A stretch of DNA of 64,000 nt. Source: Roseithermus sacchariphilus (GTDB lineage: Bacteria > Bacteroidota > Rhodothermia > Rhodothermales > MEBIC09517). The translations under genes and the position numbers were made by a program. Location: positions 1,163,447 to 1,227,446 of the forward strand of contig CP030158.1 of assembly GCA_003285105.1 (NCBI GenBank), in the 5' to 3' direction. The notes beneath the pieces are model-generated. The model was given only the letters and a program-made list of their open reading frames with translations. It was not told the DNA's origin and did not search any database. Of the stretch, positions 1 through 64,000 are shown in pieces. Numbering within the stretch: the first letter of the stretch is position 1; every line of letters starts with the position of its first letter.

Positions 1-1
1 G

Positions 2-79
2 TGCGTGCTGGCGGCGATCTACCCCGCGGTCCGGGCCGCTTCCATCGAGCCGGCCCGTGCGGTGCAGGTGGACGGCTGA
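2..79 (+). CDS. ABC transporter permease, C-terminal end (FtsX/MacB/LolCE type), partial
   Basis: Only the last 25 residues are in the window. They read AAIYPAVRAASIEPARAV and then a short tail. This is the usual end of FtsX-domain permeases of the MacB/LolC/LolE group, where the last helix is followed by a P-A-x-x-A-A-x-x-x-P-x-x-A-x signature. The substrate cannot be told from this piece. No gene follows for about 260 bases. Confidence 0.75.
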   Translation, partial: CVLAAIYPAVRAASIEPARAVQVDG

Positions 80-341
80 GAGGGGCGGGAGAAGGTTGCG
101 GGCAAGATGGAAAACGCTGAATCCGCCCTTCAAACCACGTCCTTCGCGCTTGAACTCCCTCGTCGAAGCCACGCACGACGCCCGGAATTCGCCGGGCTCT
201 CATGCGGCGTACCGGGATCGGGGTGGCATTATTGATTCGATTCCCTGATTATCCGGTGTTCCGAGCGGCCGTGGTCGTGCCCGGTGCGTCCGGCCCTGCC
301 TGCGGGGGGCGTTCTCTCACAACCGTCTGCACAGTACGCGT

Positions 342-1169
342 ATGGTCCACAAGCAATTCAACATGGTCGGCATCCCGGAGCGTCCGGCGAAGCCTCGTCC
401 CGAGGGGCTCACCCTCATGCTGGACAAGGGCCTCTCGGCCCGGCAGGTGGAGGACGTGCTAGACGTCGCCGCCGAGTACATCGACCTGGTCAAGCTGGGC
501 TGGGGCACGGCGGTGATCACCCCCGGGCTGGAGCGGAAGCTGGCCATCTACCGGGCGGCCGACGTGCCGGTGTATTTCGGCGGTTCGCTGTTCGAGGCCT
601 TCTATCTGCGTCGCCAGTTCGACACCTATCGCCGCCTGCTCGACCACCTGGGCATCCGTCACGTCGAGGTGTCCGATGGGTCGCTGGAGATGGCACGGGA
701 TGAGAAGCTCGGGTGCATCCACGTGCTGTCCCGGGATTTCACCGTGCTGAGCGAGGTCGGGTCGAAGGACAAGGACACGATCATGCCGCCGTACAAGTGG
801 GTCAAGTACATTCAGCAGGAGCTGGAGGCCGGCAGCTGGAAGGTGATCTGCGAGGCCCGGGAGAGCGGCACGGCCGGCATCTTCCGCCCCAACGGGGAGA
901 TTCGCTCCGGCCTGGTCGACGAGATCGTCGACCTGATCGACCGCCGTCTCATCATCTTCGAGGCGCCGCAGAAGGCGCAGCAGGTCTGGTTCATCAAGCA
1001 CTCCGGGCCGAACGTCAACCTGGGCAACATCAGCCCGGAGGAGGTGATCCCGCTGGAGACGCTGCGCCTGGGGCTCCGTGCGGATACCATGTTCGACTTT
1101 TACCGGGAGGACGAGGCGGCCCCGGTTCGCCCTCATCTCAACGGGGACGACGCCGGCGGACCTGGCTGA
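342..1169 (+). CDS. comA: Phosphosulfolactate synthase homologue (ComA family)
   Basis: The 275-residue protein matches the ComA family, which adds sulfite to phosphoenolpyruvate to give (R)-phosphosulfolactate. Visible family features are the early P-R-x-x-G-L-T-x-x-x-D-K-G-L stretch (residues 19-31), DLVKLGWGTA (about 50-59), the YFGGSLFE loop, VEVSDGS (about 110-116) and the late NVNLGNI segment (about 225-231). ComA is known from methanogen coenzyme M synthesis and from bacteria that make sulfolactate. In Bacteroidota related sulfonates feed sulfonolipids, so a lipid or osmolyte role is possible but is inference. It stands alone, with no comB or comC beside it. The ATG at 342 is preceded by no strong Shine-Dalgarno. 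Confidence 0.8.
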   Translation: MVHKQFNMVGIPERPAKPRPEGLTLMLDKGLSARQVEDVLDVAAEYIDLVKLGWGTAVITPGLERKLAIYRAADVPVYFGGSLFEAFYLRRQFDTYRRLLDHLGIRHVEVSDGSLEMARDEKLGCIHVLSRDFTVLSEVGSKDKDTIMPPYKWVKYIQQELEAGSWKVICEARESGTAGIFRPNGEIRSGLVDEIVDLIDRRLIIFEAPQKAQQVWFIKHSGPNVNLGNISPEEVIPLETLRLGLRADTMFDFYREDEAAPVRPHLNGDDAGGPG

Positions 1170-1300
1170 CGCCGCCTGCCCGCGCCGGGGCGACGAACCG
1201 GGCCGGGGGCCGGCGGAAACATTTCGCCCCGGCGGCGGCTACAACGGCGGTCGTTCATCAAGAATTCCCGGCCGGGGCGGTTTCAGGGCCCGTATGCGGC

Positions 1301-1333
1301 TTGATCCGCAGGGCAGGGCGTGCCTATATTTTC
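1301..1333 (+). promoter_or_regulatory. Bacteroidota-type promoter for rpmB-rpmG-DUF4295
   Basis: TTGA at 1301-1304 is followed 20 bases later by TATATTTTC at 1325-1333. This resembles the Bacteroidota -33/-7 pair (TTTG, 19-21 bases, TAnnTTTG). It lies about 105 bases upstream of the rpmB ATG. Similar TATATTTx boxes occur at 30353 and 37043. Confidence 0.5.
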
Positions 1334-1437
1334 AGGCTCCCGGTGTCCTGGCCTGAACGGTGAGAAGGCGCCGGCACACGCCCGGGAACGGACCGGGGCA
1401 CCCTCGCGGAACGCGCACAGTCAAAGCATCGATAGAC

Positions 1438-1674
1438 ATGGCACGCAGAGATCAGTTGACGGGCAAGGGCCCCCGGGCGGGCAACCACGTGTCCCACGCC
1501 AACAACAAGGCCAAGCGTCGTTTCGACGTGAACCTGCAGAAGAAGCGGTTCTACATTCCGAGCGAGGATCGCTGGATCACGCTGCGGGTGTCGGCCAAGA
1601 CGCTCAAGACGATCAACCGGAAAGGCATCGAAGCCGTGTTGAAGGATGCGCGCGCCCGCGGCGTGCGCGTCTGA
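1438..1674 (+). CDS. rpmB: 50S ribosomal protein L28
   Basis: 78 residues, basic throughout, with the family N-terminus [20 protein letters not shown] and the later K-T[10 protein letters not shown] segment. L28 is a small protein of the large ribosomal subunit. It is followed 46 bases later by rpmG and then by a DUF4295 gene, the arrangement usual in Bacteroidota. No zinc CXXC pairs are visible. Confidence 0.95.
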
Positions 1675-1720
1675 GACAGCCCGGCCGGGCCGATAAGGAT
1701 CTGCCAGGAGGGATCAGATT

Positions 1721-1894
1721 ATGGCAAAGAAAGGTAAAGACATCCGCACCAAGGTCATTCTGGAGTGCACCGAGGCGCCGGGGACGTCCCGCTATGCGAC
1801 GATGAAGAACCGGCGCAACACGACGGAGCGGCTGGAGTTGAGGAAATACAATCCGGTGCTGCGCAAGCACACGCTGCATCGGGAAATCAAATGA
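1721..1894 (+). CDS. rpmG: 50S ribosomal protein L33
   Basis: 57 residues beginning [19 protein letters not shown] and containing Y[18 protein letters not shown]. This is L33, a small protein of the large ribosomal subunit. Only one cysteine is present, so this is the zinc-free (C-minus) form. A clear AGGAGG lies at 1706-1711, ten bases before the ATG. It overlaps no neighbour and is surely in one operon with rpmB. Confidence 0.95.
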
Positions 1895-1911
1895 GCCAGG
1901 AGGTTTGAACC

Positions 1912-2085
1912 ATGGCCAAGAAAGTCAGCAAGAACCAGCGTACCGACCGTGGGAAGAACAACACGGCGAAGAACATGGTGAAGATCGTCGTGTCGGAGAA
2001 GAAGCCGAACGGTCAGTACCGGTTCCGGTACAAGATGGTGGAGGCGGAGAACCTGCAGCAGGAGTTGCAGGCCGCCCGCGCCTGA
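1912..2085 (+). CDS. DUF4295 family small basic protein
   Basis: 57 residues starting MAKKVSKNQRTDRGKNN, rich in Lys and Arg. The family is found in Bacteroidota directly behind rpmB and rpmG, which is the position here (17 bases after rpmG, with CAGGAGG just upstream). The function is not established. The genomic position suggests a ribosome-associated protein. It has a slightly long C-terminal tail ending in LQAARA. Confidence 0.85.
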   Translation: MAKKVSKNQRTDRGKNNTAKNMVKIVVSEKKPNGQYRFRYKMVEAENLQQELQAARA

Positions 2086-2136
2086 GGGGCGGCTTCCGGC
2101 TTGCCGGCGGCCTGATCCCCGCGGGGTCGCCTGCCT

Positions 2137-2210
2137 CGGGGCGTAGCGCAGCCCGGTAGCGCGTCTGCTTTGGGAGCAGAAGGTCGTCGGTTCGAATCCG
2201 GCCGCCCCGA
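2137..2210 (+). tRNA. tRNA-Pro (anticodon TGG)
   Basis: 74 bases with a 7-bp acceptor stem (CGGGGCG with CGCCCCG), a D-arm with GTAGCGCAGC, anticodon loop TTTGGGA between TCTGC and GCAGA, and the T-loop TTCGAATC. The C1-G72 pair is the bacterial tRNA-Pro mark. The CCA end is not encoded. First of three tRNAs on this strand. Confidence 0.97.
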
Positions 2211-2250
2211 CATCGCCGGCCTCCCGGGCCGACCGCCTGCGTGGGCTCCT

Positions 2251-2324
2251 GCGCCTGTAGCTCAACCGGACAGAGCAGCGGACTTCTAATCCGCAGGTTG
2301 CAGGTTCGAGTCCTGCCGGGCGCG
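2251..2324 (+). tRNA. tRNA-Arg (anticodon TCT)
   Basis: 74 bases. The acceptor GCGCCTG pairs with CGGGCGC, the anticodon loop is CTTCTAA between GCGGA and TCCGC, and the T-loop is TTCGAGTC. The discriminator base is G. CCA is not encoded. It reads the AGA codon, which is rare in this GC-rich genome. Confidence 0.96.
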
Positions 2325-2355
2325 CTGCGCAAACATAGACGGGTCCGTCCGATCC

Positions 2356-2426
2356 GGTGCCGTGGCCGAGTGGTTAGGCAAAGGTCTGCAAAACCTTGTA
2401 CGGCGGTTCGAATCCGCCCGGCACCT
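2356..2426 (+). tRNA. tRNA-Cys (anticodon GCA)
   Basis: 71 bases. The acceptor GGTGCCG pairs with CGGCACC, the anticodon loop is CTGCAAA and the T-loop is TTCGAATC. The short variable loop and the U73 discriminator fit tRNA-Cys. CCA is not encoded. Confidence 0.96.
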
Positions 2427-2435
2427 CGTCCGCAC

Positions 2436-2472
2436 AACGCCCCATTCGCTCCGTCCGAGCGGGTGGGGCGTT
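2436..2472 (+). terminator. Hairpin after the Pro-Arg-Cys tRNA run
   Basis: AACGCCCCA (2436-2444) pairs perfectly with TGGGGCGTT (2464-2472). A smaller CGCTC/GAGCG hairpin sits inside. No long T-run follows, so this may be a processing or partial terminator structure. The stronger terminator is 40 bases further on. Confidence 0.45.
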
Positions 2473-2511
2473 GGCGTGTTCATCCGCCTCGTCCTCGGCG
2501 AGGCGCAAGCA

Positions 2512-2558
2512 AAAGGGCCGCTCCAGCCGATGCCGGGGCGGCCCTTTCGGTGTTTTTT
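2512..2558. terminator. Strong terminator between the convergent tRNA groups
   Basis: A ten-pair perfect stem (AAAGGGCCGC at 2512-2521 with GCGGCCCTTT at 2538-2547) is followed by CGGTG and a T6 run. It lies between the + strand Pro-Arg-Cys tRNAs and the - strand Gly-Val tRNAs and may serve both directions, although the T-run favours +. Confidence 0.8.
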
Positions 2559-2610
2559 GCGTCGCGGTCTGCGTAGGGTCCTTCAGGTAAAGGCCCCGGG
2601 GGAAGGGAGG

Positions 2611-2685
2611 TGGGCGGTACTGGATTCGAACCAGTGACCCCCTGCTTGTAAGGCAGGTGCTCTGAACCGGCTGAGCTAACCGCCC
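2611..2685 (-). tRNA. tRNA-Val (anticodon TAC)
   Basis: 75 bases on the minus strand. The acceptor GGGCGGT pairs with ACCGCCC, the anticodon loop is CTTACAA and the T-loop is TTCGAATC. CCA is not encoded. It lies downstream of tRNA-Gly on the same strand. Confidence 0.96.
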
Positions 2686-2765
2686 GGAACGACGTCGGGT
2701 TGCGAGCCGGAGCCCGGGGCCTGAACGGCCCGGAGCGCCCGACCGGCAACCCGACATCTCGATCG

Positions 2766-2838
2766 AGCGGGAAACGGGATTCGAACCCGCGACCCTCAGC
2801 TTGGGAAGCTGATGCTCTACCAACTGAGCTATTCCCGC
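2766..2838 (-). tRNA. tRNA-Gly (anticodon CCC)
   Basis: 73 bases on the minus strand. The acceptor GCGGGAA pairs with TTCCCGC, the D-arm is TAGCTCAGTTGGTAGAGC, the anticodon loop is TTCCCAA between TCAGC and GCTGA, and the T-loop is TTCGAATC. The loop gives CCC at positions 34-36. CCA is not encoded. Confidence 0.95.
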
Positions 2839-2890
2839 TTTTCGAGCGTGCTATCTTACATCCGTCTTTGATGAAAGTCAAGTGATGGCG

Positions 2891-2920
2891 TTGCTTTGTT
2901 GGATCAATTTGGTATCTTCA
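2891..2920 (+). promoter_or_regulatory. Promoter for rpmH-rnpA-yidC
   Basis: TTGC at 2891 is followed after 18 bases by TATCTTCA (2913-2920), a Bacteroidota-like -33/-7 pair. The segment is AT-rich compared with its surroundings. The rpmH ATG is 80 bases downstream, which leaves room for the leader hairpin noted next. Confidence 0.45.
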
Positions 2921-2936
2921 CCATTTCCAGACGCCC

Positions 2937-2959
2937 CCAGCCGGAGCGCTGGTTTTTTT
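2937..2959 (+). terminator. Terminator-like hairpin in the rpmH leader (possible attenuator)
   Basis: CCAGC (2937-2941) and GCTGG (2948-2952) enclose a six-base loop and are followed directly by T7 (2953-2959). The structure sits between the predicted promoter and the rpmH start. It could end transcripts early and so control the operon, or it could belong to readthrough from upstream. The stem is only five pairs, so efficiency is uncertain. Confidence 0.45.
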
Positions 2960-3000
2960 GTGTCTATGCTTCCGACGAATCGACGATCCCCCCGATTACC

Positions 3001-3156
3001 ATGAAACGGACGTACCAGCCCAGCCGCCGCAAGCGCGCCAACAAGCACGGCTTCCGCGCCCGGATGCAGTCGAAGAACGGCCGCAAGGTGCTGGCCCGCC
3101 GCCGCGCCAAAGGGCGCAAGCGCCTCACCGTGAGTGACAGCATGAGCGGCAAGTAA
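3001..3156 (+). CDS. rpmH: 50S ribosomal protein L34
   Basis: 51 residues with the family start [20 protein letters not shown] and the K-N-G-R-K-V-L[11 protein letters not shown] block. L34 is the smallest protein of the large subunit and normally leads the rpmH-rnpA-yidC operon near the chromosomal origin, as here. Confidence 0.97.
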
Positions 3157-3262
3157 GCCCGGCCGACGCAGGAAGCGGGGATCGGCACGCAGAGGGCGGT
3201 CCACGGAGATCGGCCTTCCGTACGCCCCGCCTGCGTTCCGTGGCCTGCCCCCGGCGTTGCCC

Positions 3263-3694
3263 ATGCCGGATCAGACGCTGCCCCGCGCCCGGCTGCTCAA
3301 ACGGCGGCGGCTCATCCGCGCGCTGTTCGATCGCGCCCGGGACGATGTCGGCTCTGTGGCGGTCGGCACCATCCGGGTGCTCTACCGCGTCGTTCCCCGG
3401 CATGAGGCCGGCAGCGACGAGCCCGTCCTGGTTGGTTTCGCGCCGGGGCGGCGGGCGCGGCGGGCCACGGCCCGCAACCGCATCAAACGCCTGCTCCGCG
3501 AGGCCTATCGCCGCCACCAGCAGCCCCTGCGCGATCGCCTTGACGGGCAGGAGCGCACGCTCACGCTCATGATCCTGTTTCGGGGCGACCCGGACGTCGC
3601 CTCGCGACGTATTCCCACGGATCTGCCCCGTGCGCTGCGTCGCCTGACGGACCGTCTCGGCACCGACCAGGCCGGGGCCTCCGGTTTTGCGTGA
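3263..3694 (+). CDS. rnpA: Ribonuclease P protein component
   Basis: 143 residues from the ATG at 3263. The protein subunit of RNase P helps the RNA subunit mature the 5' ends of tRNAs. The conserved RNR-type box is seen as ATARNRIKRLLREAYR (about residues 71-86), and the N-terminus has the R-L-L-K-R-R-R-L-I pattern. There is no yidD between it and yidC, only 95 bases. Confidence 0.93.
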   Translation: MPDQTLPRARLLKRRRLIRALFDRARDDVGSVAVGTIRVLYRVVPRHEAGSDEPVLVGFAPGRRARRATARNRIKRLLREAYRRHQQPLRDRLDGQERTLTLMILFRGDPDVASRRIPTDLPRALRRLTDRLGTDQAGASGFA

Positions 3695-3789
3695 ATCCAG
3701 ATCCACGCCGGAACTGCCCCTGAGGGCCTCCGTACGCAGCCCATCCCACCGCCCTTCTACCCCTGCCTGCTCTACCTGGAGATCCGACT

Positions 3790-5613
3790 GTGGACCGGAA
3801 CGTCGTCATCGCCACGGTGCTCATCGCTGCCATCATGTTCGTGTGGCTGTACCTGATGGCACCGCCTCCGCCCGTCGAACCGACCGCGCAGGAAGATCCG
3901 ATCACCGATACCTCGGCGGTGGCCACCGCGCCGGACGAGGAGGCGTTCGAGGCGGGCGTGGCGCGGATGAATCGGCGGCCTGCCCTCGTGGATTCGACCA
4001 TCGCCGGGGCCGGGGAAGGGGAGGAGCGCCGCATCACCGTCGAGACGGACCTCTACGAAGCGACCTTCTCCACGCGCGGGGCCACGCTGACGTCCTTCGT
4101 CCTGAAGACGTACAAGAAGTTCGACCAGCAGACGCCGGTTCAGCTCGTCAGCGATTCGACCGACGGGGCGCTGGCGCTGGTCTTCACCACGCCCGCCAAC
4201 CACCTCGTCGACACGCGGGCCTTCTTCTTCGAGGCCGACGTCTCCGAAGACCGCCTCCGCGTCACCGACGCACCGGCGACGCTGACCTTCACAGCCCGGG
4301 TCGGGCAGGGCGAGATCCGGCAGACCTACACCTTCACGCCCGGCTCCTATGAGGTCGGGCTGGCCGTCGATCAGACCCGTGCCTCGACGTTCAGCACGCA
4401 GGAGGGCTATGAGCTGATCTGGGACGGGGGGCTGCCCTTCACCGAGGGGGATCCTGAAAACGAGGCGCAGCGCGCCGGGGCCTTCGCTCGCAGCGGCGGC
4501 GAGGTCGAAAGCGTCGAGTTGATGGACGAGGACGACGTCTACCTCGACCTGAATGGCCGTGTGGACTGGGTGGCCGTCAAGAATAAGTACTTCACCGCCG
4601 TGCTCATTCCCGATGGGGAGAGCGTCGGCGGCGAACTGGAGGGCGAGCAGGTCGGGCAGCCGCCGGCGGTCTGGGAGGACTACACCGTCCGCCTGGCCAT
4701 GCCGCCACCCCGGGCCGGCACGGCGGACACCTTCCGCCTCTACCTGGGGCCGATGGAGTACTACCGCATCGCGGCCTACGACCTCGGGCTCTACGACATG
4801 GTCGACTTCGGGTACGACATGTTCGAGTGGATCACCCGGCCGCTGGCGCGCTTCATCTTCATCCCGGCCTTTACCTTCCTCAGCGAGTTCATTCCCAGCT
4901 ACGGGATCGTCATCATCATTCTGGCGATCCTGATGAAGCTGCTGCTGTACCCGCTCACCAAATCCTCCTATCGCAGCATGGCGCGGATGCGCGAGTTGCA
5001 GCCGAAGATGGAGGAGATCAAGGAGAAGTACGCGGATAACCCGCAGAAGCAGCAGGAGGCGATGATGAAGCTGTACCGCGAGACGGGGGTCAACCCGCTC
5101 GGGAGTTGCCTGCCGATGTTCCTGCAATGGCCGGTCATCATCGCGCTGTGGCAGTTCCTGCCGCAGTCCATCGAGATCCGCCAGCAGGGCTTTCTCTGGG
5201 CGCATGACCTCTCCGCGCCGGACGTCATCCTGAACCTGCCCTTCACGATTCCGCTCTACGGCAACTTCGTGGCCGGCTTCACGCTGCTGATGGGGCTGTC
5301 GATGGTGATCCAGATGCGCATTCAGATGGCCTCGACGCCCTCGAACCCGCAGACAAAGATCTTCACGTACGTGATGCCGGTGATGATCTTCGCCTTCTTC
5401 AACCGGCTGGCCTCGGGGCTGAGCCTTTACTACCTCTGCTTCAACATCCTCTCGGCGGCGCAGCAGAAGCTCATCAATCGCTCGATCGAGAAGGAGAAAG
5501 AAGAAGGCGGGGGCGCGAACGGCAAAGGCTCGTCGAAGATCGCGCGGGATGCCCAGAGCGCGGCCCGGAAGTCGCGCGGCGGGCGGCGCTCTCCGCGGGC
5601 TCGGGCGCGCTGA
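3790..5613 (+). CDS. yidC: Membrane protein insertase YidC
   Basis: 607 residues from a GTG start. YidC inserts and folds inner-membrane proteins, alone or with SecYEG. An N-terminal transmembrane helix (residues 4-24) is followed by a large periplasmic domain (about 60-340) and then the conserved insertase core with helices near 375-395, 435-460, 490-510 and 520-545. The hydrophilic GVNPLGSCLPMFLQWPVII stretch at about 434-452 is a family hallmark. The C-terminal tail is rich in Lys, Arg and Gly, which favours ribosome binding. The length fits the Bacteroidota form. Confidence 0.96.
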   Translation: MDRNVVIATVLIAAIMFVWLYLMAPPPPVEPTAQEDPITDTSAVATAPDEEAFEAGVARMNRRPALVDSTIAGAGEGEERRITVETDLYEATFSTRGATLTSFVLKTYKKFDQQTPVQLVSDSTDGALALVFTTPANHLVDTRAFFFEADVSEDRLRVTDAPATLTFTARVGQGEIRQTYTFTPGSYEVGLAVDQTRASTFSTQEGYELIWDGGLPFTEGDPENEAQRAGAFARSGGEVESVELMDEDDVYLDLNGRVDWVAVKNKYFTAVLIPDGESVGGELEGEQVGQPPAVWEDYTVRLAMPPPRAGTADTFRLYLGPMEYYRIAAYDLGLYDMVDFGYDMFEWITRPLARFIFIPAFTFLSEFIPSYGIVIIILAILMKLLLYPLTKSSYRSMARMRELQPKMEEIKEKYADNPQKQQEAMMKLYRETGVNPLGSCLPMFLQWPVIIALWQFLPQSIEIRQQGFLWAHDLSAPDVILNLPFTIPLYGNFVAGFTLLMGLSMVIQMRIQMASTPSNPQTKIFTYVMPVMIFAFFNRLASGLSLYYLCFNILSAAQQKLINRSIEKEKEEGGGANGKGSSKIARDAQSAARKSRGGRRSPRARAR

Positions 5614-5690
5614 CGGGGCGGCGGAAACAGCACCGGGGCCCGGCGGCGTTGTAGCCGTCCCGAGCCGGCACAGGCCGTTCGTCATCCCCC

Positions 5691-7097
5691 ATGCCCCATC
5701 CCGCATCCCTCACGGCCACCGATACCATCGCGGCCATCGCCACGGCCCGCGGCCGGGCGGCCCTCGCCGTCGTGCGCGTTTCCGGCCCGGCCGCCGTCGA
5801 GGTGGTGGCCTCGTGCTTCCGCGGCGCAGACCTGCGCGCGGTGCCGTCGCACACGGCCCACGTCGGCTACCTGCATGACGGCCACGGTCACGACCTGGAC
5901 CAGGTCGTCGTGACGGTTTTTCGGGCGCCACGCTCGGCCACGGGCGAGGACGTCGTAGAGGTGTCCTGCCACGGCGGCGACGTCGCGCCGCAGCTCGTCC
6001 TGCGCACGCTGCTCGACCACGGTGCCCGGATGGCGCGGCCGGGTGAGTTCACGCAGCGCGCCTTCCTCCACGGCAAGCTGGACCTGACGCAGGCCGAGGC
6101 CGTGGCCGACCTCATCCACGCCTCCTCCACGCTGGCCCACCGCGTCTCGCTGAACCACCTCCAGGGGCGCTATTCGGCGGTGTTGCAACAGCTGCGGCAG
6201 GACCTGCTGGAGCTGTGCGCGCTCGTCGAGCTGGAGCTGGATTTCTCCGAGGAAGACGTCGAATTCGCGGACCGAGAACGGCTGGAGGCGCTCCTGGCCG
6301 GCGCCGACCGCCTGCTGGGCGAGTTGCTGGCGTCGGTGCACCTGGGCGAGGTGGTGCGGGACGGCGTGCGGGTCGTGATCGGGGGGCGGCCGAACGCGGG
6401 AAAATCCACCCTGCTCAACGCGCTCGTCGGACGGGACCGCGCCATCGTCAGCGACACGCCGGGCACGACGCGCGATGAGATCGAGGCCGAAGCCGAGATC
6501 GAGGGGCTCCGCTTCCGGTTCGTCGATACCGCCGGGCTGCGTGAAACGGGTGATGCCATCGAGGCCGAGGGCGTCCGCCGGGCCCGCGACGCCATCACCC
6601 GCAGCGACGTGCTGCTCTACGTCTATGACGTCACGGCCGGGCTCGACGCCGGGGAAGTCGTCTTCCTGCAGGACCTGCGCGCGCGGCAGCCGGCGCTGCC
6701 GGTGTTGCTGGTGGGCAACAAGGCGGACCTGGCCGCGGGCGCTGCCGAGGCCCCCCCGGGGTTGGCCCTGCCCGTGCTGCCCCTCTCGGCCCGTCAGGCC
6801 ACGCACGACGCCACGCGGCTCCAACCGCTCGTGCGCCGGCTCGTGGACGCCGTGGCCGCCGGGCTGGCCGGGGCCGAGGCCTCGCCCGTGGTCATGAACC
6901 AGCGCCATCGGCAGCACCTCCGCCACGCCCACGCGGCCGTCCGCCGCGCCCGGCAGGCCCTCGACGCCGGCACCTCGGGCGACACGCTCGCCCTCGACCT
7001 TCGGGCCGCGCTCTACCAGCTCGGCGAGATCACCGGCGAGATCACCAACGAGGACGTCCTCGACCAGATCTTCTCGCGGTTCTGCATCGGCAAGTGA
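5691..7097 (+). CDS. mnmE: tRNA modification GTPase MnmE
   Basis: 468 residues. Together with MnmG it places the cmnm5 group on U34 of tRNAs. The formyl-THF-binding N-domain runs to about residue 120. The G domain shows GRPNAGKS (P-loop, about 232-239), TPGTTRDE (G2), DTAG (G3) and NKAD (G4). The C-terminus ends in the invariant FCIGK, whose Cys is needed for modification. The ATG lies within a low-complexity CATCCC-type spacer. The partner mnmG is at 10644. Confidence 0.97.
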   Translation: MPHPASLTATDTIAAIATARGRAALAVVRVSGPAAVEVVASCFRGADLRAVPSHTAHVGYLHDGHGHDLDQVVVTVFRAPRSATGEDVVEVSCHGGDVAPQLVLRTLLDHGARMARPGEFTQRAFLHGKLDLTQAEAVADLIHASSTLAHRVSLNHLQGRYSAVLQQLRQDLLELCALVELELDFSEEDVEFADRERLEALLAGADRLLGELLASVHLGEVVRDGVRVVIGGRPNAGKSTLLNALVGRDRAIVSDTPGTTRDEIEAEAEIEGLRFRFVDTAGLRETGDAIEAEGVRRARDAITRSDVLLYVYDVTAGLDAGEVVFLQDLRARQPALPVLLVGNKADLAAGAAEAPPGLALPVLPLSARQATHDATRLQPLVRRLVDAVAAGLAGAEASPVVMNQRHRQHLRHAHAAVRRARQALDAGTSGDTLALDLRAALYQLGEITGEITNEDVLDQIFSRFCIGK

Positions 7098-7221
7098 GGG
7101 GCTGCCCGACGGGCGGCGGGGGAGGGCTCCGTGGGCCTTCGCCCCGGGCTCCTGACGATGGGATGACACCAGCAGCCTCGATCTTCCGTTGCCTTCGCCC
7201 ATCTCGACCTGTCCTGCCGTC

Positions 7222-7713
7222 ATGGTTGCATCAACCTGGTACACCCTCCACGTCAGCCCCCTCGGCACGCTGCTGCTCACGTCCGACGGGGAGGCCATCA
7301 CCCGGCTCACGTTCGAGGCCGCGCCCGACCCCACCTGGCGGCGAGACGATGCGTGGTTTGCCGGGGTTCGGGCGCAGCTCGACGCGTACGTTGCGGGGGA
7401 GCGGAGGGGGTTCGACGTGGCGCTTCGGCCCGAGGGGTCGCCGTTCCAGCAGCGTGTGTGGGCGGCCCTCCAGGCGATTCCGTACGGGCAGACGACCACC
7501 TACGGCGATCTGGCCGCACGCCTGGGCGATCCCGGAGCCGTGCGCGCCGTCGGGCAGGCCAACCGGCGCAACCCCATCGCCATCCTCATCCCGTGCCACC
7601 GCGTCGTCGGAGCCGACGGATCGCTGACGGGCTACGCCGGCGGCCTCGACCGCAAGCGGGCGCTGCTGGCGCTGGAGCAGGGCCATGGGCGGCAGGGGCG
7701 GCTGTTTGGATAA
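7222..7713 (+). CDS. ogt: Methylated-DNA-[protein]-cysteine S-methyltransferase
   Basis: 163 residues from ATG 7222 (a TTG 33 bases earlier is less likely). The enzyme removes alkyl groups from O6-alkylguanine onto its own cysteine. The active-site motif IPCHRV and the following G-L-x-R-K-x-x-L-L-x-L-E are present, as is the helix-turn-helix region YGQTTTYGDLAARLG. No AdaA-like domain is fused. It is separated from mnmE by about 125 bases. Confidence 0.93.
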   Translation: MVASTWYTLHVSPLGTLLLTSDGEAITRLTFEAAPDPTWRRDDAWFAGVRAQLDAYVAGERRGFDVALRPEGSPFQQRVWAALQAIPYGQTTTYGDLAARLGDPGAVRAVGQANRRNPIAILIPCHRVVGADGSLTGYAGGLDRKRALLALEQGHGRQGRLFG

Positions 7714-7859
7714 GGCAGCAGTCGAAGGGCGATGGTCGCAAGGAAAACCGTGTCGGCCGACCTGCGCACCTCGTTCTTCGACCGTTCTCTTGCGCTCCCG
7801 CGCTGCCGGCGCTTTCTTAAAGCTTCCGGCCCTGCCCATCCACCTGCCCTCGTTCTGCC

Positions 7860-8975
7860 ATGCCGCTGCCGCCGCATTCCTCCAGCCGTCGTGATTTCAT
7901 GAAGCGTTTTGCCGTCGGCGCCGGTGCCGTGGCGGCGATGAAGGCCCCGGCCGTCCTCGCCCGCGTGGGCGAGCGCGTGCCGCCGCGGCAGAAGCTCGGC
8001 ATCGCCCTCGTCGGGCTCGGGTACTACAGCACCCAGATCCTCGGGCCTGCGCTGCAACACACGCAGGACGTCGAGCTGCGCGGGATCGTCACCGGCACGC
8101 CGGCGAAGGCCGAGCGGTGGAAGGCCCAGTATGGCATCCCCGAAGCCAACATCTACAACTACGAGACCTTCGACCGCATCGCCGACAACGAGGCCATCGA
8201 CATCATCTACGTCGTCCTGCCCAACAGCATGCACGCGGAGTACACGATCCGCGCGGCCGAGGCGGGCAAGCACGTCATCTGCGAGAAGCCGATGGCGCTC
8301 AACGCCGAGGAATGCCGCCAGATGATCCAGGCCTGCCGGGATGCCGGTGTGCAGCTCACCATCGGCTATCGGATGCAGTTCGAGCCGCACACGCAGGAAG
8401 TCATGCGGCTCGGGCAGGAGCAGGTCTTCGGGCCGGTGCGCATGGTGCAGGCCGGTGCCGGCTACCGGGAAGGCCGTGCCGACCACTGGAAGCTCAAAAA
8501 GGCCATGGGCGGCGGCGCCATGATGGACATGGGCGTCTACTCGCTCCAGGCGGCCCGCTACATCACCGGCGAGGAGCCCATCGCCGTCACGGCGCAGGCC
8601 CACACGACGCGCCCCGAGCTGTTCACGGAGGTCGACGAGACGACGATGTTCCAGCTCGAATTCCCCAGCGGTGCCCTGGCCACGCTCTACACGTCGTTCG
8701 GCATGGGCGTCAACGACATGTACACCACGGCGGCGGATGGCTGGTTCTACCTGCGACCCTTCTCCAGCTACAGCGGCATCCAGGGCGCCAGCAGCAACGG
8801 CCCCTTCGACTTCCCGCAGATCAACCAGCAGGCGGTGCAGATGGACGAACAGGCCCGCAGCATCCGCGACGGCACGCCCATGCGCGTCCCGGGCGAGGAA
8901 GGCCTGCGCGACATGATCGTCGTCGACGCCATCTATCAGGCCATCGAAAGCGGAGAACGGGTCGAGATCGGCTGA
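7860..8975 (+). CDS. Gfo/Idh/MocA family oxidoreductase with Tat signal
   Basis: 371 residues. The N-terminus carries SRRDFMKRF, a twin-arginine motif, so the folded cofactor-bound protein is probably exported. The Rossmann motif is GLGYYS (about 52-57) and the family signature CEKPMALNA is at about 141-149. Glucose-fructose oxidoreductases of this superfamily also carry Tat signals and keep NADP(H) bound. The substrate is unknown, most likely a sugar. ATG 7860 is chosen because the Tat motif lies between it and the next ATG. Confidence 0.88.
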   Translation: MPLPPHSSSRRDFMKRFAVGAGAVAAMKAPAVLARVGERVPPRQKLGIALVGLGYYSTQILGPALQHTQDVELRGIVTGTPAKAERWKAQYGIPEANIYNYETFDRIADNEAIDIIYVVLPNSMHAEYTIRAAEAGKHVICEKPMALNAEECRQMIQACRDAGVQLTIGYRMQFEPHTQEVMRLGQEQVFGPVRMVQAGAGYREGRADHWKLKKAMGGGAMMDMGVYSLQAARYITGEEPIAVTAQAHTTRPELFTEVDETTMFQLEFPSGALATLYTSFGMGVNDMYTTAADGWFYLRPFSSYSGIQGASSNGPFDFPQINQQAVQMDEQARSIRDGTPMRVPGEEGLRDMIVVDAIYQAIESGERVEIG

Positions 8976-9005
8976 CGGATCGCCCTGCCTACCCCGCATG
9001 ACCTC

Positions 9006-9034
9006 TTGACGTCAGGCGGTATATGGGGTTAATT
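9006..9034 (+). promoter_or_regulatory. Sigma-70-like promoter for the HAF-repeat gene
   Basis: TTGACG (9006-9011) and TTAATT (9029-9034) are spaced by 17 bases in an AT-rich pocket. The coding start is about 80 bases downstream. Confidence 0.45.
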
Positions 9035-9114
9035 TTACGACAGTTCGGGATAGGAAACGTGTTTCTCCGCATGAAGCGGAGCGGTTCTGCCGAAACAGAG
9101 CGGACGTCGTGAAC

Positions 9115-10446
9115 ATGATGCGTCGTTGCATGCTGGTCGCGGTGATGCTGGTCGCGGCCGGATGGGGAACGGAGGGCGCCCGGGCGCAACGCCTGTTCTG
9201 GCTGGGCACCCTGGGCGGCCCGGAGAGCAAGGCCCTGGGCGTCTCGAACAACGGGGTGGTGGTGGGCTATGCCACGAACCTCGCCGGCGAGTCGCGGGCG
9301 TTTCGGTGGACGGAGGCGAGCGGTATGCAGGACCTGGGCGCGCTGATCCTGTATTCGACCCACAGCTACGCCTATGACGTATCGGAGGACGGATCGGTCG
9401 TCGTCGGGCAATCCCATCGTCCGTTTCGGTGGACGGAGCCGAGTGGAATGCAACCCATTGACACCGATCATTTAGGAGTTGCCTCCAGTGTTTCGTACGA
9501 CGGGAGCCTGAGCGGGGGCTGGTTCTTCGATGGGGCAACCGGTCGTGACAGGCCTTTCCGGTGGACGGAATCTTCCGGCATGGACATACTTTTCGAGGAT
9601 GCAGGCCACGCGTTCGTTCGGGGCGTCTCCGGGGATGGCTCGGTCTGTGTCGGCTCCCTCGGTGATGTCAGTCCGCGCGCCTTCCGTTGGACGGAAGCCA
9701 CGGGGGTGCAGGACCTGGGCACGCTCGGCGGCTCGGAGAGCGTGGCGTATGCCGCGGACGAGGACGGCAGCGTGATCGTGGGCTATGCCGTGAACACCAG
9801 CGGCCACCGCCGTCCGTTCCGCTGGACGAGTTCCGCGGGCATGACGGACCTGACGAGTCTGGGCCTGGTCAGCGAGGCCCTGGACGTCTCGGCCAGCGGG
9901 CAGAAAATCGTGGGCTACTACGTGATCAACGGCACCGAGGACGAGCGGGCCGTGCAATGGAACCTGTTTCCGGTCCTTTCCATCCGCAACCTGACCGGCC
10001 ACTACGCGGACCTGCTCAGCGCGGGCTCGGTGCTCAACCGGGCCGAAGCGATCTCCCCGGATGGCCGGTACATCGCCGGCTGGGGGTTCAACGCGGAGAC
10101 GGGGCGGACGGAGGCCTTCCTGCTCGATACCAGCGTGTCAACGGCCGTAGAGGACGCCACCCTGCCGCAGGAGGCGGTGCTGGCCGGGGCGTACCCGAAC
10201 CCGTTCCGGCTGTCGACCACGCTGGGGTTTACGGTGAGCCGTCCGGGGCCGGTCCGCCTGCAGGTGTACGACGCGCTGGGGCGGCTGGTGCGGTCCCTCG
10301 TCGACGAGCACCGTGGCGTCGGCGCCTACCAGGTCGTTTGGGACGGTCGTGACGCGGCCGGCCGGGAGGTGCCCGCCGGGGTGTACCTGGTACGGTTCGA
10401 GACGGGCGGCCATGCGCAGACCCGCACGCTGGTCGTGCTCCGCTAG
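9115..10446 (+). CDS. Secreted HAF-repeat protein with C-terminal T9SS-type sorting domain
   Basis: 443 residues. A signal peptide (about 1-24, ending ARAQ) leads into at least five HAF-type repeats of the form F-R-W-T-E-x-S-G-M-x-D-L-G followed by A-x-x-V-S-x-D-G-S-V-x-V-G. These probably form beta-propeller blades. The last ~85 residues begin YPNPF and contain LQVYDALGRLVRSL and GVYLVRFETG, a FlgD-like/type A sorting domain used for export by the type IX system and surface attachment. The enzymatic role, if any, is unknown. ATG 9115 is preferred to GTG 9109. Confidence 0.85.
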   Translation: MMRRCMLVAVMLVAAGWGTEGARAQRLFWLGTLGGPESKALGVSNNGVVVGYATNLAGESRAFRWTEASGMQDLGALILYSTHSYAYDVSEDGSVVVGQSHRPFRWTEPSGMQPIDTDHLGVASSVSYDGSLSGGWFFDGATGRDRPFRWTESSGMDILFEDAGHAFVRGVSGDGSVCVGSLGDVSPRAFRWTEATGVQDLGTLGGSESVAYAADEDGSVIVGYAVNTSGHRRPFRWTSSAGMTDLTSLGLVSEALDVSASGQKIVGYYVINGTEDERAVQWNLFPVLSIRNLTGHYADLLSAGSVLNRAEAISPDGRYIAGWGFNAETGRTEAFLLDTSVSTAVEDATLPQEAVLAGAYPNPFRLSTTLGFTVSRPGPVRLQVYDALGRLVRSLVDEHRGVGAYQVVWDGRDAAGREVPAGVYLVRFETGGHAQTRTLVVLR

Positions 10447-10643
10447 CCGGCGCCTCCGCGGTTCATCCGGAATCATCCGCCTGTCTTCATCGGCACCGGT
10501 TTTTCGCCTTTCGCCGGGCCACCACAGGGGTCTTTTGTCGGCCTCCGTCGGCTTCGCACCCTCCCGAACCAACCGGCTCCCTCGCTCGTTCACGGTCCCT
10601 CTCAATCACTGACTGCGGATGGCCGATAGCCGACAGCTAGATC

Positions 10644-12563
10644 ATGTCCGATTATTTCACCTATGACGTCATCGTCGTTGGCGGCGGGCACGCCGGGAGC
10701 GAGGCGGCCGCAGCGGCGGCCCGGATGGGCGCGCGCACGCTGCTCGTCACGATGAACCTGGAGGCCATCGGGAAGATGTCGTGCAACCCCGCCATCGGTG
10801 GGATCGGCAAGGGCCACATCGTCCGCGAGATCGACGCCCTCGGCGGGGTGATGGGTGTCGTCACCGACCGGGCGGGCATCCAGTTCCGCATGCTCAACCA
10901 GCGCAAGGGGCCGGCCGTGTGGGGCCCCCGTGCGCAGTGCGACCGCATGGCCTACGCCGCGGCCGTGCGCCAGACGCTGGAGGAGATCCCGGGCCTTTAC
11001 ATGCGGGCGGACATGGTCGTGGACCTGCTCGTCGACGACGGGCCGGACGGCCGGCGCGTGGCCGGCGTGCGGACCCGCCTCGGGCAGACCTTCCGGGCGC
11101 GGGCCGTCGTCCTGACCAGCGGGACGTTCATGAACGGGCTCATCCACGTCGGCGAGAACCGCTTCGGCGGGGGGCGCATGGGCGAGGGGGCTTCGACGGG
11201 CCTGACCGCCGCGCTGCACGCCCTCGGCTTCGAGAGCGGCCGCCTCAAGACCGGCACGCCGCCCCGCGTGGACGGGCGCAGCCTCGACGTCGGCGTCATG
11301 CAGGAGCAGCCCGGCGACCCGCAGGCCAGCCCCTTCTCCTACCTCACCGACCGGCTGCCGGACGACCAGCTCAGCTGCTGGCTGACCTACACCACCCCGC
11401 GCACGCACGAGATCCTGCGCACCGGCTTCGACCGCAGCCCCATGTTCACCGGCCGCATCCAGGGCCGGGGGCCGCGCTACTGCCCGTCCATCGAGGACAA
11501 GATCGACCGCTTTGCGGAGAAGGAACGCCATCAGATCTTCATCGAGCCCGAAGGCCGTCACACCCACGAGGTGTACGTCAACGGCTTCTCGACGAGCCTG
11601 CCCGAGGAGGTGCAGTTCGAGGCGCTGCGCACGATTCCGGGGATGGAGCGCGCCCACCTGCTGCGGCCGGGCTATGCCATCGAGTACGACTACTTCCCGC
11701 CCTATCAGATTCGCTACAGCCTGGAGACGAAGGCGATCCGCGGGCTGTTCTTCGCCGGGCAGATCAACGGCACGACGGGCTACGAGGAGGCCGCGGCGCA
11801 GGGGCTCATCGCCGGCATCAACGCTGTGCAGCACCTCCGGGGCGAGGAGCCGCTGGTGCTCAAGCGCTCCGAAGCCTACATCGGCGTGCTCATCGACGAC
11901 CTCGTGGCGAAGGGCACGGAGGAGCCCTACCGCATGTTCACCTCCCGCGCCGAGCACCGCATCCTGCTGCGCCAGGACAACGCCGACCAGCGCCTCACCG
12001 AGCGGGGCTACCGGCTCGGCCTCGTCGGTGCCGAGCGCTATGCCCGCTTCCGGCGGAAGCAGGAGGCGCTGGCCCGCCTCCGCCGCTACCTGGAAGACAC
12101 CTCCGTGCGGCCCGAGCAGGTCAACGGCTACCTGGAGGCCGTCGGGACCTCGCCCATCAGCGAGCCCGAGCGGCTGGCCCGGCTCGTCCTCCGCCCGCAG
12201 GTGTCGCTGGCGGCGCTGCTGGCTCACACCGGCCTCGGCATCGACGTCGACGCGCCCGGCCTCGAACGCCCCGAGACGCTCGTCGAGATCGAACTGAAAT
12301 ACGCCGGCTACGTCGAGCGCGAGCAGGAGCTGGTGCGCAAGATGGAGCAGCTCGAGGGCTGGCGCATCCCGGAGGGCTTCGACTACCACGCCCTCTCGAA
12401 CATCACGATGGAAGCGCGCGAGAAGCTCGGCAAGATCCAGCCCGAAACGCTCGGGCAGGCCTCGCGCATCAGCGGCGTCAGCCCGGCCGACGTGTCGGTG
12501 CTGATGGTGCTGTTGAAGAAGCACGGCGGCACCGCCCGCCGCCCGGAACCGGTAGAAGCCTAG
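10644..12563 (+). CDS. mnmG: tRNA uridine-5-carboxymethylaminomethyl modification enzyme MnmG (GidA)
   Basis: 639 residues. FAD- and NADH-dependent partner of MnmE for U34 modification. The dinucleotide motif GGGHAGSEAA is at about residues 12-21. The family signatures GGIGKGHIVREIDALGG and GPRAQCDR follow, and TGTPPRVDGRS is near 207-217. The C-terminal helical domain contains the ISGVSPADVSVLMV stretch used to dock MnmE. Full length for the family. Confidence 0.97.
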   Translation: MSDYFTYDVIVVGGGHAGSEAAAAAARMGARTLLVTMNLEAIGKMSCNPAIGGIGKGHIVREIDALGGVMGVVTDRAGIQFRMLNQRKGPAVWGPRAQCDRMAYAAAVRQTLEEIPGLYMRADMVVDLLVDDGPDGRRVAGVRTRLGQTFRARAVVLTSGTFMNGLIHVGENRFGGGRMGEGASTGLTAALHALGFESGRLKTGTPPRVDGRSLDVGVMQEQPGDPQASPFSYLTDRLPDDQLSCWLTYTTPRTHEILRTGFDRSPMFTGRIQGRGPRYCPSIEDKIDRFAEKERHQIFIEPEGRHTHEVYVNGFSTSLPEEVQFEALRTIPGMERAHLLRPGYAIEYDYFPPYQIRYSLETKAIRGLFFAGQINGTTGYEEAAAQGLIAGINAVQHLRGEEPLVLKRSEAYIGVLIDDLVAKGTEEPYRMFTSRAEHRILLRQDNADQRLTERGYRLGLVGAERYARFRRKQEALARLRRYLEDTSVRPEQVNGYLEAVGTSPISEPERLARLVLRPQVSLAALLAHTGLGIDVDAPGLERPETLVEIELKYAGYVEREQELVRKMEQLEGWRIPEGFDYHALSNITMEAREKLGKIQPETLGQASRISGVSPADVSVLMVLLKKHGGTARRPEPVEA

Positions 12564-12598
12564 GGCTGCTGGCTGAGGGCTGCTGGCTGAGGGCTGAC
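12564..12598 (+). repeat. Short tandem repeat, TGCTGGCTGAGGGC type
   Basis: Directly after the mnmG stop the unit GGCTGCTGGCTGAG is repeated about two and a half times. The same word series is found at 36671-36730, 36883-36915 and 54732-54782, always in spacers. Confidence 0.7.
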
Positions 12599-12666
12599 CG
12601 CCGATGGCTTTTCGGCCCTTGCCGTTCGTATGTTTCGGCTTCCTCGTCATCCATCTCGTGCCTCCC

Positions 12667-14031
12667 ATGACCGGCGCCCTCGACCTCGATACCCTCACAC
12701 AGCTCGTCGGCGACGGGGACATCGACACCGTGCTCGTCTGCATGGTGGACATGCAGGGCCGCCTCATCGGCAAACGGGTGACCGGGTGGTACTTCCTCGA
12801 GCAGGTCATCCACGAGATGCATGTGTGTGACTACCTGCTCACCGTGGACATGGAGATGGAGCCGGTGCCGGGCTATGCGGCGGCCTCGTGGGACCTCGGG
12901 TACGGGGACATCGCCATCCGCCCGGACCTCGGCACGCTGCGCCTCGTCCCCTGGCTGCCCGGCACGGCGCTGGTGCTGGGCGACTGCTGCGACCACCACG
13001 GCAACGAGCTGCCCCATGCCCCGCGCAGCATCCTCAAACGCCAGGTCGACCGCCTCGCCGAGCGCGGCATGATGGCGAAGATGGCCTCCGAACTGGAGTT
13101 CTACGTGCTGGACGAGAGCTACGAGTCAGCCCGTGCGAAGGACTACCGGGACCTCAAAACGGCCGGATGGTACATCGAGGATTACCACATCTTCCAGACC
13201 ACCAAGGAGGAGCCGCTCATCCGGGCGATCCGCAACGGCATGGACGGCGCGGCCATCCCGGTCGAGTTCTCCAAGGGGGAGTGGGGACCGGGGCAGGAGG
13301 AGATCAACCTGCGCTACGCCGAGGCGCTGGAGATGGCCGACCGCCACAGCATCTACAAGAATGGCGTCAAGGAGATCGCCTACCTCCACGGCAAGGCCGT
13401 CACCTTCATGGCGAAGTGGCGCTTCGACCTGGCCGGTAGCAGCTGTCACATCCACGCGTCGCTCTGGGACGTGCGCACCGGCCGGCCGCTCTTTTTCGAT
13501 GCCGACGCCGAGGGCGGCATGAGCACGATCATGCGGCATTTCCTGGCCGGACAACTCGCGCTGGCCCGCGAGATGACCTACTTCCTGGCGCCGTACATCA
13601 ACTCGTACAAACGCTTCCAGGCCGGCTCGTTCGCGCCGACGCGCGCCGTCTGGAGCGTCGACAACCGCACGGCGGGCTTCCGGGTGGTCGGTAGCGGAGC
13701 GAGCCTCCGCGTCGAGTGCCGCATCCCCGGCGCCGACGTCAACCCGTACCTCGCCTATGCCGCCACGCTGGCCGCCGGGCTCTACGGCATCGAACACGAA
13801 CTGGAGCTGGAGCCGGCGTTCTCCGGGAATGCCTACGCCGCTGCCGACGTCCGCGAGGTCCCCAAAACCCTCCGCGAAGCCCTGGCCGAACTCGACGGCT
13901 CCGAGGCGTTCCGCACCGCCTTCGGCGATGCCGTGATCGACCACTACCTCCGCGCCGGCCGCTGGGAGCAGGAGGAGTACGACCGGCGCATCACCGACTG
14001 GGAACGGCGGCGCTTCTTCGAGCGGGCGTGA
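12667..14031 (+). CDS. Glutamine synthetase family protein (gamma-glutamyl-amine ligase type)
   Basis: 454 residues from ATG 12667. The beta-grasp N-domain and the catalytic domain of the GlnA fold are visible. Metal and ATP ligands include the SELEFYVLD stretch (about 141-149), GPGQEEINLRYA (about 212-223), the SSCHIHASLWD loop and R-A-V-W-S-V-D-N-R. It lacks the adenylylation loop of GlnA-I and resembles the PuuA/GlnA3/GlnA4 branch that glutamylates polyamines or other amines. It is followed 38 bases later by an aldehyde dehydrogenase gene and then by an Fe-ADH gene, so amine or amino-alcohol catabolism is the likely context (inference). Confidence 0.85.
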   Translation: MTGALDLDTLTQLVGDGDIDTVLVCMVDMQGRLIGKRVTGWYFLEQVIHEMHVCDYLLTVDMEMEPVPGYAAASWDLGYGDIAIRPDLGTLRLVPWLPGTALVLGDCCDHHGNELPHAPRSILKRQVDRLAERGMMAKMASELEFYVLDESYESARAKDYRDLKTAGWYIEDYHIFQTTKEEPLIRAIRNGMDGAAIPVEFSKGEWGPGQEEINLRYAEALEMADRHSIYKNGVKEIAYLHGKAVTFMAKWRFDLAGSSCHIHASLWDVRTGRPLFFDADAEGGMSTIMRHFLAGQLALAREMTYFLAPYINSYKRFQAGSFAPTRAVWSVDNRTAGFRVVGSGASLRVECRIPGADVNPYLAYAATLAAGLYGIEHELELEPAFSGNAYAAADVREVPKTLREALAELDGSEAFRTAFGDAVIDHYLRAGRWEQEEYDRRITDWERRRFFERA

Positions 14032-14069
14032 GGGCCGGGTGGATGTTCCCCGAACCTTCGTCACCCCCT

Positions 14070-15461
14070 ATGTCCCATTCCTTCCAGGTTCACTCGCCCG
14101 TCGACGGTCGCCTGCTGTTCGAGCGGGCGTATGCCGACGAGGCGGCCATCGCCCGCGCGCTGGAGGCGGCGCAAGCGGCTCAGGCCGACTGGCGGCAGCG
14201 TGCCGTCGCCGAGCGCGCCGCGCTGTGCAGCGCGCTGGTCGACCACCTCGTCGGGCAGAAGCAGGTCCTCGCCGAGGAGCTGACCTGGCAGATGGGCCGG
14301 CCCGTGGCACAGACGCCGGGTGAGGTCGGCGGCTTCGAGGAGCGGGCGCGCTACATGATCGGCATCGCCGGGGAGGCGCTGGCCGACGTCCGGCCGGCAC
14401 CGAAGGCCGGCTTCACGCGCTTCATCCGCCGCGAGCCGCTGGGCACCGTGCTGGTGCTCTCGCCGTGGAATTACCCGTACCTGACGGCCGTTAACGCCGT
14501 CATCCCGGCGCTGATGGCGGGCAACGTGGTGCTCCTCAAGCACGCCGAGCAGACGGCGCTGTGCGCCGAACGCCTGGCCGAAGCCGCCCGCGCGGCAGGC
14601 CTGCCGGAAGGGGTGTTCCAGGCGCTGCATCTGACGCACGAAGCCGTGGGGGCGATGCTCCGGGCCGGTGCGGTGGACTTCGTCGCCTTTACCGGATCGG
14701 TGGCGGGCGGGCGCGCCGTGAGCCAGGCCGCGGCGGCCTCGTTCACCGGCGTGGGGCTGGAGCTGGGCGGCAAAGACCCCGCCTACGTCCGCCCGGACGC
14801 GCCGTTCGAGTTCACCGTCGAACACCTGGTCGATGGCGCCTTCTTCAACGTCGGGCAGTCGTGCTGCGCCGTCGAGCGCATCTACGTGCACCGGGATCTC
14901 TACGATCGCTTCGTGGAGGCCTTCGTGGAGCGGGCGCGGGCCTACCGGCTCGGCAACCCGCTGGAGCCGGAGACGACCCTGGGACCGATGGTGCGTACGC
15001 GCGCGGCCGACTTCGTACGGGAGCAGATCGCGGAAGCCGTGGCGCAGGGAGCCCGTCCGCTGATCGACGAAGCCGCCTTCCCGGCCTCGGTGTCCGGCAC
15101 GCCCTACCTCGCGCCGCAGGTGCTCGTCCACGTCGATCATTCCATGCGGATCATGACGGAGGAAACCTTCGGCCCGGCCGTCGGCATCATGCCGGTGGCC
15201 TCCGACGACGAAGCGATTCGCCTCATGAACGACAGCCGCTACGGCCTCACGGCGTCGCTCTGGACCCGCGATGAGGCGGTCGCCCTGCGCCTCGGCGAGC
15301 AGATCGAGACGGGGACGTGCTTCATGAACCGCTGTGATTACCTGGACCCGGCGCTGGCCTGGACGGGCGTGAAGGACTCGGGACGCGGCTGTACCCTGTC
15401 GCGCCTCGGCTACGAACAACTCACCCGGCCCCGGTCGTTTCACCTGCGCCGGGTCGATTGA
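14070..15461 (+). CDS. NAD(P)-dependent aldehyde dehydrogenase
   Basis: 463 residues from ATG 14070; an in-frame ATG at 14043 would add nine. The Rossmann fold carries FTGSVAGGRAV (about 207-217), the catalytic glutamate is in LELGGKDP and the catalytic cysteine is in VGQSCCAVERIYV. MTEETFGPAVGI near the C-terminal part is typical. It ends with GVKDSGRGCTLSRLGYEQLT. It belongs to the succinate-semialdehyde/PuuC-like part of the superfamily. It probably oxidises the aldehyde made in the pathway of its neighbours. Confidence 0.93.
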   Translation: MSHSFQVHSPVDGRLLFERAYADEAAIARALEAAQAAQADWRQRAVAERAALCSALVDHLVGQKQVLAEELTWQMGRPVAQTPGEVGGFEERARYMIGIAGEALADVRPAPKAGFTRFIRREPLGTVLVLSPWNYPYLTAVNAVIPALMAGNVVLLKHAEQTALCAERLAEAARAAGLPEGVFQALHLTHEAVGAMLRAGAVDFVAFTGSVAGGRAVSQAAAASFTGVGLELGGKDPAYVRPDAPFEFTVEHLVDGAFFNVGQSCCAVERIYVHRDLYDRFVEAFVERARAYRLGNPLEPETTLGPMVRTRAADFVREQIAEAVAQGARPLIDEAAFPASVSGTPYLAPQVLVHVDHSMRIMTEETFGPAVGIMPVASDDEAIRLMNDSRYGLTASLWTRDEAVALRLGEQIETGTCFMNRCDYLDPALAWTGVKDSGRGCTLSRLGYEQLTRPRSFHLRRVD

Positions 15462-15465
15462 CGAG

Positions 15466-15600
15466 TGTCGATTTTCGCATGTCGAATGGGGGGAGGGGAA
15501 TGGGGAATGCGGGATGCGGAATGGTAGGACCTCAACGCTCAGCACCCACTCGTCACTCGCCATTCTCCACTCGCCCCTCGTCACTCGTCACTCGAAAATC
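15466..15600 (+). repeat. Low-complexity spacer of CACTCGT and GGAATGCGGGAT words
   Basis: The spacer between the ALDH and Fe-ADH genes is built of short repeated words: GGGAATGCGGGATGCGGAAT in the first half and repeated CACTCGTCACTCG in the second half. The words look like those at the mnmE start (5686-5710). No hairpin or coding sense is seen. Confidence 0.6.
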
Positions 15601-15609
15601 GGCAATCCC

Positions 15610-16773
15610 ATGGATTCAGCCTTCCTCCACGCCGACTGGCACGTCCCCACCCACATTCGCTTCGGGGTGGGCCGCATCGAGGAACTGCCCGGTGTCTGCC
15701 GGATGCTGGGCATCACGCGGCCGCTGCTGGTCACCGACCCCGGCCTGGCTGCGCTGCCCATGCTGCGGGCCATCCTCGCGCGCAATGAGGCGGCCGGGTT
15801 GCCCACGGCCGTCTTCAGCGCGATCAGACCGAATCCGACCGATGCCAACGTGGAGGACGGCCGGGCGGCGTATCGGCGCGGGGGGCACGACGGCGTCATC
15901 GCCGTCGGCGGCGGGAGCGCCCTGGACACGGGCAAGACGATCGCCCTGCTGGCCGGAACGCCCGAGCCGATCTGGGACGTCGGTCCGGACTGGGCCCGGA
16001 TTCCCGCGGCGCGCATCGCCCCGGTGGTTGCCGTGCCCACGACGGCCGGCACCGGCTCGGAGGTCGGCCGGGCCGCCGTCATCACGCGGACGGCCACGCG
16101 CACGAAGGAGATCCCGTTTCACCCCGGCATGATGCCGAAGGCCGTCCTGGCCGATCCCGAGCTGACCGTGAGCCTGCCGCCGCACCTGACGGCCGGTACC
16201 GGCATGGACGCGCTGGCGCACCACCTGGAGGCCTTCTGCGCTCCGTACTATCATCCGATGGCCGACGGGATCGCGGTGGAAGGGATGCGGCGGATCAAGG
16301 ACTGGCTGCCGGTGGCCTATCGGGACGGCACGCACCGGGAAGCCCGTGCCCACATGCTGGCGGCCGCCCTGATGGGCGCCGTCGCCTTCCAGAAGGGGCT
16401 GGGCGTCATCCATGCCCTCAGCCACCCGGTCGGGGCGTTGTACGACACCCATCACGGGCTCACGAACGCCGTGTTCATGCCCTACGCGCTCGCCTTCAAC
16501 CGTCCGGCCATCGAGGAGCGCATGATCCGCCTGGCGCGCTATCTGGACCTGCCTCAGGCCCGCTTCGAGGCCGTGCTGGACTGGACGCTGGCGCTTCGAG
16601 AAACCCTCGGCGTGCCCCACACGCTGGCCGAACTAGGCGTGGACGACGCGCACCTCGACACACTCGTCGCCCAGGCCACCGCCGACCCCACCGCCGCGGA
16701 CAACCCGGTCCCGCTCGATGCGCCGGCGCTGCGGCGGCTGTTCGTGAACGCCCTGGAGGGGAGAATCTCATAA
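15610..16773 (+). CDS. Iron-containing alcohol dehydrogenase
   Basis: 387 residues. The NAD-binding GGGSALDTGK motif (about 100-109), PTTAGTGSE (about 145-153) and the metal ligands in GMDALAHHLEAF and HALSHPVGALYDTHHG mark the Fe-ADH (type III) family. The last ~36 codons (16664-16773) are duplicated at 19039-19148, downstream of the inserted cytochrome island. It may therefore carry an imported or regenerated C-terminus. Substrate unknown; short-chain diols or aldehydes are usual. Confidence 0.93.
   Translation: MDSAFLHADWHVPTHIRFGVGRIEELPGVCRMLGITRPLLVTDPGLAALPMLRAILARNEAAGLPTAVFSAIRPNPTDANVEDGRAAYRRGGHDGVIAVGGGSALDTGKTIALLAGTPEPIWDVGPDWARIPAARIAPVVAVPTTAGTGSEVGRAAVITRTATRTKEIPFHPGMMPKAVLADPELTVSLPPHLTAGTGMDALAHHLEAFCAPYYHPMADGIAVEGMRRIKDWLPVAYRDGTHREARAHMLAAALMGAVAFQKGLGVIHALSHPVGALYDTHHGLTNAVFMPYALAFNRPAIEERMIRLARYLDLPQARFEAVLDWTLALRETLGVPHTLAELGVDDAHLDTLVAQATADPTAADNPVPLDAPALRRLFVNALEGRIS
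16664..16760 (+). repeat. Left direct repeat (3' end of the Fe-ADH gene)
   Basis: 97 bases matching 19039-19135 at 94 positions, with an offset of 2375. The three differences are at 16673, 16678 and 16719. Both copies run on to a stop with similar final codons (GRIS and GRLV). Upstream of 16664 the similarity stops abruptly. Confidence 0.92.
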
Positions 16774-16799
16774 AGCAGGCGGATCTGCCCGAGATTCCC

Positions 16800-16834
16800 T
16801 TGACTTCGGGCTCCGCATTCGTTAGGTCTATAGT
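16800..16834 (+). promoter_or_regulatory. Candidate promoter of the cytochrome island
   Basis: TTGACT at 16800-16805 and TATAGT at 16829-16834 stand out in an AT-richer stretch, but the spacing is 23 bases, too long for a normal sigma-70 pair. A hairpin (CCTCCTGG at 16868-16875 with CCAGGAGG at 16882-16889) follows in the leader and hides an AGGAGG. Confidence 0.25.
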
Positions 16835-16923
16835 CCCGTTGATTCATGCTTTTTTTGCATATCGGGGCCTCCTGGACTCGGCCAGGAGGGGGGTTCTGGT
16901 AGCCACCCCATCTCGTGATACGT

Positions 16924-18156
16924 ATGGACTCCTTCAAATCGGTCTTCATCGCGGTCTTCATTGGGGCGGCCCTCGTGGTTGCGGCGTTCGTGCTTCATGC
17001 TCGGCGTCCTCCCGTAGAAGTCCAGCAGCCGACGCCTGAACTCGTCAGAGCGACGGGAAAGTGTGCGACATGCCACCGGCGGGAGACGCCCGCCATCGTC
17101 GCCGAATACGAGGCAAGCGATCATGCTCGCGTGGGAACCAACTGCCTGGATTGCCACGGTCCCCGAGAGGGGCAGGCTTCCTTCGATCATCGAGGGTTCG
17201 AGTTGACCAAGCAGGTAACGTCGCTCAATTGCCAGCAATGCCATGCGGAGCAGTACGACCAGTTTTTGCGCAGCCGGCATGCTGCGCCGGCGTTTGCTGC
17301 TGTGCGGGGCAGTGCCCCGTTTACTCAGGCTCAGATCGAATTTGCGGAAAGCTATCATGCTGGCGCCGTAGATCGTCCACCCAACGCCCTGGCCATGCTG
17401 GAGGGCGAGGCCGCCATCGCATCCGGTTGCGAAACGTGTCATTCCATTGGCAAGCCCAATCTGGATGGCTCCATCGGCACCTGTACGGCATGCCATGCAC
17501 GGCACCAGGCCTCCATCGAGCTCGCTCGTGAGCCGGAGACCTGCGGTCAGTGCCACATGGGGCCGGATCACTCACAACTGGAGATCTACCGCGAATCCAA
17601 GCACGGGGTGATCTACAACGCACGTCGGGAGCACATGAACCTTTCTGCCGACCCCAAAACGCTCACCGTGGCTGATATGCCCGTACCGACGTGTGCTACC
17701 TGCCATATGAGCGGGCAGGAAGGCCTCGCCGTTACGCACGACGTCACCGAGCGGCTCTCATACTGGCTGTTCGCTCCCGTTTCGGAGCAGCGGCCCACCT
17801 ACCGGCAGGGCCGCGACGAAATGATGCGCGCCTGCGGCAACTGCCACTCGCAGTCGCACACCGAGCGCTTTTTCGAACAGGCCGAGGCCGTCCTCACCGC
17901 TACCAACGACAAGGTCCGGGAAGCCCAGGCCATCATCGAAGAACTCCGCGCGGACAATTTGCTCACGCCTGCCCCGTTCGATGAACCCATCGAGTTTCTC
18001 TGGTTCGATTACTGGCACTATTTCGGACGGACGGCCAAGCACGGTGCATTCATGGGCGGTGCCGACTATGTGCAATGGCACGGCAATTACGAACTGCTGG
18101 CCAAACTCGTCGAGTTGAAGGAGATGGCCGAGGAGATACGCGCTCATGCCGACTGA
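16924..18156 (+). CDS. Octaheme cytochrome c, hydroxylamine oxidoreductase (HAO) family
   Basis: 410 residues from ATG 16924 (GTG 16915 is also possible). An uncleaved or signal helix covers residues 7-25. Eight CXXCH heme-binding motifs begin at 47, 74, 103, 169, 187, 207, 257 and 304. The number, spacing, HGVIYNARREH segment (about 227-237) and the C-terminal KHGAFMGGADYVQWHGNYELL region fit the HAO/octaheme family. Family members oxidise hydroxylamine or hydrazine, or reduce nitrite/hydroxylamine (epsilon-Hao type). The direction here cannot be told without aligning the cross-linking tyrosine. The downstream membrane gene overlaps by 11 bases, so the two are probably co-translated and may exchange electrons. 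Confidence 0.88.
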   Translation: MDSFKSVFIAVFIGAALVVAAFVLHARRPPVEVQQPTPELVRATGKCATCHRRETPAIVAEYEASDHARVGTNCLDCHGPREGQASFDHRGFELTKQVTSLNCQQCHAEQYDQFLRSRHAAPAFAAVRGSAPFTQAQIEFAESYHAGAVDRPPNALAMLEGEAAIASGCETCHSIGKPNLDGSIGTCTACHARHQASIELAREPETCGQCHMGPDHSQLEIYRESKHGVIYNARREHMNLSADPKTLTVADMPVPTCATCHMSGQEGLAVTHDVTERLSYWLFAPVSEQRPTYRQGRDEMMRACGNCHSQSHTERFFEQAEAVLTATNDKVREAQAIIEELRADNLLTPAPFDEPIEFLWFDYWHYFGRTAKHGAFMGGADYVQWHGNYELLAKLVELKEMAEEIRAHAD

Positions 18157-18994
18157 CTCTGGCTCCTCCACCCTTCAACGCTGGCTGGCCGACCGCAGCT
18201 TTTTGCTGGAGGTATTTGTCTTCAGCAATCTGGCTTTTTTGATTCTCGACGTTTCGGTAGCCCACGCCGTCAATGATTTTGCGCATCCGGCCGAGTGGAT
18301 TCCAGTCGGGTTTGCTGTGGTCGGCTCTCTCGCGCTTGGGCTCGCGGTCTTTTTTCGCGTTCGGGGAGTCCCCAGCATGTTGAGATGGGTCGGGGAAGGG
18401 GTGGGATGGATCGGCGTCCTGGTTGGCGTAGCCGGGCTGGTGTGGCACCTGGAAGGACAATTCTTCCAGGTGCTCACGCTGGATCGACTCGTGTACTCCG
18501 CTCCATTCGTCGCTCCGCTGGCCTTTGCCGGGCTTGGGCTCCTGTTGCTCATGAATCGTCGTGTGCCGTCTGAGCACCTGGCCTGGGGCAGGTGGGTGCT
18601 CTTTCTGGCCTGGGGTGGCTTCATCGGCAACTTTGCGCTTTCCCTGGCCGACCATGCTCAGAACGGGTTCTTCTACGCGACGGAGTGGATCCCCGTCATA
18701 GCCAGCGCGCTGGCTGTGGGGTACTTTTTTGCGCTGATCATTCGACCTGCACAGTCCGGGTTCATCCAACTCGGATATTGGATTCTGGGCCTGCAGGTGG
18801 CCGTCGGGATCGTCGGGTTTGGCTTCCACATTGCACCCCTCTTTCAGCCTGCCGATGATCCCTTGATCTATCGGATCATCTTTGGAGCCCCGGTTTTTGC
18901 GCCCCTGCTGTTTATCGACCTGGCCCTCCTTGCCGCCCTGGGCCTGTGGGACGTGCAGACCAAGGTCGAAACGCGGACGCTTGCGGGAGCATGA
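18146..18994 (+). CDS. Eight-helix membrane protein built of two repeats, partner of the octaheme cytochrome
   Basis: 282 residues, not recognised as a named family. Eight hydrophobic segments (about 18-40, 52-72, 82-101, 117-136, 148-168, 182-199, 209-229, 247-266) form two four-helix halves. The halves align with an offset of about 130: H40-x-x-N43 with H170-x-x-N173, E50-W-I-P with E180-W-I-P, H101 with H228, and AP-x-x-APL at 119-125 with 248-254. Two membrane histidines per half could bind heme b, so a quinone-facing electron carrier is a reasonable guess. Its start overlaps the cytochrome gene. Confidence 0.8.
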   Translation: MPTDSGSSTLQRWLADRSFLLEVFVFSNLAFLILDVSVAHAVNDFAHPAEWIPVGFAVVGSLALGLAVFFRVRGVPSMLRWVGEGVGWIGVLVGVAGLVWHLEGQFFQVLTLDRLVYSAPFVAPLAFAGLGLLLLMNRRVPSEHLAWGRWVLFLAWGGFIGNFALSLADHAQNGFFYATEWIPVIASALAVGYFFALIIRPAQSGFIQLGYWILGLQVAVGIVGFGFHIAPLFQPADDPLIYRIIFGAPVFAPLLFIDLALLAALGLWDVQTKVETRTLAGA

Positions 18995-19038
18995 TCGAGT
19001 GATCGCACCTCGGCGTTCGAGATGGATCAGCCCCGGCA

Positions 19039-19148
19039 TCGTCGCCCGGGCCGCCGCCGACCCCACCGCCGCGGACAACCCGGTCCCGCTCGACGCGCCG
19101 GCGCTGCGGCGGCTGTTCGTGAACGCCCTGGAGGGTCGGCTCGTTTAA
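19039..19148 (+). pseudogene. Orphan second copy of the Fe-ADH 3' end
   Basis: The frame reads IVARAAADPTAADNPVPLDA and continues to the stop at 19146-19148. It matches the true ADH end except for three aligned residues and the last two codons. No start or upstream ADH sequence precedes it. It sits 44 bases before rsmG, so it may mark the original ADH-rsmG junction. Confidence 0.85.
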
Positions 19149-19192
19149 TCGGCCGCGGTACCCTGTCTTCCTCCACGCACGCCTCAACCTCC

Positions 19193-19831
19193 TTGTTCGA
19201 CCCCTTCGCCGATCTCACCGACGCGCAGCGCGAGCGGCTCGCTGCCTTCGAGGAGCAGCTGCGACACTTCAACCGCCGGTTCAACCTCGTCTCCGGCGAC
19301 ACCGTGGCCGACTTCATGGAGCGCCACGTGCGGCATTGCCTTGCGCTGGCCTGGAAACCGTTCCCCCCCGGCAGCATCGTGGTGGACTGGGGGACGGGTG
19401 GAGGGCTGCCTGCCGTCCCGCTTGCCATCCGCTTTCCCGATGTGACGGTCTATGCCGTCGATGCGGTGGGGAAGAAGATCCAGGCGGTTCGGGCCATCGG
19501 GCGCCGGCTGGGCCTGGAGAACCTGCATCCGTGGCATGGCCGTGCCGAGGCCTGGACGCGCCCGGTGCACTACAGCGTCTCCCGCGCCACCGCTCCGCTC
19601 GTCGACCTCTGGCGCTGGCACGTCCGTGTCGCCGCTCCCCTCGCTGCGCCGGCGGAGGCCTGGCCGCCGGGCCTGATCTGCCTCAAAGGCGGCGACCTCA
19701 CCGGGGAGATCGCGGCCCTGCACCGGCTGGATCCCTCCCTGCACGTGGAGCAGCACCCGCTCCAGACGCTGCTCGGCCGGTCCGCCTTCGCGGAGAAGGT
19801 CCTCGTGGCCGTTCGAGACGGAAGGGCGTGA
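19193..19831 (+). CDS. rsmG: 16S rRNA (guanine-N7)-methyltransferase RsmG (GidB)
   Basis: 212 residues from TTG 19193. It methylates G527 of 16S rRNA using SAM. Family features are FNLVS (about 27-31), the SAM loop VVDWGTGGGLPAVPLAI (about 62-78) and ISR-like VSRATAPL. The reading frame is open upstream to an ATG at 19022, but that part would be out-of-frame translation of the ADH repeat, so the TTG is preferred. The second loop reads DWGTGGG where most homologues have D-x-G-[ST]-G-x-G-x-P-G. Confidence 0.92.
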   Translation: MFDPFADLTDAQRERLAAFEEQLRHFNRRFNLVSGDTVADFMERHVRHCLALAWKPFPPGSIVVDWGTGGGLPAVPLAIRFPDVTVYAVDAVGKKIQAVRAIGRRLGLENLHPWHGRAEAWTRPVHYSVSRATAPLVDLWRWHVRVAAPLAAPAEAWPPGLICLKGGDLTGEIAALHRLDPSLHVEQHPLQTLLGRSAFAEKVLVAVRDGRA

Positions 19832-19984
19832 TGTCCTGTGTGTAAATAATGTGTCCGGGCGTTCCGTGTTTGGCGCAATTTGGGTACCTTGCTCCGGGCA
19901 GAGCCCCGGCCGTTCTACGGGCGCACCGGCCCACCGAGGCCGCTACCCGCTGCGATGCACCCCCACGCGCCATCTCCCGGTGTC

Positions 19985-20977
19985 ATGAGCAAGAACGAAG
20001 AGCGCATCCTGAACCGCACCGAACGGCTGTTTGCCCTGGTGCTGCTGCTGCAGAATCGTCCCAACATGACCGCGCGGGATCTGGCCGAGCACTTCGGCGT
20101 CAGCCGCCGCACCATCTTTCGGGACCTGCGGGCCCTGGGGGAGAGCGGGGTTCCGCTGACCTATGCCGATGAGGGAGGGTACGAGATCCTGGAGGGCTAC
20201 CAGCTCCCGCCCCTCATGCTCACCGCGCGGGAGGCCGCTACCCTCCTCGTGGGCATCGAGTTCATGAAGCGCCAGCCGGATGCCTCCCTCGTCAAGGACG
20301 CCGATGAAGTCGGGCTGAAGATCCGGGCGGTGCTGCCTCGCCCGATCCAGGAGTACCTGGACCGGCTCCGCAGCCGCACCGTGATCGGCCCGTACTGGTA
20401 CCAGACGATGCGGGGCAGCGATGCGGAGGAAGGGCGCTGGTACGACCTCAGCGAGGCCGTGGCCCATCAGCGCTCCGTGCAGATGGACTATTACGTGCCC
20501 AGCCGCGACGAAGTCACCCGCCGCAAGGTGGACCCCCTCGCGCTCGTCTACTACACCGACCAGTGGAACCTCATCGCCTACGATCATCTCCGAAAGGACA
20601 TCCGCAACTTCCGGCTGGATCGCATTCGGAAGATGTACGTCTCCAGCGAACGCTTCGAGCGGCCGCCCGGCTTCGATCTGGCCGCGTACCTGGAGGAGCA
20701 GGGCGCGGGGCCGGAGCAGCGCATCGTGCTGCGATTCTCCCGGCAGGCCTTCGCCTGGGCCCGCCGGAGTATCCCCGCCCGCATCGAGGAAGAGCAGTCG
20801 GACGAGCAGGGCGTCACCGTGACGTTCTACTTCGAGAACCTCGACTACCTCGCCCACTGGCTGCTACGCTACGGCACGCAGGCGCGCGTCCTCGAGCCCG
20901 CCGCCCTGCGGGAGCGCCTCCGCCGTCTGGCCCTTGCCCTCGCCGATCAATACTCCGACGCCACGGCATCGCCCTGA
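19985..20977 (+). CDS. HTH-WYL domain transcriptional regulator
   Basis: 330 residues from ATG 19985. The N-terminal HTH_11 winged helix holds MTARDLAEHFGVSRRTIFRDL (about 28-48, shown here in part). The middle is the WYL domain with the conserved pattern VDPLALVYYTDQWNLIAYD (W-x-L-x-A-Y). The C-terminal WCX extension ends near 318. WYL proteins bind nucleic acid or nucleotide ligands and often regulate defence or DNA-repair genes. The likely target is unknown; the gene faces mfd convergently. Confidence 0.9.
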   Translation: MSKNEERILNRTERLFALVLLLQNRPNMTARDLAEHFGVSRRTIFRDLRALGESGVPLTYADEGGYEILEGYQLPPLMLTAREAATLLVGIEFMKRQPDASLVKDADEVGLKIRAVLPRPIQEYLDRLRSRTVIGPYWYQTMRGSDAEEGRWYDLSEAVAHQRSVQMDYYVPSRDEVTRRKVDPLALVYYTDQWNLIAYDHLRKDIRNFRLDRIRKMYVSSERFERPPGFDLAAYLEEQGAGPEQRIVLRFSRQAFAWARRSIPARIEEEQSDEQGVTVTFYFENLDYLAHWLLRYGTQARVLEPAALRERLRRLALALADQYSDATASP

Positions 20978-21335
20978 CGGCCGGCGCGCTGACCCCGCAT
21001 CGGCCCGAGCGCCGCGTCTTTCCGGCCGGTTTCCGTCCGTAAAAACGGAAATAGCCGCTCATCGGGTCGTATTTCGCTCCTGACGCGCGCCATCATGACG
21101 AGACCTGAAGGACGGGTTGTGTCGAGATCGTGCGTTCTGGGGCGCGTATGAACGCCGTTTTTCTGGGCGATCCCGGAAAAATCGGGTTCATATCACAATT
21201 TTGTTGCATTTTTAAGACCTTGCATTGGATAGGCTGCCGGGGTGCGACGTGAGGGAAAGCGCGGGTGCCTGGCGGCTCCCCGGGTTCCCCGGGTGGTGAG
21301 GGGTCCGTCGGCCCGGGGGCGTGTGGGCTGCGGCC
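20978..21335. other. Convergent intergenic region with a low-GC pocket
   Basis: 358 bases between the WYL gene (+) and mfd (-). TTTCCGT (21030-21036) and ACGGAAA (21045-21051) form a small hairpin after the WYL gene. From about 21150 to 21240 the sequence is unusually AT-rich with T-runs. No gene or RNA is recognised in it. Confidence 0.5.
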
Positions 21336-24300
21336 TCAGGACGTCGCGGTCACGGATTCGGCGGTGAGGTGTGCCATCACACGCAGCGCCGCCTCCAGGT
21401 CCGGGACGTCCTGCACGATGGCACGAACGCGTTTGCTTTTGGTGTCGCGCAGGACGAAGCGGCGGTCGAGCCCGCTCAGCCGTTCGAGCAGGGGATGGAA
21501 GTGGTGCTCGTAGAAGAAGGCGTCTTCCTCCTGCGAGGGCATCGTCAGGAAGAGCCGCTGGTTCTTGAAGGTCACCTTCGCCAGCCGGAGCGTCTGTGCC
21601 TGGAGTTTGATCCGCATGGCGGTGACCAGGTTGGTGACCTCGGCAGGCGCCGGGCCGAAGCGATCCTCCAGCTCGGCCAGCAGCTCGGCGAGCGTCGCTT
21701 CGGCGTCGGCCTCGCTGAGGCGGCGGTAGATGTTCAGCCGCTCGACGTGGTTGCTCAGGTAAGTTTCCGGGATGAAGGCATCTTCCTCGACGTCCACCTG
21801 CGTCTCGACCGGCGCCGGCGCGTGGACCTGGTCCTGAAAGACGTCGGCAAACTCCTCCTCGCGCAGCTCCTGCACGGCCTCGTCCAGGATGCGATGATAC
21901 GTCTCGAAGCCGACGTCCTCGATGAACCCGCTCTGTTCGGCGCCGAGCAGGTTGCCGGCGCCACGGATGTCGAGGTCGCGCATGGCGATGTTGAAGCCGC
22001 TGCCGAGGTCGCTGAACTCCTCGACGGCCTGGAGCCGTTGCCGGCCTTCGCGGGTGAGGCTATGGATCGAGGGCACGAGCAGGTAGCAGAACGCCTTGCG
22101 GTCGGAGCGGCCCACGCGGCCGCGAAGCTGGTGCAACTCGGCCAGCCCGAAGCGGTCGGCGCGGTTGATGATGATGGTGTTGGCGTTGGAGATGTCGAGC
22201 CCGCTCTCGATGATGTTCGTCGAGACCAGCACGTCGAACTTACGCTCGATGAAGTCATGCATGACCTGTTCGAGCTGGCTGGGCCGCATCTGCCCGTGAG
22301 CCACCCGCGCGCGCACGTCCGGCACCAGCATGCGGATGGTATCGGCCATCTCGTCGATGGACTGCACGCGGTTGTGGATGAAGAACACCTGTCCGCCGCG
22401 GCTGATCTCGTAGAGGATGGCATCGCGGATGAGATCCTTGTCGAAGGTGTGGATCTCGGTGACGATCGGTTGCCGGTTGGGTGGGGGGGTGGCAATGATG
22501 GAGAGGTCCCGGGCGCCGAGCAGAGAGAATTGCAGCGTTCGTGGGATGGGCGTGGCCGTCAGCGTGAGGGTGTCCACGTCGACGCGCAGCTTCCGGAGCT
22601 TTTCTTTGACGGCGACCCCGAAGCGCTGCTCCTCGTCGATGATGAGCAGGCCGAGGTCTTTGAACTGCACGTCTTTCGAGGCGATGCGGTGGGTGCCGAT
22701 GAGGATGTCCACCTCGCCGCGCTGGACGGCGGCGAGGACCTGTTTCTGCTCTTCGGCCGAGCGGAAGCGGGAGAGCTCCTCGATCCGAACGGGGTAGGGG
22801 GCGAGGCGGCGGGTGAACGTCTCGGTATGTTGTGCCGCGAGGATGGTGGTGGGCACGAGCACGGCCACTTGCTTGCCGGCCTGCACCGCTTTGAACGCTG
22901 CGCGTACGGCAATCTCGGTCTTGCCGAAGCCGACGTCCCCGCACACGAGGCGGTCCATCGGCACGGGCTCTTCCATGTCCGCTTTCACGGCGGCGCTGGC
23001 CGCGGCCTGATCCGGCGTATCCTCGAACTCGAAGGAGGCCTCCATCTCGCGTTGCCAGACGGTATCGGGCGGGAAGGCATAGCCGCGGGACGCCTTGCGC
23101 CGGGCATAGAGCCGGATCAGGTCGCGGGCGATGTCTTTGACGCGCTTCTTCGTCCGGGCCTTGGTTTTTTCCCACTGGCCGGAGCCGAGCTTCGTGAGCC
23201 GGGGCTGATGGCCTTCTTTGCCGGTGTATTTGTGGAGCTTATGCAGCGCGTTGACATTGACGTACAGCACGTCCTCGCCCTGGAAGAGCACGCGAACGGC
23301 TTCCTGCTGCTTGCCGCGGACGGTGATCTTGTGGAGCCCGGCGAACTTCCCGATCCCGTAGTCGATGTGCACCACGAAGTCGCCCGGCGTGAGGTGCTGG
23401 ATTTCGCGGAGGCTGAGGCCGCCGTAGCGTTGTTTGCGCTTGCGGGCCGTCGGGCGGTGGTAGCGGCTGAAGATCTGGTGGTCGGTGTAGACGGCGAGGC
23501 CCATGGAGGGCAGCTCGAAGCCTTCGTGCAGGGATTCGACGCTGAGGGTGAGGTCGTGGGCGGCCAGTTCGTCCTCCAGGAGTTCGCGCAGCCGCGCTTC
23601 CTGGCCGCGGCTGTCGCACAGGATGAACGTGGCGATGTGGTCGGCGGCATGGCGGCGCACCTGCTCACGCAGCCGCGTCATGCTGCGGTTGAAGTCGGGC
23701 TGGGGCCGGGCGTCGAGCGCGAGGTGTTCGGTGGCGCCGGCGCCGGTGAACGAGCCGAAAAGCAGCCGGGGGTGTTGCAGGAGGGCCCGTTCGAAGGCGG
23801 CGCCGTCGAGGTAGCGGCGGGCCGGGGGGGTGTGCGTGGCCGGGTCCGGCAGCGCGTCGAAGGCGGCCATGGCTTCGGCGAAGCGTGCCCCGGCCTTTTC
23901 GATGAGGTGGGCCTCGTCGAAGGTGACCAGCAGCGTTCGGGGGGGCAGGTACGCGAAGAGAGGGGTAAAGGGCGTATCGGATGGCGCCTCCCGCTCCAGG
24001 TTGGGCACCAGGCGGACGGTTTTGAGGCGGCTGACGGAGCGCTGACTGCCGGCGTCGAACTCCCGCAGCGAGTCGATTTCATCGCCGAAGAATTCGATGC
24101 GGATGGGGTAGGCCCCGGCGAACGGGAACACGTCGAGGATGCCGCCGCGGAGGGCCAGCTCGCCGGGGCGCTCCACGAACTCGACCCGCTCGAAGCCCTG
24201 GCTCGTGAGGCGTCGGATCACCTCGTCCGGGGCCACCTGATCGCCGATGCTGAGGGAGATCGTCTCCTGCATGACGGTCGTGGCGGGCGGGAGCATCTCG

Positions 24301-24695
24301 AAGACGGCATCGACGCTGGCCACGAGCAGCCCGGTGAAGCCTCCGGCCAGGCGCTGGATGACTTCGGCGCGTTCCACGACCGGGGCCAACTCGCCGATCT
24401 GTTCGTCGTCGTAGGGCGTTTGACCGGAAGCCGGGAGCCGCAGGAGACGGTCGGTTTCCCCGTGGAGTTGCTCGAGGTCACTGTAGAGGTAGGCCGCCTG
24501 GTCTTCGTCTGCCAGGAGGCAGAGCAGCGGTCGGTCGATCTCCTGTGCGATGCGCCGGAGGACGAAGGCCGGGAGGGACCCGGCGGTGCCTTTGAGGTGG
24601 AGGGCATCGCCGGCGTCGGCCGTCCGGCTCCAGGCCACGGCGTCATGGAACACGCGCGACCCGGCTATGCGCTGGTAGATCGTTTTGAGGGACAC
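21336..24695 (-). CDS. mfd: Transcription-repair coupling factor Mfd
   Basis: 1119 residues, GTG start. Mfd removes stalled RNA polymerase and recruits UvrABC. The UvrB-like N-module is present, then the RNA-polymerase-interacting domain around 470-530 (GDFVVHIDYGIGKFAGL), then the SF2 translocase with GDVGFGKTEIAVRAA (Walker A) and DEEQRFGV (motif II). It ends with the TRCF regulatory domain. Full length for the family. Two parS sites lie in its upstream spacer. Confidence 0.96.
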   Translation of the reverse strand: MSLKTIYQRIAGSRVFHDAVAWSRTADAGDALHLKGTAGSLPAFVLRRIAQEIDRPLLCLLADEDQAAYLYSDLEQLHGETDRLLRLPASGQTPYDDEQIGELAPVVERAEVIQRLAGGFTGLLVASVDAVFEMLPPATTVMQETISLSIGDQVAPDEVIRRLTSQGFERVEFVERPGELALRGGILDVFPFAGAYPIRIEFFGDEIDSLREFDAGSQRSVSRLKTVRLVPNLEREAPSDTPFTPLFAYLPPRTLLVTFDEAHLIEKAGARFAEAMAAFDALPDPATHTPPARRYLDGAAFERALLQHPRLLFGSFTGAGATEHLALDARPQPDFNRSMTRLREQVRRHAADHIATFILCDSRGQEARLRELLEDELAAHDLTLSVESLHEGFELPSMGLAVYTDHQIFSRYHRPTARKRKQRYGGLSLREIQHLTPGDFVVHIDYGIGKFAGLHKITVRGKQQEAVRVLFQGEDVLYVNVNALHKLHKYTGKEGHQPRLTKLGSGQWEKTKARTKKRVKDIARDLIRLYARRKASRGYAFPPDTVWQREMEASFEFEDTPDQAAASAAVKADMEEPVPMDRLVCGDVGFGKTEIAVRAAFKAVQAGKQVAVLVPTTILAAQHTETFTRRLAPYPVRIEELSRFRSAEEQKQVLAAVQRGEVDILIGTHRIASKDVQFKDLGLLIIDEEQRFGVAVKEKLRKLRVDVDTLTLTATPIPRTLQFSLLGARDLSIIATPPPNRQPIVTEIHTFDKDLIRDAILYEISRGGQVFFIHNRVQSIDEMADTIRMLVPDVRARVAHGQMRPSQLEQVMHDFIERKFDVLVSTNIIESGLDISNANTIIINRADRFGLAELHQLRGRVGRSDRKAFCYLLVPSIHSLTREGRQRLQAVEEFSDLGSGFNIAMRDLDIRGAGNLLGAEQSGFIEDVGFETYHRILDEAVQELREEEFADVFQDQVHAPAPVETQVDVEEDAFIPETYLSNHVERLNIYRRLSEADAEATLAELLAELEDRFGPAPAEVTNLVTAMRIKLQAQTLRLAKVTFKNQRLFLTMPSQEEDAFFYEHHFHPLLERLSGLDRRFVLRDTKSKRVRAIVQDVPDLEAALRVMAHLTAESVTATS

Positions 24696-24772
24696 GGCGA
24701 AAGCAGATGGGTTTCGGGGCCGCAGAACGGTCCGGCCGTCCCGGGGTGGAAACGGCCGAAAACGACGAAAGG

Positions 24773-24797
24773 CCGTAGCACGCGTCCCGTGCTACGG
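24773..24797 (-). terminator. Hairpin between murQ and mfd
   Basis: CCGTAGCACG (24773-24782) pairs perfectly with CGTGCTACGG (24788-24797) with a five-base loop. Read on the minus strand it is followed by a weak T-rich tract, so it may end the CHAT-murQ transcript. Confidence 0.4.
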
Positions 24798-24869
24798 CGT
24801 CGGGCATGACAACGGCACCGGTCAACCGAGGTTCTACGAAATGGCCGAGAAGCGAGGACACCGCCCCGG

Positions 24870-24885
24870 TGTTTCACGTGAAACA
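24870..24885. promoter_or_regulatory. parS centromere site 1
   Basis: A perfect TGTTTCACGTGAAACA palindrome, the ParB-binding site of bacterial chromosomes. It lies in the mfd-murQ spacer, 43 bases from the next copy. Confidence 0.93.
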
Positions 24886-24928
24886 CTCCCGGGAGCCCGG
24901 AGCCCAGAGGCCAGGGGCCAGAGGCCAG

Positions 24929-24944
24929 TGTTTCACGTGAAACA
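24929..24944. promoter_or_regulatory. parS centromere site 2
   Basis: A second perfect TGTTTCACGTGAAACA, ending one base before the murQ stop codon (minus strand). The paired sites mark a ParB loading zone near the replication origin. Confidence 0.93.
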
Positions 24945-25868
24945 TTAGCCGGGGATCGAGCCCTGGATGGCCGGGCGTACGAACCCGCCGGCGGCCTCCA
25001 GGCGGCGGCGAGCTTCGTCGCGGTCGGCACCCGTGAGGGCCATGACGAGCGCCGTCTTGACGTGACCCCCCGCCTGCTCCAGCACGGCTCCCGCCGCGTC
25101 GTAATCCAGCCCCGTCACCGTCATGACGATCCGCTTCGACCGCTCGACGAGCTTCTTGTTGGTCATCTGCAGGTCGATCATCATGTTCTCGTAGACCTTC
25201 CCCAGCCGGATCATGGAGGCCGTCGTGATCATGTTGAGCACGAGCTTCTGGGCCGTGCCGCTCTTCATCCGGGTGGACCCCATGATCACCTCGGGGCCGA
25301 CGACCGGGCAGATCGCCACGTCGACGTCCAGGTCGAACGAGGAGCGGGGGTTGCAGGTGACGAACAGCGTCTTGCACCCGATCGACCGGGCGTAGCGGAC
25401 GGCGCCGACGACGTACGGGGTGCGACGACTGGCGGCAATGCCGCAGACGACGTCGGGCGGCCGTACCCCGGCGGCGCGGAGATCCTGCGCCCCGTTCTCC
25501 TCGACGTCCTCCGCGCCTTCCTGGGCCTGAAACATCGCCTCGCGCCCTCCCGCAATCAGCCCCTGCACCATCTCGGGCGGTGTTCCAAACGTCGGCGGAC
25601 ATTCCGAGGCATCGACGACGCCCAGCCGGCCGCTCGTGCCGGCTCCAACGTAAAACAGCCGCCCGCCCTGCCGAAACGCATCGACGACGATCTCGACGGC
25701 TTGCTCGACGTAAGGCAGTTCCTCGCGGACGGCGATGGGGACTTTGTGGTCTTCTGTATTGATGATCTCCAGGATGTCGCGCACGGAGGCCGTGTCGATC
25801 TCCATGGAGCGAGGGTTCCGCTGCTCGGTGGCCAGGGACTGAATTTCAGCGAAGAGGGAGGATGCCAT
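24945..25868 (-). CDS. murQ: N-acetylmuramic acid 6-phosphate etherase
   Basis: 307 residues. MurQ cleaves the lactyl ether of MurNAc-6-P in cell-wall recycling. The SIS domain has GAGTSGRLGVVDASECPPTF (about 64-83), and the catalytic acid Glu is in this E-C-P-P segment. TRMKSGTAQKLVLNM is a further family block. No kinase or transporter gene for MurNAc is adjacent. It starts eight bases after the CHAT gene stop and is probably in one transcript with it. Confidence 0.95.
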   Translation of the reverse strand: MASSLFAEIQSLATEQRNPRSMEIDTASVRDILEIINTEDHKVPIAVREELPYVEQAVEIVVDAFRQGGRLFYVGAGTSGRLGVVDASECPPTFGTPPEMVQGLIAGGREAMFQAQEGAEDVEENGAQDLRAAGVRPPDVVCGIAASRRTPYVVGAVRYARSIGCKTLFVTCNPRSSFDLDVDVAICPVVGPEVIMGSTRMKSGTAQKLVLNMITTASMIRLGKVYENMMIDLQMTNKKLVERSKRIVMTVTGLDYDAAGAVLEQAGGHVKTALVMALTGADRDEARRRLEAAGGFVRPAIQGSIPG

Positions 25869-25876
25869 GGGTGCGG

Positions 25877-28600
25877 TCAGGCAAACGAACGGGTCAAACG
25901 GACAGAGGAACGAACGACGCGGGGAAGGAGGATCAAGAACGCCACGCCGACCAGGAGCCCCAGCAGCCACCCCCAGGGAAACGGACGGGATAGATGGAGA
26001 GGGTGCGGGTCCCCGTAAAGGACGGGCGCCGCCCAGAAAAACGGGCTCTGCGCCGAGGCCGGAGCCGCGTCCATGTAATCGAGCTGCGCGCGCTGTAGGG
26101 CGACGTCCTTGGGATGCCCGTCGCCGAGATGCCGGTAGAACGCCTCCATGATGCGCGACATGGCGCGGTCGTCCACCAGCCAGAGCGTCGCCAGCGAACT
26201 GGGTACACCCGTCGCGTGGAAGGCATACTGCAGGCTTTGCATTCCTTCACCGAAAGCCAGCGTCCCGTCGGCCGTGCTGCATCCGCTCAGCACCACCAGC
26301 GGGGTCGACAGACGGTGCCGTTTCAGTTCGTGGAAAAAAAGAACCCCGTCGGCCCGGTCATCCGGCCACAGCACAATGGCATTGTACAGGGGGGAGGGGC
26401 TGGTGAGGGCGTGGGAGGCCAGGTGCAGCGCCGTCGGTTCGTTCATCAGCCGAAAGAAGGCGGTTTCCGTGGCCTCTGCGTCCTGCACGATGCGGGTTCG
26501 GCGAAACAGGGAGCGGATGCCGGCCAGTTCGTCGGCGACGGCAGGCAGGTCGGGCAGGGGGGCGCGGCCGGGCAGGGCGCCGGGGTCGGGGGTATCGAAC
26601 CGCGTCCGTCCGAACGCCGCCACGTCGAGCGAGGCTTTCCGGGGCGGAGGGCTCGGGCGCAAGAGCATCGACGCGGCCAGTTCCGTGGAGAAGGCATAAC
26701 GACGCACGAGGAACGGAGCCCCTTCGTACGAGAAAGACGGGGTTTCCGCTTCGAGGAGCATCCCGAAGGGGATCATGAACAACATGCCATCCGGCACCAC
26801 GACCAGGCGCCCCTGCTCCGGGAGGTAGGGCTGCAGCGGTGCGATGAGGGCCTGATGCAGCCGGAACAGCGCGTCCGTGTCGAACTGACGTTCCTGGAGG
26901 CCCGGCGTGGTCGGGCTGCGGAACGTCAGCCCCGAGGTCGGTAGCGACGACGCTTCTCCCGAGCTCTCTCCGGGACGCGCGCGGAACAGCGGGCTGATCG
27001 AAGCCATCAGCGTTTCCAGGGAATCGGCCGTGACGTCGAGCGCGACGCCGGTGACGGCCTCCGGGGTGAGGACGAACGCGAAGGTGAACGCGGGCACCCC
27101 GAAGGCCGGGTCGGCCGGATCGACAAAATACGAGATCAGCACCTGGCCCCGCTCCCGGAGGGCCTCCTGAAGCGGGGGGAGGGGAAGCAGCGTCGCCTGC
27201 GGCTCCAGGTCGAGCACGGCGTCCAGTTCGGTCATGAGGCGGGTCTCCTGCAGCTTCAGCCGGGCCATCGCATCGGCTGAAGTGCGGTGGGAGAGTTGAT
27301 TGCGCACCTCGGCGAGTTGCTGGGCGAGACTGTCGATCCGGAGGCGGTCGTGATCGGAGAGATCGCCCATGAGTTGCGCCTGCCGGTGCAGGTCCCGCAG
27401 GTGGCGGGCGCGGGTCTGCTCGAGGGTGAGGAAGGCCTCCTGCACGCGGCCTTCGGCCAGGAGGACGCGGACGAGCCCGGTGTACGGCCCCTGCCACTGA
27501 TCGAAGGCCATGACCGACCAGTCTGTGGTGCCCAGCGAGGCGCGCAGCGTCTCGGCGTGCCGGATGGCCTGCTGGTACCAGTCTTTGGCCGCAGCCAGGT
27601 GCTGCCGGCCCAGCTCCAGGTCGCCCAGGGCACGGGCGATGAGCATCTCGTACTCGGTGTACCCCGCCTGGCGGGCATGGTCCAGCGCATCGAGCAGATG
27701 CGTGTGGGCCACCTGCGTCCGGCCGCGTCGGGCCTCCAGGGTGCCCAGCGTGCGGAGGGCCCCGGCGCGCAGCAGCGAAGACCGGGTGCGCTGCCCGAAC
27801 GCCTCGGCCTGGCGGGCCAGCTCGATGGCCTGTGCGGCATCGCCGAGGGCATCCGAAAGCTGAGAGGCGGTCAGGTAGGCCGTTCCGGCGTTATAGAGCA
27901 GATTGGCGCTTCCGCTTTCCAGGTAGAGCTGTGCCGCTTCCAGGGCGTCGCGAAGGCCGGCTTCCAGCAACGAATCGTTCTCCGCGCTCGTCAGGGCCAG
28001 GTCGGCTTTCTGGCGTAGCAGAAAAGCCAGCCGGCTGCGATCCACCGACGGGCGGGACCGCAGGAGTTGCTCGGCCTGCCGGTAGTAGGAGGCGGCGGCC
28101 GTAACGTCGCGAAGCTGCCGGCTGTTGAACCCCATCTCGATGAGGAGTGAAGCCCGTTGTTCGGCATCGTGCTCCGGGGTCCGTGCCAGCGCTTCCACAT
28201 AGTCGTGGAGGGCCTCCACGCTTCGGCCGAGCCGTGCCCGAGCATTGGCCCGGTCATAATAGAGGTAGGCGCGCTCAGTCGGAGAGAGCGCGTCGTGGGA
28301 TAGTGCCTCCGACGCCACGTGAATGGCTTCTTCATAGCGGCGAAGCCAGCGGAGGGCGTAGAGCTCCCGCCGGTAAAGCAGGCCCAGATGCTCGGGGGCC
28401 CGGTCGTCATAGCACAGCCGTGCCTCGCGTGCTCGCGCGGCGAACTGCCGCAGGAGATCGTCCGGCATGACCCCATCGAATCGGCGGGCGTCGCGCAGGC
28501 GATCGCTGATGGCCTGCGTCTCCGCGAGCAGTCCATCGCAGGTCGCAATGGGCAGCGCCGTCGTCTCTTGCAGCAGCAAGAACAGAACGAGGATGAGCAT
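25877..28600 (-). CDS. Exported TPR-CHAT domain protein (caspase-like protease)
   Basis: 907 residues. An N-terminal hydrophobic signal (about 1-16) is followed by a long TPR/helical region (to about 480), a coiled stretch, and a CHAT domain (about 550-870). The catalytic dyad appears as ALHLASHA and VVLSGCSTADG. A hydrophobic helix near the C-terminus (WGWLLGLLVGVAFLILL) suggests membrane anchoring with the protease facing the periplasm. CHAT proteins are caspase-like peptidases. The target is unknown. murQ follows at once, and a small acidic ORF is divergent. Confidence 0.88.
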   Translation of the reverse strand: MLILVLFLLLQETTALPIATCDGLLAETQAISDRLRDARRFDGVMPDDLLRQFAARAREARLCYDDRAPEHLGLLYRRELYALRWLRRYEEAIHVASEALSHDALSPTERAYLYYDRANARARLGRSVEALHDYVEALARTPEHDAEQRASLLIEMGFNSRQLRDVTAAASYYRQAEQLLRSRPSVDRSRLAFLLRQKADLALTSAENDSLLEAGLRDALEAAQLYLESGSANLLYNAGTAYLTASQLSDALGDAAQAIELARQAEAFGQRTRSSLLRAGALRTLGTLEARRGRTQVAHTHLLDALDHARQAGYTEYEMLIARALGDLELGRQHLAAAKDWYQQAIRHAETLRASLGTTDWSVMAFDQWQGPYTGLVRVLLAEGRVQEAFLTLEQTRARHLRDLHRQAQLMGDLSDHDRLRIDSLAQQLAEVRNQLSHRTSADAMARLKLQETRLMTELDAVLDLEPQATLLPLPPLQEALRERGQVLISYFVDPADPAFGVPAFTFAFVLTPEAVTGVALDVTADSLETLMASISPLFRARPGESSGEASSLPTSGLTFRSPTTPGLQERQFDTDALFRLHQALIAPLQPYLPEQGRLVVVPDGMLFMIPFGMLLEAETPSFSYEGAPFLVRRYAFSTELAASMLLRPSPPPRKASLDVAAFGRTRFDTPDPGALPGRAPLPDLPAVADELAGIRSLFRRTRIVQDAEATETAFFRLMNEPTALHLASHALTSPSPLYNAIVLWPDDRADGVLFFHELKRHRLSTPLVVLSGCSTADGTLAFGEGMQSLQYAFHATGVPSSLATLWLVDDRAMSRIMEAFYRHLGDGHPKDVALQRAQLDYMDAAPASAQSPFFWAAPVLYGDPHPLHLSRPFPWGWLLGLLVGVAFLILLPRVVRSSVRLTRSFA

Positions 28601-28807
28601 GAAACCAGCCGCGGGTTATACGACCGCAGGAGCCGTGTCTTGGCAGAAAAAAGGCCGGGTGGGGGAGCGGCCGTGATTCGATCGGGGCGATAGCAACCTG
28701 GAGGGCGCTATCGCGTGATACGCTCGTGGGTGATGAGCGTAAGAACGGGGTGCCCGGCGGTATCGCGCAAGCGCCCGTCCATGAACCAAACCAGAAGAGG
28801 TCCGCAC

Positions 28808-29026
28808 ATGACGCATCGACGCTGGCAACCGGTGTATGTTGCCGAACCGCAGCTCAACGGGGGGGACGACCCCGATCGGGGGGGAGATCCCGAGGACAAC
28901 CCGAACGATGACCCGCCGGGGAAAGGAGACGGCCTGACCGATGAGCCGGCCCCCGACGATGCATCCGAACCCGATCCAGCCAGCCGCGCACACCAGCGCG
29001 TCCTGACGGGCGGGCGCTCTGTATAA
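28808..29026 (+). CDS. Small acidic Asp/Gly/Pro-rich protein
   Basis: 72 residues from ATG 28808. The middle is low complexity: GGDDPDRGGDPEDNP and similar repeats of D-D-P and G-D. No family is recognised. That it is a real gene is supported by a rho-independent terminator right behind its stop codon. The start could be earlier in frame (GTG or ATG near 28715-28790). It is divergent from the TPR-CHAT gene and upstream of recF. Confidence 0.5.
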   Translation: MTHRRWQPVYVAEPQLNGGDDPDRGGDPEDNPNDDPPGKGDGLTDEPAPDDASEPDPASRAHQRVLTGGRSV

Positions 29027-29050
29027 CCCCGGTTCTGCGCCGGGGTTTTT
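29025..29050 (+). terminator. Rho-independent terminator behind the small acidic ORF
   Basis: AACCCCGG (29025-29032) and CCGGGGTT (29040-29047) make an eight-pair stem with loop TTCTGCG, followed by a T-run. It starts at the stop codon of the small ORF and shields recF, whose start is 85 bases on. Confidence 0.88.
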
Positions 29051-29134
29051 GCTTTCCCCCCGTCCTCCACGAACGATTCGGAGGGCCGGGCGTTGGCAGG
29101 GCTGTTCGGCCCCCGGTCCACCGTGCTTCGTCCC

Positions 29135-30307
29135 ATGATTTTGCATCACCTTCGCCTGACGGCTTTTCGGGCGCATGCCGAGACACAGGTGTCGTTTGCG
29201 CCGAAGGTGAATCTGGTATACGGGCCGAACGGGGCGGGCAAGACGAACATCCTGGAGGCGATCCACTACCTCTGCCTCTCCAAGAGTTTCCTCGCCTCGC
29301 AGGACGGGTACGCGCTGCGGCGGGGCGCCCCGTATTTTGAGCTGGAGGGTCGGTTCGAAGGCGATCGGCGCTCCGACCTGCGGGTGCGGCTGGCGTATGT
29401 TCCGGAGCAGGGCAAGCGCATCCTCGTCAACGGGGCTCCACTGGAGCGGTTGTCCGAGATCGTCAGCATGCTGCCGATCGTCGTCTTTTCGCCGGCCGAT
29501 CATGCGATTACGGCCGAAGGGCCGGAGGAGCGGCGGCGGTTCCTCGACAACATTCTGAGCCAGGCGCGGCCGGTCTATCTGGACGATCTGCTGAAGTATC
29601 GGCGGGCGCTGCGGCAGCGCAACGAGCTGCTCTCGCAGTACCGGGGCCGACCGCTCCGGCCCGAGCAGGAGGCGGCGCTGCAATCGTGGGAAGCCGAGCT
29701 GGTGCTGCTGGGCACCCGCGTCATCCGCCGGCGGCTGCGGTTCATCGACACCTTCACGCGCTACCTCGAAGACGCCTACGCGCGCTTCGAGCGCGTGGCC
29801 GAACAGCCGACCATGACCTACAACGGCATCGCACCGCTCGACCTCGACGCCGACGAGGAGGCCATTGCAGAGGCGTTTCGGCGGCAACTCGCCCGCGTGG
29901 CCCGGCGGGAGCGGGAGCGCGGACGCACCCTCGTCGGCCCTCATCGGGACGACCTGGTGTTCCGGTTGAACGGGATGGAGGTGCGTCGCTATGCGTCGCA
30001 GGGTCAGCATCGCACGTTCGGCATGGCGTTGAAGCTGGCGCAGTGCTTTTACCTGCACGACCGCCTCGAAGAGCGCCCGATGTTGCTGCTCGACGACGTG
30101 TTCGGGCACTTCGACGACGAGCGGCGTGCCGGCTTTCTGGATTTGCTGCAATCGGAAGCCGTAGGGCAGAGCATCATCACGGACACCCGCCTGCGTCCGT
30201 TTGCCGGGGTGATTCCCTTCGATCGGCCCGAGCACCGCGCCATTCCCGTCGGCCGGGGGGCGGACCGCGCCATCGTGTCCGTGGAGACGGCCGTGGAGCC
30301 GGAATAA
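29135..30307 (+). CDS. recF: DNA replication and repair protein RecF
   Basis: 390 residues from ATG 29135, where the standard MILHHLRLTAFRAH start is seen. RecF loads RecA at gaps with RecO and RecR. The Walker A is GPNGAGKTN (about 31-39), the ABC signature region is SQGQHRTFGMALKLAQ, and the Walker B is MLLLDDVFGHFD. It is normally next to dnaN or gyrB; gyrB is 19 kb away here. Confidence 0.96.
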   Translation: MILHHLRLTAFRAHAETQVSFAPKVNLVYGPNGAGKTNILEAIHYLCLSKSFLASQDGYALRRGAPYFELEGRFEGDRRSDLRVRLAYVPEQGKRILVNGAPLERLSEIVSMLPIVVFSPADHAITAEGPEERRRFLDNILSQARPVYLDDLLKYRRALRQRNELLSQYRGRPLRPEQEAALQSWEAELVLLGTRVIRRRLRFIDTFTRYLEDAYARFERVAEQPTMTYNGIAPLDLDADEEAIAEAFRRQLARVARRERERGRTLVGPHRDDLVFRLNGMEVRRYASQGQHRTFGMALKLAQCFYLHDRLEERPMLLLDDVFGHFDDERRAGFLDLLQSEAVGQSIITDTRLRPFAGVIPFDRPEHRAIPVGRGADRAIVSVETAVEPE

Positions 30308-30352
30308 TCCAGATCGTCCGGAATGGAGCCTTCCTTCATCGCGGGGGACGCC

Positions 30353-30360
30353 TATATTTG
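30353..30360 (+). promoter_or_regulatory. TATATTTG -7 box before the M48 lipoprotein gene
   Basis: TATATTTG is an exact match to the Bacteroidota -7 consensus TAnnTTTG. It lies 136 bases before the start codon. The -33 element is not clear. Confidence 0.4.
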
Positions 30361-30488
30361 GGGGGCAGCCTTTCTCGGGGCCGTGGCCCGGCCTCGGCCC
30401 TTCGCAGGCTGTGACCGGACCCCTGCCGCGGCGCTCTGAATCCGCCGTGCAGGTCATGCTCCTTTCCCTGCCCATCGAGCGCATTCCC

Positions 30489-31988
30489 ATGTTTCACGTG
30501 AAACACTCCCTGCGACGCCTGCTTCTGCTGTCGCTGGTCGTCCTCGTCTCCGGCTGCGTCGCCACCGAAGTCAACCCGGTATCCGGCAACAAGCGGGCCG
30601 TCGGATACACCTGGGAGCAGGAGCTCGAACTCGGCAAGCAGGCCGATCAGCAGATCATCGCGCAGTACGGGCTGTACGACAACGAGGCGCTGGCGGCCTA
30701 TGTGACCCGCATCGGGGAGGAGGTGCTGGCTCAGAGCGACCTGCGCAAACCCGGCCTCGATCCGAAATTCCGGATTCCGTTTACCTTCCGGGTGCTCGAC
30801 AGCCCGGTGGTCAACGCGTTTGCCTTGCCGGGAGGCTATGTGTACGTGACACGCGGGTTGCTGGCCCACCTGGAGAACGAGGCGCAACTGGCCATGGTGC
30901 TGGGCCACGAGATCGGGCACGTGGCCGCACGGCATGCTTCCCAGCGCGCTGCCACGCAGCAAATCGCGCAGCTGGGGCTGATCGGAGGCGCCATCGCCGG
31001 GCAGGTCTTCCTGGGCGGGAATGCGGCGGAAAACATCCTCGGCCTCGGCGGGCAGGCCGCGCAGCTGCTGTTTCTCAGCTACAGCCGGGACAACGAGCGA
31101 GAATCCGACCGGCTCGGAGTGGCCTACGCCGCGAAGGCCGGCTATGCGGCCGGGGAGGGCGCGGCCTTCTTCGAGTCGCTCAAGCGCCTCAGTGAGCAAC
31201 ACGGCCAGAGCATCCCCTCATGGCAGTCCACCCACCCGGATCCGGGCGAGCGCGAGGTTACCATCCAGCGGCTGGCTGCCGAGTGGGCGCAGCGCCCGGA
31301 CATCGCCATGACGCAGGTGAATGCCGAACCGTACCTGCGCCAGATCGACGGGATCGTGCTGGGAGAAAACCCGCGCCAGGGGCTTGTGCGGGACGGGGTC
31401 TTCTATCATCCCGACCTGAAGTTTCGTTTCCCGGTGCCCGCCGGCTGGAACGTCTCGAACCAGCCCCAGCAGGTCGTCATGGCCGAGCCCAACGGGCAGG
31501 CCTATATGGTGCTGACCCTGGCACAGGAACCCTCCGCCGACGCGGCAGCCTCCGCCTTTGCCGCACAGCAGGGCCTGACCAACGTCGAGCGCAGTGCCGC
31601 CCGGCCCCATGGCCTGCCGGCCCAGGTGGTTTCGGCCTCGGCACAGTTGCAGAACGGGCAGGCCGTCCGGCTGCTCAACTACTTCATCGACTACGACCGC
31701 CACGTCTACAGCATCCTCGGCCTGACGACCGTCGACGGGTATCCGACGCACCGGGGCACGTTTCTGCGTACCATGGACGGCTTCGCGCCGCTGACCGATC
31801 CGGCCATCCTCGCGATACAGCCCACCCGCCTGCGCGTGGTGCCGGCCGGTACCACGGCCCCGTTCAGAACCTTCGTGCCGGCCCGGCTCCCGGAGGGCTT
31901 CAGCGCCGAAGACCTCGCCATCCTCAACCAGGTGCGGCTGGACGAGCCGATCGAGCAGGGGACGCTGCTGAAGCTGCCCGCCGACTGA
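30489..31988 (+). CDS. M48 family metalloprotease lipoprotein
   Basis: 499 residues from ATG 30489. The lipobox is in VLVSGC (Cys about residue 23), so it is an envelope lipoprotein. The zinc motif HEIGH is near 141-145 and the third ligand is in NERESDRLG. A C-terminal domain follows that is not part of the peptidase. BepA/Oma1-like enzymes of this kind control outer-membrane protein quality. The first codons MFHVKH are encoded by a parS site, so the start codon overlaps a centromere element. Confidence 0.93.
   Translation: MFHVKHSLRRLLLLSLVVLVSGCVATEVNPVSGNKRAVGYTWEQELELGKQADQQIIAQYGLYDNEALAAYVTRIGEEVLAQSDLRKPGLDPKFRIPFTFRVLDSPVVNAFALPGGYVYVTRGLLAHLENEAQLAMVLGHEIGHVAARHASQRAATQQIAQLGLIGGAIAGQVFLGGNAAENILGLGGQAAQLLFLSYSRDNERESDRLGVAYAAKAGYAAGEGAAFFESLKRLSEQHGQSIPSWQSTHPDPGEREVTIQRLAAEWAQRPDIAMTQVNAEPYLRQIDGIVLGENPRQGLVRDGVFYHPDLKFRFPVPAGWNVSNQPQQVVMAEPNGQAYMVLTLAQEPSADAAASAFAAQQGLTNVERSAARPHGLPAQVVSASAQLQNGQAVRLLNYFIDYDRHVYSILGLTTVDGYPTHRGTFLRTMDGFAPLTDPAILAIQPTRLRVVPAGTTAPFRTFVPARLPEGFSAEDLAILNQVRLDEPIEQGTLLKLPAD
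30490..30505. promoter_or_regulatory. parS centromere site 3, overlapping the M48 gene start
   Basis: A perfect TGTTTCACGTGAAACA beginning at the second base of the ATG. It is 5.5 kb from sites 1 and 2. ParB spreading from here would cover the translation start region. Confidence 0.93.
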
Positions 31989-31995
31989 GGCCGGC

Positions 31996-32421
31996 TCAGG
32001 CCGCGCCGCCCTCGCCGGACGGGGGGATCAGCGTGGCCTCACCGCCCACGGCCGTGCGCCCCTCGTGGTAGACGTAGACCCGGCACTTGACGTGTTTGTG
32101 CTTCTCGATCTTTTCCGATACCCGCACCTCTACCGTGACTTCCGACCCGACCGGCACGGGGCGGATGAAGCGACAGGAGATGGCCACGGCGATGCTGCCC
32201 GGGCCGGGAAAATCGCGCCCGAGCACCTTCGAAATCACGCCGAGCAACAGTACACCGTGGACCACCGGCTTACCGAACCGGGTGGTCCGGGCATAGGCCT
32301 CATCCACGTGAATCGGGTTGTCGTCGCCGGTCACCTCCGCAAACGTGCGGACGTCTTCGGCGGAAATGACACGGGAAAAGGTATAAGAGTCGCCGACCTG
32401 AAGGGTCTCGTAGGTGTTCAT
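31996..32421 (-). CDS. MaoC-like (R)-hydratase
   Basis: 141 residues. The hot-dog fold catalytic segment FAEVTGDDNPIHVDEAYA contains the Asp and His dyad of R-specific enoyl-CoA hydratases (PhaJ/MaoC), followed by FGKPVVHGVLLLG. Likely hydrates trans-2-enoyl-CoA in fatty-acid turnover. It ends seven bases from the convergent M48 gene. Confidence 0.9.
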   Translation of the reverse strand: MNTYETLQVGDSYTFSRVISAEDVRTFAEVTGDDNPIHVDEAYARTTRFGKPVVHGVLLLGVISKVLGRDFPGPGSIAVAISCRFIRPVPVGSEVTVEVRVSEKIEKHKHVKCRVYVYHEGRTAVGGEATLIPPSGEGGAA

Positions 32422-32585
32422 GAGGGGCGCTGAATGCGATGCGAGGCAGCGGGAAATCGGTGGGCGTCAATAAACGAACCCCGTGCGAAAAACGAAACCG
32501 GCGCTGAAGGCCTGAGGAACCCCGTCCGATACGGCCGGTAGGCGGGGCATATCGCTCCGGAGTCTGTTGCAACGAGCACGTTGCC

Positions 32586-33395
32586 ATGGCCGCATCTCTC
32601 CCCAAGATCAGTTGCCTGCTGGTCACCGCCGATCGTCCGATGCTGTGCCGGCGGGCGATCCGCGCGTATCGGCAGCAGACGTATCCCTACAAGGAGCTGG
32701 TGGTGCTGGACAACGGGCAGGCGCCGATGGAGCACCTCCTCCAGGACCTGCCGCACGAGGACGTCCGCTACCTGCGCGTCGAGAAAGCCCCCGGCCAGTA
32801 CATCGGGGCGCTACGCAACCAGGCGCTGGAGGCGGCCACGGGAGACTTCATCGTTCCGCAATGGGACGACGACGACTGGTCCCACCCGGAGCGGCTCGCC
32901 CGGCAGGCAGCGGTGCTTCAGGAAGGCTACGACGCGTGCACGCTGGCCGGCACGCTGATGCACGTCGATGCGGATCCGTATTTCGACCGGCCGTTCATCG
33001 GGTTGCTCGACGGCGGGGTGCCGCCCACCATCATGCACCGCCGGGATGCGACGATCCGCTATCCCAACCTGCGGCGCACGAGCGATTCGCACTACATCAA
33101 CAGCTGGAGCCGGCTGAGCTACGCGATCCTGCCACCCGAGCAGTCTCATCTCTACGTCCGCTATTTCCACGGCGGCAACCTGTGGGAACAGGAGCACTTC
33201 CTGCGCCGCATGCGCAATACGCCCCGGGATTGGCTGGCCTACGCATGGTACAAGTACGTCCGTGGGGACGTGTTTGCGCATCCTCGTTTCCGGCTCAGCC
33301 GGGAGGCGCAGGAGGCCTTTGCCCTGTACCTCGCCGACTCCGTCGCCTGCGGCCTCTTCCCGGATCGCCCGGTTGCCGAGAGAGCGCAGGTCTGA
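32586..33395 (+). CDS. Family 2 glycosyltransferase
   Basis: 269 residues. GT-A fold with ISCLLVTADRPMLCRRAI at the start, GALRNQALEAATGDFI and the metal-binding PQWDDDDW motif (about 94-101). No transmembrane part. It would transfer a sugar from a nucleotide sugar to an envelope glycan. Divergent from the MaoC gene. Confidence 0.88.
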   Translation: MAASLPKISCLLVTADRPMLCRRAIRAYRQQTYPYKELVVLDNGQAPMEHLLQDLPHEDVRYLRVEKAPGQYIGALRNQALEAATGDFIVPQWDDDDWSHPERLARQAAVLQEGYDACTLAGTLMHVDADPYFDRPFIGLLDGGVPPTIMHRRDATIRYPNLRRTSDSHYINSWSRLSYAILPPEQSHLYVRYFHGGNLWEQEHFLRRMRNTPRDWLAYAWYKYVRGDVFAHPRFRLSREAQEAFALYLADSVACGLFPDRPVAERAQV

Positions 33396-33432
33396 CGGGG
33401 GAAGGCCGAGGGCGACGATCTGAATCCGGGCG

Positions 33433-34383
33433 TCAGGGCGTCGGTTTGCCGGAGCTTCCGGGAGGAGAGCCTTCGGCAGGATGGGGGTGTCCTCGTGGGA
33501 TGAAGCCGCTCCACACCGAACTCCGTCCGGCGGCGATCCAGCGGTCGATCCAGGCCGCCCAGGGCAGCGCGAGCAGGATCAGCTCGAGGACGAACAGCCT
33601 GAACTGGATGCCCATGATCAGGTACACGCCCACGTGCATGCCGATCAGCGCGAGCAGGACGGGCATCCGGTAGCGACGCCACCAGATCAGGGGGGCCGAG
33701 GCCTCGGCCAGCAGCCCCAGAGCCAGAAAGAGCGTGGCCAGCCCGGGTGCGCTCAGCACCAGCTCCTGCAGCGCGTTGTACGCCAGCATGCCGGTCTGCG
33801 CCCAGCCGTCGATGCTCTTTTCCTGGATCCACAGCCACAGGTGCCGCCCGTCCGCCCAGTGCAACCCCGTTCCAACCAGCTTGGAGCAAGCCGCCAGGGC
33901 GTAGCCAAGCCCGACGAAGAAGTAGGTGAATCCGAGGGTGAACCGTCGTTGCACGCGGGGCGCGTCGAACAGCAGCAGGCCCAGGCTCAGCCCGAGCAGC
34001 GTCATCCCCAGCAGGTTCGCCCCGTGCTCGACCTTGCCGAGGGAGAACCGCGCCACGTATTGCAGGTGCATCAGCAGAAAAGCGGCGAGGTAGGCATAGC
34101 GCGAGCGCCGCAGCAGGCCCAGCCCCATCAAGACGGTGATGACGGCGGCGTTGACCAGCACCAGGTCGTGGCGGAGCAGCCATCCCAAGTCGACGTACTG
34201 CCCCAGCCCGTGGGGCACGGCCAGCACGTCGAGCCGGCGCGCATACAGGCCCCAGCGCCAGACCTGCTCGACGACAAACACGGCGATGAACCCTTCGAAG
34301 AGCCGAAAGAACACCACCTCGCCCGGGGTTTCCGGGCGGTCGTAGTCGAACAGGTTGTCCCACAGGGATCGAAGCAGCCGCAT
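33433..34383 (-). CDS. HTTM domain membrane protein (second of two)
   Basis: 316 residues with about eight transmembrane helices. Family features of the HTTM (vitamin K gamma-carboxylase-like) fold include the R-L-x-E-G-F-I start, a long run of hydrophobic pairs and G-x-x-K-L-V-G-T-G-L-x-W near the middle. No known function in bacteria. It follows the small 34390-34842 gene by six bases. A proline-rich cytoplasmic tail ends the protein. Confidence 0.75.
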   Translation of the reverse strand: MRLLRSLWDNLFDYDRPETPGEVVFFRLFEGFIAVFVVEQVWRWGLYARRLDVLAVPHGLGQYVDLGWLLRHDLVLVNAAVITVLMGLGLLRRSRYAYLAAFLLMHLQYVARFSLGKVEHGANLLGMTLLGLSLGLLLFDAPRVQRRFTLGFTYFFVGLGYALAACSKLVGTGLHWADGRHLWLWIQEKSIDGWAQTGMLAYNALQELVLSAPGLATLFLALGLLAEASAPLIWWRRYRMPVLLALIGMHVGVYLIMGIQFRLFVLELILLALPWAAWIDRWIAAGRSSVWSGFIPRGHPHPAEGSPPGSSGKPTP

Positions 34384-34389
34384 GGCAGG

Positions 34390-34842
34390 TCAGGGAGCCG
34401 GTGTGGGGTAGCGGAGGAGGGTATCCGGCCGCAGCAGCACCACCGGCTCGTGGATGAGCGCCACGGTATCCGCTTCCAGCCGGCCGTGGATCCGCACGAC
34501 GAGCAGGTCGTGCTGGGCCAGGGGGGCCGCCAGCAGCCGCTGCAGATGCCGGCCTGAACCGAGGTCCCCGGCCATCACGGCGGCGGTGAGCGCGGCCACG
34601 TCGTTCGCCTTGACGCCGAGCGGGCGCAGCGCCAGCGGGCGGCCCGGGCGGGGCCACGACCCGTCGGTGGTATCCGCCGCCACCTCGTGGACGACCACGC
34701 GGCTCCAGGGATGGCCCGCCTGCGAAAACATCGGGTAGATGCTGAAGGGCCAGAACTCACCCTGATGCGTCGCCACGAGTGCGCCGTAGACGCACAGGGT
34801 GGCGATCAGCGCGCTGATGGATCTCGACCTCGGTGACGTCAT
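34390..34842 (-). CDS. Small membrane-anchored companion of HTTM protein (second pair)
   Basis: 150 residues. One N-terminal helix (about 9-26) precedes EFWPFSIYPMFSQ, then a soluble region that is probably periplasmic. The same plan is seen in the 35997-36482 product. Not a named family to me. The tight six-base spacing to the HTTM gene suggests a complex. Confidence 0.65.
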   Translation of the reverse strand: MTSPRSRSISALIATLCVYGALVATHQGEFWPFSIYPMFSQAGHPWSRVVVHEVAADTTDGSWPRPGRPLALRPLGVKANDVAALTAAVMAGDLGSGRHLQRLLAAPLAQHDLLVVRIHGRLEADTVALIHEPVVLLRPDTLLRYPTPAP

Positions 34843-34865
34843 CGCGGGAAGTGGTCGGATGAAGG

Positions 34866-35990
34866 TCAGCCGTCAGACGACGGCACGCTGGTGCCGTCCG
34901 GGAGGGGATGGCGCGAGACCCTGCGCCGGCGCCATGCCTGAGCACCCAGTGCCAGGACGAGGCCCAGCGCGGTGAGTTGCGCCACCACCTCGGCCATCGT
35001 CAGATCCGACGAGAACGAAACCAGCCCGTCGAGCCAGGACAGCGGCGATCCGATCCACGTGAAAAAGGCCGTCCCCGCCAGCAGGCTGCCACCGAGGGCC
35101 CACCCGCGTGCCAGCCGCTCCGGCGGGAACGGCACCGGCAGGCGCCAGCGCGTCCCGTCCAGAAACGCGGCATACACCGGCAGGTTGACCGCGAACGAGA
35201 TGTTCAGCATGAGCAGGGTGGCGTTGTGGAAGCCGACGGCCAGCGCGGCAAACAGCCGTGTCGTGCGCGGGTGCAACACGGCCGCGAGGAACCCCATCTC
35301 GAAGCAGACCGTCGCCCAGTCCAGGCTCTCCCAGAACACGGGGCTCGTGATGCGCGTGAACACGGGGGCGAGGAAGTCCTGCCGGCCGAGCGTGTAGAAC
35401 TGCCGGATGAAATGGCCCTGCGCGGCCTGGGTGGAGGGGTCGAGCCAGCCTCCGATCAACTTGGTGAACCCGGCGGTGAACATGCCGAACCCCAGCAGCA
35501 GCGCCAGCAGCGTGATCGGCCAGCCGGCCACCACGGGCGCGGGGTTCTGGCGGCGGAGCGCATCCACGGAATACGCGGCGCCCCAGTTGGACGCCGCCAT
35601 GATCAGCGGCACCAGCGCGAAGAGCAGGGTGTGGTTGATCTTCCCGAAGGAGTAGGAGAACCCGAAGCCCACCAGAAACAGCACGGTGGTGAGCACCGAG
35701 GCCAGCCGGGTGCGATACCCCAGGAGCAGCGCCACCAGGCAGAGATTGAGCAGCAGCACCACCCCCTGGAAAAAGAGCGGACCCGGCAGGCCGGGCACGA
35801 GCATCATGGGACCCGGGGGCGGCAGGAAGAACCCCTCCGGCAGGGTGCCGAGGTCGGCAAAGCGCGTGTAGGCTCCGTGCCCCGGTGCGACGACGAGCAG
35901 CGTGAACAGCGCATACCCGATGCGATAGATCCCGAGCCCTTCCGGCGTCACCGGGAATGAGTCGAAGATCCAGCGGTCGAAGCGATCCAT
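34866..35990 (-). CDS. HTTM domain membrane protein (first of two)
   Basis: 374 residues with about nine to ten helices. Contains GLGIYRIGYALFTLLVV, SYSFGKINHTLL and GFTKLIGGWLDPSTQA, all typical of HTTM/DoxX-like proteins. It is the longer member of a tandem pair. No catalytic residues can be assigned. Confidence 0.78.
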   Translation of the reverse strand: MDRFDRWIFDSFPVTPEGLGIYRIGYALFTLLVVAPGHGAYTRFADLGTLPEGFFLPPPGPMMLVPGLPGPLFFQGVVLLLNLCLVALLLGYRTRLASVLTTVLFLVGFGFSYSFGKINHTLLFALVPLIMAASNWGAAYSVDALRRQNPAPVVAGWPITLLALLLGFGMFTAGFTKLIGGWLDPSTQAAQGHFIRQFYTLGRQDFLAPVFTRITSPVFWESLDWATVCFEMGFLAAVLHPRTTRLFAALAVGFHNATLLMLNISFAVNLPVYAAFLDGTRWRLPVPFPPERLARGWALGGSLLAGTAFFTWIGSPLSWLDGLVSFSSDLTMAEVVAQLTALGLVLALGAQAWRRRRVSRHPLPDGTSVPSSDG

Positions 35991-35996
35991 GCGGAT

Positions 35997-36482
35997 TCAC
36001 CGAAGGTCGATCGAGAGGGTGTCGAGCGGGTGGCGTTCCACCACCGGGGCGTCGGGTAGCGGGTGGAAGCGCACCTCCTCCCAGATCACGTCCAGCCGGA
36101 TCGGGTCGGCTTCGGGGTGATAGGGCTGCACCTGCCGGATCAGCCAGTCGCGGCCCTCGCGGGCGCGCTCCGTGGCCGGCGTTCCGCTCAGCCCGGCCGG
36201 CCGGAATTGCCGGTTCAGCACCCCGCCGTGGTGGGAGCGGGGCAGAGCATGTAGCATCGCCGCCGCCGTCAGCGACAGCCGGTGGCCGTCGGCATAGGTC
36301 ACCTCGAACCGGGCGGCCTGCTCGCGAAGGGCATCCGGGGTGTACACCCGCTGAAATCCCGGCATGACGAGCGCCGGCCAGGGCTCGCTCCACCGGAGCC
36401 CGACCACGCCTACGAGCGCGTATTGCAGCGGCAACAGGATCAGCACGGCGACGAACAGCCGCCGCACGGCCAGACGAGACAT
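35997..36482 (-). CDS. Small membrane-anchored companion of HTTM protein (first pair)
   Basis: 161 residues from ATG 36482; an upstream in-frame extension to 36569 is possible but lacks family sense. One helix (about 9-27) is followed by SEPWPALVMPGFQRVY, which mirrors the WPFSIYPMF segment of the second companion. The rest is soluble. The gene leads the four-gene minus-strand operon. Confidence 0.65.
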   Translation of the reverse strand: MSRLAVRRLFVAVLILLPLQYALVGVVGLRWSEPWPALVMPGFQRVYTPDALREQAARFEVTYADGHRLSLTAAAMLHALPRSHHGGVLNRQFRPAGLSGTPATERAREGRDWLIRQVQPYHPEADPIRLDVIWEEVRFHPLPDAPVVERHPLDTLSIDLR

Positions 36483-36703
36483 CGCGATACCAGACAGCGG
36501 GAGATCAGACCGCGGGAAGCAGCACCGGCACCGCCTCCCGGAGAAACGATCAGGGGGTGCCTTCCCCACGATGCGACTCCGCGGGGGTTCCCCCGAGCGG
36601 GGTCAAAAGCGTCCCATTCACCCGGAAACCGCACGGGATGACGCCTGTTTCGCTGCACCGCCGCCATTGCTCAGGGGCTGCTGGCTTCTGGCTGAGGGCT
36701 GCC

Positions 36704-36763
36704 GGCTGTGGGCTGAGGGCTGCTGGCTTCGTGTACCGTCACGCTCTTCCCCCTGGCCGCAGG
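36704..36763 (+). repeat. Direct repeat unit A
   Basis: Sixty bases beginning GGCTGTGGGCTGAGGGCTGC and ending CCCCTGGCCGCAGG. Nearly the same sequence recurs at 36883-36952 with a ten-base insertion. Confidence 0.8.
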
Positions 36764-36882
36764 ACATGCAGGGGGAAGTCCCCGAAGGGGGAAGGGGGTC
36801 AACACCCACCGCTGTGCCGCCATCGCGCGGGGTCTACCCCTCCGGCCCTGCGGGCCACCTCCCCTTCGCAAGGGGAGGATCT

Positions 36883-36952
36883 GGCTGTGGGCTGAGGGCT
36901 GCTGGCTGAAAGCTGCTTCGTGTACCGTCACGCCCTTCCCCCTGGCCGCAGG
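36883..36952 (+). repeat. Direct repeat unit B
   Basis: Second copy of unit A. It contains the extra bases TGAAAGCTGC after the TGCTGGC word and one T-to-C change in the ACGCTCTTCC part. Confidence 0.8.
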
Positions 36953-37022
36953 CCGCACGGGGCGGGGGGAGCGAAGCGCATGGGACGCAACGGGGCGGCT
37001 TCGTCGCCTGCTGTGCGAGTGC

Positions 37023-37050
37023 TTGTGATTAAAATTAGTGCCTATATTTA
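37023..37050 (+). promoter_or_regulatory. Promoter-like site before the Wzi-type gene
   Basis: TTGT at 37023 and TATATTTA at 37043-37050, in the most AT-rich stretch of the window. It is 240 bases upstream of the Wzi-type start. Confidence 0.35.
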
Positions 37051-37289
37051 TTGGTAAAAATGATTATGAATTGAGGCTGAAATAATGCGAGTCGATTCTG
37101 GGTGGGGGGTGGGCAGGGGGGGGGAGGAAATGGGAAGAATCCGCGAGAAGGCACGGACGGAAGCGGGCAGGTACGTTCGCGGCAAACCTGTTTCCACACC
37201 GCGCGTACATAGCCGCGCAAGTGACGAATCGACCCGTTTCATCGGTTTTCCGCTCGTGGCCCGGCGGTGAACCCCTGATCTGCGACTCC

Positions 37290-38717
37290 ATGATCCGACC
37301 GGCTCTCTGGCTGACGGTCCTTGCGCTGTGCTGCTGGGAGGCAGCCCGGGGACAGCACGTAACGTATGGCGGCGAGGTGAGCGTGACGGCCGCCACGGCC
37401 GATGCCCTGCCGTTCTGGCTCCACGCGAACCAGTCCGGCCTGATCGAGCAGGAGGGAGCCGGCGCGCTGATGCGGCTGCAGGCGGCCCGCCACTACCGGC
37501 CGGAGCGGCGGTGGGACATCGGCGGCGGGATCGACCTGGCCGTCCGCGGGTCCCGGCACTCGACCGCCTTCTTCAACGAGCTGTACGTGCAGGCCCGTTT
37601 CGCCTTCCTCCAGCTGCGCGCCGGTCGCAAGGTCGAGCAGATCGGCACGGTCGACGCGGGGCTGTCGACGGGATCGCTGGCGACGAGCACCAACGCCACG
37701 CCGCTGCCGAAGATCGTGCTCGAAACGCTCGGCTACACGCCCGTCCCCTTCACCCGCGGCTATGCCGAGTTCAAGGGCTCGTATGCCCACGGCTGGTTCG
37801 GGGACGAGCGGTATGCCGGAAATCCGTATCTGCACCACAAGACGCTGTACGTGCGGCTCGGCGGGCCGCTCGGGGTGAACGTGTACGGCGGCATCGTGCA
37901 TGACGCCTTCTGGGGCGGTTCGACGCCGAGGCTGGGCAAGCTGCCCGCCAGCTTCGAGGATTACCTCCGCACCGTGTTTGGCATGAGCGGCAGCGAGCGC
38001 GCCCCCGGAGGCGAACAGATCTACGTCCAGGGCAACCACCTCGGCATCTACGACGTCGGGCTGCGGCTACGCCGGCACGGCTACGAGCTGCTCGGCTACC
38101 GGCATTTCATCTTCGACGACAAGGACGGCCTCAAGCTCAAAAACCCGGGCGACGGCCTGCTCGGTCTCAGCCTCCGCCTGCCCGGGGCTGACCGTCCGCT
38201 GGCGCGGGTGACGTACGAATACCTCTATACCAAACGCCAGAGCGGCCCGGAACCCGTCGGCCCCGGCCGGGACGGGCCGGGCGGGCAGGACAACTACTAC
38301 AGCCATTACATCTACCGCTCCGGGTGGACGTACTACGGCCGCACCATCGGCTCGCCGATGCTCGTCCCGCTGCCGGACAACCAGATCATCGTCCACGACC
38401 GCATCGAGAACAACCGCGTCGTGGCGCATCATCTGGGGCTGGCCGGCCGGCCGTGGCCGGGAATGCGCTACCGCTTTCTGTTCACCTATTCCCGCAATTA
38501 CGGCACCTATACCGAGCGGGACCGCGCCGCCGCGGCGGGGATTCCGTATCGGTACGCGGGCGGGCTGCGGCAGTATTCGATCCTCCTCGAAACGCAGACG
38601 CGCCTGCCCGGGCGGGTGCCGCTGACGCTCCTGGCGGCCGCCGGATGGGACCTCGGCGAGATGTACGAGGATACGGCCGGTGTGCGCCTGGGCCTGCGCT
38701 ACCGCGGCCGGCGCTGA
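37290..38717 (+). CDS. Capsule assembly Wzi family outer-membrane protein
   Basis: 475 residues from ATG 37290. Signal peptide about 1-23 (ends ARGQ). The body has beta-barrel alternation and Wzi-family pieces such as ADALPFWLHANQ, LQLRAGRK and ELLGYRHFIFDD. Wzi is a lectin-like barrel that helps attach capsule. Bacteroidota carry many such genes without a capsule locus. It is followed 23 bases later by a polytopic membrane protein gene. Confidence 0.8.
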   Translation: MIRPALWLTVLALCCWEAARGQHVTYGGEVSVTAATADALPFWLHANQSGLIEQEGAGALMRLQAARHYRPERRWDIGGGIDLAVRGSRHSTAFFNELYVQARFAFLQLRAGRKVEQIGTVDAGLSTGSLATSTNATPLPKIVLETLGYTPVPFTRGYAEFKGSYAHGWFGDERYAGNPYLHHKTLYVRLGGPLGVNVYGGIVHDAFWGGSTPRLGKLPASFEDYLRTVFGMSGSERAPGGEQIYVQGNHLGIYDVGLRLRRHGYELLGYRHFIFDDKDGLKLKNPGDGLLGLSLRLPGADRPLARVTYEYLYTKRQSGPEPVGPGRDGPGGQDNYYSHYIYRSGWTYYGRTIGSPMLVPLPDNQIIVHDRIENNRVVAHHLGLAGRPWPGMRYRFLFTYSRNYGTYTERDRAAAAGIPYRYAGGLRQYSILLETQTRLPGRVPLTLLAAAGWDLGEMYEDTAGVRLGLRYRGRR

Positions 38718-38740
38718 TCCTCTGACGACGGAGCACTCGC

Positions 38741-39754
38741 TTGAGGAATCGACTCACACGGTGGCGCGAGCGCCTGGATGCCTTCGCGCGGACGGACCGC
38801 GGGCGGCTGACCCTGAAGGCCGGTCGCCTCCTGTTCGTCGCCGCTGTGGTGACCCTGCTGGCCTATCAGCTGACGACCATCGGCTGGCGGGACGTGCTGA
38901 CCTCGCTGCCCACCACGCCGTGGTTCTACGTCATCTACGGGATGCTGTATTTCCTGCTGCCCGTCTTCGAGGCCGGGATCTACCATCGGCTCTGGCGGCT
39001 TCCCGTGCGGGCGCTCTTTCCGGTGCTCATCCGCAAGCGGGTGTTGAACAACGACGTGGTGGGCTACTCGGGGGAAGTGTACCTCTACCTCTGGGCGCGC
39101 AAACGCCTCGCCGGGGGGGAGCGCTTCGCCTTCCATTCGATCAAGGACAACGCCATCGCCTCCTCCGTGGCCTCGACGGCGGCGCTGATCCTGCTCGTGG
39201 GCGGCTTTCTGCTGACCGGGCAGGTGGCGCTGGTGGACCTGATCGGCAACCGGGATCCCCTCTACATCGCCTTCGGGCTGGTGGCGCTCGGGGTGCTGGC
39301 GGCCCTGGGGCTTCGCTTTCGCAAGACGATCTTCACCCTGCCGCTCCGGACGGTCCTCCTCCTGGCCGGCATCCACCTGATGCGGTTCCTGCTGATGTAC
39401 ACCCTGCAGGTCGTGCAATGGTGGGTGGTGCTGCCGGAGGCCCCGCTGCGCGTGTGGGCCACGATCCTGGTGGTCGGCACGTTGATGTCGCGGATTCCGC
39501 TGGTGCCGGCGCGGGATCTGCTCTCGCTCGGGGCGATGCTGGGCGTGTCCGGGCTGCTGGACGCCTCGCAGGCTGTCATCGCGGGGATGCTGGTGGTGCG
39601 CAGCGGGCTGGACAAGCTGCTCAACGTGGGCCTGTTCACGCTGACGGCCTGGTGGGATCGGCGGCACGGGCGGCCGCTGCCCGATCCGGAGATCACGCCA
39701 CCCCACCGACCCGCGGCCGAGCCGATGCCGGAATGGGAGGGGGCGGACTCCTGA
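38741..39754 (+). CDS. Polytopic membrane protein, possible flippase-like (LPG synthase TM) family
   Basis: 337 residues from a TTG start. About eight helices. The loop RKRVLNNDVVGYSGEVYLYLWARKR and the helices around 150-290 resemble the LPG_synthase_TM/UPF0104 flippase-like group, but the match is by eye only. Lies right behind the Wzi-type gene, so an envelope glycan or lipid role is likely. Confidence 0.55.
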   Translation: MRNRLTRWRERLDAFARTDRGRLTLKAGRLLFVAAVVTLLAYQLTTIGWRDVLTSLPTTPWFYVIYGMLYFLLPVFEAGIYHRLWRLPVRALFPVLIRKRVLNNDVVGYSGEVYLYLWARKRLAGGERFAFHSIKDNAIASSVASTAALILLVGGFLLTGQVALVDLIGNRDPLYIAFGLVALGVLAALGLRFRKTIFTLPLRTVLLLAGIHLMRFLLMYTLQVVQWWVVLPEAPLRVWATILVVGTLMSRIPLVPARDLLSLGAMLGVSGLLDASQAVIAGMLVVRSGLDKLLNVGLFTLTAWWDRRHGRPLPDPEITPPHRPAAEPMPEWEGADS

Positions 39755-39845
39755 CCGGCGGCGCGACGGGGGGTTGACATCGATCCCGGCAGGTCGGAAC
39801 CTGCACGAGCCCTGCCGTTCCAGCTCCACGGTCCGCCGCCCCGCC

Positions 39846-40201
39846 ATGTTCACGGTTCGATTCAAGCACGAAGACACCCGCTGGCTCCTCTTTCTGGTGC
39901 TGAGCTATTGCGGGGCCGTCACCGTCGCCTGGGTGTGGCTGGGGGAGGGTGCCGTCTACGTGGCCCTCGGGGCGGTGCTGGTGATGCTGCTGGGGATGCA
40001 GATGCACCTGTACCGCCGCCGCCAGGACGACGACATCCGGCTCCTGGAGCACGTGCAGGACCTCTTCGCGCTGTACACGCTGGTGCAGCCCCCCGCGCCG
40101 CTGCCGGCGCTGACGCGGTGCTCCGGCCCCGCGACGATGCGGACGGCCCGCCGGCCGCAGGACCGGCTCCGGGGCGGCGGCGTGCTCGCCCCTCCGATTG
40201 A
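39846..40201 (+). pseudogene. Truncated or frameshifted two-helix membrane protein gene
   Basis: From ATG 39846 a normal-looking protein runs for about 85 residues (helices at 13-30 and 34-51, then YRRRQDDDIRLLEHVQDLFALYTLVQ shown only in part here: motif end LVQPPAPLPALT). After about 40110 the frame becomes Arg/Pro-rich and overlaps the next gene to 40535, unlike any real protein. A +1 shift would end it at 40201. The start resembles membrane-anchored SAM methyltransferases that have lost the catalytic part. Confidence 0.35.
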
Positions 40202-40321
40202 AGACCGTGCAAACGCGGGACCTTTGGCATCACGCTTGAGGTTCGGAGCACGGCGGCCCCCGATCCACGGTTCGGGCCTCGATGGCCGAGGCGGCGCACG
40301 CCGGAGTGTGAACCATGCTGG

Positions 40322-41074
40322 ATGCCCATGTACACGATCGTCTCCATCCTGCTGCTCGTCGGCCCGGTGTGGGCCGCTCCCCGCTCGACCGGTGCGGAGG
40401 CTGCGGCGCCGGGATCCCTCGCCCGACCGGCGGTGGTGGTGGACGACTTCGAGGCCTATCCTCCCGGCACCTGGCCGGATCGCTGGAAGTTCTTCACCAG
40501 CACCAATGAGATCCGTCCGCTGGGCCCCTTCATGAACGACAACGAAAAGTTCTACGTCGTCGAAGAGGAGGGAAACCGGTTCCTGCGGGCCTACACCGCC
40601 GGACAGGCGCAGCGCATCAGCCTCGCCAACGACCCGGCCTTCGACCTCGACTGGGACCTGACGCGACACCCGCGGCTGGCCTGGAAATGGCGCGCCCTGC
40701 AGTTGCCCCGGGGCGCGCGCGAGGACGCCGTCAACGATACCGGCGCGGCCATCTACGTCACCTTCTCGCGGGACTGGCTCGGCCGCCCGCGCAGCATCAA
40801 GTACACCTACAGCACGGCCCTGCCCGTCGGCACGGTCGTCTCCTTCGGTCGGCTGAAGGTGATCGTCGCCGCCAGCGGGCTCGACGGCTTCGGCGACTGG
40901 ATCGAGGTCGAGCGCAACGTGGTGGAAGACTACGTCCGGCTCTTCGGCAAGCCGCCCCCGGAGCGGCCCCTCTCGATCACGCTCTGGAGCGATTCGGACG
41001 ACACGAAAGACGTCGCCGAGGTGGACTTCGACGACATCGTGCTGCTCGACGCCCCGCTCGACGCTCCGCGATAA
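40322..41074 (+). CDS. DUF3047 domain-containing exported protein
   Basis: 250 residues. A signal peptide (about 1-19, ending VWAAP) is followed by VVDDFEAYPPGTWPDRWK, typical of DUF3047 start, and by DLDWDLTRHPRLAWKWRALQ-like text (positions about 100-118). It ends VDFDDIVLLDAPLDAPR. The function of the family is unknown; a carbohydrate-binding or lectin-like fold is plausible. The start may be ATG 40322 or 40328. Confidence 0.8.
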   Translation: MPMYTIVSILLLVGPVWAAPRSTGAEAAAPGSLARPAVVVDDFEAYPPGTWPDRWKFFTSTNEIRPLGPFMNDNEKFYVVEEEGNRFLRAYTAGQAQRISLANDPAFDLDWDLTRHPRLAWKWRALQLPRGAREDAVNDTGAAIYVTFSRDWLGRPRSIKYTYSTALPVGTVVSFGRLKVIVAASGLDGFGDWIEVERNVVEDYVRLFGKPPPERPLSITLWSDSDDTKDVAEVDFDDIVLLDAPLDAPR

Positions 41075-41153
41075 GTGCCGCAGTAGCCCCGCTCGACGCC
41101 CGCTCGACGTCCTGCGATACGTGCCGCGGAACGTGCTGCGGTGCGTGCCGGCG
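41052..41153 (+). repeat. Imperfect tandem repeat over the DUF3047 gene end
   Basis: The words CCCCGCTCGACGC and CGATA-GTGCCGC recur two to three times from the last codons of the DUF3047 gene into the spacer. The copies look like partial duplications of the 3' end of the gene. Confidence 0.55.
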
Positions 41154-41186
41154 GCCCTTCCCTGTGTCCCCATCCCTGGCCATCCC

Positions 41187-43724
41187 ATGCAACACTTCTT
41201 CGAAGCCCTGCGCCCCGTGATTCGCGGCATCGTCCGGCACGCGGTCTGGGTGATCCTGGCGGCCGTGGCGCTGTCGGCCCTGGGGCTGTACTACGCCCTG
41301 AAGCTGCGCATCGACACGGACTTCGCCAACCTCATCCCGCGGGATTACCCCAGCGTGCAGGCGCTGGAGACGCTGCGTGCCACCGTCGGGGCCGAGTCCG
41401 AGGCGGCCGTCGCCATCGCCAGCCCGTCGTTCGAGGCCAACAAGGCCTTCGCCGAGGCCCTCATCCCCCGTGCCCTGGCCCTCACCGGCGAGGGCCGCTC
41501 CGAACCCTACTTCGGCCGCGTGGATTACCGCCGCGACACGGAGTTCCTGGAGGACAATGCCCTCTACTTTGCCACGGACGAGGAGCTGGACGAGCTGGAG
41601 CAGTACCTGCAAGACCGCATCGAAGAGGCCAAGCTGGCCGCCAACCCGTTCTTCTTCGACCTGGAGGATGAGGAGGAAGCGCCGGACTCCACCGGGGAGC
41701 ACCTCGCCGCCGTCTACGACGAAATCATCGGCAAGGAATACCCCATCTCCGACGATTCGACCACGCTGGTGCTGCGCCTCTACCCGACGGGCTCGCAGTC
41801 GGACCTCCAGTTCATCGCCGACGCTTACGAGGACCTGGAGCGGCTCGTCGAGGAGATGGATCCGAAGGCCTACCATCCCGACATGGAGGTGGTGCTGGCC
41901 GGGCGCTTGCTGCGGACGCTCATCGAGGTGCGCACCATCCAGCGGGACGTGTTCAGCTCGTTCGGTGCCGGGGTGACGGCGGTGCTGCTCCTCGTGGTGC
42001 TCTACTTCTTCTACAAGGCGTACCGGGCTCGCGTGCGGCGGGGCTTCGACGGGCGCGTGTTCTTCGCCGAGCTGGCCCGCACGCCGGTGATGGCGCTGCT
42101 GATCGGGCTGCCGCTGCTGATGAGCCTGTCCTGGACCTTCGGCGCGGCCTACCTCGCCTTCGAGACGTTGAACCTGATGACGTCGACGCTCGGGCTGGTG
42201 CTGTTCGGGCTGGGCATCGACTACGGCATCCATTTCTACGCCCGCTACACCGAGGAGCGGGGGCGTGGCCGCAGCGTGGTCGAGGCGGCCGAGATCACCT
42301 TCACCAGCACCGGCCAGGCCATCACCGTCGGCGCGCTGACGACGGCGGCGGGCCTCTACGTGCTCGTCGTGGCCGACTTCAAGGGCTTCAGCGAGTTCGG
42401 GTTCATCGCCGGCACGGGCATCCTGTTCGCCCTCGTGGCGATGCTGGGCGTGATGCCCGCCCTGATCGCCGTGCTGGAACGCGTCGGTCTGCTGAACCTG
42501 GACGCCGGGCACGTCGGGGCCGCGCCGGAGCGCCCCGCGGGCCGCTTCCCGGCCGCCCGCCTCGTGGTGGTGGGCAGCTTCGCCGCCGTGCTCGTGGCGA
42601 TCCTGTTCCTGCCCCGCGTGGAGTTCGAGTACCGCTTCGGCGAGCTGGAGCCGGACTACGAGGACTGGGACGTCCGCAACGCCTACGTGCGGCGGGTCTT
42701 CGACGGCGGGCGGCGCAACCCGGCCTACATCATCACCGACGATCCCGACCAGGTCCCGGGCGTGGCGGCGGCCCTCCGCCAGCACGCCGCCCGCGACACG
42801 CTCACGCCCACGATCGGCTCGGTCGAGACGTTGCAGGATCGCTTTCCGCTGCGCCCGGAGCAGCAGCAGGCCAAGCTGGCGCGCATCGCCGAGATCCGTG
42901 CGCTGCTGAACAGTCCGTACCTCGAAGCGGCCGACGACGAGGATCTGGCCCGCCTCCGCCGGGCCGCGCAGACGACGGCCCCCATCGCCATCGAACAGGT
43001 GCCGGAGTACCTGCGCAACCGATTCACCTCCAAGTCTGGCGAGGTCGGCGGCTTCGTCATCATCTACCCCTCCGTGGGCCTCTCCGACGGCCGCAACTCC
43101 ATCGCCTTCTCCGAGGACGTGGGGCAGGTCGTCACGCCCGACGGCACCGTCTACCACGCCGGGTCGACGTCGCTCGTGGCGGCGGACATGCTCAAGCTGA
43201 TGCAGCGGGAGGCTCCGTGGATGGTGGGGGCCACGTTCGTGATCGTGGTGCTGCTGATGGGCGCCAGCTTCCGCAGCGTCCGGGGCACCCTGCTGGCCGT
43301 GTTGCCGCTCGTGGTGGGGGTGCTGTGGATGCTGCTGCTGATGGAGGTCTTCGACCTGCGCCTGAACTTCTACAACCTCGTCGTGCTACCGGCCGTGCTG
43401 GGCATCGGCAACGACGCCGGCGTGCATTTCGTGCATCGCTACTTCGAGGAAGGCCGCGGGTCGATCCTCTACGTGCTGCGGTCGACGGGCGAGCACATCA
43501 CGATGGGTTCGCTGACGACGATGATCGGCTTTGCGGGGCTGCTGCTGAGCTTCCATCCGGGGCTGCGCTCCATCGGCGAGCTGGCGGTGGTGGGCATCGG
43601 CACGACGCTGCTGGCCGCGCTCGTCTTCCTCCCGGCGCTGCTGCAATGGCTGGAGGAGCGGGACGCCCCTGCCGCGATGGCCCCGGCTCCGCCGGCGGGG
43701 ACGGGGCGCGAAGGAGGGGCCTGA
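41187..43724 (+). CDS. MMPL/RND family transporter (HpnN-like)
   Basis: 845 residues from ATG 41187. Twelve-helix RND plan in two halves with two large periplasmic loops (about 40-240 and 460-660). Helix 4-type motifs GLGIDYGIHFYARYTEE (first half) and GIGNDAGVHFVHRYFEEG (second half) contain the charged residues used for proton coupling. Such proteins move lipids or hopanoids to the outer membrane. The substrate is unknown. Confidence 0.88.
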   Translation: MQHFFEALRPVIRGIVRHAVWVILAAVALSALGLYYALKLRIDTDFANLIPRDYPSVQALETLRATVGAESEAAVAIASPSFEANKAFAEALIPRALALTGEGRSEPYFGRVDYRRDTEFLEDNALYFATDEELDELEQYLQDRIEEAKLAANPFFFDLEDEEEAPDSTGEHLAAVYDEIIGKEYPISDDSTTLVLRLYPTGSQSDLQFIADAYEDLERLVEEMDPKAYHPDMEVVLAGRLLRTLIEVRTIQRDVFSSFGAGVTAVLLLVVLYFFYKAYRARVRRGFDGRVFFAELARTPVMALLIGLPLLMSLSWTFGAAYLAFETLNLMTSTLGLVLFGLGIDYGIHFYARYTEERGRGRSVVEAAEITFTSTGQAITVGALTTAAGLYVLVVADFKGFSEFGFIAGTGILFALVAMLGVMPALIAVLERVGLLNLDAGHVGAAPERPAGRFPAARLVVVGSFAAVLVAILFLPRVEFEYRFGELEPDYEDWDVRNAYVRRVFDGGRRNPAYIITDDPDQVPGVAAALRQHAARDTLTPTIGSVETLQDRFPLRPEQQQAKLARIAEIRALLNSPYLEAADDEDLARLRRAAQTTAPIAIEQVPEYLRNRFTSKSGEVGGFVIIYPSVGLSDGRNSIAFSEDVGQVVTPDGTVYHAGSTSLVAADMLKLMQREAPWMVGATFVIVVLLMGASFRSVRGTLLAVLPLVVGVLWMLLLMEVFDLRLNFYNLVVLPAVLGIGNDAGVHFVHRYFEEGRGSILYVLRSTGEHITMGSLTTMIGFAGLLLSFHPGLRSIGELAVVGIGTTLLAALVFLPALLQWLEERDAPAAMAPAPPAGTGREGGA

Positions 43725-43728
43725 AACA

Positions 43729-43768
43729 GCCCGGCCGGGGTCGGACCGTGATCCAACCCCGGCCGGGC
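43729..43768. terminator. GC-rich hairpin between convergent MMPL and porin genes
   Basis: GCCCGGCCGGGGT (43729-43741) pairs with ACCCCGGCCGGGC (43756-43768) over 13 pairs. No T-run follows on either strand, but the position between convergent genes fits a terminator. Confidence 0.55.
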
Positions 43769-43826
43769 CGGGCTTCCGCACGGAGAGGGGGCACGCCTCC
43801 CCGGCGGGTCGACGGGCCGATGCCGG

Positions 43827-45077
43827 TCAGAAGCTGATCACCGCTTCGAACATGACGCCGTCGAACTGCGCACCGGCGAACTTGGTGTTGTCGAAGCCCT
43901 CGCCGTCGTAGGTCGAGGTGACGTATTCGACCTTGGTCAGCACGTTCTCCGTCAGGAACCAGCCGCCGCCCACGTTGACGCGGTTGATCGTCTGGCTCAG
44001 GCCGTCGCCGGCGTCGCCGTTGACCGTGTTGTAGCGGCCGCCGAGGTAGAACTGCTCGCGGGTGCCGAAGCGGTAGAGCAGCTCACCGCCCAGTTGCGTG
44101 TAGTTGCCGTCGGTGGCGCCGCTGGTGGTCCGTTCGATGATGCCGAAGAACTCCAGCCCCTGGAAGCGCAGGAAGGGGTTGATCTGGAAGGAGGTGAGGT
44201 AGGGGAAGCCCGGGTTGAAGCGCGGCAGGAAGTCGCTCACCCGTGCATCGTCGACGGCTTCGAGGATGCCGTAGTAGCGGGCTCCGGCGCGGTCCCCACC
44301 GTAGAGGTAATCCCGCGTGCCCTCCTTCGTGCTGTGGTAGACGGAGCCCGTCAGGCGGAAGCGCAGGTCCGGGTTGATCTGGCTGTCGTAGCCCAGCTTG
44401 CCGAAGAGCGCGATGCCGTTGTCGCCCGGTTTGGGGGACTGGTTCAGGCGGCCGTTCGTGATGCCGGCCACGCCCAGGAAGCCGTCGCTCATCACCGTGA
44501 CCTCGATGAAGGGCTCCGTGGTGAAGGAGTCCATGATGAAGTTGCCCACGAACGGGTTGTAGATGGCGGCCGCGTTGTCGGAGCGGCGGAAGTGCGCATC
44601 TCCGTAGTTGATTTCATCCATCCCGACGCGGAAGCGGGTCACCTCCATGAGCCCGGCCAGGAAGCCCTCGCTGATGAAGTCGAGGTCGTCGATCTGGAAG
44701 TAGCCGCCCTTGACCCAGGCCTCGTTGTGGTGGCGGGAGGAGAGGTACGTCCGCAGGTGCATGCGGACGCCGTCGGTGAACTGCACGTCCAGGTTGAGGT
44801 TGGCCGTGGGCAGGGTGAGGTTGGGGGCCAGTTCGACCAGGTTGCCGAGGTCGTTGGAATGGTCCAGCCCCTGGAACTGGATGGCGAAGTCGCCGCCGAC
44901 CCGCAGGTAGGGGCCTTCGATGTTCTGGGCCGCCTGCATCGGGGGCTCGAAGACGTTGATGCCCGCCTGTCCCGGCGTGCGGAAGTTCTGGAGGTCACGC
45001 AGGAACTGAGCGTGGGCGCTTCCCACGAACAGCAGCGTGGCAACGGCGAAGACCAGGATGTGGGAGAGTTTCTTCAT
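43827..45077 (-). CDS. Putative outer-membrane porin
   Basis: 416 residues from ATG 45077. Signal peptide about 1-23 (ends AHAQ). The body alternates aromatic and polar residues in about 16 strands and ends in EAVISF, with a C-terminal Phe as needed for BAM insertion. LRVGGDFAIQFQGLDHSN and YFQIDDLDFISEGF are visible. A phosphate-selective or general porin is likely; no specific family is certain. Confidence 0.78.
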   Translation of the reverse strand: MKKLSHILVFAVATLLFVGSAHAQFLRDLQNFRTPGQAGINVFEPPMQAAQNIEGPYLRVGGDFAIQFQGLDHSNDLGNLVELAPNLTLPTANLNLDVQFTDGVRMHLRTYLSSRHHNEAWVKGGYFQIDDLDFISEGFLAGLMEVTRFRVGMDEINYGDAHFRRSDNAAAIYNPFVGNFIMDSFTTEPFIEVTVMSDGFLGVAGITNGRLNQSPKPGDNGIALFGKLGYDSQINPDLRFRLTGSVYHSTKEGTRDYLYGGDRAGARYYGILEAVDDARVSDFLPRFNPGFPYLTSFQINPFLRFQGLEFFGIIERTTSGATDGNYTQLGGELLYRFGTREQFYLGGRYNTVNGDAGDGLSQTINRVNVGGGWFLTENVLTKVEYVTSTYDGEGFDNTKFAGAQFDGVMFEAVISF

Positions 45078-45463
45078 GGCTCGGTGGGGGGCGCTTCGGC
45101 ACGGCATCGTCGCCGGAGCCGCCCCGGTTGGTTCGTATGACAGCGTGGGTCGTTGTGAGGGAGGGTCGTGTCTCAGACCCACGGTGATGATCGGGCGCCG
45201 GATGCTCAGGACATGCCGGTTGTCCCCCCACGGTGCACGACCTCGCAATCCGCACAGACCCTGTAAGGGATTCACCGGGGCGGCGGCAGGCGCTCCCCTA
45301 CACGGCGGCGATTCGGGCCGGACGGCGACGGACCGCCCGGATCGCCGAAACCGGAAAAACGGCGACGGCCGGCGGCGTCCGCAGCGAATGCGGTGTGCCG
45401 CCGGCCGTCGCCGTACGTGGGGGGGAGCCGGGCCTCGGCGCGGGCGCCGCCCGGGGGTGGCGG
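45078..45463. other. Spacer between the MamK-like gene and the porin gene
   Basis: 386 bases. Apart from the terminator at 45355-45412 it holds what must be the promoter region of the porin on the minus strand (about 45080-45330), but no clear -33/-7 pair was found. No gene is recognised. Confidence 0.5.
45355..45412 (-). terminator. Very strong terminator behind the MamK-like gene
   Basis: A 16-pair perfect stem: GGCGACGGCCGGCGGC (45361-45376) with GCCGCCGGCCGTCGCC (45397-45412). The 20-base loop has its own CCGCA/TGCGG hairpin. On the minus strand it is followed by GTTTTTCC. It ends the amidase-MamK-like operon. Confidence 0.88.
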
Positions 45464-46498
45464 TTACATGTCCTCCCAGTATTCCTCGGGCATGTCCTGC
45501 GTAAGGGCGAGCGCCCCGTCGGCACCGGCGAAGAGCGCGTCGCGGACGAGGGTGATCTTGAACGAGCCGTACTCGCCCAGCGCGTCTTCGAGGGCTTTGT
45601 CGATGCCCTTGATCTGGCTGCCGCCGCCGGCGAGGTAGACGTTGCGGCGCAGCATCTCCTGAAACTCCGGCTCGTAGCGCGAGACCAGGTCGATCGCCGT
45701 CTCGGCAATGGGCGCCACGATCGACTCGCAGGCGCGGCGGATGGCGTCGGTGACGTCGATTTCCGTCAGCTTCGCCCCGACGGGCATCGTGACGGTGATC
45801 TTGCCGTTGGTGGGGCCGACGAAGCCGTGGGCTTCCTTCAGGTGCCGCACCGTCTGCTCGCCGAAGCGCACGCCCGGATACTGCTCCCGGAGGATCTCCG
45901 TCAGACGGCGGTCGATGGAGTCGCCGGCGAGCGTGAGGGTGCGCTGGTCCTCCTCGGTCGGCATCGTGCCGTGCATCACGCAGAAGTCCGTCGTGCCCGC
46001 GCCGATGTCGATGATGAGCGCGTTGTTGAGCGCGTTCTGGCCGTAGGCGACGGCGAAGGGTTCGGAGACGACCATGAGCGCGTCGGCATACTCCCGCACG
46101 GCGTTGCGGATCGCCATCTTGTTGACGCGCAGCGCCTCGGCCGGCACGCCCACGGCGGCGTAGATCTTCTGGCCTTCCTCCGGCTCGGCCAGTTCGATCA
46201 GGTGATGGATCAGTTCGCGGACGGCCTCTTCGTTGCGGTCCGTGCCGTCCTTGATGACCCCGAACTCGAGCGGGCGGACGAGCTCGACGGACAGCCGGTG
46301 CTCGACGGCGTCTTCGCCGAAGAGGATGTCCCGCCCGAGCATCTTCTTCGCCACGAAGTCCCGCGGCCAGCCGACGTAGCTCTCGATCCACTGGCGTTTG
46401 CCGTTGCTGGCGGCGATGGCGCTGCGGGAGGTGCCGAGGTCGATGCCCAGGTACAGGATGTCGGGGTGAGCCTTCGACGGGGTGGACTTCTTCGCCAT
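45464..46498 (-). CDS. MamK-like actin-family filament protein
   Basis: 344 residues. Actin/Hsp70 fold: phosphate-1 DLGTS (about 20-24), catalytic-loop VSEP (144-147), phosphate-2 DIGAGTTD (164-171) and adenosine LAGGGSQIKG (about 304). The flow YVGWPRDFVAKKMLGRDILFG, AVGVPAEALRVNK and the end LTQDMPEEYWEDM follow MamK of magnetotactic bacteria more closely than MreB (by recall of MamK sequences). No magnetosome genes are in view. The gene is nine bases behind an amidase gene, so it may organise cell-wall hydrolysis. Not ParM-, FtsA- or DnaK-like in length. Confidence 0.8.
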   Translation of the reverse strand: MAKKSTPSKAHPDILYLGIDLGTSRSAIAASNGKRQWIESYVGWPRDFVAKKMLGRDILFGEDAVEHRLSVELVRPLEFGVIKDGTDRNEEAVRELIHHLIELAEPEEGQKIYAAVGVPAEALRVNKMAIRNAVREYADALMVVSEPFAVAYGQNALNNALIIDIGAGTTDFCVMHGTMPTEEDQRTLTLAGDSIDRRLTEILREQYPGVRFGEQTVRHLKEAHGFVGPTNGKITVTMPVGAKLTEIDVTDAIRRACESIVAPIAETAIDLVSRYEPEFQEMLRRNVYLAGGGSQIKGIDKALEDALGEYGSFKITLVRDALFAGADGALALTQDMPEEYWEDM

Positions 46499-46507
46499 GG
46501 GTTCCTC

Positions 46508-47686
46508 TTACGGTAGATCGGCTTCGGGTTGGAGGGGAGAGGGCACCGCCCGGGCCGGAGCCCGCTGGTCGAGGTACCGTACGATACCTTCTTCCAGCGC
46601 CGCCGCCAGGCGCGTGCGGTGGGCCGGGTCGCTCAGGCGCTGCTCGTCGGTCGGGTTGCTGATGCAGGCCACCTCGGCCAGCACGCTGGGCGTCTCGACG
46701 CCGAGGAGGACGACGAAGGGGGCCTTGCGAACGCCCCAGCTCCTCAGGTCGGCGTTGACCGTGCGCATATTACGATACAGACTCGTTTGAATCGACTCGG
46801 CCAGGCGTTTTGATTCCTCCAGCTTCATCCTGGAGCCGAGGCGCTGCACCATGTCCGTGAAGTCGGCCAGGGAATAGCCGGCGCCGCGGTTCTCGCGCTC
46901 GGCGATGGCGAGCGTGGCCTCGTCCGTCGCTTCCGCCCCGAAGTAGTAGGTTTCGACGACGCTCAGGTCGTCCTGGTGCAGGGCGTTGACGTGGATGGAG
47001 ACGAACAGGTCGGCGCCGTGGCGGTTGGCGAACTCGACGCGGTCGCGCAGGGAGACGCTTTCGTCGCCCGTGCGCGTGAGCAGGATGCGGTAGCCGTCGC
47101 GCTGCTCCAGGAGCGCCTTGAGGCGGAGGGCGACGTCGAGCGTGATGTCTTTCTCGAACAGGCCGGTGGGGCCGACGGCGCCCGGGTCGCGCCCGCCGTG
47201 TCCGGCGTCGATGACGATGGTGCGGACTTCCAGGCCGTAGACGTTGGCCAGCGTCAGCTCGCGCCGGGTGTTCTGGGCGGCGAGGGCCGCCGCGAGCAGG
47301 GCCGAGTCCGGCGTGGCCGGGGTGAGGCGCTCGCGCGGCCCGTCTGCCGTGCCGCCCCGGTCGTCCGCCAACCCGCCCGCCGGCGATCCCGCCAGGGACC
47401 CCGCCACGAGGCCCGGGCCGCCCCGGTAGGTGAGCCCCACCACGGCAGCGCCCAGCACGAGCACCAGCACGGCCGCGCTCGCCTGCCACAGCCGCAGCCG
47501 CCAGGGACGGGGCGCCCGCCGCGGTCGCCGCATCGCCCGGTTCGTCTCGTAGACGCCGCGCAGCACCTGCTGCCGGCCGTCCGGCTTACCCGGACCGGTC
47601 GCCGCCGAGATCCGGCGGTTCTCTTCGTAGACCGCCCGCAGGATCTCGTCTCGCTTGCCTCGCTTGCTCGGTAGGCCGAGGGCCAT
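46508..47686 (-). CDS. Membrane-anchored N-acetylmuramoyl-L-alanine amidase (Amidase_3)
   Basis: 392 residues. Cuts the peptide from MurNAc in peptidoglycan. The zinc amidase domain (about 153-378) has VIDAGHGGRDPGA, FEKDITL, FVSIHVNAL and VLAEVACISNP, so His, Glu, His and Glu ligands are all present. Unusually it is a type II membrane protein: a 66-residue Arg-rich cytoplasmic part, one helix (about 67-86), then the domain. The cytoplasmic part has two copies of R-x-x-[IV]-L-R-x-V-Y-E-x-N-R at 12-24 and 38-50. Operon partner of the MamK-like gene. Confidence 0.92.
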   Translation of the reverse strand: MALGLPSKRGKRDEILRAVYEENRRISAATGPGKPDGRQQVLRGVYETNRAMRRPRRAPRPWRLRLWQASAAVLVLVLGAAVVGLTYRGGPGLVAGSLAGSPAGGLADDRGGTADGPRERLTPATPDSALLAAALAAQNTRRELTLANVYGLEVRTIVIDAGHGGRDPGAVGPTGLFEKDITLDVALRLKALLEQRDGYRILLTRTGDESVSLRDRVEFANRHGADLFVSIHVNALHQDDLSVVETYYFGAEATDEATLAIAERENRGAGYSLADFTDMVQRLGSRMKLEESKRLAESIQTSLYRNMRTVNADLRSWGVRKAPFVVLLGVETPSVLAEVACISNPTDEQRLSDPAHRTRLAAALEEGIVRYLDQRAPARAVPSPLQPEADLP

Positions 47687-47837
47687 GGGTCGATCCGGGG
47701 GAGATGGGCGCAGCGACGGGCAGGATACGGAAACGCTCCTGCCCGCTAACCGAATCGCCCGAGGCGAGGTTTCGTGCCGCGCCGGCCCTGGTTCCCGTGC
47801 CCTTTACTCAGCGGATGCCCGCTGAGCCCCGGAGGCG
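47687..47837. other. Spacer upstream of the amidase gene
   Basis: 151 bases of mixed composition. The minus-strand promoter of the amidase operon must be here or just beyond, but no clear match was seen. Confidence 0.4.
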
Positions 47838-47865
47838 TTGACTTTCTGCAGGCGTTGCATATTTT
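47838..47865 (+). promoter_or_regulatory. Sigma-70-like promoter of the low-GC small-gene pair
   Basis: TTGACT (47838-47843) and TATTTT (47860-47865) are spaced by 16 bases. It is the best sigma-70-type match in the window and lies at the left edge of a low-GC patch. Confidence 0.55.
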
Positions 47866-47940
47866 GCTCCAGAGCCACCTGCTCGGGCCCAGGCACCGGG
47901 GTTCAGACACCCACCACGCGCGCCGCGAATATCGAGGTTC

Positions 47941-48169
47941 ATGATACTATTAACCAGACAGGGTCGCTCTCTCAGGTTGTGATAGTGCCTCGGATCAGGC
48001 GGTTTCTGGAGTCATTGCAGGGGCCAAGGCTGCAGCAGGAACGTCCCTGGTGTTTGGCCCGGGCGGTGGCGTGCTCGTATTCACCGGTGCCGTCCTTAAG
48101 AGTGCTATAAGTTATGCTGCCGCAGCATCAATCACACGAGCTGTCGCATCCGCTCTGGAGGACCGATGA
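47941..48169 (+). pseudogene. Frameshifted small Gly/Ala-rich protein gene
   Basis: In the frame ending at TGA 48167-48169 the text is AVSGVIAGAKAAAGTSLVFG, then GGGVLVF and a helix to RAVASALEDR. No start codon exists in that frame after the stop at 47951. The other frame before it reads NIEVHDTINQTGSLSQVV and would join smoothly after a one-base insertion near 47980. Its stop overlaps the ATG of the next gene, as in coupled genes. So this is a once-coding unit with one lost base, or an assembly error. Bacteriocin-like composition, but no family is recognised. Confidence 0.45.
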
Positions 48170-48402
48170 TTAAGATTCTTGACGATGCAGCACGGCTTTT
48201 TGTGATCCTTCTTGCCGTCTACTCCACCAACGTCTTCGGATTTGCCGACATCGCGGGTACGGGGCTGTATGCGCTGAGCACCCTGATCATCAGCTCCGTT
48301 CTGAGTGCTGCACTTATTGGTATTGCTTCCAGATATACGGACCCGTGGCTTCTGCGCTTGAACGAGCGCCTGTTCGGTCGGCGACGGCAGGACGCGGATT
48401 GA
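48166..48402 (+). CDS. Small two-helix membrane protein
   Basis: 78 residues: helix about 9-30, helix about 34-52, then a basic tail WLLRLNERLFGRRRQ. The ATG overlaps the stop of the decayed gene before it (ATGA), and GGAGG precedes it. Lower GC than the neighbours. No family is recognised; an immunity- or holin-like role is conceivable. Confidence 0.6.
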   Translation: MIKILDDAARLFVILLAVYSTNVFGFADIAGTGLYALSTLIISSVLSAALIGIASRYTDPWLLRLNERLFGRRRQDAD

Positions 48403-48496
48403 AGACGGAGGCCGGCCGCGCCGGCCCTGGAACCTCCGCGGCGGCGTGCCATTGACCCCGCATCCTCCCCTCGCCCCACCGTCCACCGGTGCCGCC

Positions 48497-51062
<2,566 letters not shown>

Positions 51063-51153
51063 CCGTCAGCGTGCTGCCACCTGGCTACCGACACGTTCGG
51101 AAAACGTGCAAACGTCCTCGAAAACACGCAGGGAATCGCTCTTGATATCCTCG

Positions 51154-51187
51154 CCGTCATGCCCGCGCAGGCGGGAATCCAGGACGT
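51154..51187 (+). repeat. Dispersed palindromic repeat, copy 1
   Basis: CGTCATGCCCGCGCAGGCGG and following GAATCCAGG resemble the widely spread GTCAT-CCCGC...GCGGG-AATCCAG element of bacterial spacers. Confidence 0.7.
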
Positions 51188-51200
51188 ATGCGCTTTTTTG

Positions 51201-51345
51201 TGATGACTCCACTCCCTGAAGGAAGTGGCTTCTCGGAGCAACACCGCCTACGCGGTGCTTGGGCTCCGAAGGCTGCATCCCAGCCTTATACCAAGGTATC
51301 ATGAGACTGCGACAACAGTATGTCACCATTGACAAGGGCCGATTC
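51201..51345 (-). mobile_element. Relic of an IS200/IS605-type right end (possible omega-RNA fragment)
   Basis: Read on the minus strand, a 3' hairpin CCACTTCC-TTCA-GGGAGTGG (51209-51228) is preceded by a CACCGC/GCGGTG hairpin (51243-51256) and by GAAGCC between them. This order, ending in a GAAGCC-CACTTCCTTCAGGG-type hairpin, is common at TnpB-coding IS ends. No intact tnpA or tnpB is present. A TnpB C-terminal tail in the minus strand up to about 51395 is only suggested. Confidence 0.4.
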
Positions 51346-51395
51346 CCCCGTCAGCTAAAGCAGACGGTCCCCTCGGCTCGCAGCCCTCAACGTTA

Positions 51396-51429
51396 ATCAT
51401 GGATCCCCGATCGGCGTCGGGGATGACGA
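51396..51429 (-). repeat. Dispersed palindromic repeat, copy 2 (inverted)
   Basis: TGGATCCCCGATCGGCGTCG then GGGATGACGA. Its reverse complement has the same GTCAT-CCCG...CGGGG-ATCCA plan as copy 1, so the two copies bracket the IS relic in inverted orientation. Confidence 0.65.
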
Positions 51430-51555
51430 CGGAGACGCATGACTTCGAGTTCTCAGAGAGCCTGTTCTCAACGTGTCAGGCCGTTCGGCCTGCCATCAGC
51501 CCTCTGCATGGATGGGTCTCCTCGCTGACCGCCGGCCTCTGACCGCTGACTGCCT

Positions 51556-52512
51556 GTGATAGACCTGAGCATCGTCGTTCCCGTATTCGAGGAGGCGGAA
51601 TCCCTGCCGGAGCTGGCGCGGGCGATCCGGGCCGCCTGCGACGGGGCAGGCTACCGGTTCGAGGTCTGGCTCATCGATGACGGCTCGCGCGATGCCTCCT
51701 GGGAGGTGATCCAGGCCCTGCACGAGGAGGACCCGCGCTTCGCCGGGGTGCGGCTGCGGCGCAACTACGGCAAGAGCGCCGCGCTCGCGCTCGGCTTCGA
51801 ACGGGCCCGCGGTCGCTATGTGGTCACGCTCGATGCCGACCTGCAGGACGACCCGGCCGAGATCCCGGGCCTGATCGACCGGCTGGAGGAGGGCTACGAC
51901 CTGGTCAGCGGCTGGAAGCAAAAGCGCCAGGACCCGCTCAGCAAGACCATCCCGAGCCGCTTCTTCAACTTCGTCACCCGTAAGATCTCCGGCATCCCCC
52001 TGCACGATTTCAACTGCGGCCTGAAGGCCTACCGGCAGGAGGTGGTCAAGAGCGTGCGGGTCTACGGCGAACTGCATCGCTACATCCCCATGCTGGCCCG
52101 GTGGGAGGGCTTCGACCGCATCACCGAGCAGCCCGTATGCCACCACCCGCGCCGGTACGGCCACACCAAGTTCGGGCTGGAACGCTTCATCCGCGGCTTC
52201 CTGGACCTGCTCACCGTGCTGTTCCTGACGCGCTTCGCCATCCGGCCGATGCACTTCTTCGGCACGCTGGGCACGCTGTCGTTCCTCGGCGGCTTCGTCG
52301 TCAGCCTCTGGCTCACCATCGACAAGCTGGTCTACGGCCGGTATCTGAGCGATCGGCCGCTGCTGCTGCTCGGTGCGCTGCTGCTGTTGCTGGGGGCGCA
52401 GCTGTTCCTGACGGGGCTGCTCGGGGAGATGATCATCCGCCCGCGCATGGAACGCACGTCTTCATACCACGTCTGTGCCGCCATCGAGCCGGGCGTGCCG
52501 CAGGAAACGTAG
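51556..52512 (+). CDS. Family 2 glycosyltransferase, DPM1/ArnC-like, with two C-terminal helices
   Basis: 318 residues from GTG 51556. GT-A core: LSIVVPVFEEAESLPEL, IDDGSRD, KSAALALGFERARG and the metal motif DADLQDDP. Two helices near 235-260 and 272-298 anchor it. Such enzymes load a sugar on polyprenyl phosphate for envelope glycans (for example GtrB, ArnC). Confidence 0.92.
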   Translation: MIDLSIVVPVFEEAESLPELARAIRAACDGAGYRFEVWLIDDGSRDASWEVIQALHEEDPRFAGVRLRRNYGKSAALALGFERARGRYVVTLDADLQDDPAEIPGLIDRLEEGYDLVSGWKQKRQDPLSKTIPSRFFNFVTRKISGIPLHDFNCGLKAYRQEVVKSVRVYGELHRYIPMLARWEGFDRITEQPVCHHPRRYGHTKFGLERFIRGFLDLLTVLFLTRFAIRPMHFFGTLGTLSFLGGFVVSLWLTIDKLVYGRYLSDRPLLLLGALLLLLGAQLFLTGLLGEMIIRPRMERTSSYHVCAAIEPGVPQET

Positions 52513-52545
52513 GCCCGCCGGCCCCACCCTCCGTTCTCCCCACCC

Positions 52546-52986
52546 ATGGCTACCCTCGAAGAGGCGATCATCATCGCCGCCCGGGCCCACCGCGGCATGG
52601 TCGACAAAGGCGGGGCGCCCTACATCCTGCACCCGCTGCGGATGATGCTCCGCCTGAAGACCCCCGCCGAGCGCATCGCCGCGGTGCTGCACGATGTGGT
52701 GGAGGACAGCGACTGGACGCTCGACGACCTCCGGGCCGCCGGCTTTTCGGAGGAGATCGTTGCCGCCGTCGATCACCTGACGCGGCGCGCGGGGGAGCCG
52801 TACATGGCCTTCATCCGGCGAGCCGCCGCGCACCCCGTCGCCCGGCGTGTCAAGATGGCCGACCTGGAGGACAACCTCGACCGCACGCGGCTCGCCACCA
52901 TCACGCCCCGCGACGAAGCGCGGCTGGCGAAGTACGAGCGGGCTCTGGCGCTGCTGCGTGAGGACGCCGCCGGCGCGGACGCCTGA
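52546..52986 (+). CDS. Small HD-domain phosphohydrolase (MESH1/SpoT-hydrolase-like)
   Basis: 146 residues. HD signature: ARAHRGMVDKGGAPYILHPL, AAVLHDVVEDSDWT and VKMADLEDNLDRTR. These match the (p)ppGpp hydrolase domain of SpoT and of small alarmone hydrolases. No synthetase domain is attached. It may trim alarmones or other nucleotides. Confidence 0.85.
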   Translation: MATLEEAIIIAARAHRGMVDKGGAPYILHPLRMMLRLKTPAERIAAVLHDVVEDSDWTLDDLRAAGFSEEIVAAVDHLTRRAGEPYMAFIRRAAAHPVARRVKMADLEDNLDRTRLATITPRDEARLAKYERALALLREDAAGADA

Positions 52987-52994
52987 CCGCCCCC

Positions 52995-54731
52995 TCAGCC
53001 CGTCACGTGCCGCTTCAGGGCGCGGGCGATGAAGCGCAGCTTCTCCGGCGTCGGGAAGCGGCCGAGGTTCGTCTTGACGACCCCCTTCGTCAGGTTCGTC
53101 TTGCGCGAATAGTCGATGCGGACGTCCACGAGCACGGGGCGGCCGGTGTGGGCCACGGCCAGCGCCTCGCCGATCACCCCCTCGATGGCCGCGTCGTCCG
53201 GCAGGGCCAGGAAGTGCGCGCCGGTGGCCTGCGCCAGCCCCTCGAAGCGCACCTCGCCCAGGACGGTGCACGTCTTGCGGTTGAGCGGGATCTGCTGGAA
53301 CTGCGAGATCTGCCCGAGTTCGCCGTCGTGGAAGACGAAGAGGACCACGCCGAGGCCGTAGGTGGCCGCCGTCAGCAACTCCATTCCCGTCATCAGCGCC
53401 GCGCCGTCGCCCACGATGCCGACGACCTGCTTGTCCGGGTGGCCGAGCTTCGCGCCGATGGCTGCCGGGATGCAGTAGCCCATGCAGTTGAAGTCGGTGG
53501 GGGAGATGAAGTGGCGTGGCGTCTGGATGGGCATCAGCTCGGCCGTGAGGAACGTGTGCTTGCCGTCGTCCACGACGACGATGGCGTCGTCGGCCAGGTG
53601 GCGGCGTAGCGCCTGGAAGAACAGGCCGGGCGAGACGCGGTCGGAAAGCTTCTTCGCCGTCCACGTCTCCAGGTACGCCGCCTTGTCCTGCTGGATGGCG
53701 GCGGCCGTTGGCCCGAGGGCGCGCGGGCTCGTCCAGTCGCGGGCGGCGAGGTCATCCATGAGGGCCTGCAGGACGACGCGGGCATCGCCTTCGAGGGCAA
53801 CGGTGGCCGGGTAGTTCTTGTCGAAGACCTCCGGGTTGATGTCGACGTGGATGAGCGTGTCGGGGACGGGGAGGCTGTAGCTGCCCGTGGCCAGCTCGCT
53901 GAAGCGCACGCCGACGGCGAGCAGGGCGTCGCACCCCTCGAAGGCCTTGCGCGCGGCCGGGACCGACGCCGCGCCGAAGCCGACGCCCACGTGCAGCGGG
54001 TGCCGGGCGGGCAGCGCGCTCAGCCCCTGCAGCGTCGTGGCCACCGGCGCCACCAGCCGCTCGGCCAGCGCCGCCGTCAGGTCGGCCGCGTCCACCGCGC
54101 CCCAGCCGACGTACAGGCCGGGCTTCTGCGCCCGCGTCAGCAGATCGACGGCGCGCCGGACGGCCCGTGCATCCACGACCGGCGGCTTCGGCGTGGGCCG
54201 GTAGGGCGGCAGCGCGTCCACCTCGCCGCGGAACAGTTGCAGCTCGACCGGGATCTCGACGAACACGGGGCCGGGTTCGCCGGAGGTCGCCGTTTCGTAG
54301 GCCCGGTAGATCGTCGGGATGACGTCGGCGTGGTGTTCGACGAGGTGATAGGCCTTGACGATGCCGTCGAGCAGCCGGCCCTGGTCGATCTGGTGGAGCT
54401 GGTAGTGCCGCCCGGTGTCGCGCCGGGTGCCGCCGCTGAGGATGAGCATGGGGATGCCGTCGAGGTAGGCCTCGCCGATGCCGCTCATGGCATGCGTGGT
54501 GCCGGCGGCCGGGACGATGACGAGCGTCCCGATGCGGCCGGTCGTGCGGCTGGTGGCGTCGGCCATGAAGGCGCCGGCCCCCTCGTGGGTGACGAGGATC
54601 GGGGTGATCTGCGCGGAGGTGTTGAGCGCGTCGTAGAGCTCGGTGTTGTGCACGCCGGGAATGCCAAACGTGTGGCGGATGCCCAGTTGCTCCAGGGCAA
54701 AGACCGCCAGTTCCGCACCGGTTTTTTTCAT
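52995..54731 (-). CDS. Thiamine pyrophosphate-dependent enzyme (acetolactate synthase-like)
   Basis: 578 residues. Three-domain POX/ALS plan: pyrimidine domain with GIPGVHNTELYDAL and the catalytic Glu in THEGAGAFMADA, a middle domain, and the PP domain with VGDGAALMTGMELLTAATYG. The Mg ligand after GDG is at the H-D-G-E-L-G position, where most ALS have N-N or N-N-G. So it is not a standard acetolactate synthase. Possibly a decarboxylase or carboligase of an unknown acid. In one strand group with the FAD dehydrogenase gene upstream. Confidence 0.85.
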   Translation of the reverse strand: MKKTGAELAVFALEQLGIRHTFGIPGVHNTELYDALNTSAQITPILVTHEGAGAFMADATSRTTGRIGTLVIVPAAGTTHAMSGIGEAYLDGIPMLILSGGTRRDTGRHYQLHQIDQGRLLDGIVKAYHLVEHHADVIPTIYRAYETATSGEPGPVFVEIPVELQLFRGEVDALPPYRPTPKPPVVDARAVRRAVDLLTRAQKPGLYVGWGAVDAADLTAALAERLVAPVATTLQGLSALPARHPLHVGVGFGAASVPAARKAFEGCDALLAVGVRFSELATGSYSLPVPDTLIHVDINPEVFDKNYPATVALEGDARVVLQALMDDLAARDWTSPRALGPTAAAIQQDKAAYLETWTAKKLSDRVSPGLFFQALRRHLADDAIVVVDDGKHTFLTAELMPIQTPRHFISPTDFNCMGYCIPAAIGAKLGHPDKQVVGIVGDGAALMTGMELLTAATYGLGVVLFVFHDGELGQISQFQQIPLNRKTCTVLGEVRFEGLAQATGAHFLALPDDAAIEGVIGEALAVAHTGRPVLVDVRIDYSRKTNLTKGVVKTNLGRFPTPEKLRFIARALKRHVTG

Positions 54732-54782
54732 GGCTTCTGGCTGAGGGCTACTGGCTGAGGGCTGACGGCTGAAAGCTGACGG
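54732..54782 (+). repeat. TGCTGGCTGAGGGC-type tandem words between the FAD and TPP genes
   Basis: The spacer is made of GGCTTCTGGCTGAGGGC, TACTGGCTGAGGGC, TGACGGCTGAAAGC and TGACGGC. Same series as at 12564 and 36671. It fills the whole gap between the FAD gene stop and the TPP gene start. Confidence 0.7.
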
Positions 54783-56408
54783 CTATCCCTGAAGGAAGGC
54801 CTGGGCAGTGCGGCGGGCGGTGAAGATGCAGGCGCCGAGGAACGTCCCCTCCAGCGCGCGCCGCCCGTGGAGGCCGCCGCCGCCGAATCCGGCAGCCTCG
54901 CCCACGGCAAAGAGCCCCGCGATGGCGTCCTGCCGCCCGTTCCGGGGGGGCCGCAGCACCCGCCCGCCGAGGTCCGTCTGGAGGCCGCCGAGGGTCTTGC
55001 GCGAGAGGATGAACGCGCGGATGGCGATGAGCGGCATCGCCTTCGGGTCGACGATCTTCTGGAACGCACAGGTTCGCACCCGGTCGCCCCGGTAACGGCG
55101 CAGGTGCGCGATGCGGCGGAGCTGGTCGTCGTTGAAGAAGGCCGGACCGCGCTCGATCTGAGCATCGTAGCGGCCGACGGCCTCGGCCAGCGCGGCGGCG
55201 TCCACGTCGTCGGTGCCGGTCAGGGCGTTCATGCGCTCGGCCAGCTCCGGGAGCGAACCGGCCACCACCACGTCCGCGCCGTGGTCGATCAGCGTCTGCA
55301 CGAGCGCCTCGTTGCCCCGCAGCACCGTCTTCAGGAAGCCGAGCCACCGCTTTTCGCGGATGGCGTCGTTGAACTCGGAGCCGGAGACGGCCAGCTCCTT
55401 CCGGGCGATGGTCCGATTCAGGATCTGCCAGGAGTATTTTTTCTCCTGTCGGCAGATCTGTTCGACGAGGTAGCGCGTGTCGAATCCGGTCACGAGCGGC
55501 GGCGGGCCGAGGCGTTCGCCGCGGTAGTTCACCCAGAGGGCCGAGCGGGGCGGGACGAGGCTGAGGCCGTGGCCTTCGTGCCGGGGGCGGGGGTGGTGGA
55601 CGCCGGCGGCATAGAGCCACTGCTTGTCCAGGTGCGTCACGTGCGCGCCGTGGCGTTCGGCGGCGTCGTGCAGCGTGCCGTCGGCGTAGGGGTGGGCGCC
55701 GTTGAGGATCGTCTCCGGCGGGGTGCCCCAGGCGGGGTACCAGTGCTGCCGCAGCCGCTCGATGTGGCCGCAGATGCCCCCGGAGGCGATGACCGTCGCC
55801 TCCCCCTGCGCCTCGAACGCCGTGCCGGTGGCGTCCACCGTGCCGCGAACGCCGATGACGGCATCGTTCTGCACGAGCAGATCCGTCACCCGGTGGCCGG
55901 TGCAGAGGTGGAGCCGGTCGGCGTTCGGGTGGTGCCGGAGGCGCCCGATGAGCGTGTCCATCAGGGCGCGCCCGGTGCCCCAGACCATGTGGAAGCGCGG
56001 CACCGAGTTGCCCGGCACGAACAGCCCGCGCTCGACCCAGTGGACGACGGGGAAGAACGTGATGCCCCGATCCCGCAGCCAGCGGTAGACCGTCTCCGTG
56101 CAGCCGTGGACGTACTGGTCGGCCCAGCGCCGGGGCCATTCGTCGGCCGGCTCGAACTCCGCAAAGGCGTGCCAGTCGCGCAGGGCCAGGTCCGGCGTGT
56201 CGCGGATACCGAGGCGCTTCTGCTCGGGGGTGCCGACGAAGAAGAGGCCGCCGAAGGACCACGGGGCCAGCCCCCCGAGGTGGTCGGCCGTATCGCGGTC
56301 GAGCAGGACGACGTGCCGGCTCCGGTCGAGCAGTTCGAGGGCGGTGACGATGCCGGCGATGCCGGCACCGACGATGACCACGTCGCCCTGATAGGAGCGC
56401 GTGTGCAT
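54783..56408 (-). CDS. FAD-dependent dehydrogenase (KstD/fumarate reductase flavoprotein-like)
   Basis: 541 residues. FAD motif GDVVIVGAGIAGIVTALELL (about 8-27), GGLAPWSFGGLFFVG near 45-59, and the C-terminal GLFAVGEAAGFGGGGLHGRRALEGTFLG. Close in plan to FAD-binding dehydrogenases annotated beside ketosteroid dehydrogenases. No signal peptide, so cytoplasmic. It lies upstream of the TPP enzyme gene on the same strand. Confidence 0.87.
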   Translation of the reverse strand: MHTRSYQGDVVIVGAGIAGIVTALELLDRSRHVVLLDRDTADHLGGLAPWSFGGLFFVGTPEQKRLGIRDTPDLALRDWHAFAEFEPADEWPRRWADQYVHGCTETVYRWLRDRGITFFPVVHWVERGLFVPGNSVPRFHMVWGTGRALMDTLIGRLRHHPNADRLHLCTGHRVTDLLVQNDAVIGVRGTVDATGTAFEAQGEATVIASGGICGHIERLRQHWYPAWGTPPETILNGAHPYADGTLHDAAERHGAHVTHLDKQWLYAAGVHHPRPRHEGHGLSLVPPRSALWVNYRGERLGPPPLVTGFDTRYLVEQICRQEKKYSWQILNRTIARKELAVSGSEFNDAIREKRWLGFLKTVLRGNEALVQTLIDHGADVVVAGSLPELAERMNALTGTDDVDAAALAEAVGRYDAQIERGPAFFNDDQLRRIAHLRRYRGDRVRTCAFQKIVDPKAMPLIAIRAFILSRKTLGGLQTDLGGRVLRPPRNGRQDAIAGLFAVGEAAGFGGGGLHGRRALEGTFLGACIFTARRTAQAFLQG

Positions 56409-56523
56409 GGCGGAGCGGGGTCGAATCAGCGGAGCAGGGAAGGGGCGTGCAACGTGCTTCGTCGTTGCGCCCCCTCATCATGCCCCATTATACAGCACGG
56501 CCGCTCTCGACGCACGCGCCCTG

Positions 56524-58137
56524 CTATACCCGTTCGATGGTGACCGTCTTCGACCCGATCCGGTAGGGCTCTTCTCGGGCCAGCACCTGCCCGACGAATT
56601 GCGGCGGTACGTCAACCAGCGTGCGGTGGTCCTGGATGCGGATCTTGCCGAGGACGCGTCCGGGGATGTCGGCGTAATGCGCCAGCGATCCGACGATGTG
56701 GTTGACCCGGATCCCGTGGGAGCGGCCCAGGTTGAGCGAGAGCCGAACCATCGGCTCCGGCCGCCGGTGGTCCCGCTCACGACGCGGGCGTCGGGCCTCG
56801 GAGGGGGTGGATCGTGGCCGGACTTCCGCGATGGGCTCGGCGGGGCGTTGCCGGGCTTCGGTCCGGGCCATCTTGATCGCCGCGGCCGCAACGGCCACCG
56901 GATCGTGCCCCTCGGCGATGAGCGCTTCGGCCATCTCTCGCTCTCGTTGACCGCGTTCACGCCGTAGCCAGACCCGCATCCGTTCCATCCAGGCCTCGCT
57001 TCGACGCGCCTCGACGTCTGCCTCGGTCGGCAGGACGGCTCGTGTGATCGGTTCCTGGATATAGGCTTCCAGCGTGCGCAACGAGCGGCGGTCCGCCGGA
57101 GTCAGCAGCGAGATGGCCACGCCCGTCTTGCCGGCCCGGCCCGTACGCCCGATGCGGTGGACGTAGACTTCCGGGTCCCGCGGCAGGTCGAGGTTGACCA
57201 CGTGCGAGATGTGATCGATGTCCAGCCCTCGCGCGGCGACGTCGGTACCGACGAGGATGCGCGTCTGCCCGGTGCGGAAACGCGCCAGCACCTGCGTACG
57301 GACGGGCTGGTTCATCTCCCCGTTCAGCGCCTCGGCCGGGTAGCCCCGATCCGTCAGCGCATGGGCCACGGCGACCGTGTTGGCGCGGGTGCGGGCAAAG
57401 ACCAGCACGCTCTCTACCGGCTCCATCTCCAGCAGCCGCGTCAGCGCCGCCAGCTTGTCCCGCTGATGGACGAGGTAATACCGCTGCTCGACGGTCGCCG
57501 CCGTGCGCTGCCGGGTGCCGATGGCAACGGTTTCCGGGTCGCGCAGGTAGCGGGTAGCCAGGCGGCGGATGGGGGCGGGCAGCGTGGCCGACAGCACAGC
57601 CGTCTGGCGCTCCGCCGGCGTCGCCTGGAGGATCGCCTCGATGTCGTCGATGAAGCCCATGCTGAGCATCTCGTCGGCTTCGTCCAGCACGACGGTGCGG
57701 ACCTGCCCCAGGTCGAGGGCCTGCTGCCGGATCAGATCGAGCAGCCGTCCGGGCGTGCCGACGACGATGTCCACGCCCTGCTGCAGGCGGCGGATCTGCC
57801 GGTGGTAGGGCTGGCCGCCATAGACCGGCAGCACGCGGGCCTGCCGGGCGCGGCCGTAGGTGTAGAGGGTGTTGGCCACCTGCATCGCCAGTTCCCGCGT
57901 GGGGGCGAGCACGAGCGCCTGGACGGCACCGGAGCCGGGGGTGAGGTGATGCAGGAGGGGCAGCGAGAAGGCCGCCGTCTTGCCGGTGCCGGTCTGGGCC
58001 TGCCCGATGGCATCGCGGCCGGTCAGCAGGACCGGAATCAGCCCGGCCTGGATGGGCGTCGGCTCGGTGTAGCCAAGGTCGGTGACGGTCTGCACCAGCG
58101 ACGGGTGTAGACCGAGGTCGGAAAACGAGGAGGGCAT
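56524..58137 (-). CDS. DEAD-box RNA helicase with DbpA-type RNA-binding domain
   Basis: 537 residues from ATG 58137. Q motif (PTPIQ), AQTGTGKT, PTRELA, VLDEADEML, SATLP, VGTDVAARGLDID and HRIGRTGRAG are all present. The C-terminal domain (about 465-537) with SLAHYADIPGRVLGKIRI is a DbpA RBD, which targets 23S rRNA in the prototype. Probable role in ribosome assembly or cold response (DeaD/CsdA/DbpA group). Confidence 0.94.
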   Translation of the reverse strand: MPSSFSDLGLHPSLVQTVTDLGYTEPTPIQAGLIPVLLTGRDAIGQAQTGTGKTAAFSLPLLHHLTPGSGAVQALVLAPTRELAMQVANTLYTYGRARQARVLPVYGGQPYHRQIRRLQQGVDIVVGTPGRLLDLIRQQALDLGQVRTVVLDEADEMLSMGFIDDIEAILQATPAERQTAVLSATLPAPIRRLATRYLRDPETVAIGTRQRTAATVEQRYYLVHQRDKLAALTRLLEMEPVESVLVFARTRANTVAVAHALTDRGYPAEALNGEMNQPVRTQVLARFRTGQTRILVGTDVAARGLDIDHISHVVNLDLPRDPEVYVHRIGRTGRAGKTGVAISLLTPADRRSLRTLEAYIQEPITRAVLPTEADVEARRSEAWMERMRVWLRRERGQREREMAEALIAEGHDPVAVAAAAIKMARTEARQRPAEPIAEVRPRSTPSEARRPRRERDHRRPEPMVRLSLNLGRSHGIRVNHIVGSLAHYADIPGRVLGKIRIQDHRTLVDVPPQFVGQVLAREEPYRIGSKTVTIERV

Positions 58138-58436
58138 ACGAAAGCGCTCTGATGGGGAAGGGTACGGATGCACACGCGGCCGAGTCGGATCCTGTTCGTT
58201 CTGTAGACAGCCGACTCGGGCGTTACCGTGAGCCTGTCCGTCCCATCAAACGCCCGATGCTACCGGCGGGCGGGGCTTTTCAGCCTGTTGCCCGGAAGAG
58301 ATACCGTGGAGGGGATGATGTGCAGCCTTCTCCAACGCCGCAGCCCGGCATCGGATGCCGGACTTCTGTGAGGTCCTGACGAAGACGCGTGCTGCGAACC
58401 GGCGGGGGTAACGGCACGCTTCTCGGACCGGTCCGG

Positions 58437-60746
58437 CTAGAACTCGAACTCCACGCCCAGGATGGGCAGTAGCCCGAACTGCTCGACGGCCCGTCGGCGG
58501 TTGGCGACTTCGTCCCAGTAGTACCCGGCGATGTTGCGGCGGTCATAGACGTTCCAGACGCTCAGGTAGGTGATGAGCGTCGCCCGGCGGAAGTGGAAGC
58601 GGCGGTCGTACCGCAGGTTCAGCGCGTGGTAGGCCGGCAGCCGCGCGGTGTTGATGCGGGCTGCGTCGAAGATGCCGCGTCCGGCCGCTTGCGAGGCTGC
58701 CTCGTCGAACGGGGTGAAGGGGGCCCCGCCGGCATAGCTCCACTTCATGCTGACCTCGTGCCGGTGGCCGGGCTTGTAGCCGCCCTCGATGGTGAACAGC
58801 ACCCGGCTGTCGAACACCCGATTTCGCCAGAGGCCGTCGGCCCCGCGGTAGCGCGAGCGGAAGTACGCGCCGCTGACCATGCCGTAGACCCTGTCGGCCA
58901 GCTTTTTCTGGAGCATCGCCTCCACGCCGCGCGTGCGCGCCTGCCCGGTGGCGACCAGCGGGCCGTGGCCCAGCAGCAGGCTGATCGGCTGAACCTGATA
59001 GAACAGCTCGTCGACGAGGAACAGCGATGGCTGCGCCGGATCGAGGGGGAAACGGCGGTAGTGCTTGTCGTAGACCTCGACGGTGACGCGGGTGTGCTCG
59101 GCCAGCCGGTGCTCCATGCCTGCGACGAGGTGGCGTGCGGTGAGGAGCGGCAGGTCGCGGCTTGCGTCCTGCTGAGCCAGCAGCGTCAGCGGAAGTTGCT
59201 GGTGGTAGAGGCCGGTGGCCGCTTTCAGCGTCGTGCGGGCCGTCAGGTGCAGCGCGGCGGCGAGACGCGGCGCCAGCACGGTGCGGCGCGTGTAAGTGTG
59301 ATGATCGAGGCGAAGGCCGGGCGTGAGGGTGAGCAGCGGCGTGGGCCGCCACGTGTGGCTCACGAAGCCGCCGAGCCGCGCCGTCGTGAGGCGGCCGTCC
59401 AGGCGCAGCGCCGGCGTCGGCTGGCCGAGCGGATCGGTCGAGGCGGCGAAGGTCTGGTCGTAACGGGCCATGTTCCCCTCGATCTCGGCACCGAAGGCGA
59501 GCCGATGGGCCGGGCTGAACCGCACTGTATTTTCGTTGCGCAGGCGGAGGGTATGCTCCGTAGAGCGGTTATCGAAGTACGAGGCACCTGTTGCGGTCTC
59601 GAAAAAATGGATGCGATAGGCCTGAAGATTGTGTGAGAGCGTCGTGGTGGAATAGCCGTCTCCCGGCCAGAGGGCACGCCAGACGAGCCCCGTCGTGCCG
59701 GCGGTGAAGTCGGCATCGCCATAGGCATTCTCGTGCTGCTCGATGGCGCGTGCCCGGTCGATGCCGCTGCGGTCGAGCCCGAGGATGCCGAGCGCGGTGA
59801 TGCGGTGCTGGTCGGTGAGGTCAAAGACCAGCTTGGCCTGGGCGTCGCTGTAGGTTGGCACGGCGTCGGCCGCATCGCGGAGGAAGACATTGACCACGAG
59901 GTCCAGGTAGCTCCGCCGGGCCGAGACGAGCCATGCGCCCCGATCGCCGAGCCCCCCTTCGCCCACGAACCCGAGGCCCCCGAGGCTCAGGTCGAGTTGC
60001 ACGTCCGTTTCTTCCCGGTTGCCTTCGCGCAGAGCAATGTCCAGCACGGCCGAGAGCCGATCGCCATGGGCCGCCGAGAAGCCGCCGGCCGCGAAGTCCA
60101 CGTTCCGGATGAGATCCACGTTGAGCAGGCCGATGGCGCCGCCGGAGGAGCCCTGGGTGGGGAAGTGGTTGATGTTTGGGATCGGGATGCCGTCGACGTA
60201 GAAGCCGTTCTCCATCGGGCTGCCGCCGCGCACGGCCAGCGCGTTGCGGGTGTCGTTGACCGGACTGATGCTGGGCAGGCCGCTGAGGATCCGGCTCACG
60301 TCGCCCGCTGCCCCGGGAGCCCGGCGGATCTCCTCGGCGTCGAAGCCGGTGACGCTCACGGCCCGATCCTCCGGGAAGTAGCCGGCTGCCACGACGACCT
60401 CGTCGCCTTCGAGCACCGTCGGCGTCAGGGCGGCCTCGACGATGGTGATGCGGTCCGAGCGCACGATGACGTCGGGCCGGATGAGGGGCGCATACCCGAG
60501 GTAAGTGATGCGCAAGGTGTAGCTGCCCACCGGCACGTGCTCGAAGCGGAAGCGGCCCTCGAGGTCGGTCGCCGTACCCTGCTCGGTCGGGTGCAGCCAT
60601 ACGTTTGCGCCAATGAGCGGCTCCTGGCTTTCCGCATCGAACAAGCGTCCTGTGATGGTGCCGGTGGGATGTGGCTGGCCGGCGGCTCCTTCCACCGCTC
60701 CGGTAAGCAGCCACGCAGCGACGACGATCATCCTCCACACACGCAT
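58437..60746 (-). CDS. TonB-dependent receptor with carboxypeptidase-like N-domain
   Basis: 769 residues. Signal peptide about 1-23. A CarboxypepD_reg-like domain (about 29-112, GRLFDAESQEPLIGANVWL) is followed by the plug (SVTGFDAEEI, LAVRGGSPMENGFYVDGIPI) and the beta-barrel ending GVEFEF, with a terminal Phe. No SusD gene is adjacent, so carbohydrate uptake is not indicated. The AraC-type regulator gene just upstream on the same strand may control it. Confidence 0.92.
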   Translation of the reverse strand: MRVWRMIVVAAWLLTGAVEGAAGQPHPTGTITGRLFDAESQEPLIGANVWLHPTEQGTATDLEGRFRFEHVPVGSYTLRITYLGYAPLIRPDVIVRSDRITIVEAALTPTVLEGDEVVVAAGYFPEDRAVSVTGFDAEEIRRAPGAAGDVSRILSGLPSISPVNDTRNALAVRGGSPMENGFYVDGIPIPNINHFPTQGSSGGAIGLLNVDLIRNVDFAAGGFSAAHGDRLSAVLDIALREGNREETDVQLDLSLGGLGFVGEGGLGDRGAWLVSARRSYLDLVVNVFLRDAADAVPTYSDAQAKLVFDLTDQHRITALGILGLDRSGIDRARAIEQHENAYGDADFTAGTTGLVWRALWPGDGYSTTTLSHNLQAYRIHFFETATGASYFDNRSTEHTLRLRNENTVRFSPAHRLAFGAEIEGNMARYDQTFAASTDPLGQPTPALRLDGRLTTARLGGFVSHTWRPTPLLTLTPGLRLDHHTYTRRTVLAPRLAAALHLTARTTLKAATGLYHQQLPLTLLAQQDASRDLPLLTARHLVAGMEHRLAEHTRVTVEVYDKHYRRFPLDPAQPSLFLVDELFYQVQPISLLLGHGPLVATGQARTRGVEAMLQKKLADRVYGMVSGAYFRSRYRGADGLWRNRVFDSRVLFTIEGGYKPGHRHEVSMKWSYAGGAPFTPFDEAASQAAGRGIFDAARINTARLPAYHALNLRYDRRFHFRRATLITYLSVWNVYDRRNIAGYYWDEVANRRRAVEQFGLLPILGVEFEF

Positions 60747-60887
60747 GGGTATAGATCCTGGCTGGTTGCACGACGAAACGGCCGGAGCGTACGGAACGCG
60801 CCGTCGTCTGGCGTGCGAACCAATGGGATCGGACCTCTTCGAGCGGGCTACGGGAGGCGAAGAGGGCCAGGGTGGTAGTGGTCTTCC

Positions 60888-62090
60888 TCAAACCGGCTTC
60901 CGGAGAACCTGCTTGCGAAACTGCGATGGCGTCATGCCGGTGTGTTTCTTGAAGGCGGCGTTGAAGGACGACTTGGAGTTGAACCCGGCCTCCAGGCCGA
61001 GGGCGAGCAGCGTCAGGTGGGCCGACGCCGGGTCGGCCAGCCGGGTCTGTACCTCGCGCACCCGGTAGCCGTTGACAAAGTCGTAGAAGTTCTGACCGAG
61101 CTGGGTATTGATGACCTCGGACAGGTTGTGCGGGGATAGATCCAGTGCCTCGGCCAGGTCGTGCAGCGTCAGGTCACTGCGGCGATAGGGCCGATCCGTC
61201 TCCATGAGTTGTTGCAGTTGCCGGCTGAGGGCCCGGGCCGTTTCGGGATCCATGCCCGATTTCGCGTAGCGGGGCCGGGCCGTATCGTCTGCCGTGTCGT
61301 CTCCGGTTGATGCCTCGTCGGACGTCGAGGGCGCGGCTGGCCCGATGCTCTCCTGACGCAGGCCGAGGTATCCGATGGCATAGAAGAAGACGGTGACCCC
61401 GAGTGCCACGTAGTCGCCATAGCCTTCGATCGGGTTCAGCCGCTCGGGAGGGACGGGGGCCACCAGCGTCCACAGATGAAGGCCCAGCGCGATCAGAGTA
61501 ATCAGGCTGCCTCCCATCATCATGTTGCGCAGCCAGGTCAGGTCGATGCCGTCCGCCGTGGTCGGCAAGGCCCGCCGGCGCCGGCGATGGCGCTGCAGCA
61601 GATGCAGTATCAGCCCGAGGTAGATGAGTCCGTGCAGGAACTTGCCGTGGCCGATCCAGGCGAGCGGGGGCGTCCATGCGTGGCCGGCCGGATCCAGCAC
61701 GAAGGCTAGCTTCTCAGCGGGACTCTGCGCGTAGAACGGGATCAGCAGCAGCACCACCAGCCCGAAGGGCACGAAGTGCCCCAGCGCAGGCCCCCGAAGC
61801 GCCCGCGGGCCTGCGATGAGTACCTGCGCATACAGGTACAGCAACGGGCCAAGCAGCAAGGCCAGAGGAATGGCGAAGCCGACAAACTGCGGATACGCCA
61901 CATCATAGCCCTTCACATGGTAGATCGTCCCCAGCAAATCCAGCGAGAAGACGGCCATGGCGGCGGCCAGCAGCCGATGGGCAAGGACCTCCCGCGGTTT
62001 AGTCGCCAGCAGTACGGCCAGGAAGAGCCCCTGCGCGGCACCCAGCACGATGATGGTGACCAGCCAGCCGTCGGGTGAGGAGGATGCCAT
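60888..62090 (-). CDS. AraC-type regulator with N-terminal seven-helix membrane sensor
   Basis: 400 residues from ATG 62090. Seven hydrophobic segments (about 9-28, 36-55, 62-85, 98-117, 146-165, 187-207, 223-240) are followed by a linker and an AraC DNA-binding domain (about 290-400: LHDLAEALDLSPHNLSEVIN and GFNSKSSFNAAFKKHTGMTPSQFRK). This two-part plan is common in Bacteroidota and regulates membrane or uptake genes. Target probably the TonB receptor 141 bases downstream. Confidence 0.88.
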   Translation of the reverse strand: MASSSPDGWLVTIIVLGAAQGLFLAVLLATKPREVLAHRLLAAAMAVFSLDLLGTIYHVKGYDVAYPQFVGFAIPLALLLGPLLYLYAQVLIAGPRALRGPALGHFVPFGLVVLLLIPFYAQSPAEKLAFVLDPAGHAWTPPLAWIGHGKFLHGLIYLGLILHLLQRHRRRRRALPTTADGIDLTWLRNMMMGGSLITLIALGLHLWTLVAPVPPERLNPIEGYGDYVALGVTVFFYAIGYLGLRQESIGPAAPSTSDEASTGDDTADDTARPRYAKSGMDPETARALSRQLQQLMETDRPYRRSDLTLHDLAEALDLSPHNLSEVINTQLGQNFYDFVNGYRVREVQTRLADPASAHLTLLALGLEAGFNSKSSFNAAFKKHTGMTPSQFRKQVLRKPV

Positions 62091-62268
62091 GAGAATCCTG
62101 TGCGATTCGACTCCGGGTTCAGCCTGAAGGGCCATCGCGTAGACGCATCAGCGCGTTCCTTGCTCCGGGTTTCTTCCGGGGTCCGCCGGCCGGCGCGATT
62201 TGGAGATGGGCGGTCGGATGGTTTTATTCCGGGCCGTTCCCGTTTCCTCGTTTCAGTTCCCGCTTCCC

Positions 62269-63591
62269 ATGAGAACGCTCGTCTTCCTGATCCTTGCCGC
62301 GTGGTGGATGGGGCCGGCCGTGCAGGCCCAGCCCGCCCCGCGTACGCTGCTACACTGCGGCACCCTGCTCGACCCCGGCGTCTCGATGGCGCCGATGGCC
62401 GAGCGCACGGTCGTCGTCGAAGGCAACCGCATCGTGGCCGTCGACGCCGGTTTCACCACCCCTCGCTCCGGCGATAAGGTCATCGACCTCCGCGACGCGT
62501 ACTGCCTGCCGGGCCTGATGGACATGCACGTCCACCTCACCGGCGAGAGCCGCAAGGGCGGCTACATCGACCGGTTCACGATCCCCCCGCCGGAGCAGGC
62601 GCTGCGGGCCACGCAGTACGCCCGCACGACGCTGCTGGCCGGCTTCACCACCGTGCGGGACGTCGGCAGCAACGAGGGCGTGGGCTTCGCCCTGCGCAAT
62701 GCCATCAATGCCGGCATTGTCCCGGGGCCGCGCATGTTCGTCTCGGGGCCGTCGCTCGCCATCATGGGCGGTCACGGCGACCCCACCAACGGCGGCCGTG
62801 AGGACCTGCTCGGCATCCCCACCGAGGCCCAGGGCGTCGTCGATGGCGTCGACAGCGCCATCCGGGGCGCGCGCCTGGCCATCAAGCGCGGCGCCGACCT
62901 CATCAAGATCACCGCCACCGGCGGCGTGCTCTCCATCGCCCGCGACGGGCTGCGCCCGCAGTTCTTCGAGGAGGAGATCGCCGCCATCGTGCGCGTCGCC
63001 GACGGCTTCGGGCTGAAGGTGGCCGCCCATGCCCACGGCGACGAAGGCATGAAGCGGGCCATCCGCGCCGGCGTCAAGTCCATCGAGCACGGCACTCTCA
63101 TGAGCGAGGAGACCATGCGGATGATGATCGAGCACGGCGTCTACTACGTGCCGACCATCACCGCCGGTCGCAGCGTGGCGGACTCGGCCCGCATCGACGG
63201 GTACTACGTGCCGGTGGTGACGCAGAAGGCGCTGGAGCTCGGCCCGATCATTCAGGGCACGTTCAGCAAGGCCTACCGGGCCGGGGTGCCCATCGCCTTC
63301 GGGACGGACGCCGGCGTCTTCAAGCACGGCCGCAACGCGAAGGAGTTCGAGTATATGGTCGAGGGGGGCATGCCGCCGATGGAGGCCCTCCGTGCCGCCA
63401 CCTACAACGCCGCCGACCTGCTCGGCCGGCTCGACGAGCTCGGCACGCTGGAGCCCGGTAAGCTGGCGGACGTCATTGCCGTCCCCCGCGATCCGCTGGC
63501 GGACATCACGGTGATGCACGAGGTTGCCTTCGTGATGAAGGACGGCGTGGTCTACAAACAGGACGGACGGCCGCAGATCGCCGCGCGCTAA
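62269..63591 (+). CDS. Secreted metal-dependent amidohydrolase
   Basis: 440 residues from ATG 62269. Signal peptide about 1-21 (ends VQAQ). Metal motif DMHVHLTGES (about 87-96), carboxylated-Lys candidate in ADLIKITATGG, HAHGDEGMKRAI and FGTDAG near 348-353. It belongs to the imidazolonepropionase/prolidase-like part of the superfamily. Substrate unknown; a peptide or Xaa-Pro derivative is possible. A bidirectional terminator follows. Confidence 0.9.
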   Translation: MRTLVFLILAAWWMGPAVQAQPAPRTLLHCGTLLDPGVSMAPMAERTVVVEGNRIVAVDAGFTTPRSGDKVIDLRDAYCLPGLMDMHVHLTGESRKGGYIDRFTIPPPEQALRATQYARTTLLAGFTTVRDVGSNEGVGFALRNAINAGIVPGPRMFVSGPSLAIMGGHGDPTNGGREDLLGIPTEAQGVVDGVDSAIRGARLAIKRGADLIKITATGGVLSIARDGLRPQFFEEEIAAIVRVADGFGLKVAAHAHGDEGMKRAIRAGVKSIEHGTLMSEETMRMMIEHGVYYVPTITAGRSVADSARIDGYYVPVVTQKALELGPIIQGTFSKAYRAGVPIAFGTDAGVFKHGRNAKEFEYMVEGGMPPMEALRAATYNAADLLGRLDELGTLEPGKLADVIAVPRDPLADITVMHEVAFVMKDGVVYKQDGRPQIAAR

Positions 63592-63626
63592 CGGCATCGA
63601 CCCCCGGCATCGCGCATCTCGCCACG

Positions 63627-63664
63627 AAAAAAGGCGACGCCCGTCCGGGGTGTCGCCTTTTTTT
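63627..63664. terminator. Bidirectional terminator
   Basis: A6, GGCGACGCC (63633-63641), loop, GGTGTCGCC (63649-63657), T7. It serves both the amidohydrolase gene (+) and the CBS-type gene (-). Confidence 0.9.
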
Positions 63665-63708
63665 CTGGTCGCCTTTTGCCGGTAGAGGCCTGCCGGCGCG
63701 TGGTGCGG

Positions 63709-64000
63709 TCAGACCTCCAGGTAGCGCATGAACTCCTGCACGCGGAACTGCAGGTCTTCGTCGTCTTCCAGTTCGCTGAAGCAGGCGACGACGCGGTAGC
63801 CGTGGTGTTCGAGGACGTGGCGGATGCGGGCCGTGTCCGTCGCATTGAGCTTCACCGTCACCCGGATCGGCTCGGTGGACTGCTCGGAGGCTTCGGTGGC
63901 GATCGAGAGGATCTTGCTGCCGTGCTGCTCGATGTCGTAGACGAGTTGCGAGAGCGAGTAGTCCCGCGGCGCGATTTCGAGGGCTAGGATAGCCCCGGGC
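63709..64000 (-). CDS. CBS/ACT-like domain protein, C-terminal part, partial
   Basis: The last 96 residues are in the window, on the minus strand. They read LALEIAPRDYSLSQLVYDIE and later IRVTVKLNATDTARIRHVLEHHG, then a tail ending FMRYLEV. This is the C-terminal domain seen behind a CBS pair in AcuB-like and similar Bacteroidota proteins. The N-terminal CBS part lies outside the window, so its function is not assignable. Confidence 0.7.
   Translation of the reverse strand, partial: PGAILALEIAPRDYSLSQLVYDIEQHGSKILSIATEASEQSTEPIRVTVKLNATDTARIRHVLEHHGYRVVACFSELEDDEDLQFRVQEFMRYLEV

Follow-up and report, generated by a model that had tools for sequence, protein, structure and literature searches.

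In silico analysis of the window, the whole stretch of 64,000 nucleotides taken from a 4.8-Mb genome in a single contig, revealed two overlapping genes enclosed by a direct repeat, with the following features:

16664..16760 (+): left copy of a 97-bp direct repeat, at the 3' end of an intact Fe-ADH gene
16924..18156 (+): octahaem c-type cytochrome gene of the HAO family, from the ATG at 16924 to the stop at 18156, 410 aa
18146..18156 (+): overlap of 11 bp between the cytochrome stop and the membrane-gene start
18146..18994 (+): eight-TM membrane partner gene, from the ATG at 18146 to the stop at 18994, 282 aa, no CXXCH
19039..19135 (+): second repeat copy, 97% identical to the left one; this detached ADH 3' end carries a stop of its own and marks the right edge of the putative inserted segment

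Both genes had been predicted to sit on an island, and their composition and the flanking repeat agree with this location. The GC3 of the pair is 0.72 and 0.71 versus 0.87-0.95 in the flanking, correctly framed genes mnmG, glnA, Fe-ADH, rsmG and mfd, and the GC content at the pair is about 0.60 versus 0.70. The repeat copies are spaced 2375 bp apart, the repeat core occurs nowhere else in the window, and the C-terminal peptide encoded in the right copy nearly matches that at the end of the Fe-ADH gene. The 2.4-kb segment between the copies holds just the pair, with no further long gene and no integrase. Its insertion probably took place where the Fe-ADH gene ends and duplicated the 3' end of that gene. 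Rfam gave no match at the locus. The host genome encodes no other HAO-family protein, and neither NrfA nor a copper nitrite reductase (NirK) was found in it over the cut-off.

The product of the upstream gene has the HAO fold and belongs to the HAO-like octahaem cytochrome family (PF13447). Its characteristic features are: (i) eight CXXCH motifs (C47, C74, C103, C169, C187, C207, C257 and C304), of which C169 corresponds by alignment to the active-site haem 4; (ii) a PF13447 match of 4.7e-30, with 105.2 bits versus a cut-off of 21.9; (iii) a hydrophobic N-terminal membrane anchor at about residues 2-26. Translation starts at the ATG at 16924 rather than at the upstream GTG at 16915, a choice backed by the conserved N-terminus MxFKxVFI of the relatives. 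The relatives whose cytochrome is not cut by a contig end also possess eight CXXCH motifs, with the exception of two (L048 and L017) with seven each. The solved structures nearest by sequence are all HAO-family enzymes, headed by the octahaem cytochrome of Ignicoccus (4qo5, E 5e-41). The same structure, IhOCC, is the closest fold (Z 24.7, rmsd 3.0, 350 aligned residues, 32% identity), and other HAO folds are represented by KsHAO 4n4j (Z 20.8) and NeHAO (Z 20.0).

The protein encoded downstream is built of eight long helices in the AlphaFold2 model (pLDDT 91.9). Coordinates, motifs, the PF13447 match and this model all agree with the ORF pair of the original prediction, an HAO-type octahaem cytochrome and an eight-helix protein without CXXCH whose genes overlap by 11 bases. 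The halves of the membrane protein align to each other at E 7e-21, which shows that one four-helix unit has been duplicated in tandem, the two copies spanning about residues 12-143 and 144-276. Invariant residues, namely H40, H101, H170, H228, D35, D169, N28, Q172 and several Pro/Gly, are clustered at the helix ends of one side, and N43 and E50 are nearly invariant. Positive charges occur at the N-terminus and in the 2-3, 4-5 and 6-7 loops, with a mixed charge in the 4-5 loop. This pattern most likely places both protein ends in the cytoplasm (N-in/C-in topology) and the four invariant His on the periplasmic side, the side of the cytochrome. The His form the pairs H40/H101 and H170/H228, located at the periplasmic end of helices 1 and 3 of each four-helix unit. 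Two His per four-helix unit, in parallel helices 1 and 3, are a usual bis-His b-haem layout of cytochrome b and related proteins. As expected of a b-type (bis-His) membrane cytochrome, the membrane protein has pairs of invariant His that lie at the same depth of the membrane in TM helices running in parallel, and it would probably carry one predicted b-haem per unit.

No Pfam or NCBIfam family was found over the cut-off for this protein or its 38 relatives (39 members scanned), the weak matches being scattered among unrelated TM families. A known transporter family, which the original prediction had named as an outcome that would speak against it, is rejected by the same scan. Identity with NapC, NrfH or cM552 is rejected as well, since there is no CXXCH and no PF03264 match, as expected from the claim that the partner is of another kind. 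An NrfD/PsrC identity is dismissed by the lack of PF03916 among the Pfam matches of the 39 members and by hhalign probabilities of 0.4% and 0.1%; that comparison used NrfD-type proteins of the same order, with a weak control in which one NrfD subgroup matched another at E 0.001 and 22%. A PDB sequence search with the protein or its profile gave no relative, and Foldseek with the model gave nothing at E < 0.1, just scattered GPCR and ABC matches. No recognisable quinone site or homologue of known function was found. The structural neighbours that stand out are two soluble two-bundle metalloproteins, 3d19 (Z 17.0, rmsd 3.5, 238 aligned) and 3dby (Z 16.3, rmsd 3.8), with a Foldseek E > 1 and no sequence match; this similarity may reflect a common helical layout. 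A separate observation concerns a homologue of 147 aa that consists of one 4-TM unit, shares the His pattern and has no adjoining haem gene (L019, 1501-1944, minus strand, genome G172), which is a possible ancestor of the membrane partner or a separate family.

The search for the gene pair across genomes, proposed in the original prediction, was carried out on 84,980 species genomes, the query being built from four aligned membrane-protein members, and returned 38 loci from 10 named phyla. In each of them (38/38) the membrane gene is immediately preceded, on the same strand and in the same order, by an octahaem gene or by the 3' part of one truncated at a contig end. The same position is found for every placeable full-length relative (about 50 loci, 10 named phyla), and wherever the upstream flank was readable, in the 38 loci and in whole-genome searches, no full-length membrane gene occurs without the cytochrome, so that the first refuting outcome named in the original prediction, a membrane gene mostly lacking the cytochrome, does not hold. 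Three matches were set aside: the single short match without the cytochrome, L019, is the half-size homologue and not the partner, L089 is a contig-edge fragment, and the cytochrome of L057 is cut by the contig end. Measured from the cytochrome stop, the chosen membrane-gene start lies between -50 and +10 bp for 37 of the 38 relatives, with an overlap in 30; these counts lean on the rule by which the start codon nearest the cytochrome stop was picked; we infer that the two genes are translationally coupled. A third conserved gene beside the pair was not found in the 38 loci. The two largest neighbour clusters were discarded, being judged antisense ORFs of the pair itself, and the remaining clusters are common to two loci at most. 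Neither nitrate or nitrite genes nor ammonia oxidation genes are conserved beside the pair in these loci. The cytochrome and membrane genes form a self-contained two-gene module, just as had been claimed.

The membrane gene is present in 4 of 296 genomes of the host's phylum, and among 294 Planctomycetota genomes it occurs in 11, all of them among the 99 that carry an HAO-family gene (P 4e-6). Of 18 genomes checked, 15 have no PF13447 match other than the partnered gene; two genomes have a second gene, and in one (G444) two PF13447 matches fall within one open frame. A plasmid collection contained no relative of the membrane gene. The cytochrome and the membrane protein co-diverge, as their pairwise distances correlate with a Mantel r of 0.95 (0.73 within the main group; 0/2000 permutations). 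Chance neighbourhood is ruled out by the constant order and strand in 38/38 loci together with the restriction of the partner to a single cytochrome clade. A description of the gene pair was not found in the literature searched, which covered subscription papers in part, so that this absence is not proof.

That clade was identified in a tree of 91 HAO-family proteins, 45 of them partnered; Campylobacterota epsilon-Hao are not among them, and the comparison included 44 partner-less HAO-family genes. All 45 partnered cytochromes lie on one side of one branch with a support of 100/100, and the sister of the window cytochrome is that of a Rhodothermia MAG (L020). Members from Bacteroidota, Marinimicrobia and Planctomycetota interleave within the clade, which suggests that the pair moves between phyla as one unit by horizontal transfer.

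The active site was analysed in an alignment of the partnered cytochromes with 16 anammox-type HAO-family proteins and others. The pair D215-H216, located after haem 6 and taken here to be the Asp-His of the HAO active site, is invariant in the 45 partnered cytochromes. The column of the cross-linking Tyr holds Trp385 in all 45 and Tyr in 8/8 rows of the anammox HAO/HDH type (group L116-L123), and Met377, eight residues before Trp385, is invariant in the same 45 proteins. H67, a likely haem ligand, is replaced by Met in the Ignavibacteria-type branch, as in 4qo5. The score of the cytochrome against the NCBIfam HDH equivalog is 103.8, below the cut-off of 900. Such a combination of Trp with a Met eight positions earlier has been described for epsilon-Hao (PMC8940962), and the missing cross-linking Tyr, which distinguishes the cytochrome from the oxidative HAO/HDH enzymes, has been taken as favouring reduction (PMC8940962, PMC2628731, PMC12758564). 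The alignment suggested in the original prediction, intended to see whether this tyrosine exists, found in its place the Met/Trp pair of the epsilon-Hao type. Because Trp replaces the cross-linking Tyr while haem 4 and Asp-His are kept, reduction of nitrite, NO or hydroxylamine is the most likely activity. On the strength of these residues the protein is most likely a reductive, epsilon-Hao-type HAO homologue and a predicted nitrite/NO/hydroxylamine reductase.

The neighbouring clade (11 rows) possesses the same C-terminal Met/Trp signature and different gene neighbours. In four Bacteroidota loci (L175-L178; genomes G124, G051, G148 and G216) Rieske and cytochrome b genes directly precede an octahaem gene of about 537 aa, an assignment checked with Pfam in L175, and this complex is apparently dedicated to the HAO-family enzyme. 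NapC-type proteins lie beside sister octahaem genes in L176 and L182. Genome G451 has another octahaem gene with a NapA-like molybdopterin oxidoreductase of the Tat type immediately after it (L174, 5476-9446), and the pair with the eight-TM protein is located elsewhere in this genome. No obvious quinol module adjoins the sister genes of L179, L180, L181 and L183. In L176 (G051) the region 10283-16509 contains, together with the Rieske/cytochrome b/octahaem set, genes of the NrfAH type, an octahaem gene and a gene for a NapC-domain protein of 499 aa, and several nitrite-ammonifying systems are possible there. The premise of the original prediction, that HAO-family enzymes use just NapC/NrfH or cM552, was too narrow, as sister clades also use Rieske/cytochrome b; the latter has been proposed for the epsilon-Hao of Caldithrix abyssi (PMC5317091).

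One closely comparable system is epsilon-Hao in the reverse-HURM pathway of Campylobacterota such as Nautilia profundicola, for which quinol-fed nitrite reduction has been proposed (PMC2628731). Both are HAO-family octahaem enzymes with Trp instead of the cross-linking Tyr and Met eight residues before it (PMC8940962). However, epsilon-Hao has been assigned a tetrahaem donor of the NapC/NrfH/cM552 type and often lies near nap genes, whereas here the partner is an eight-TM protein free of haem c and no nap genes are conserved. IhOCC of Ignicoccus hospitalis (4qo5), the closest solved fold, is likewise membrane-associated and devoid of the Tyr, with Phe in that column by alignment, but Val replaces the His of the Asp-His pair and neither H365 nor H386 is present; cytochromes with this Val and Phe pattern (L109-L115) branch outside the partnered clade. 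Anammox and nitrifier HAO and HDH share the HAO fold, eight haems and the Asp-His active site. They differ in having the cross-linking Tyr and no eight-TM partner, and trimer cross-link chemistry is not expected in the window cytochrome. The general arrangement recalls NrfH/NapC-NrfA, in which a membrane quinol dehydrogenase serves a periplasmic multihaem nitrite/hydroxylamine reductase, although the present membrane subunit, devoid of CXXCH and PF03264, is unrelated in sequence. With NrfD/PsrC it has in common the eight TMs in two four-helix bundles, and it differs from them in the lack of any sequence relation and in the four invariant periplasmic-side His. What is new here is the unnamed membrane family as the partner in a quinol-to-octahaem kind of system.

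The most plausible reading, with a probability of roughly 60%, is that the pair encodes a two-subunit membrane-bound oxidoreductase in which the eight-TM protein forms the quinol side and delivers electrons to the octahaem enzyme. Oxidation of (mena)quinol by the eight-TM protein would occur close to the periplasmic face, and its cofactors, probably one b-type haem per four-helix unit, would relay the electrons to the octahaem cytochrome anchored in the membrane beside it. The cytochrome would in turn reduce nitrite, NO or hydroxylamine, towards ammonia. The main argument for a quinol dehydrogenase role of the eight-TM protein is that sister clades often place a quinol-oxidising module next to the cytochrome. 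Since all four His are on the periplasmic side, the electron path would be electroneutral, like that of NrfH.

The cofactor of the membrane subunit could be of another nature. Instead of haem b, the four His could bind Fe, Cu or Zn as a non-haem metal within each of the two units, the protein still being the electron partner or acting on NO or oxygen itself. The resemblance to 3d19, titled a conserved metalloprotein, and to 3dby points in this direction, as do the invariant Asp35 and Asp169 and the near-invariant Glu50 close to the His in sequence; but helical models commonly reach a best Z of about 14, Foldseek gives E > 1 and there is no sequence similarity to either protein. A metal site is considered unlikely. 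Quite unlikely, and ranking behind it, is a subunit without any redox cofactor that, like NrfD/PsrC, binds quinone and hands electrons straight to the cytochrome. Such a protein would be consistent with the eight TMs, arranged as a pair of four-helix bundles, with the lack of a known cofactor motif and with the position beside a periplasmic electron-transfer subunit, and a precedent exists in NrfD-type subunits, which interact with quinones without redox cofactors according to PMC8076601. On the other hand, PF03916 is not matched, the profile comparison gives a probability of 0.4% (with a weak control), and four invariant His at TM ends exceed the needs of a quinone site.

The same complex might also run in reverse, the cytochrome oxidising hydroxylamine or another reduced nitrogen compound and the eight-TM protein passing electrons to quinone, as in the HURM of nitrifiers. 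The conserved HAO fold, haem 4 and Asp-His active site would allow it, and so would the lack of NrfA and NirK over the cut-off in the host genome. Nevertheless, the Tyr tied to oxidative function is an invariant Trp in 45/45 proteins, the HDH equivalog score is far from its cut-off (103.8 versus 900), and no ammonia oxidation genes are conserved beside the pair. This direction is considered quite unlikely. The lowest probability is given to the eight-TM protein as an assembly or haem-handling factor resembling CcmF or CtaA, with the cytochrome fed by the general quinol:cytochrome c chain. CtaA and similar haem-handling proteins have paired His in duplicated four-helix units, a pattern resembled here, and a maturation factor dedicated to one clade of cytochromes would show the strict linkage observed. 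However, sister clades with the same haem count and signature manage without the eight-TM protein, several having quinol-oxidising modules in its place, and the cytochrome keeps its own membrane anchor. The quinol-fed reductive complex is retained as the preferred reading. Its extension is more tentative, at somewhat less than even odds: the membrane family may be a kind of quinol dehydrogenase not described before, in which a doubled four-helix unit carries two b-haems (or metal sites) on the periplasmic side and serves a single clade of reductive octahaem cytochromes, and the pair a minimal, free-standing two-gene quinol:nitrogen-oxide oxidoreductase horizontally spread over at least 10 bacterial phyla.

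HAO-family enzymes have a key role in nitrification, anammox and reverse-HURM nitrite reduction, and a metagenomic 'hao' gene is often taken as evidence of hydroxylamine oxidation. The partnered clade is a dedicated unit of two genes that combines a new membrane partner with a reductive active-site signature, so that in Planctomycetota, Marinimicrobia, Rhodothermota and others a 'hao' annotation of one of its members should not be taken to mean nitrification. In the host the pair would serve respiration or detoxification and, given that no NrfA or NirK was found over the cut-off, may be the sole route of this kind. The eight-TM family would be a new connection from quinol to a multihaem enzyme, testable with two genes.
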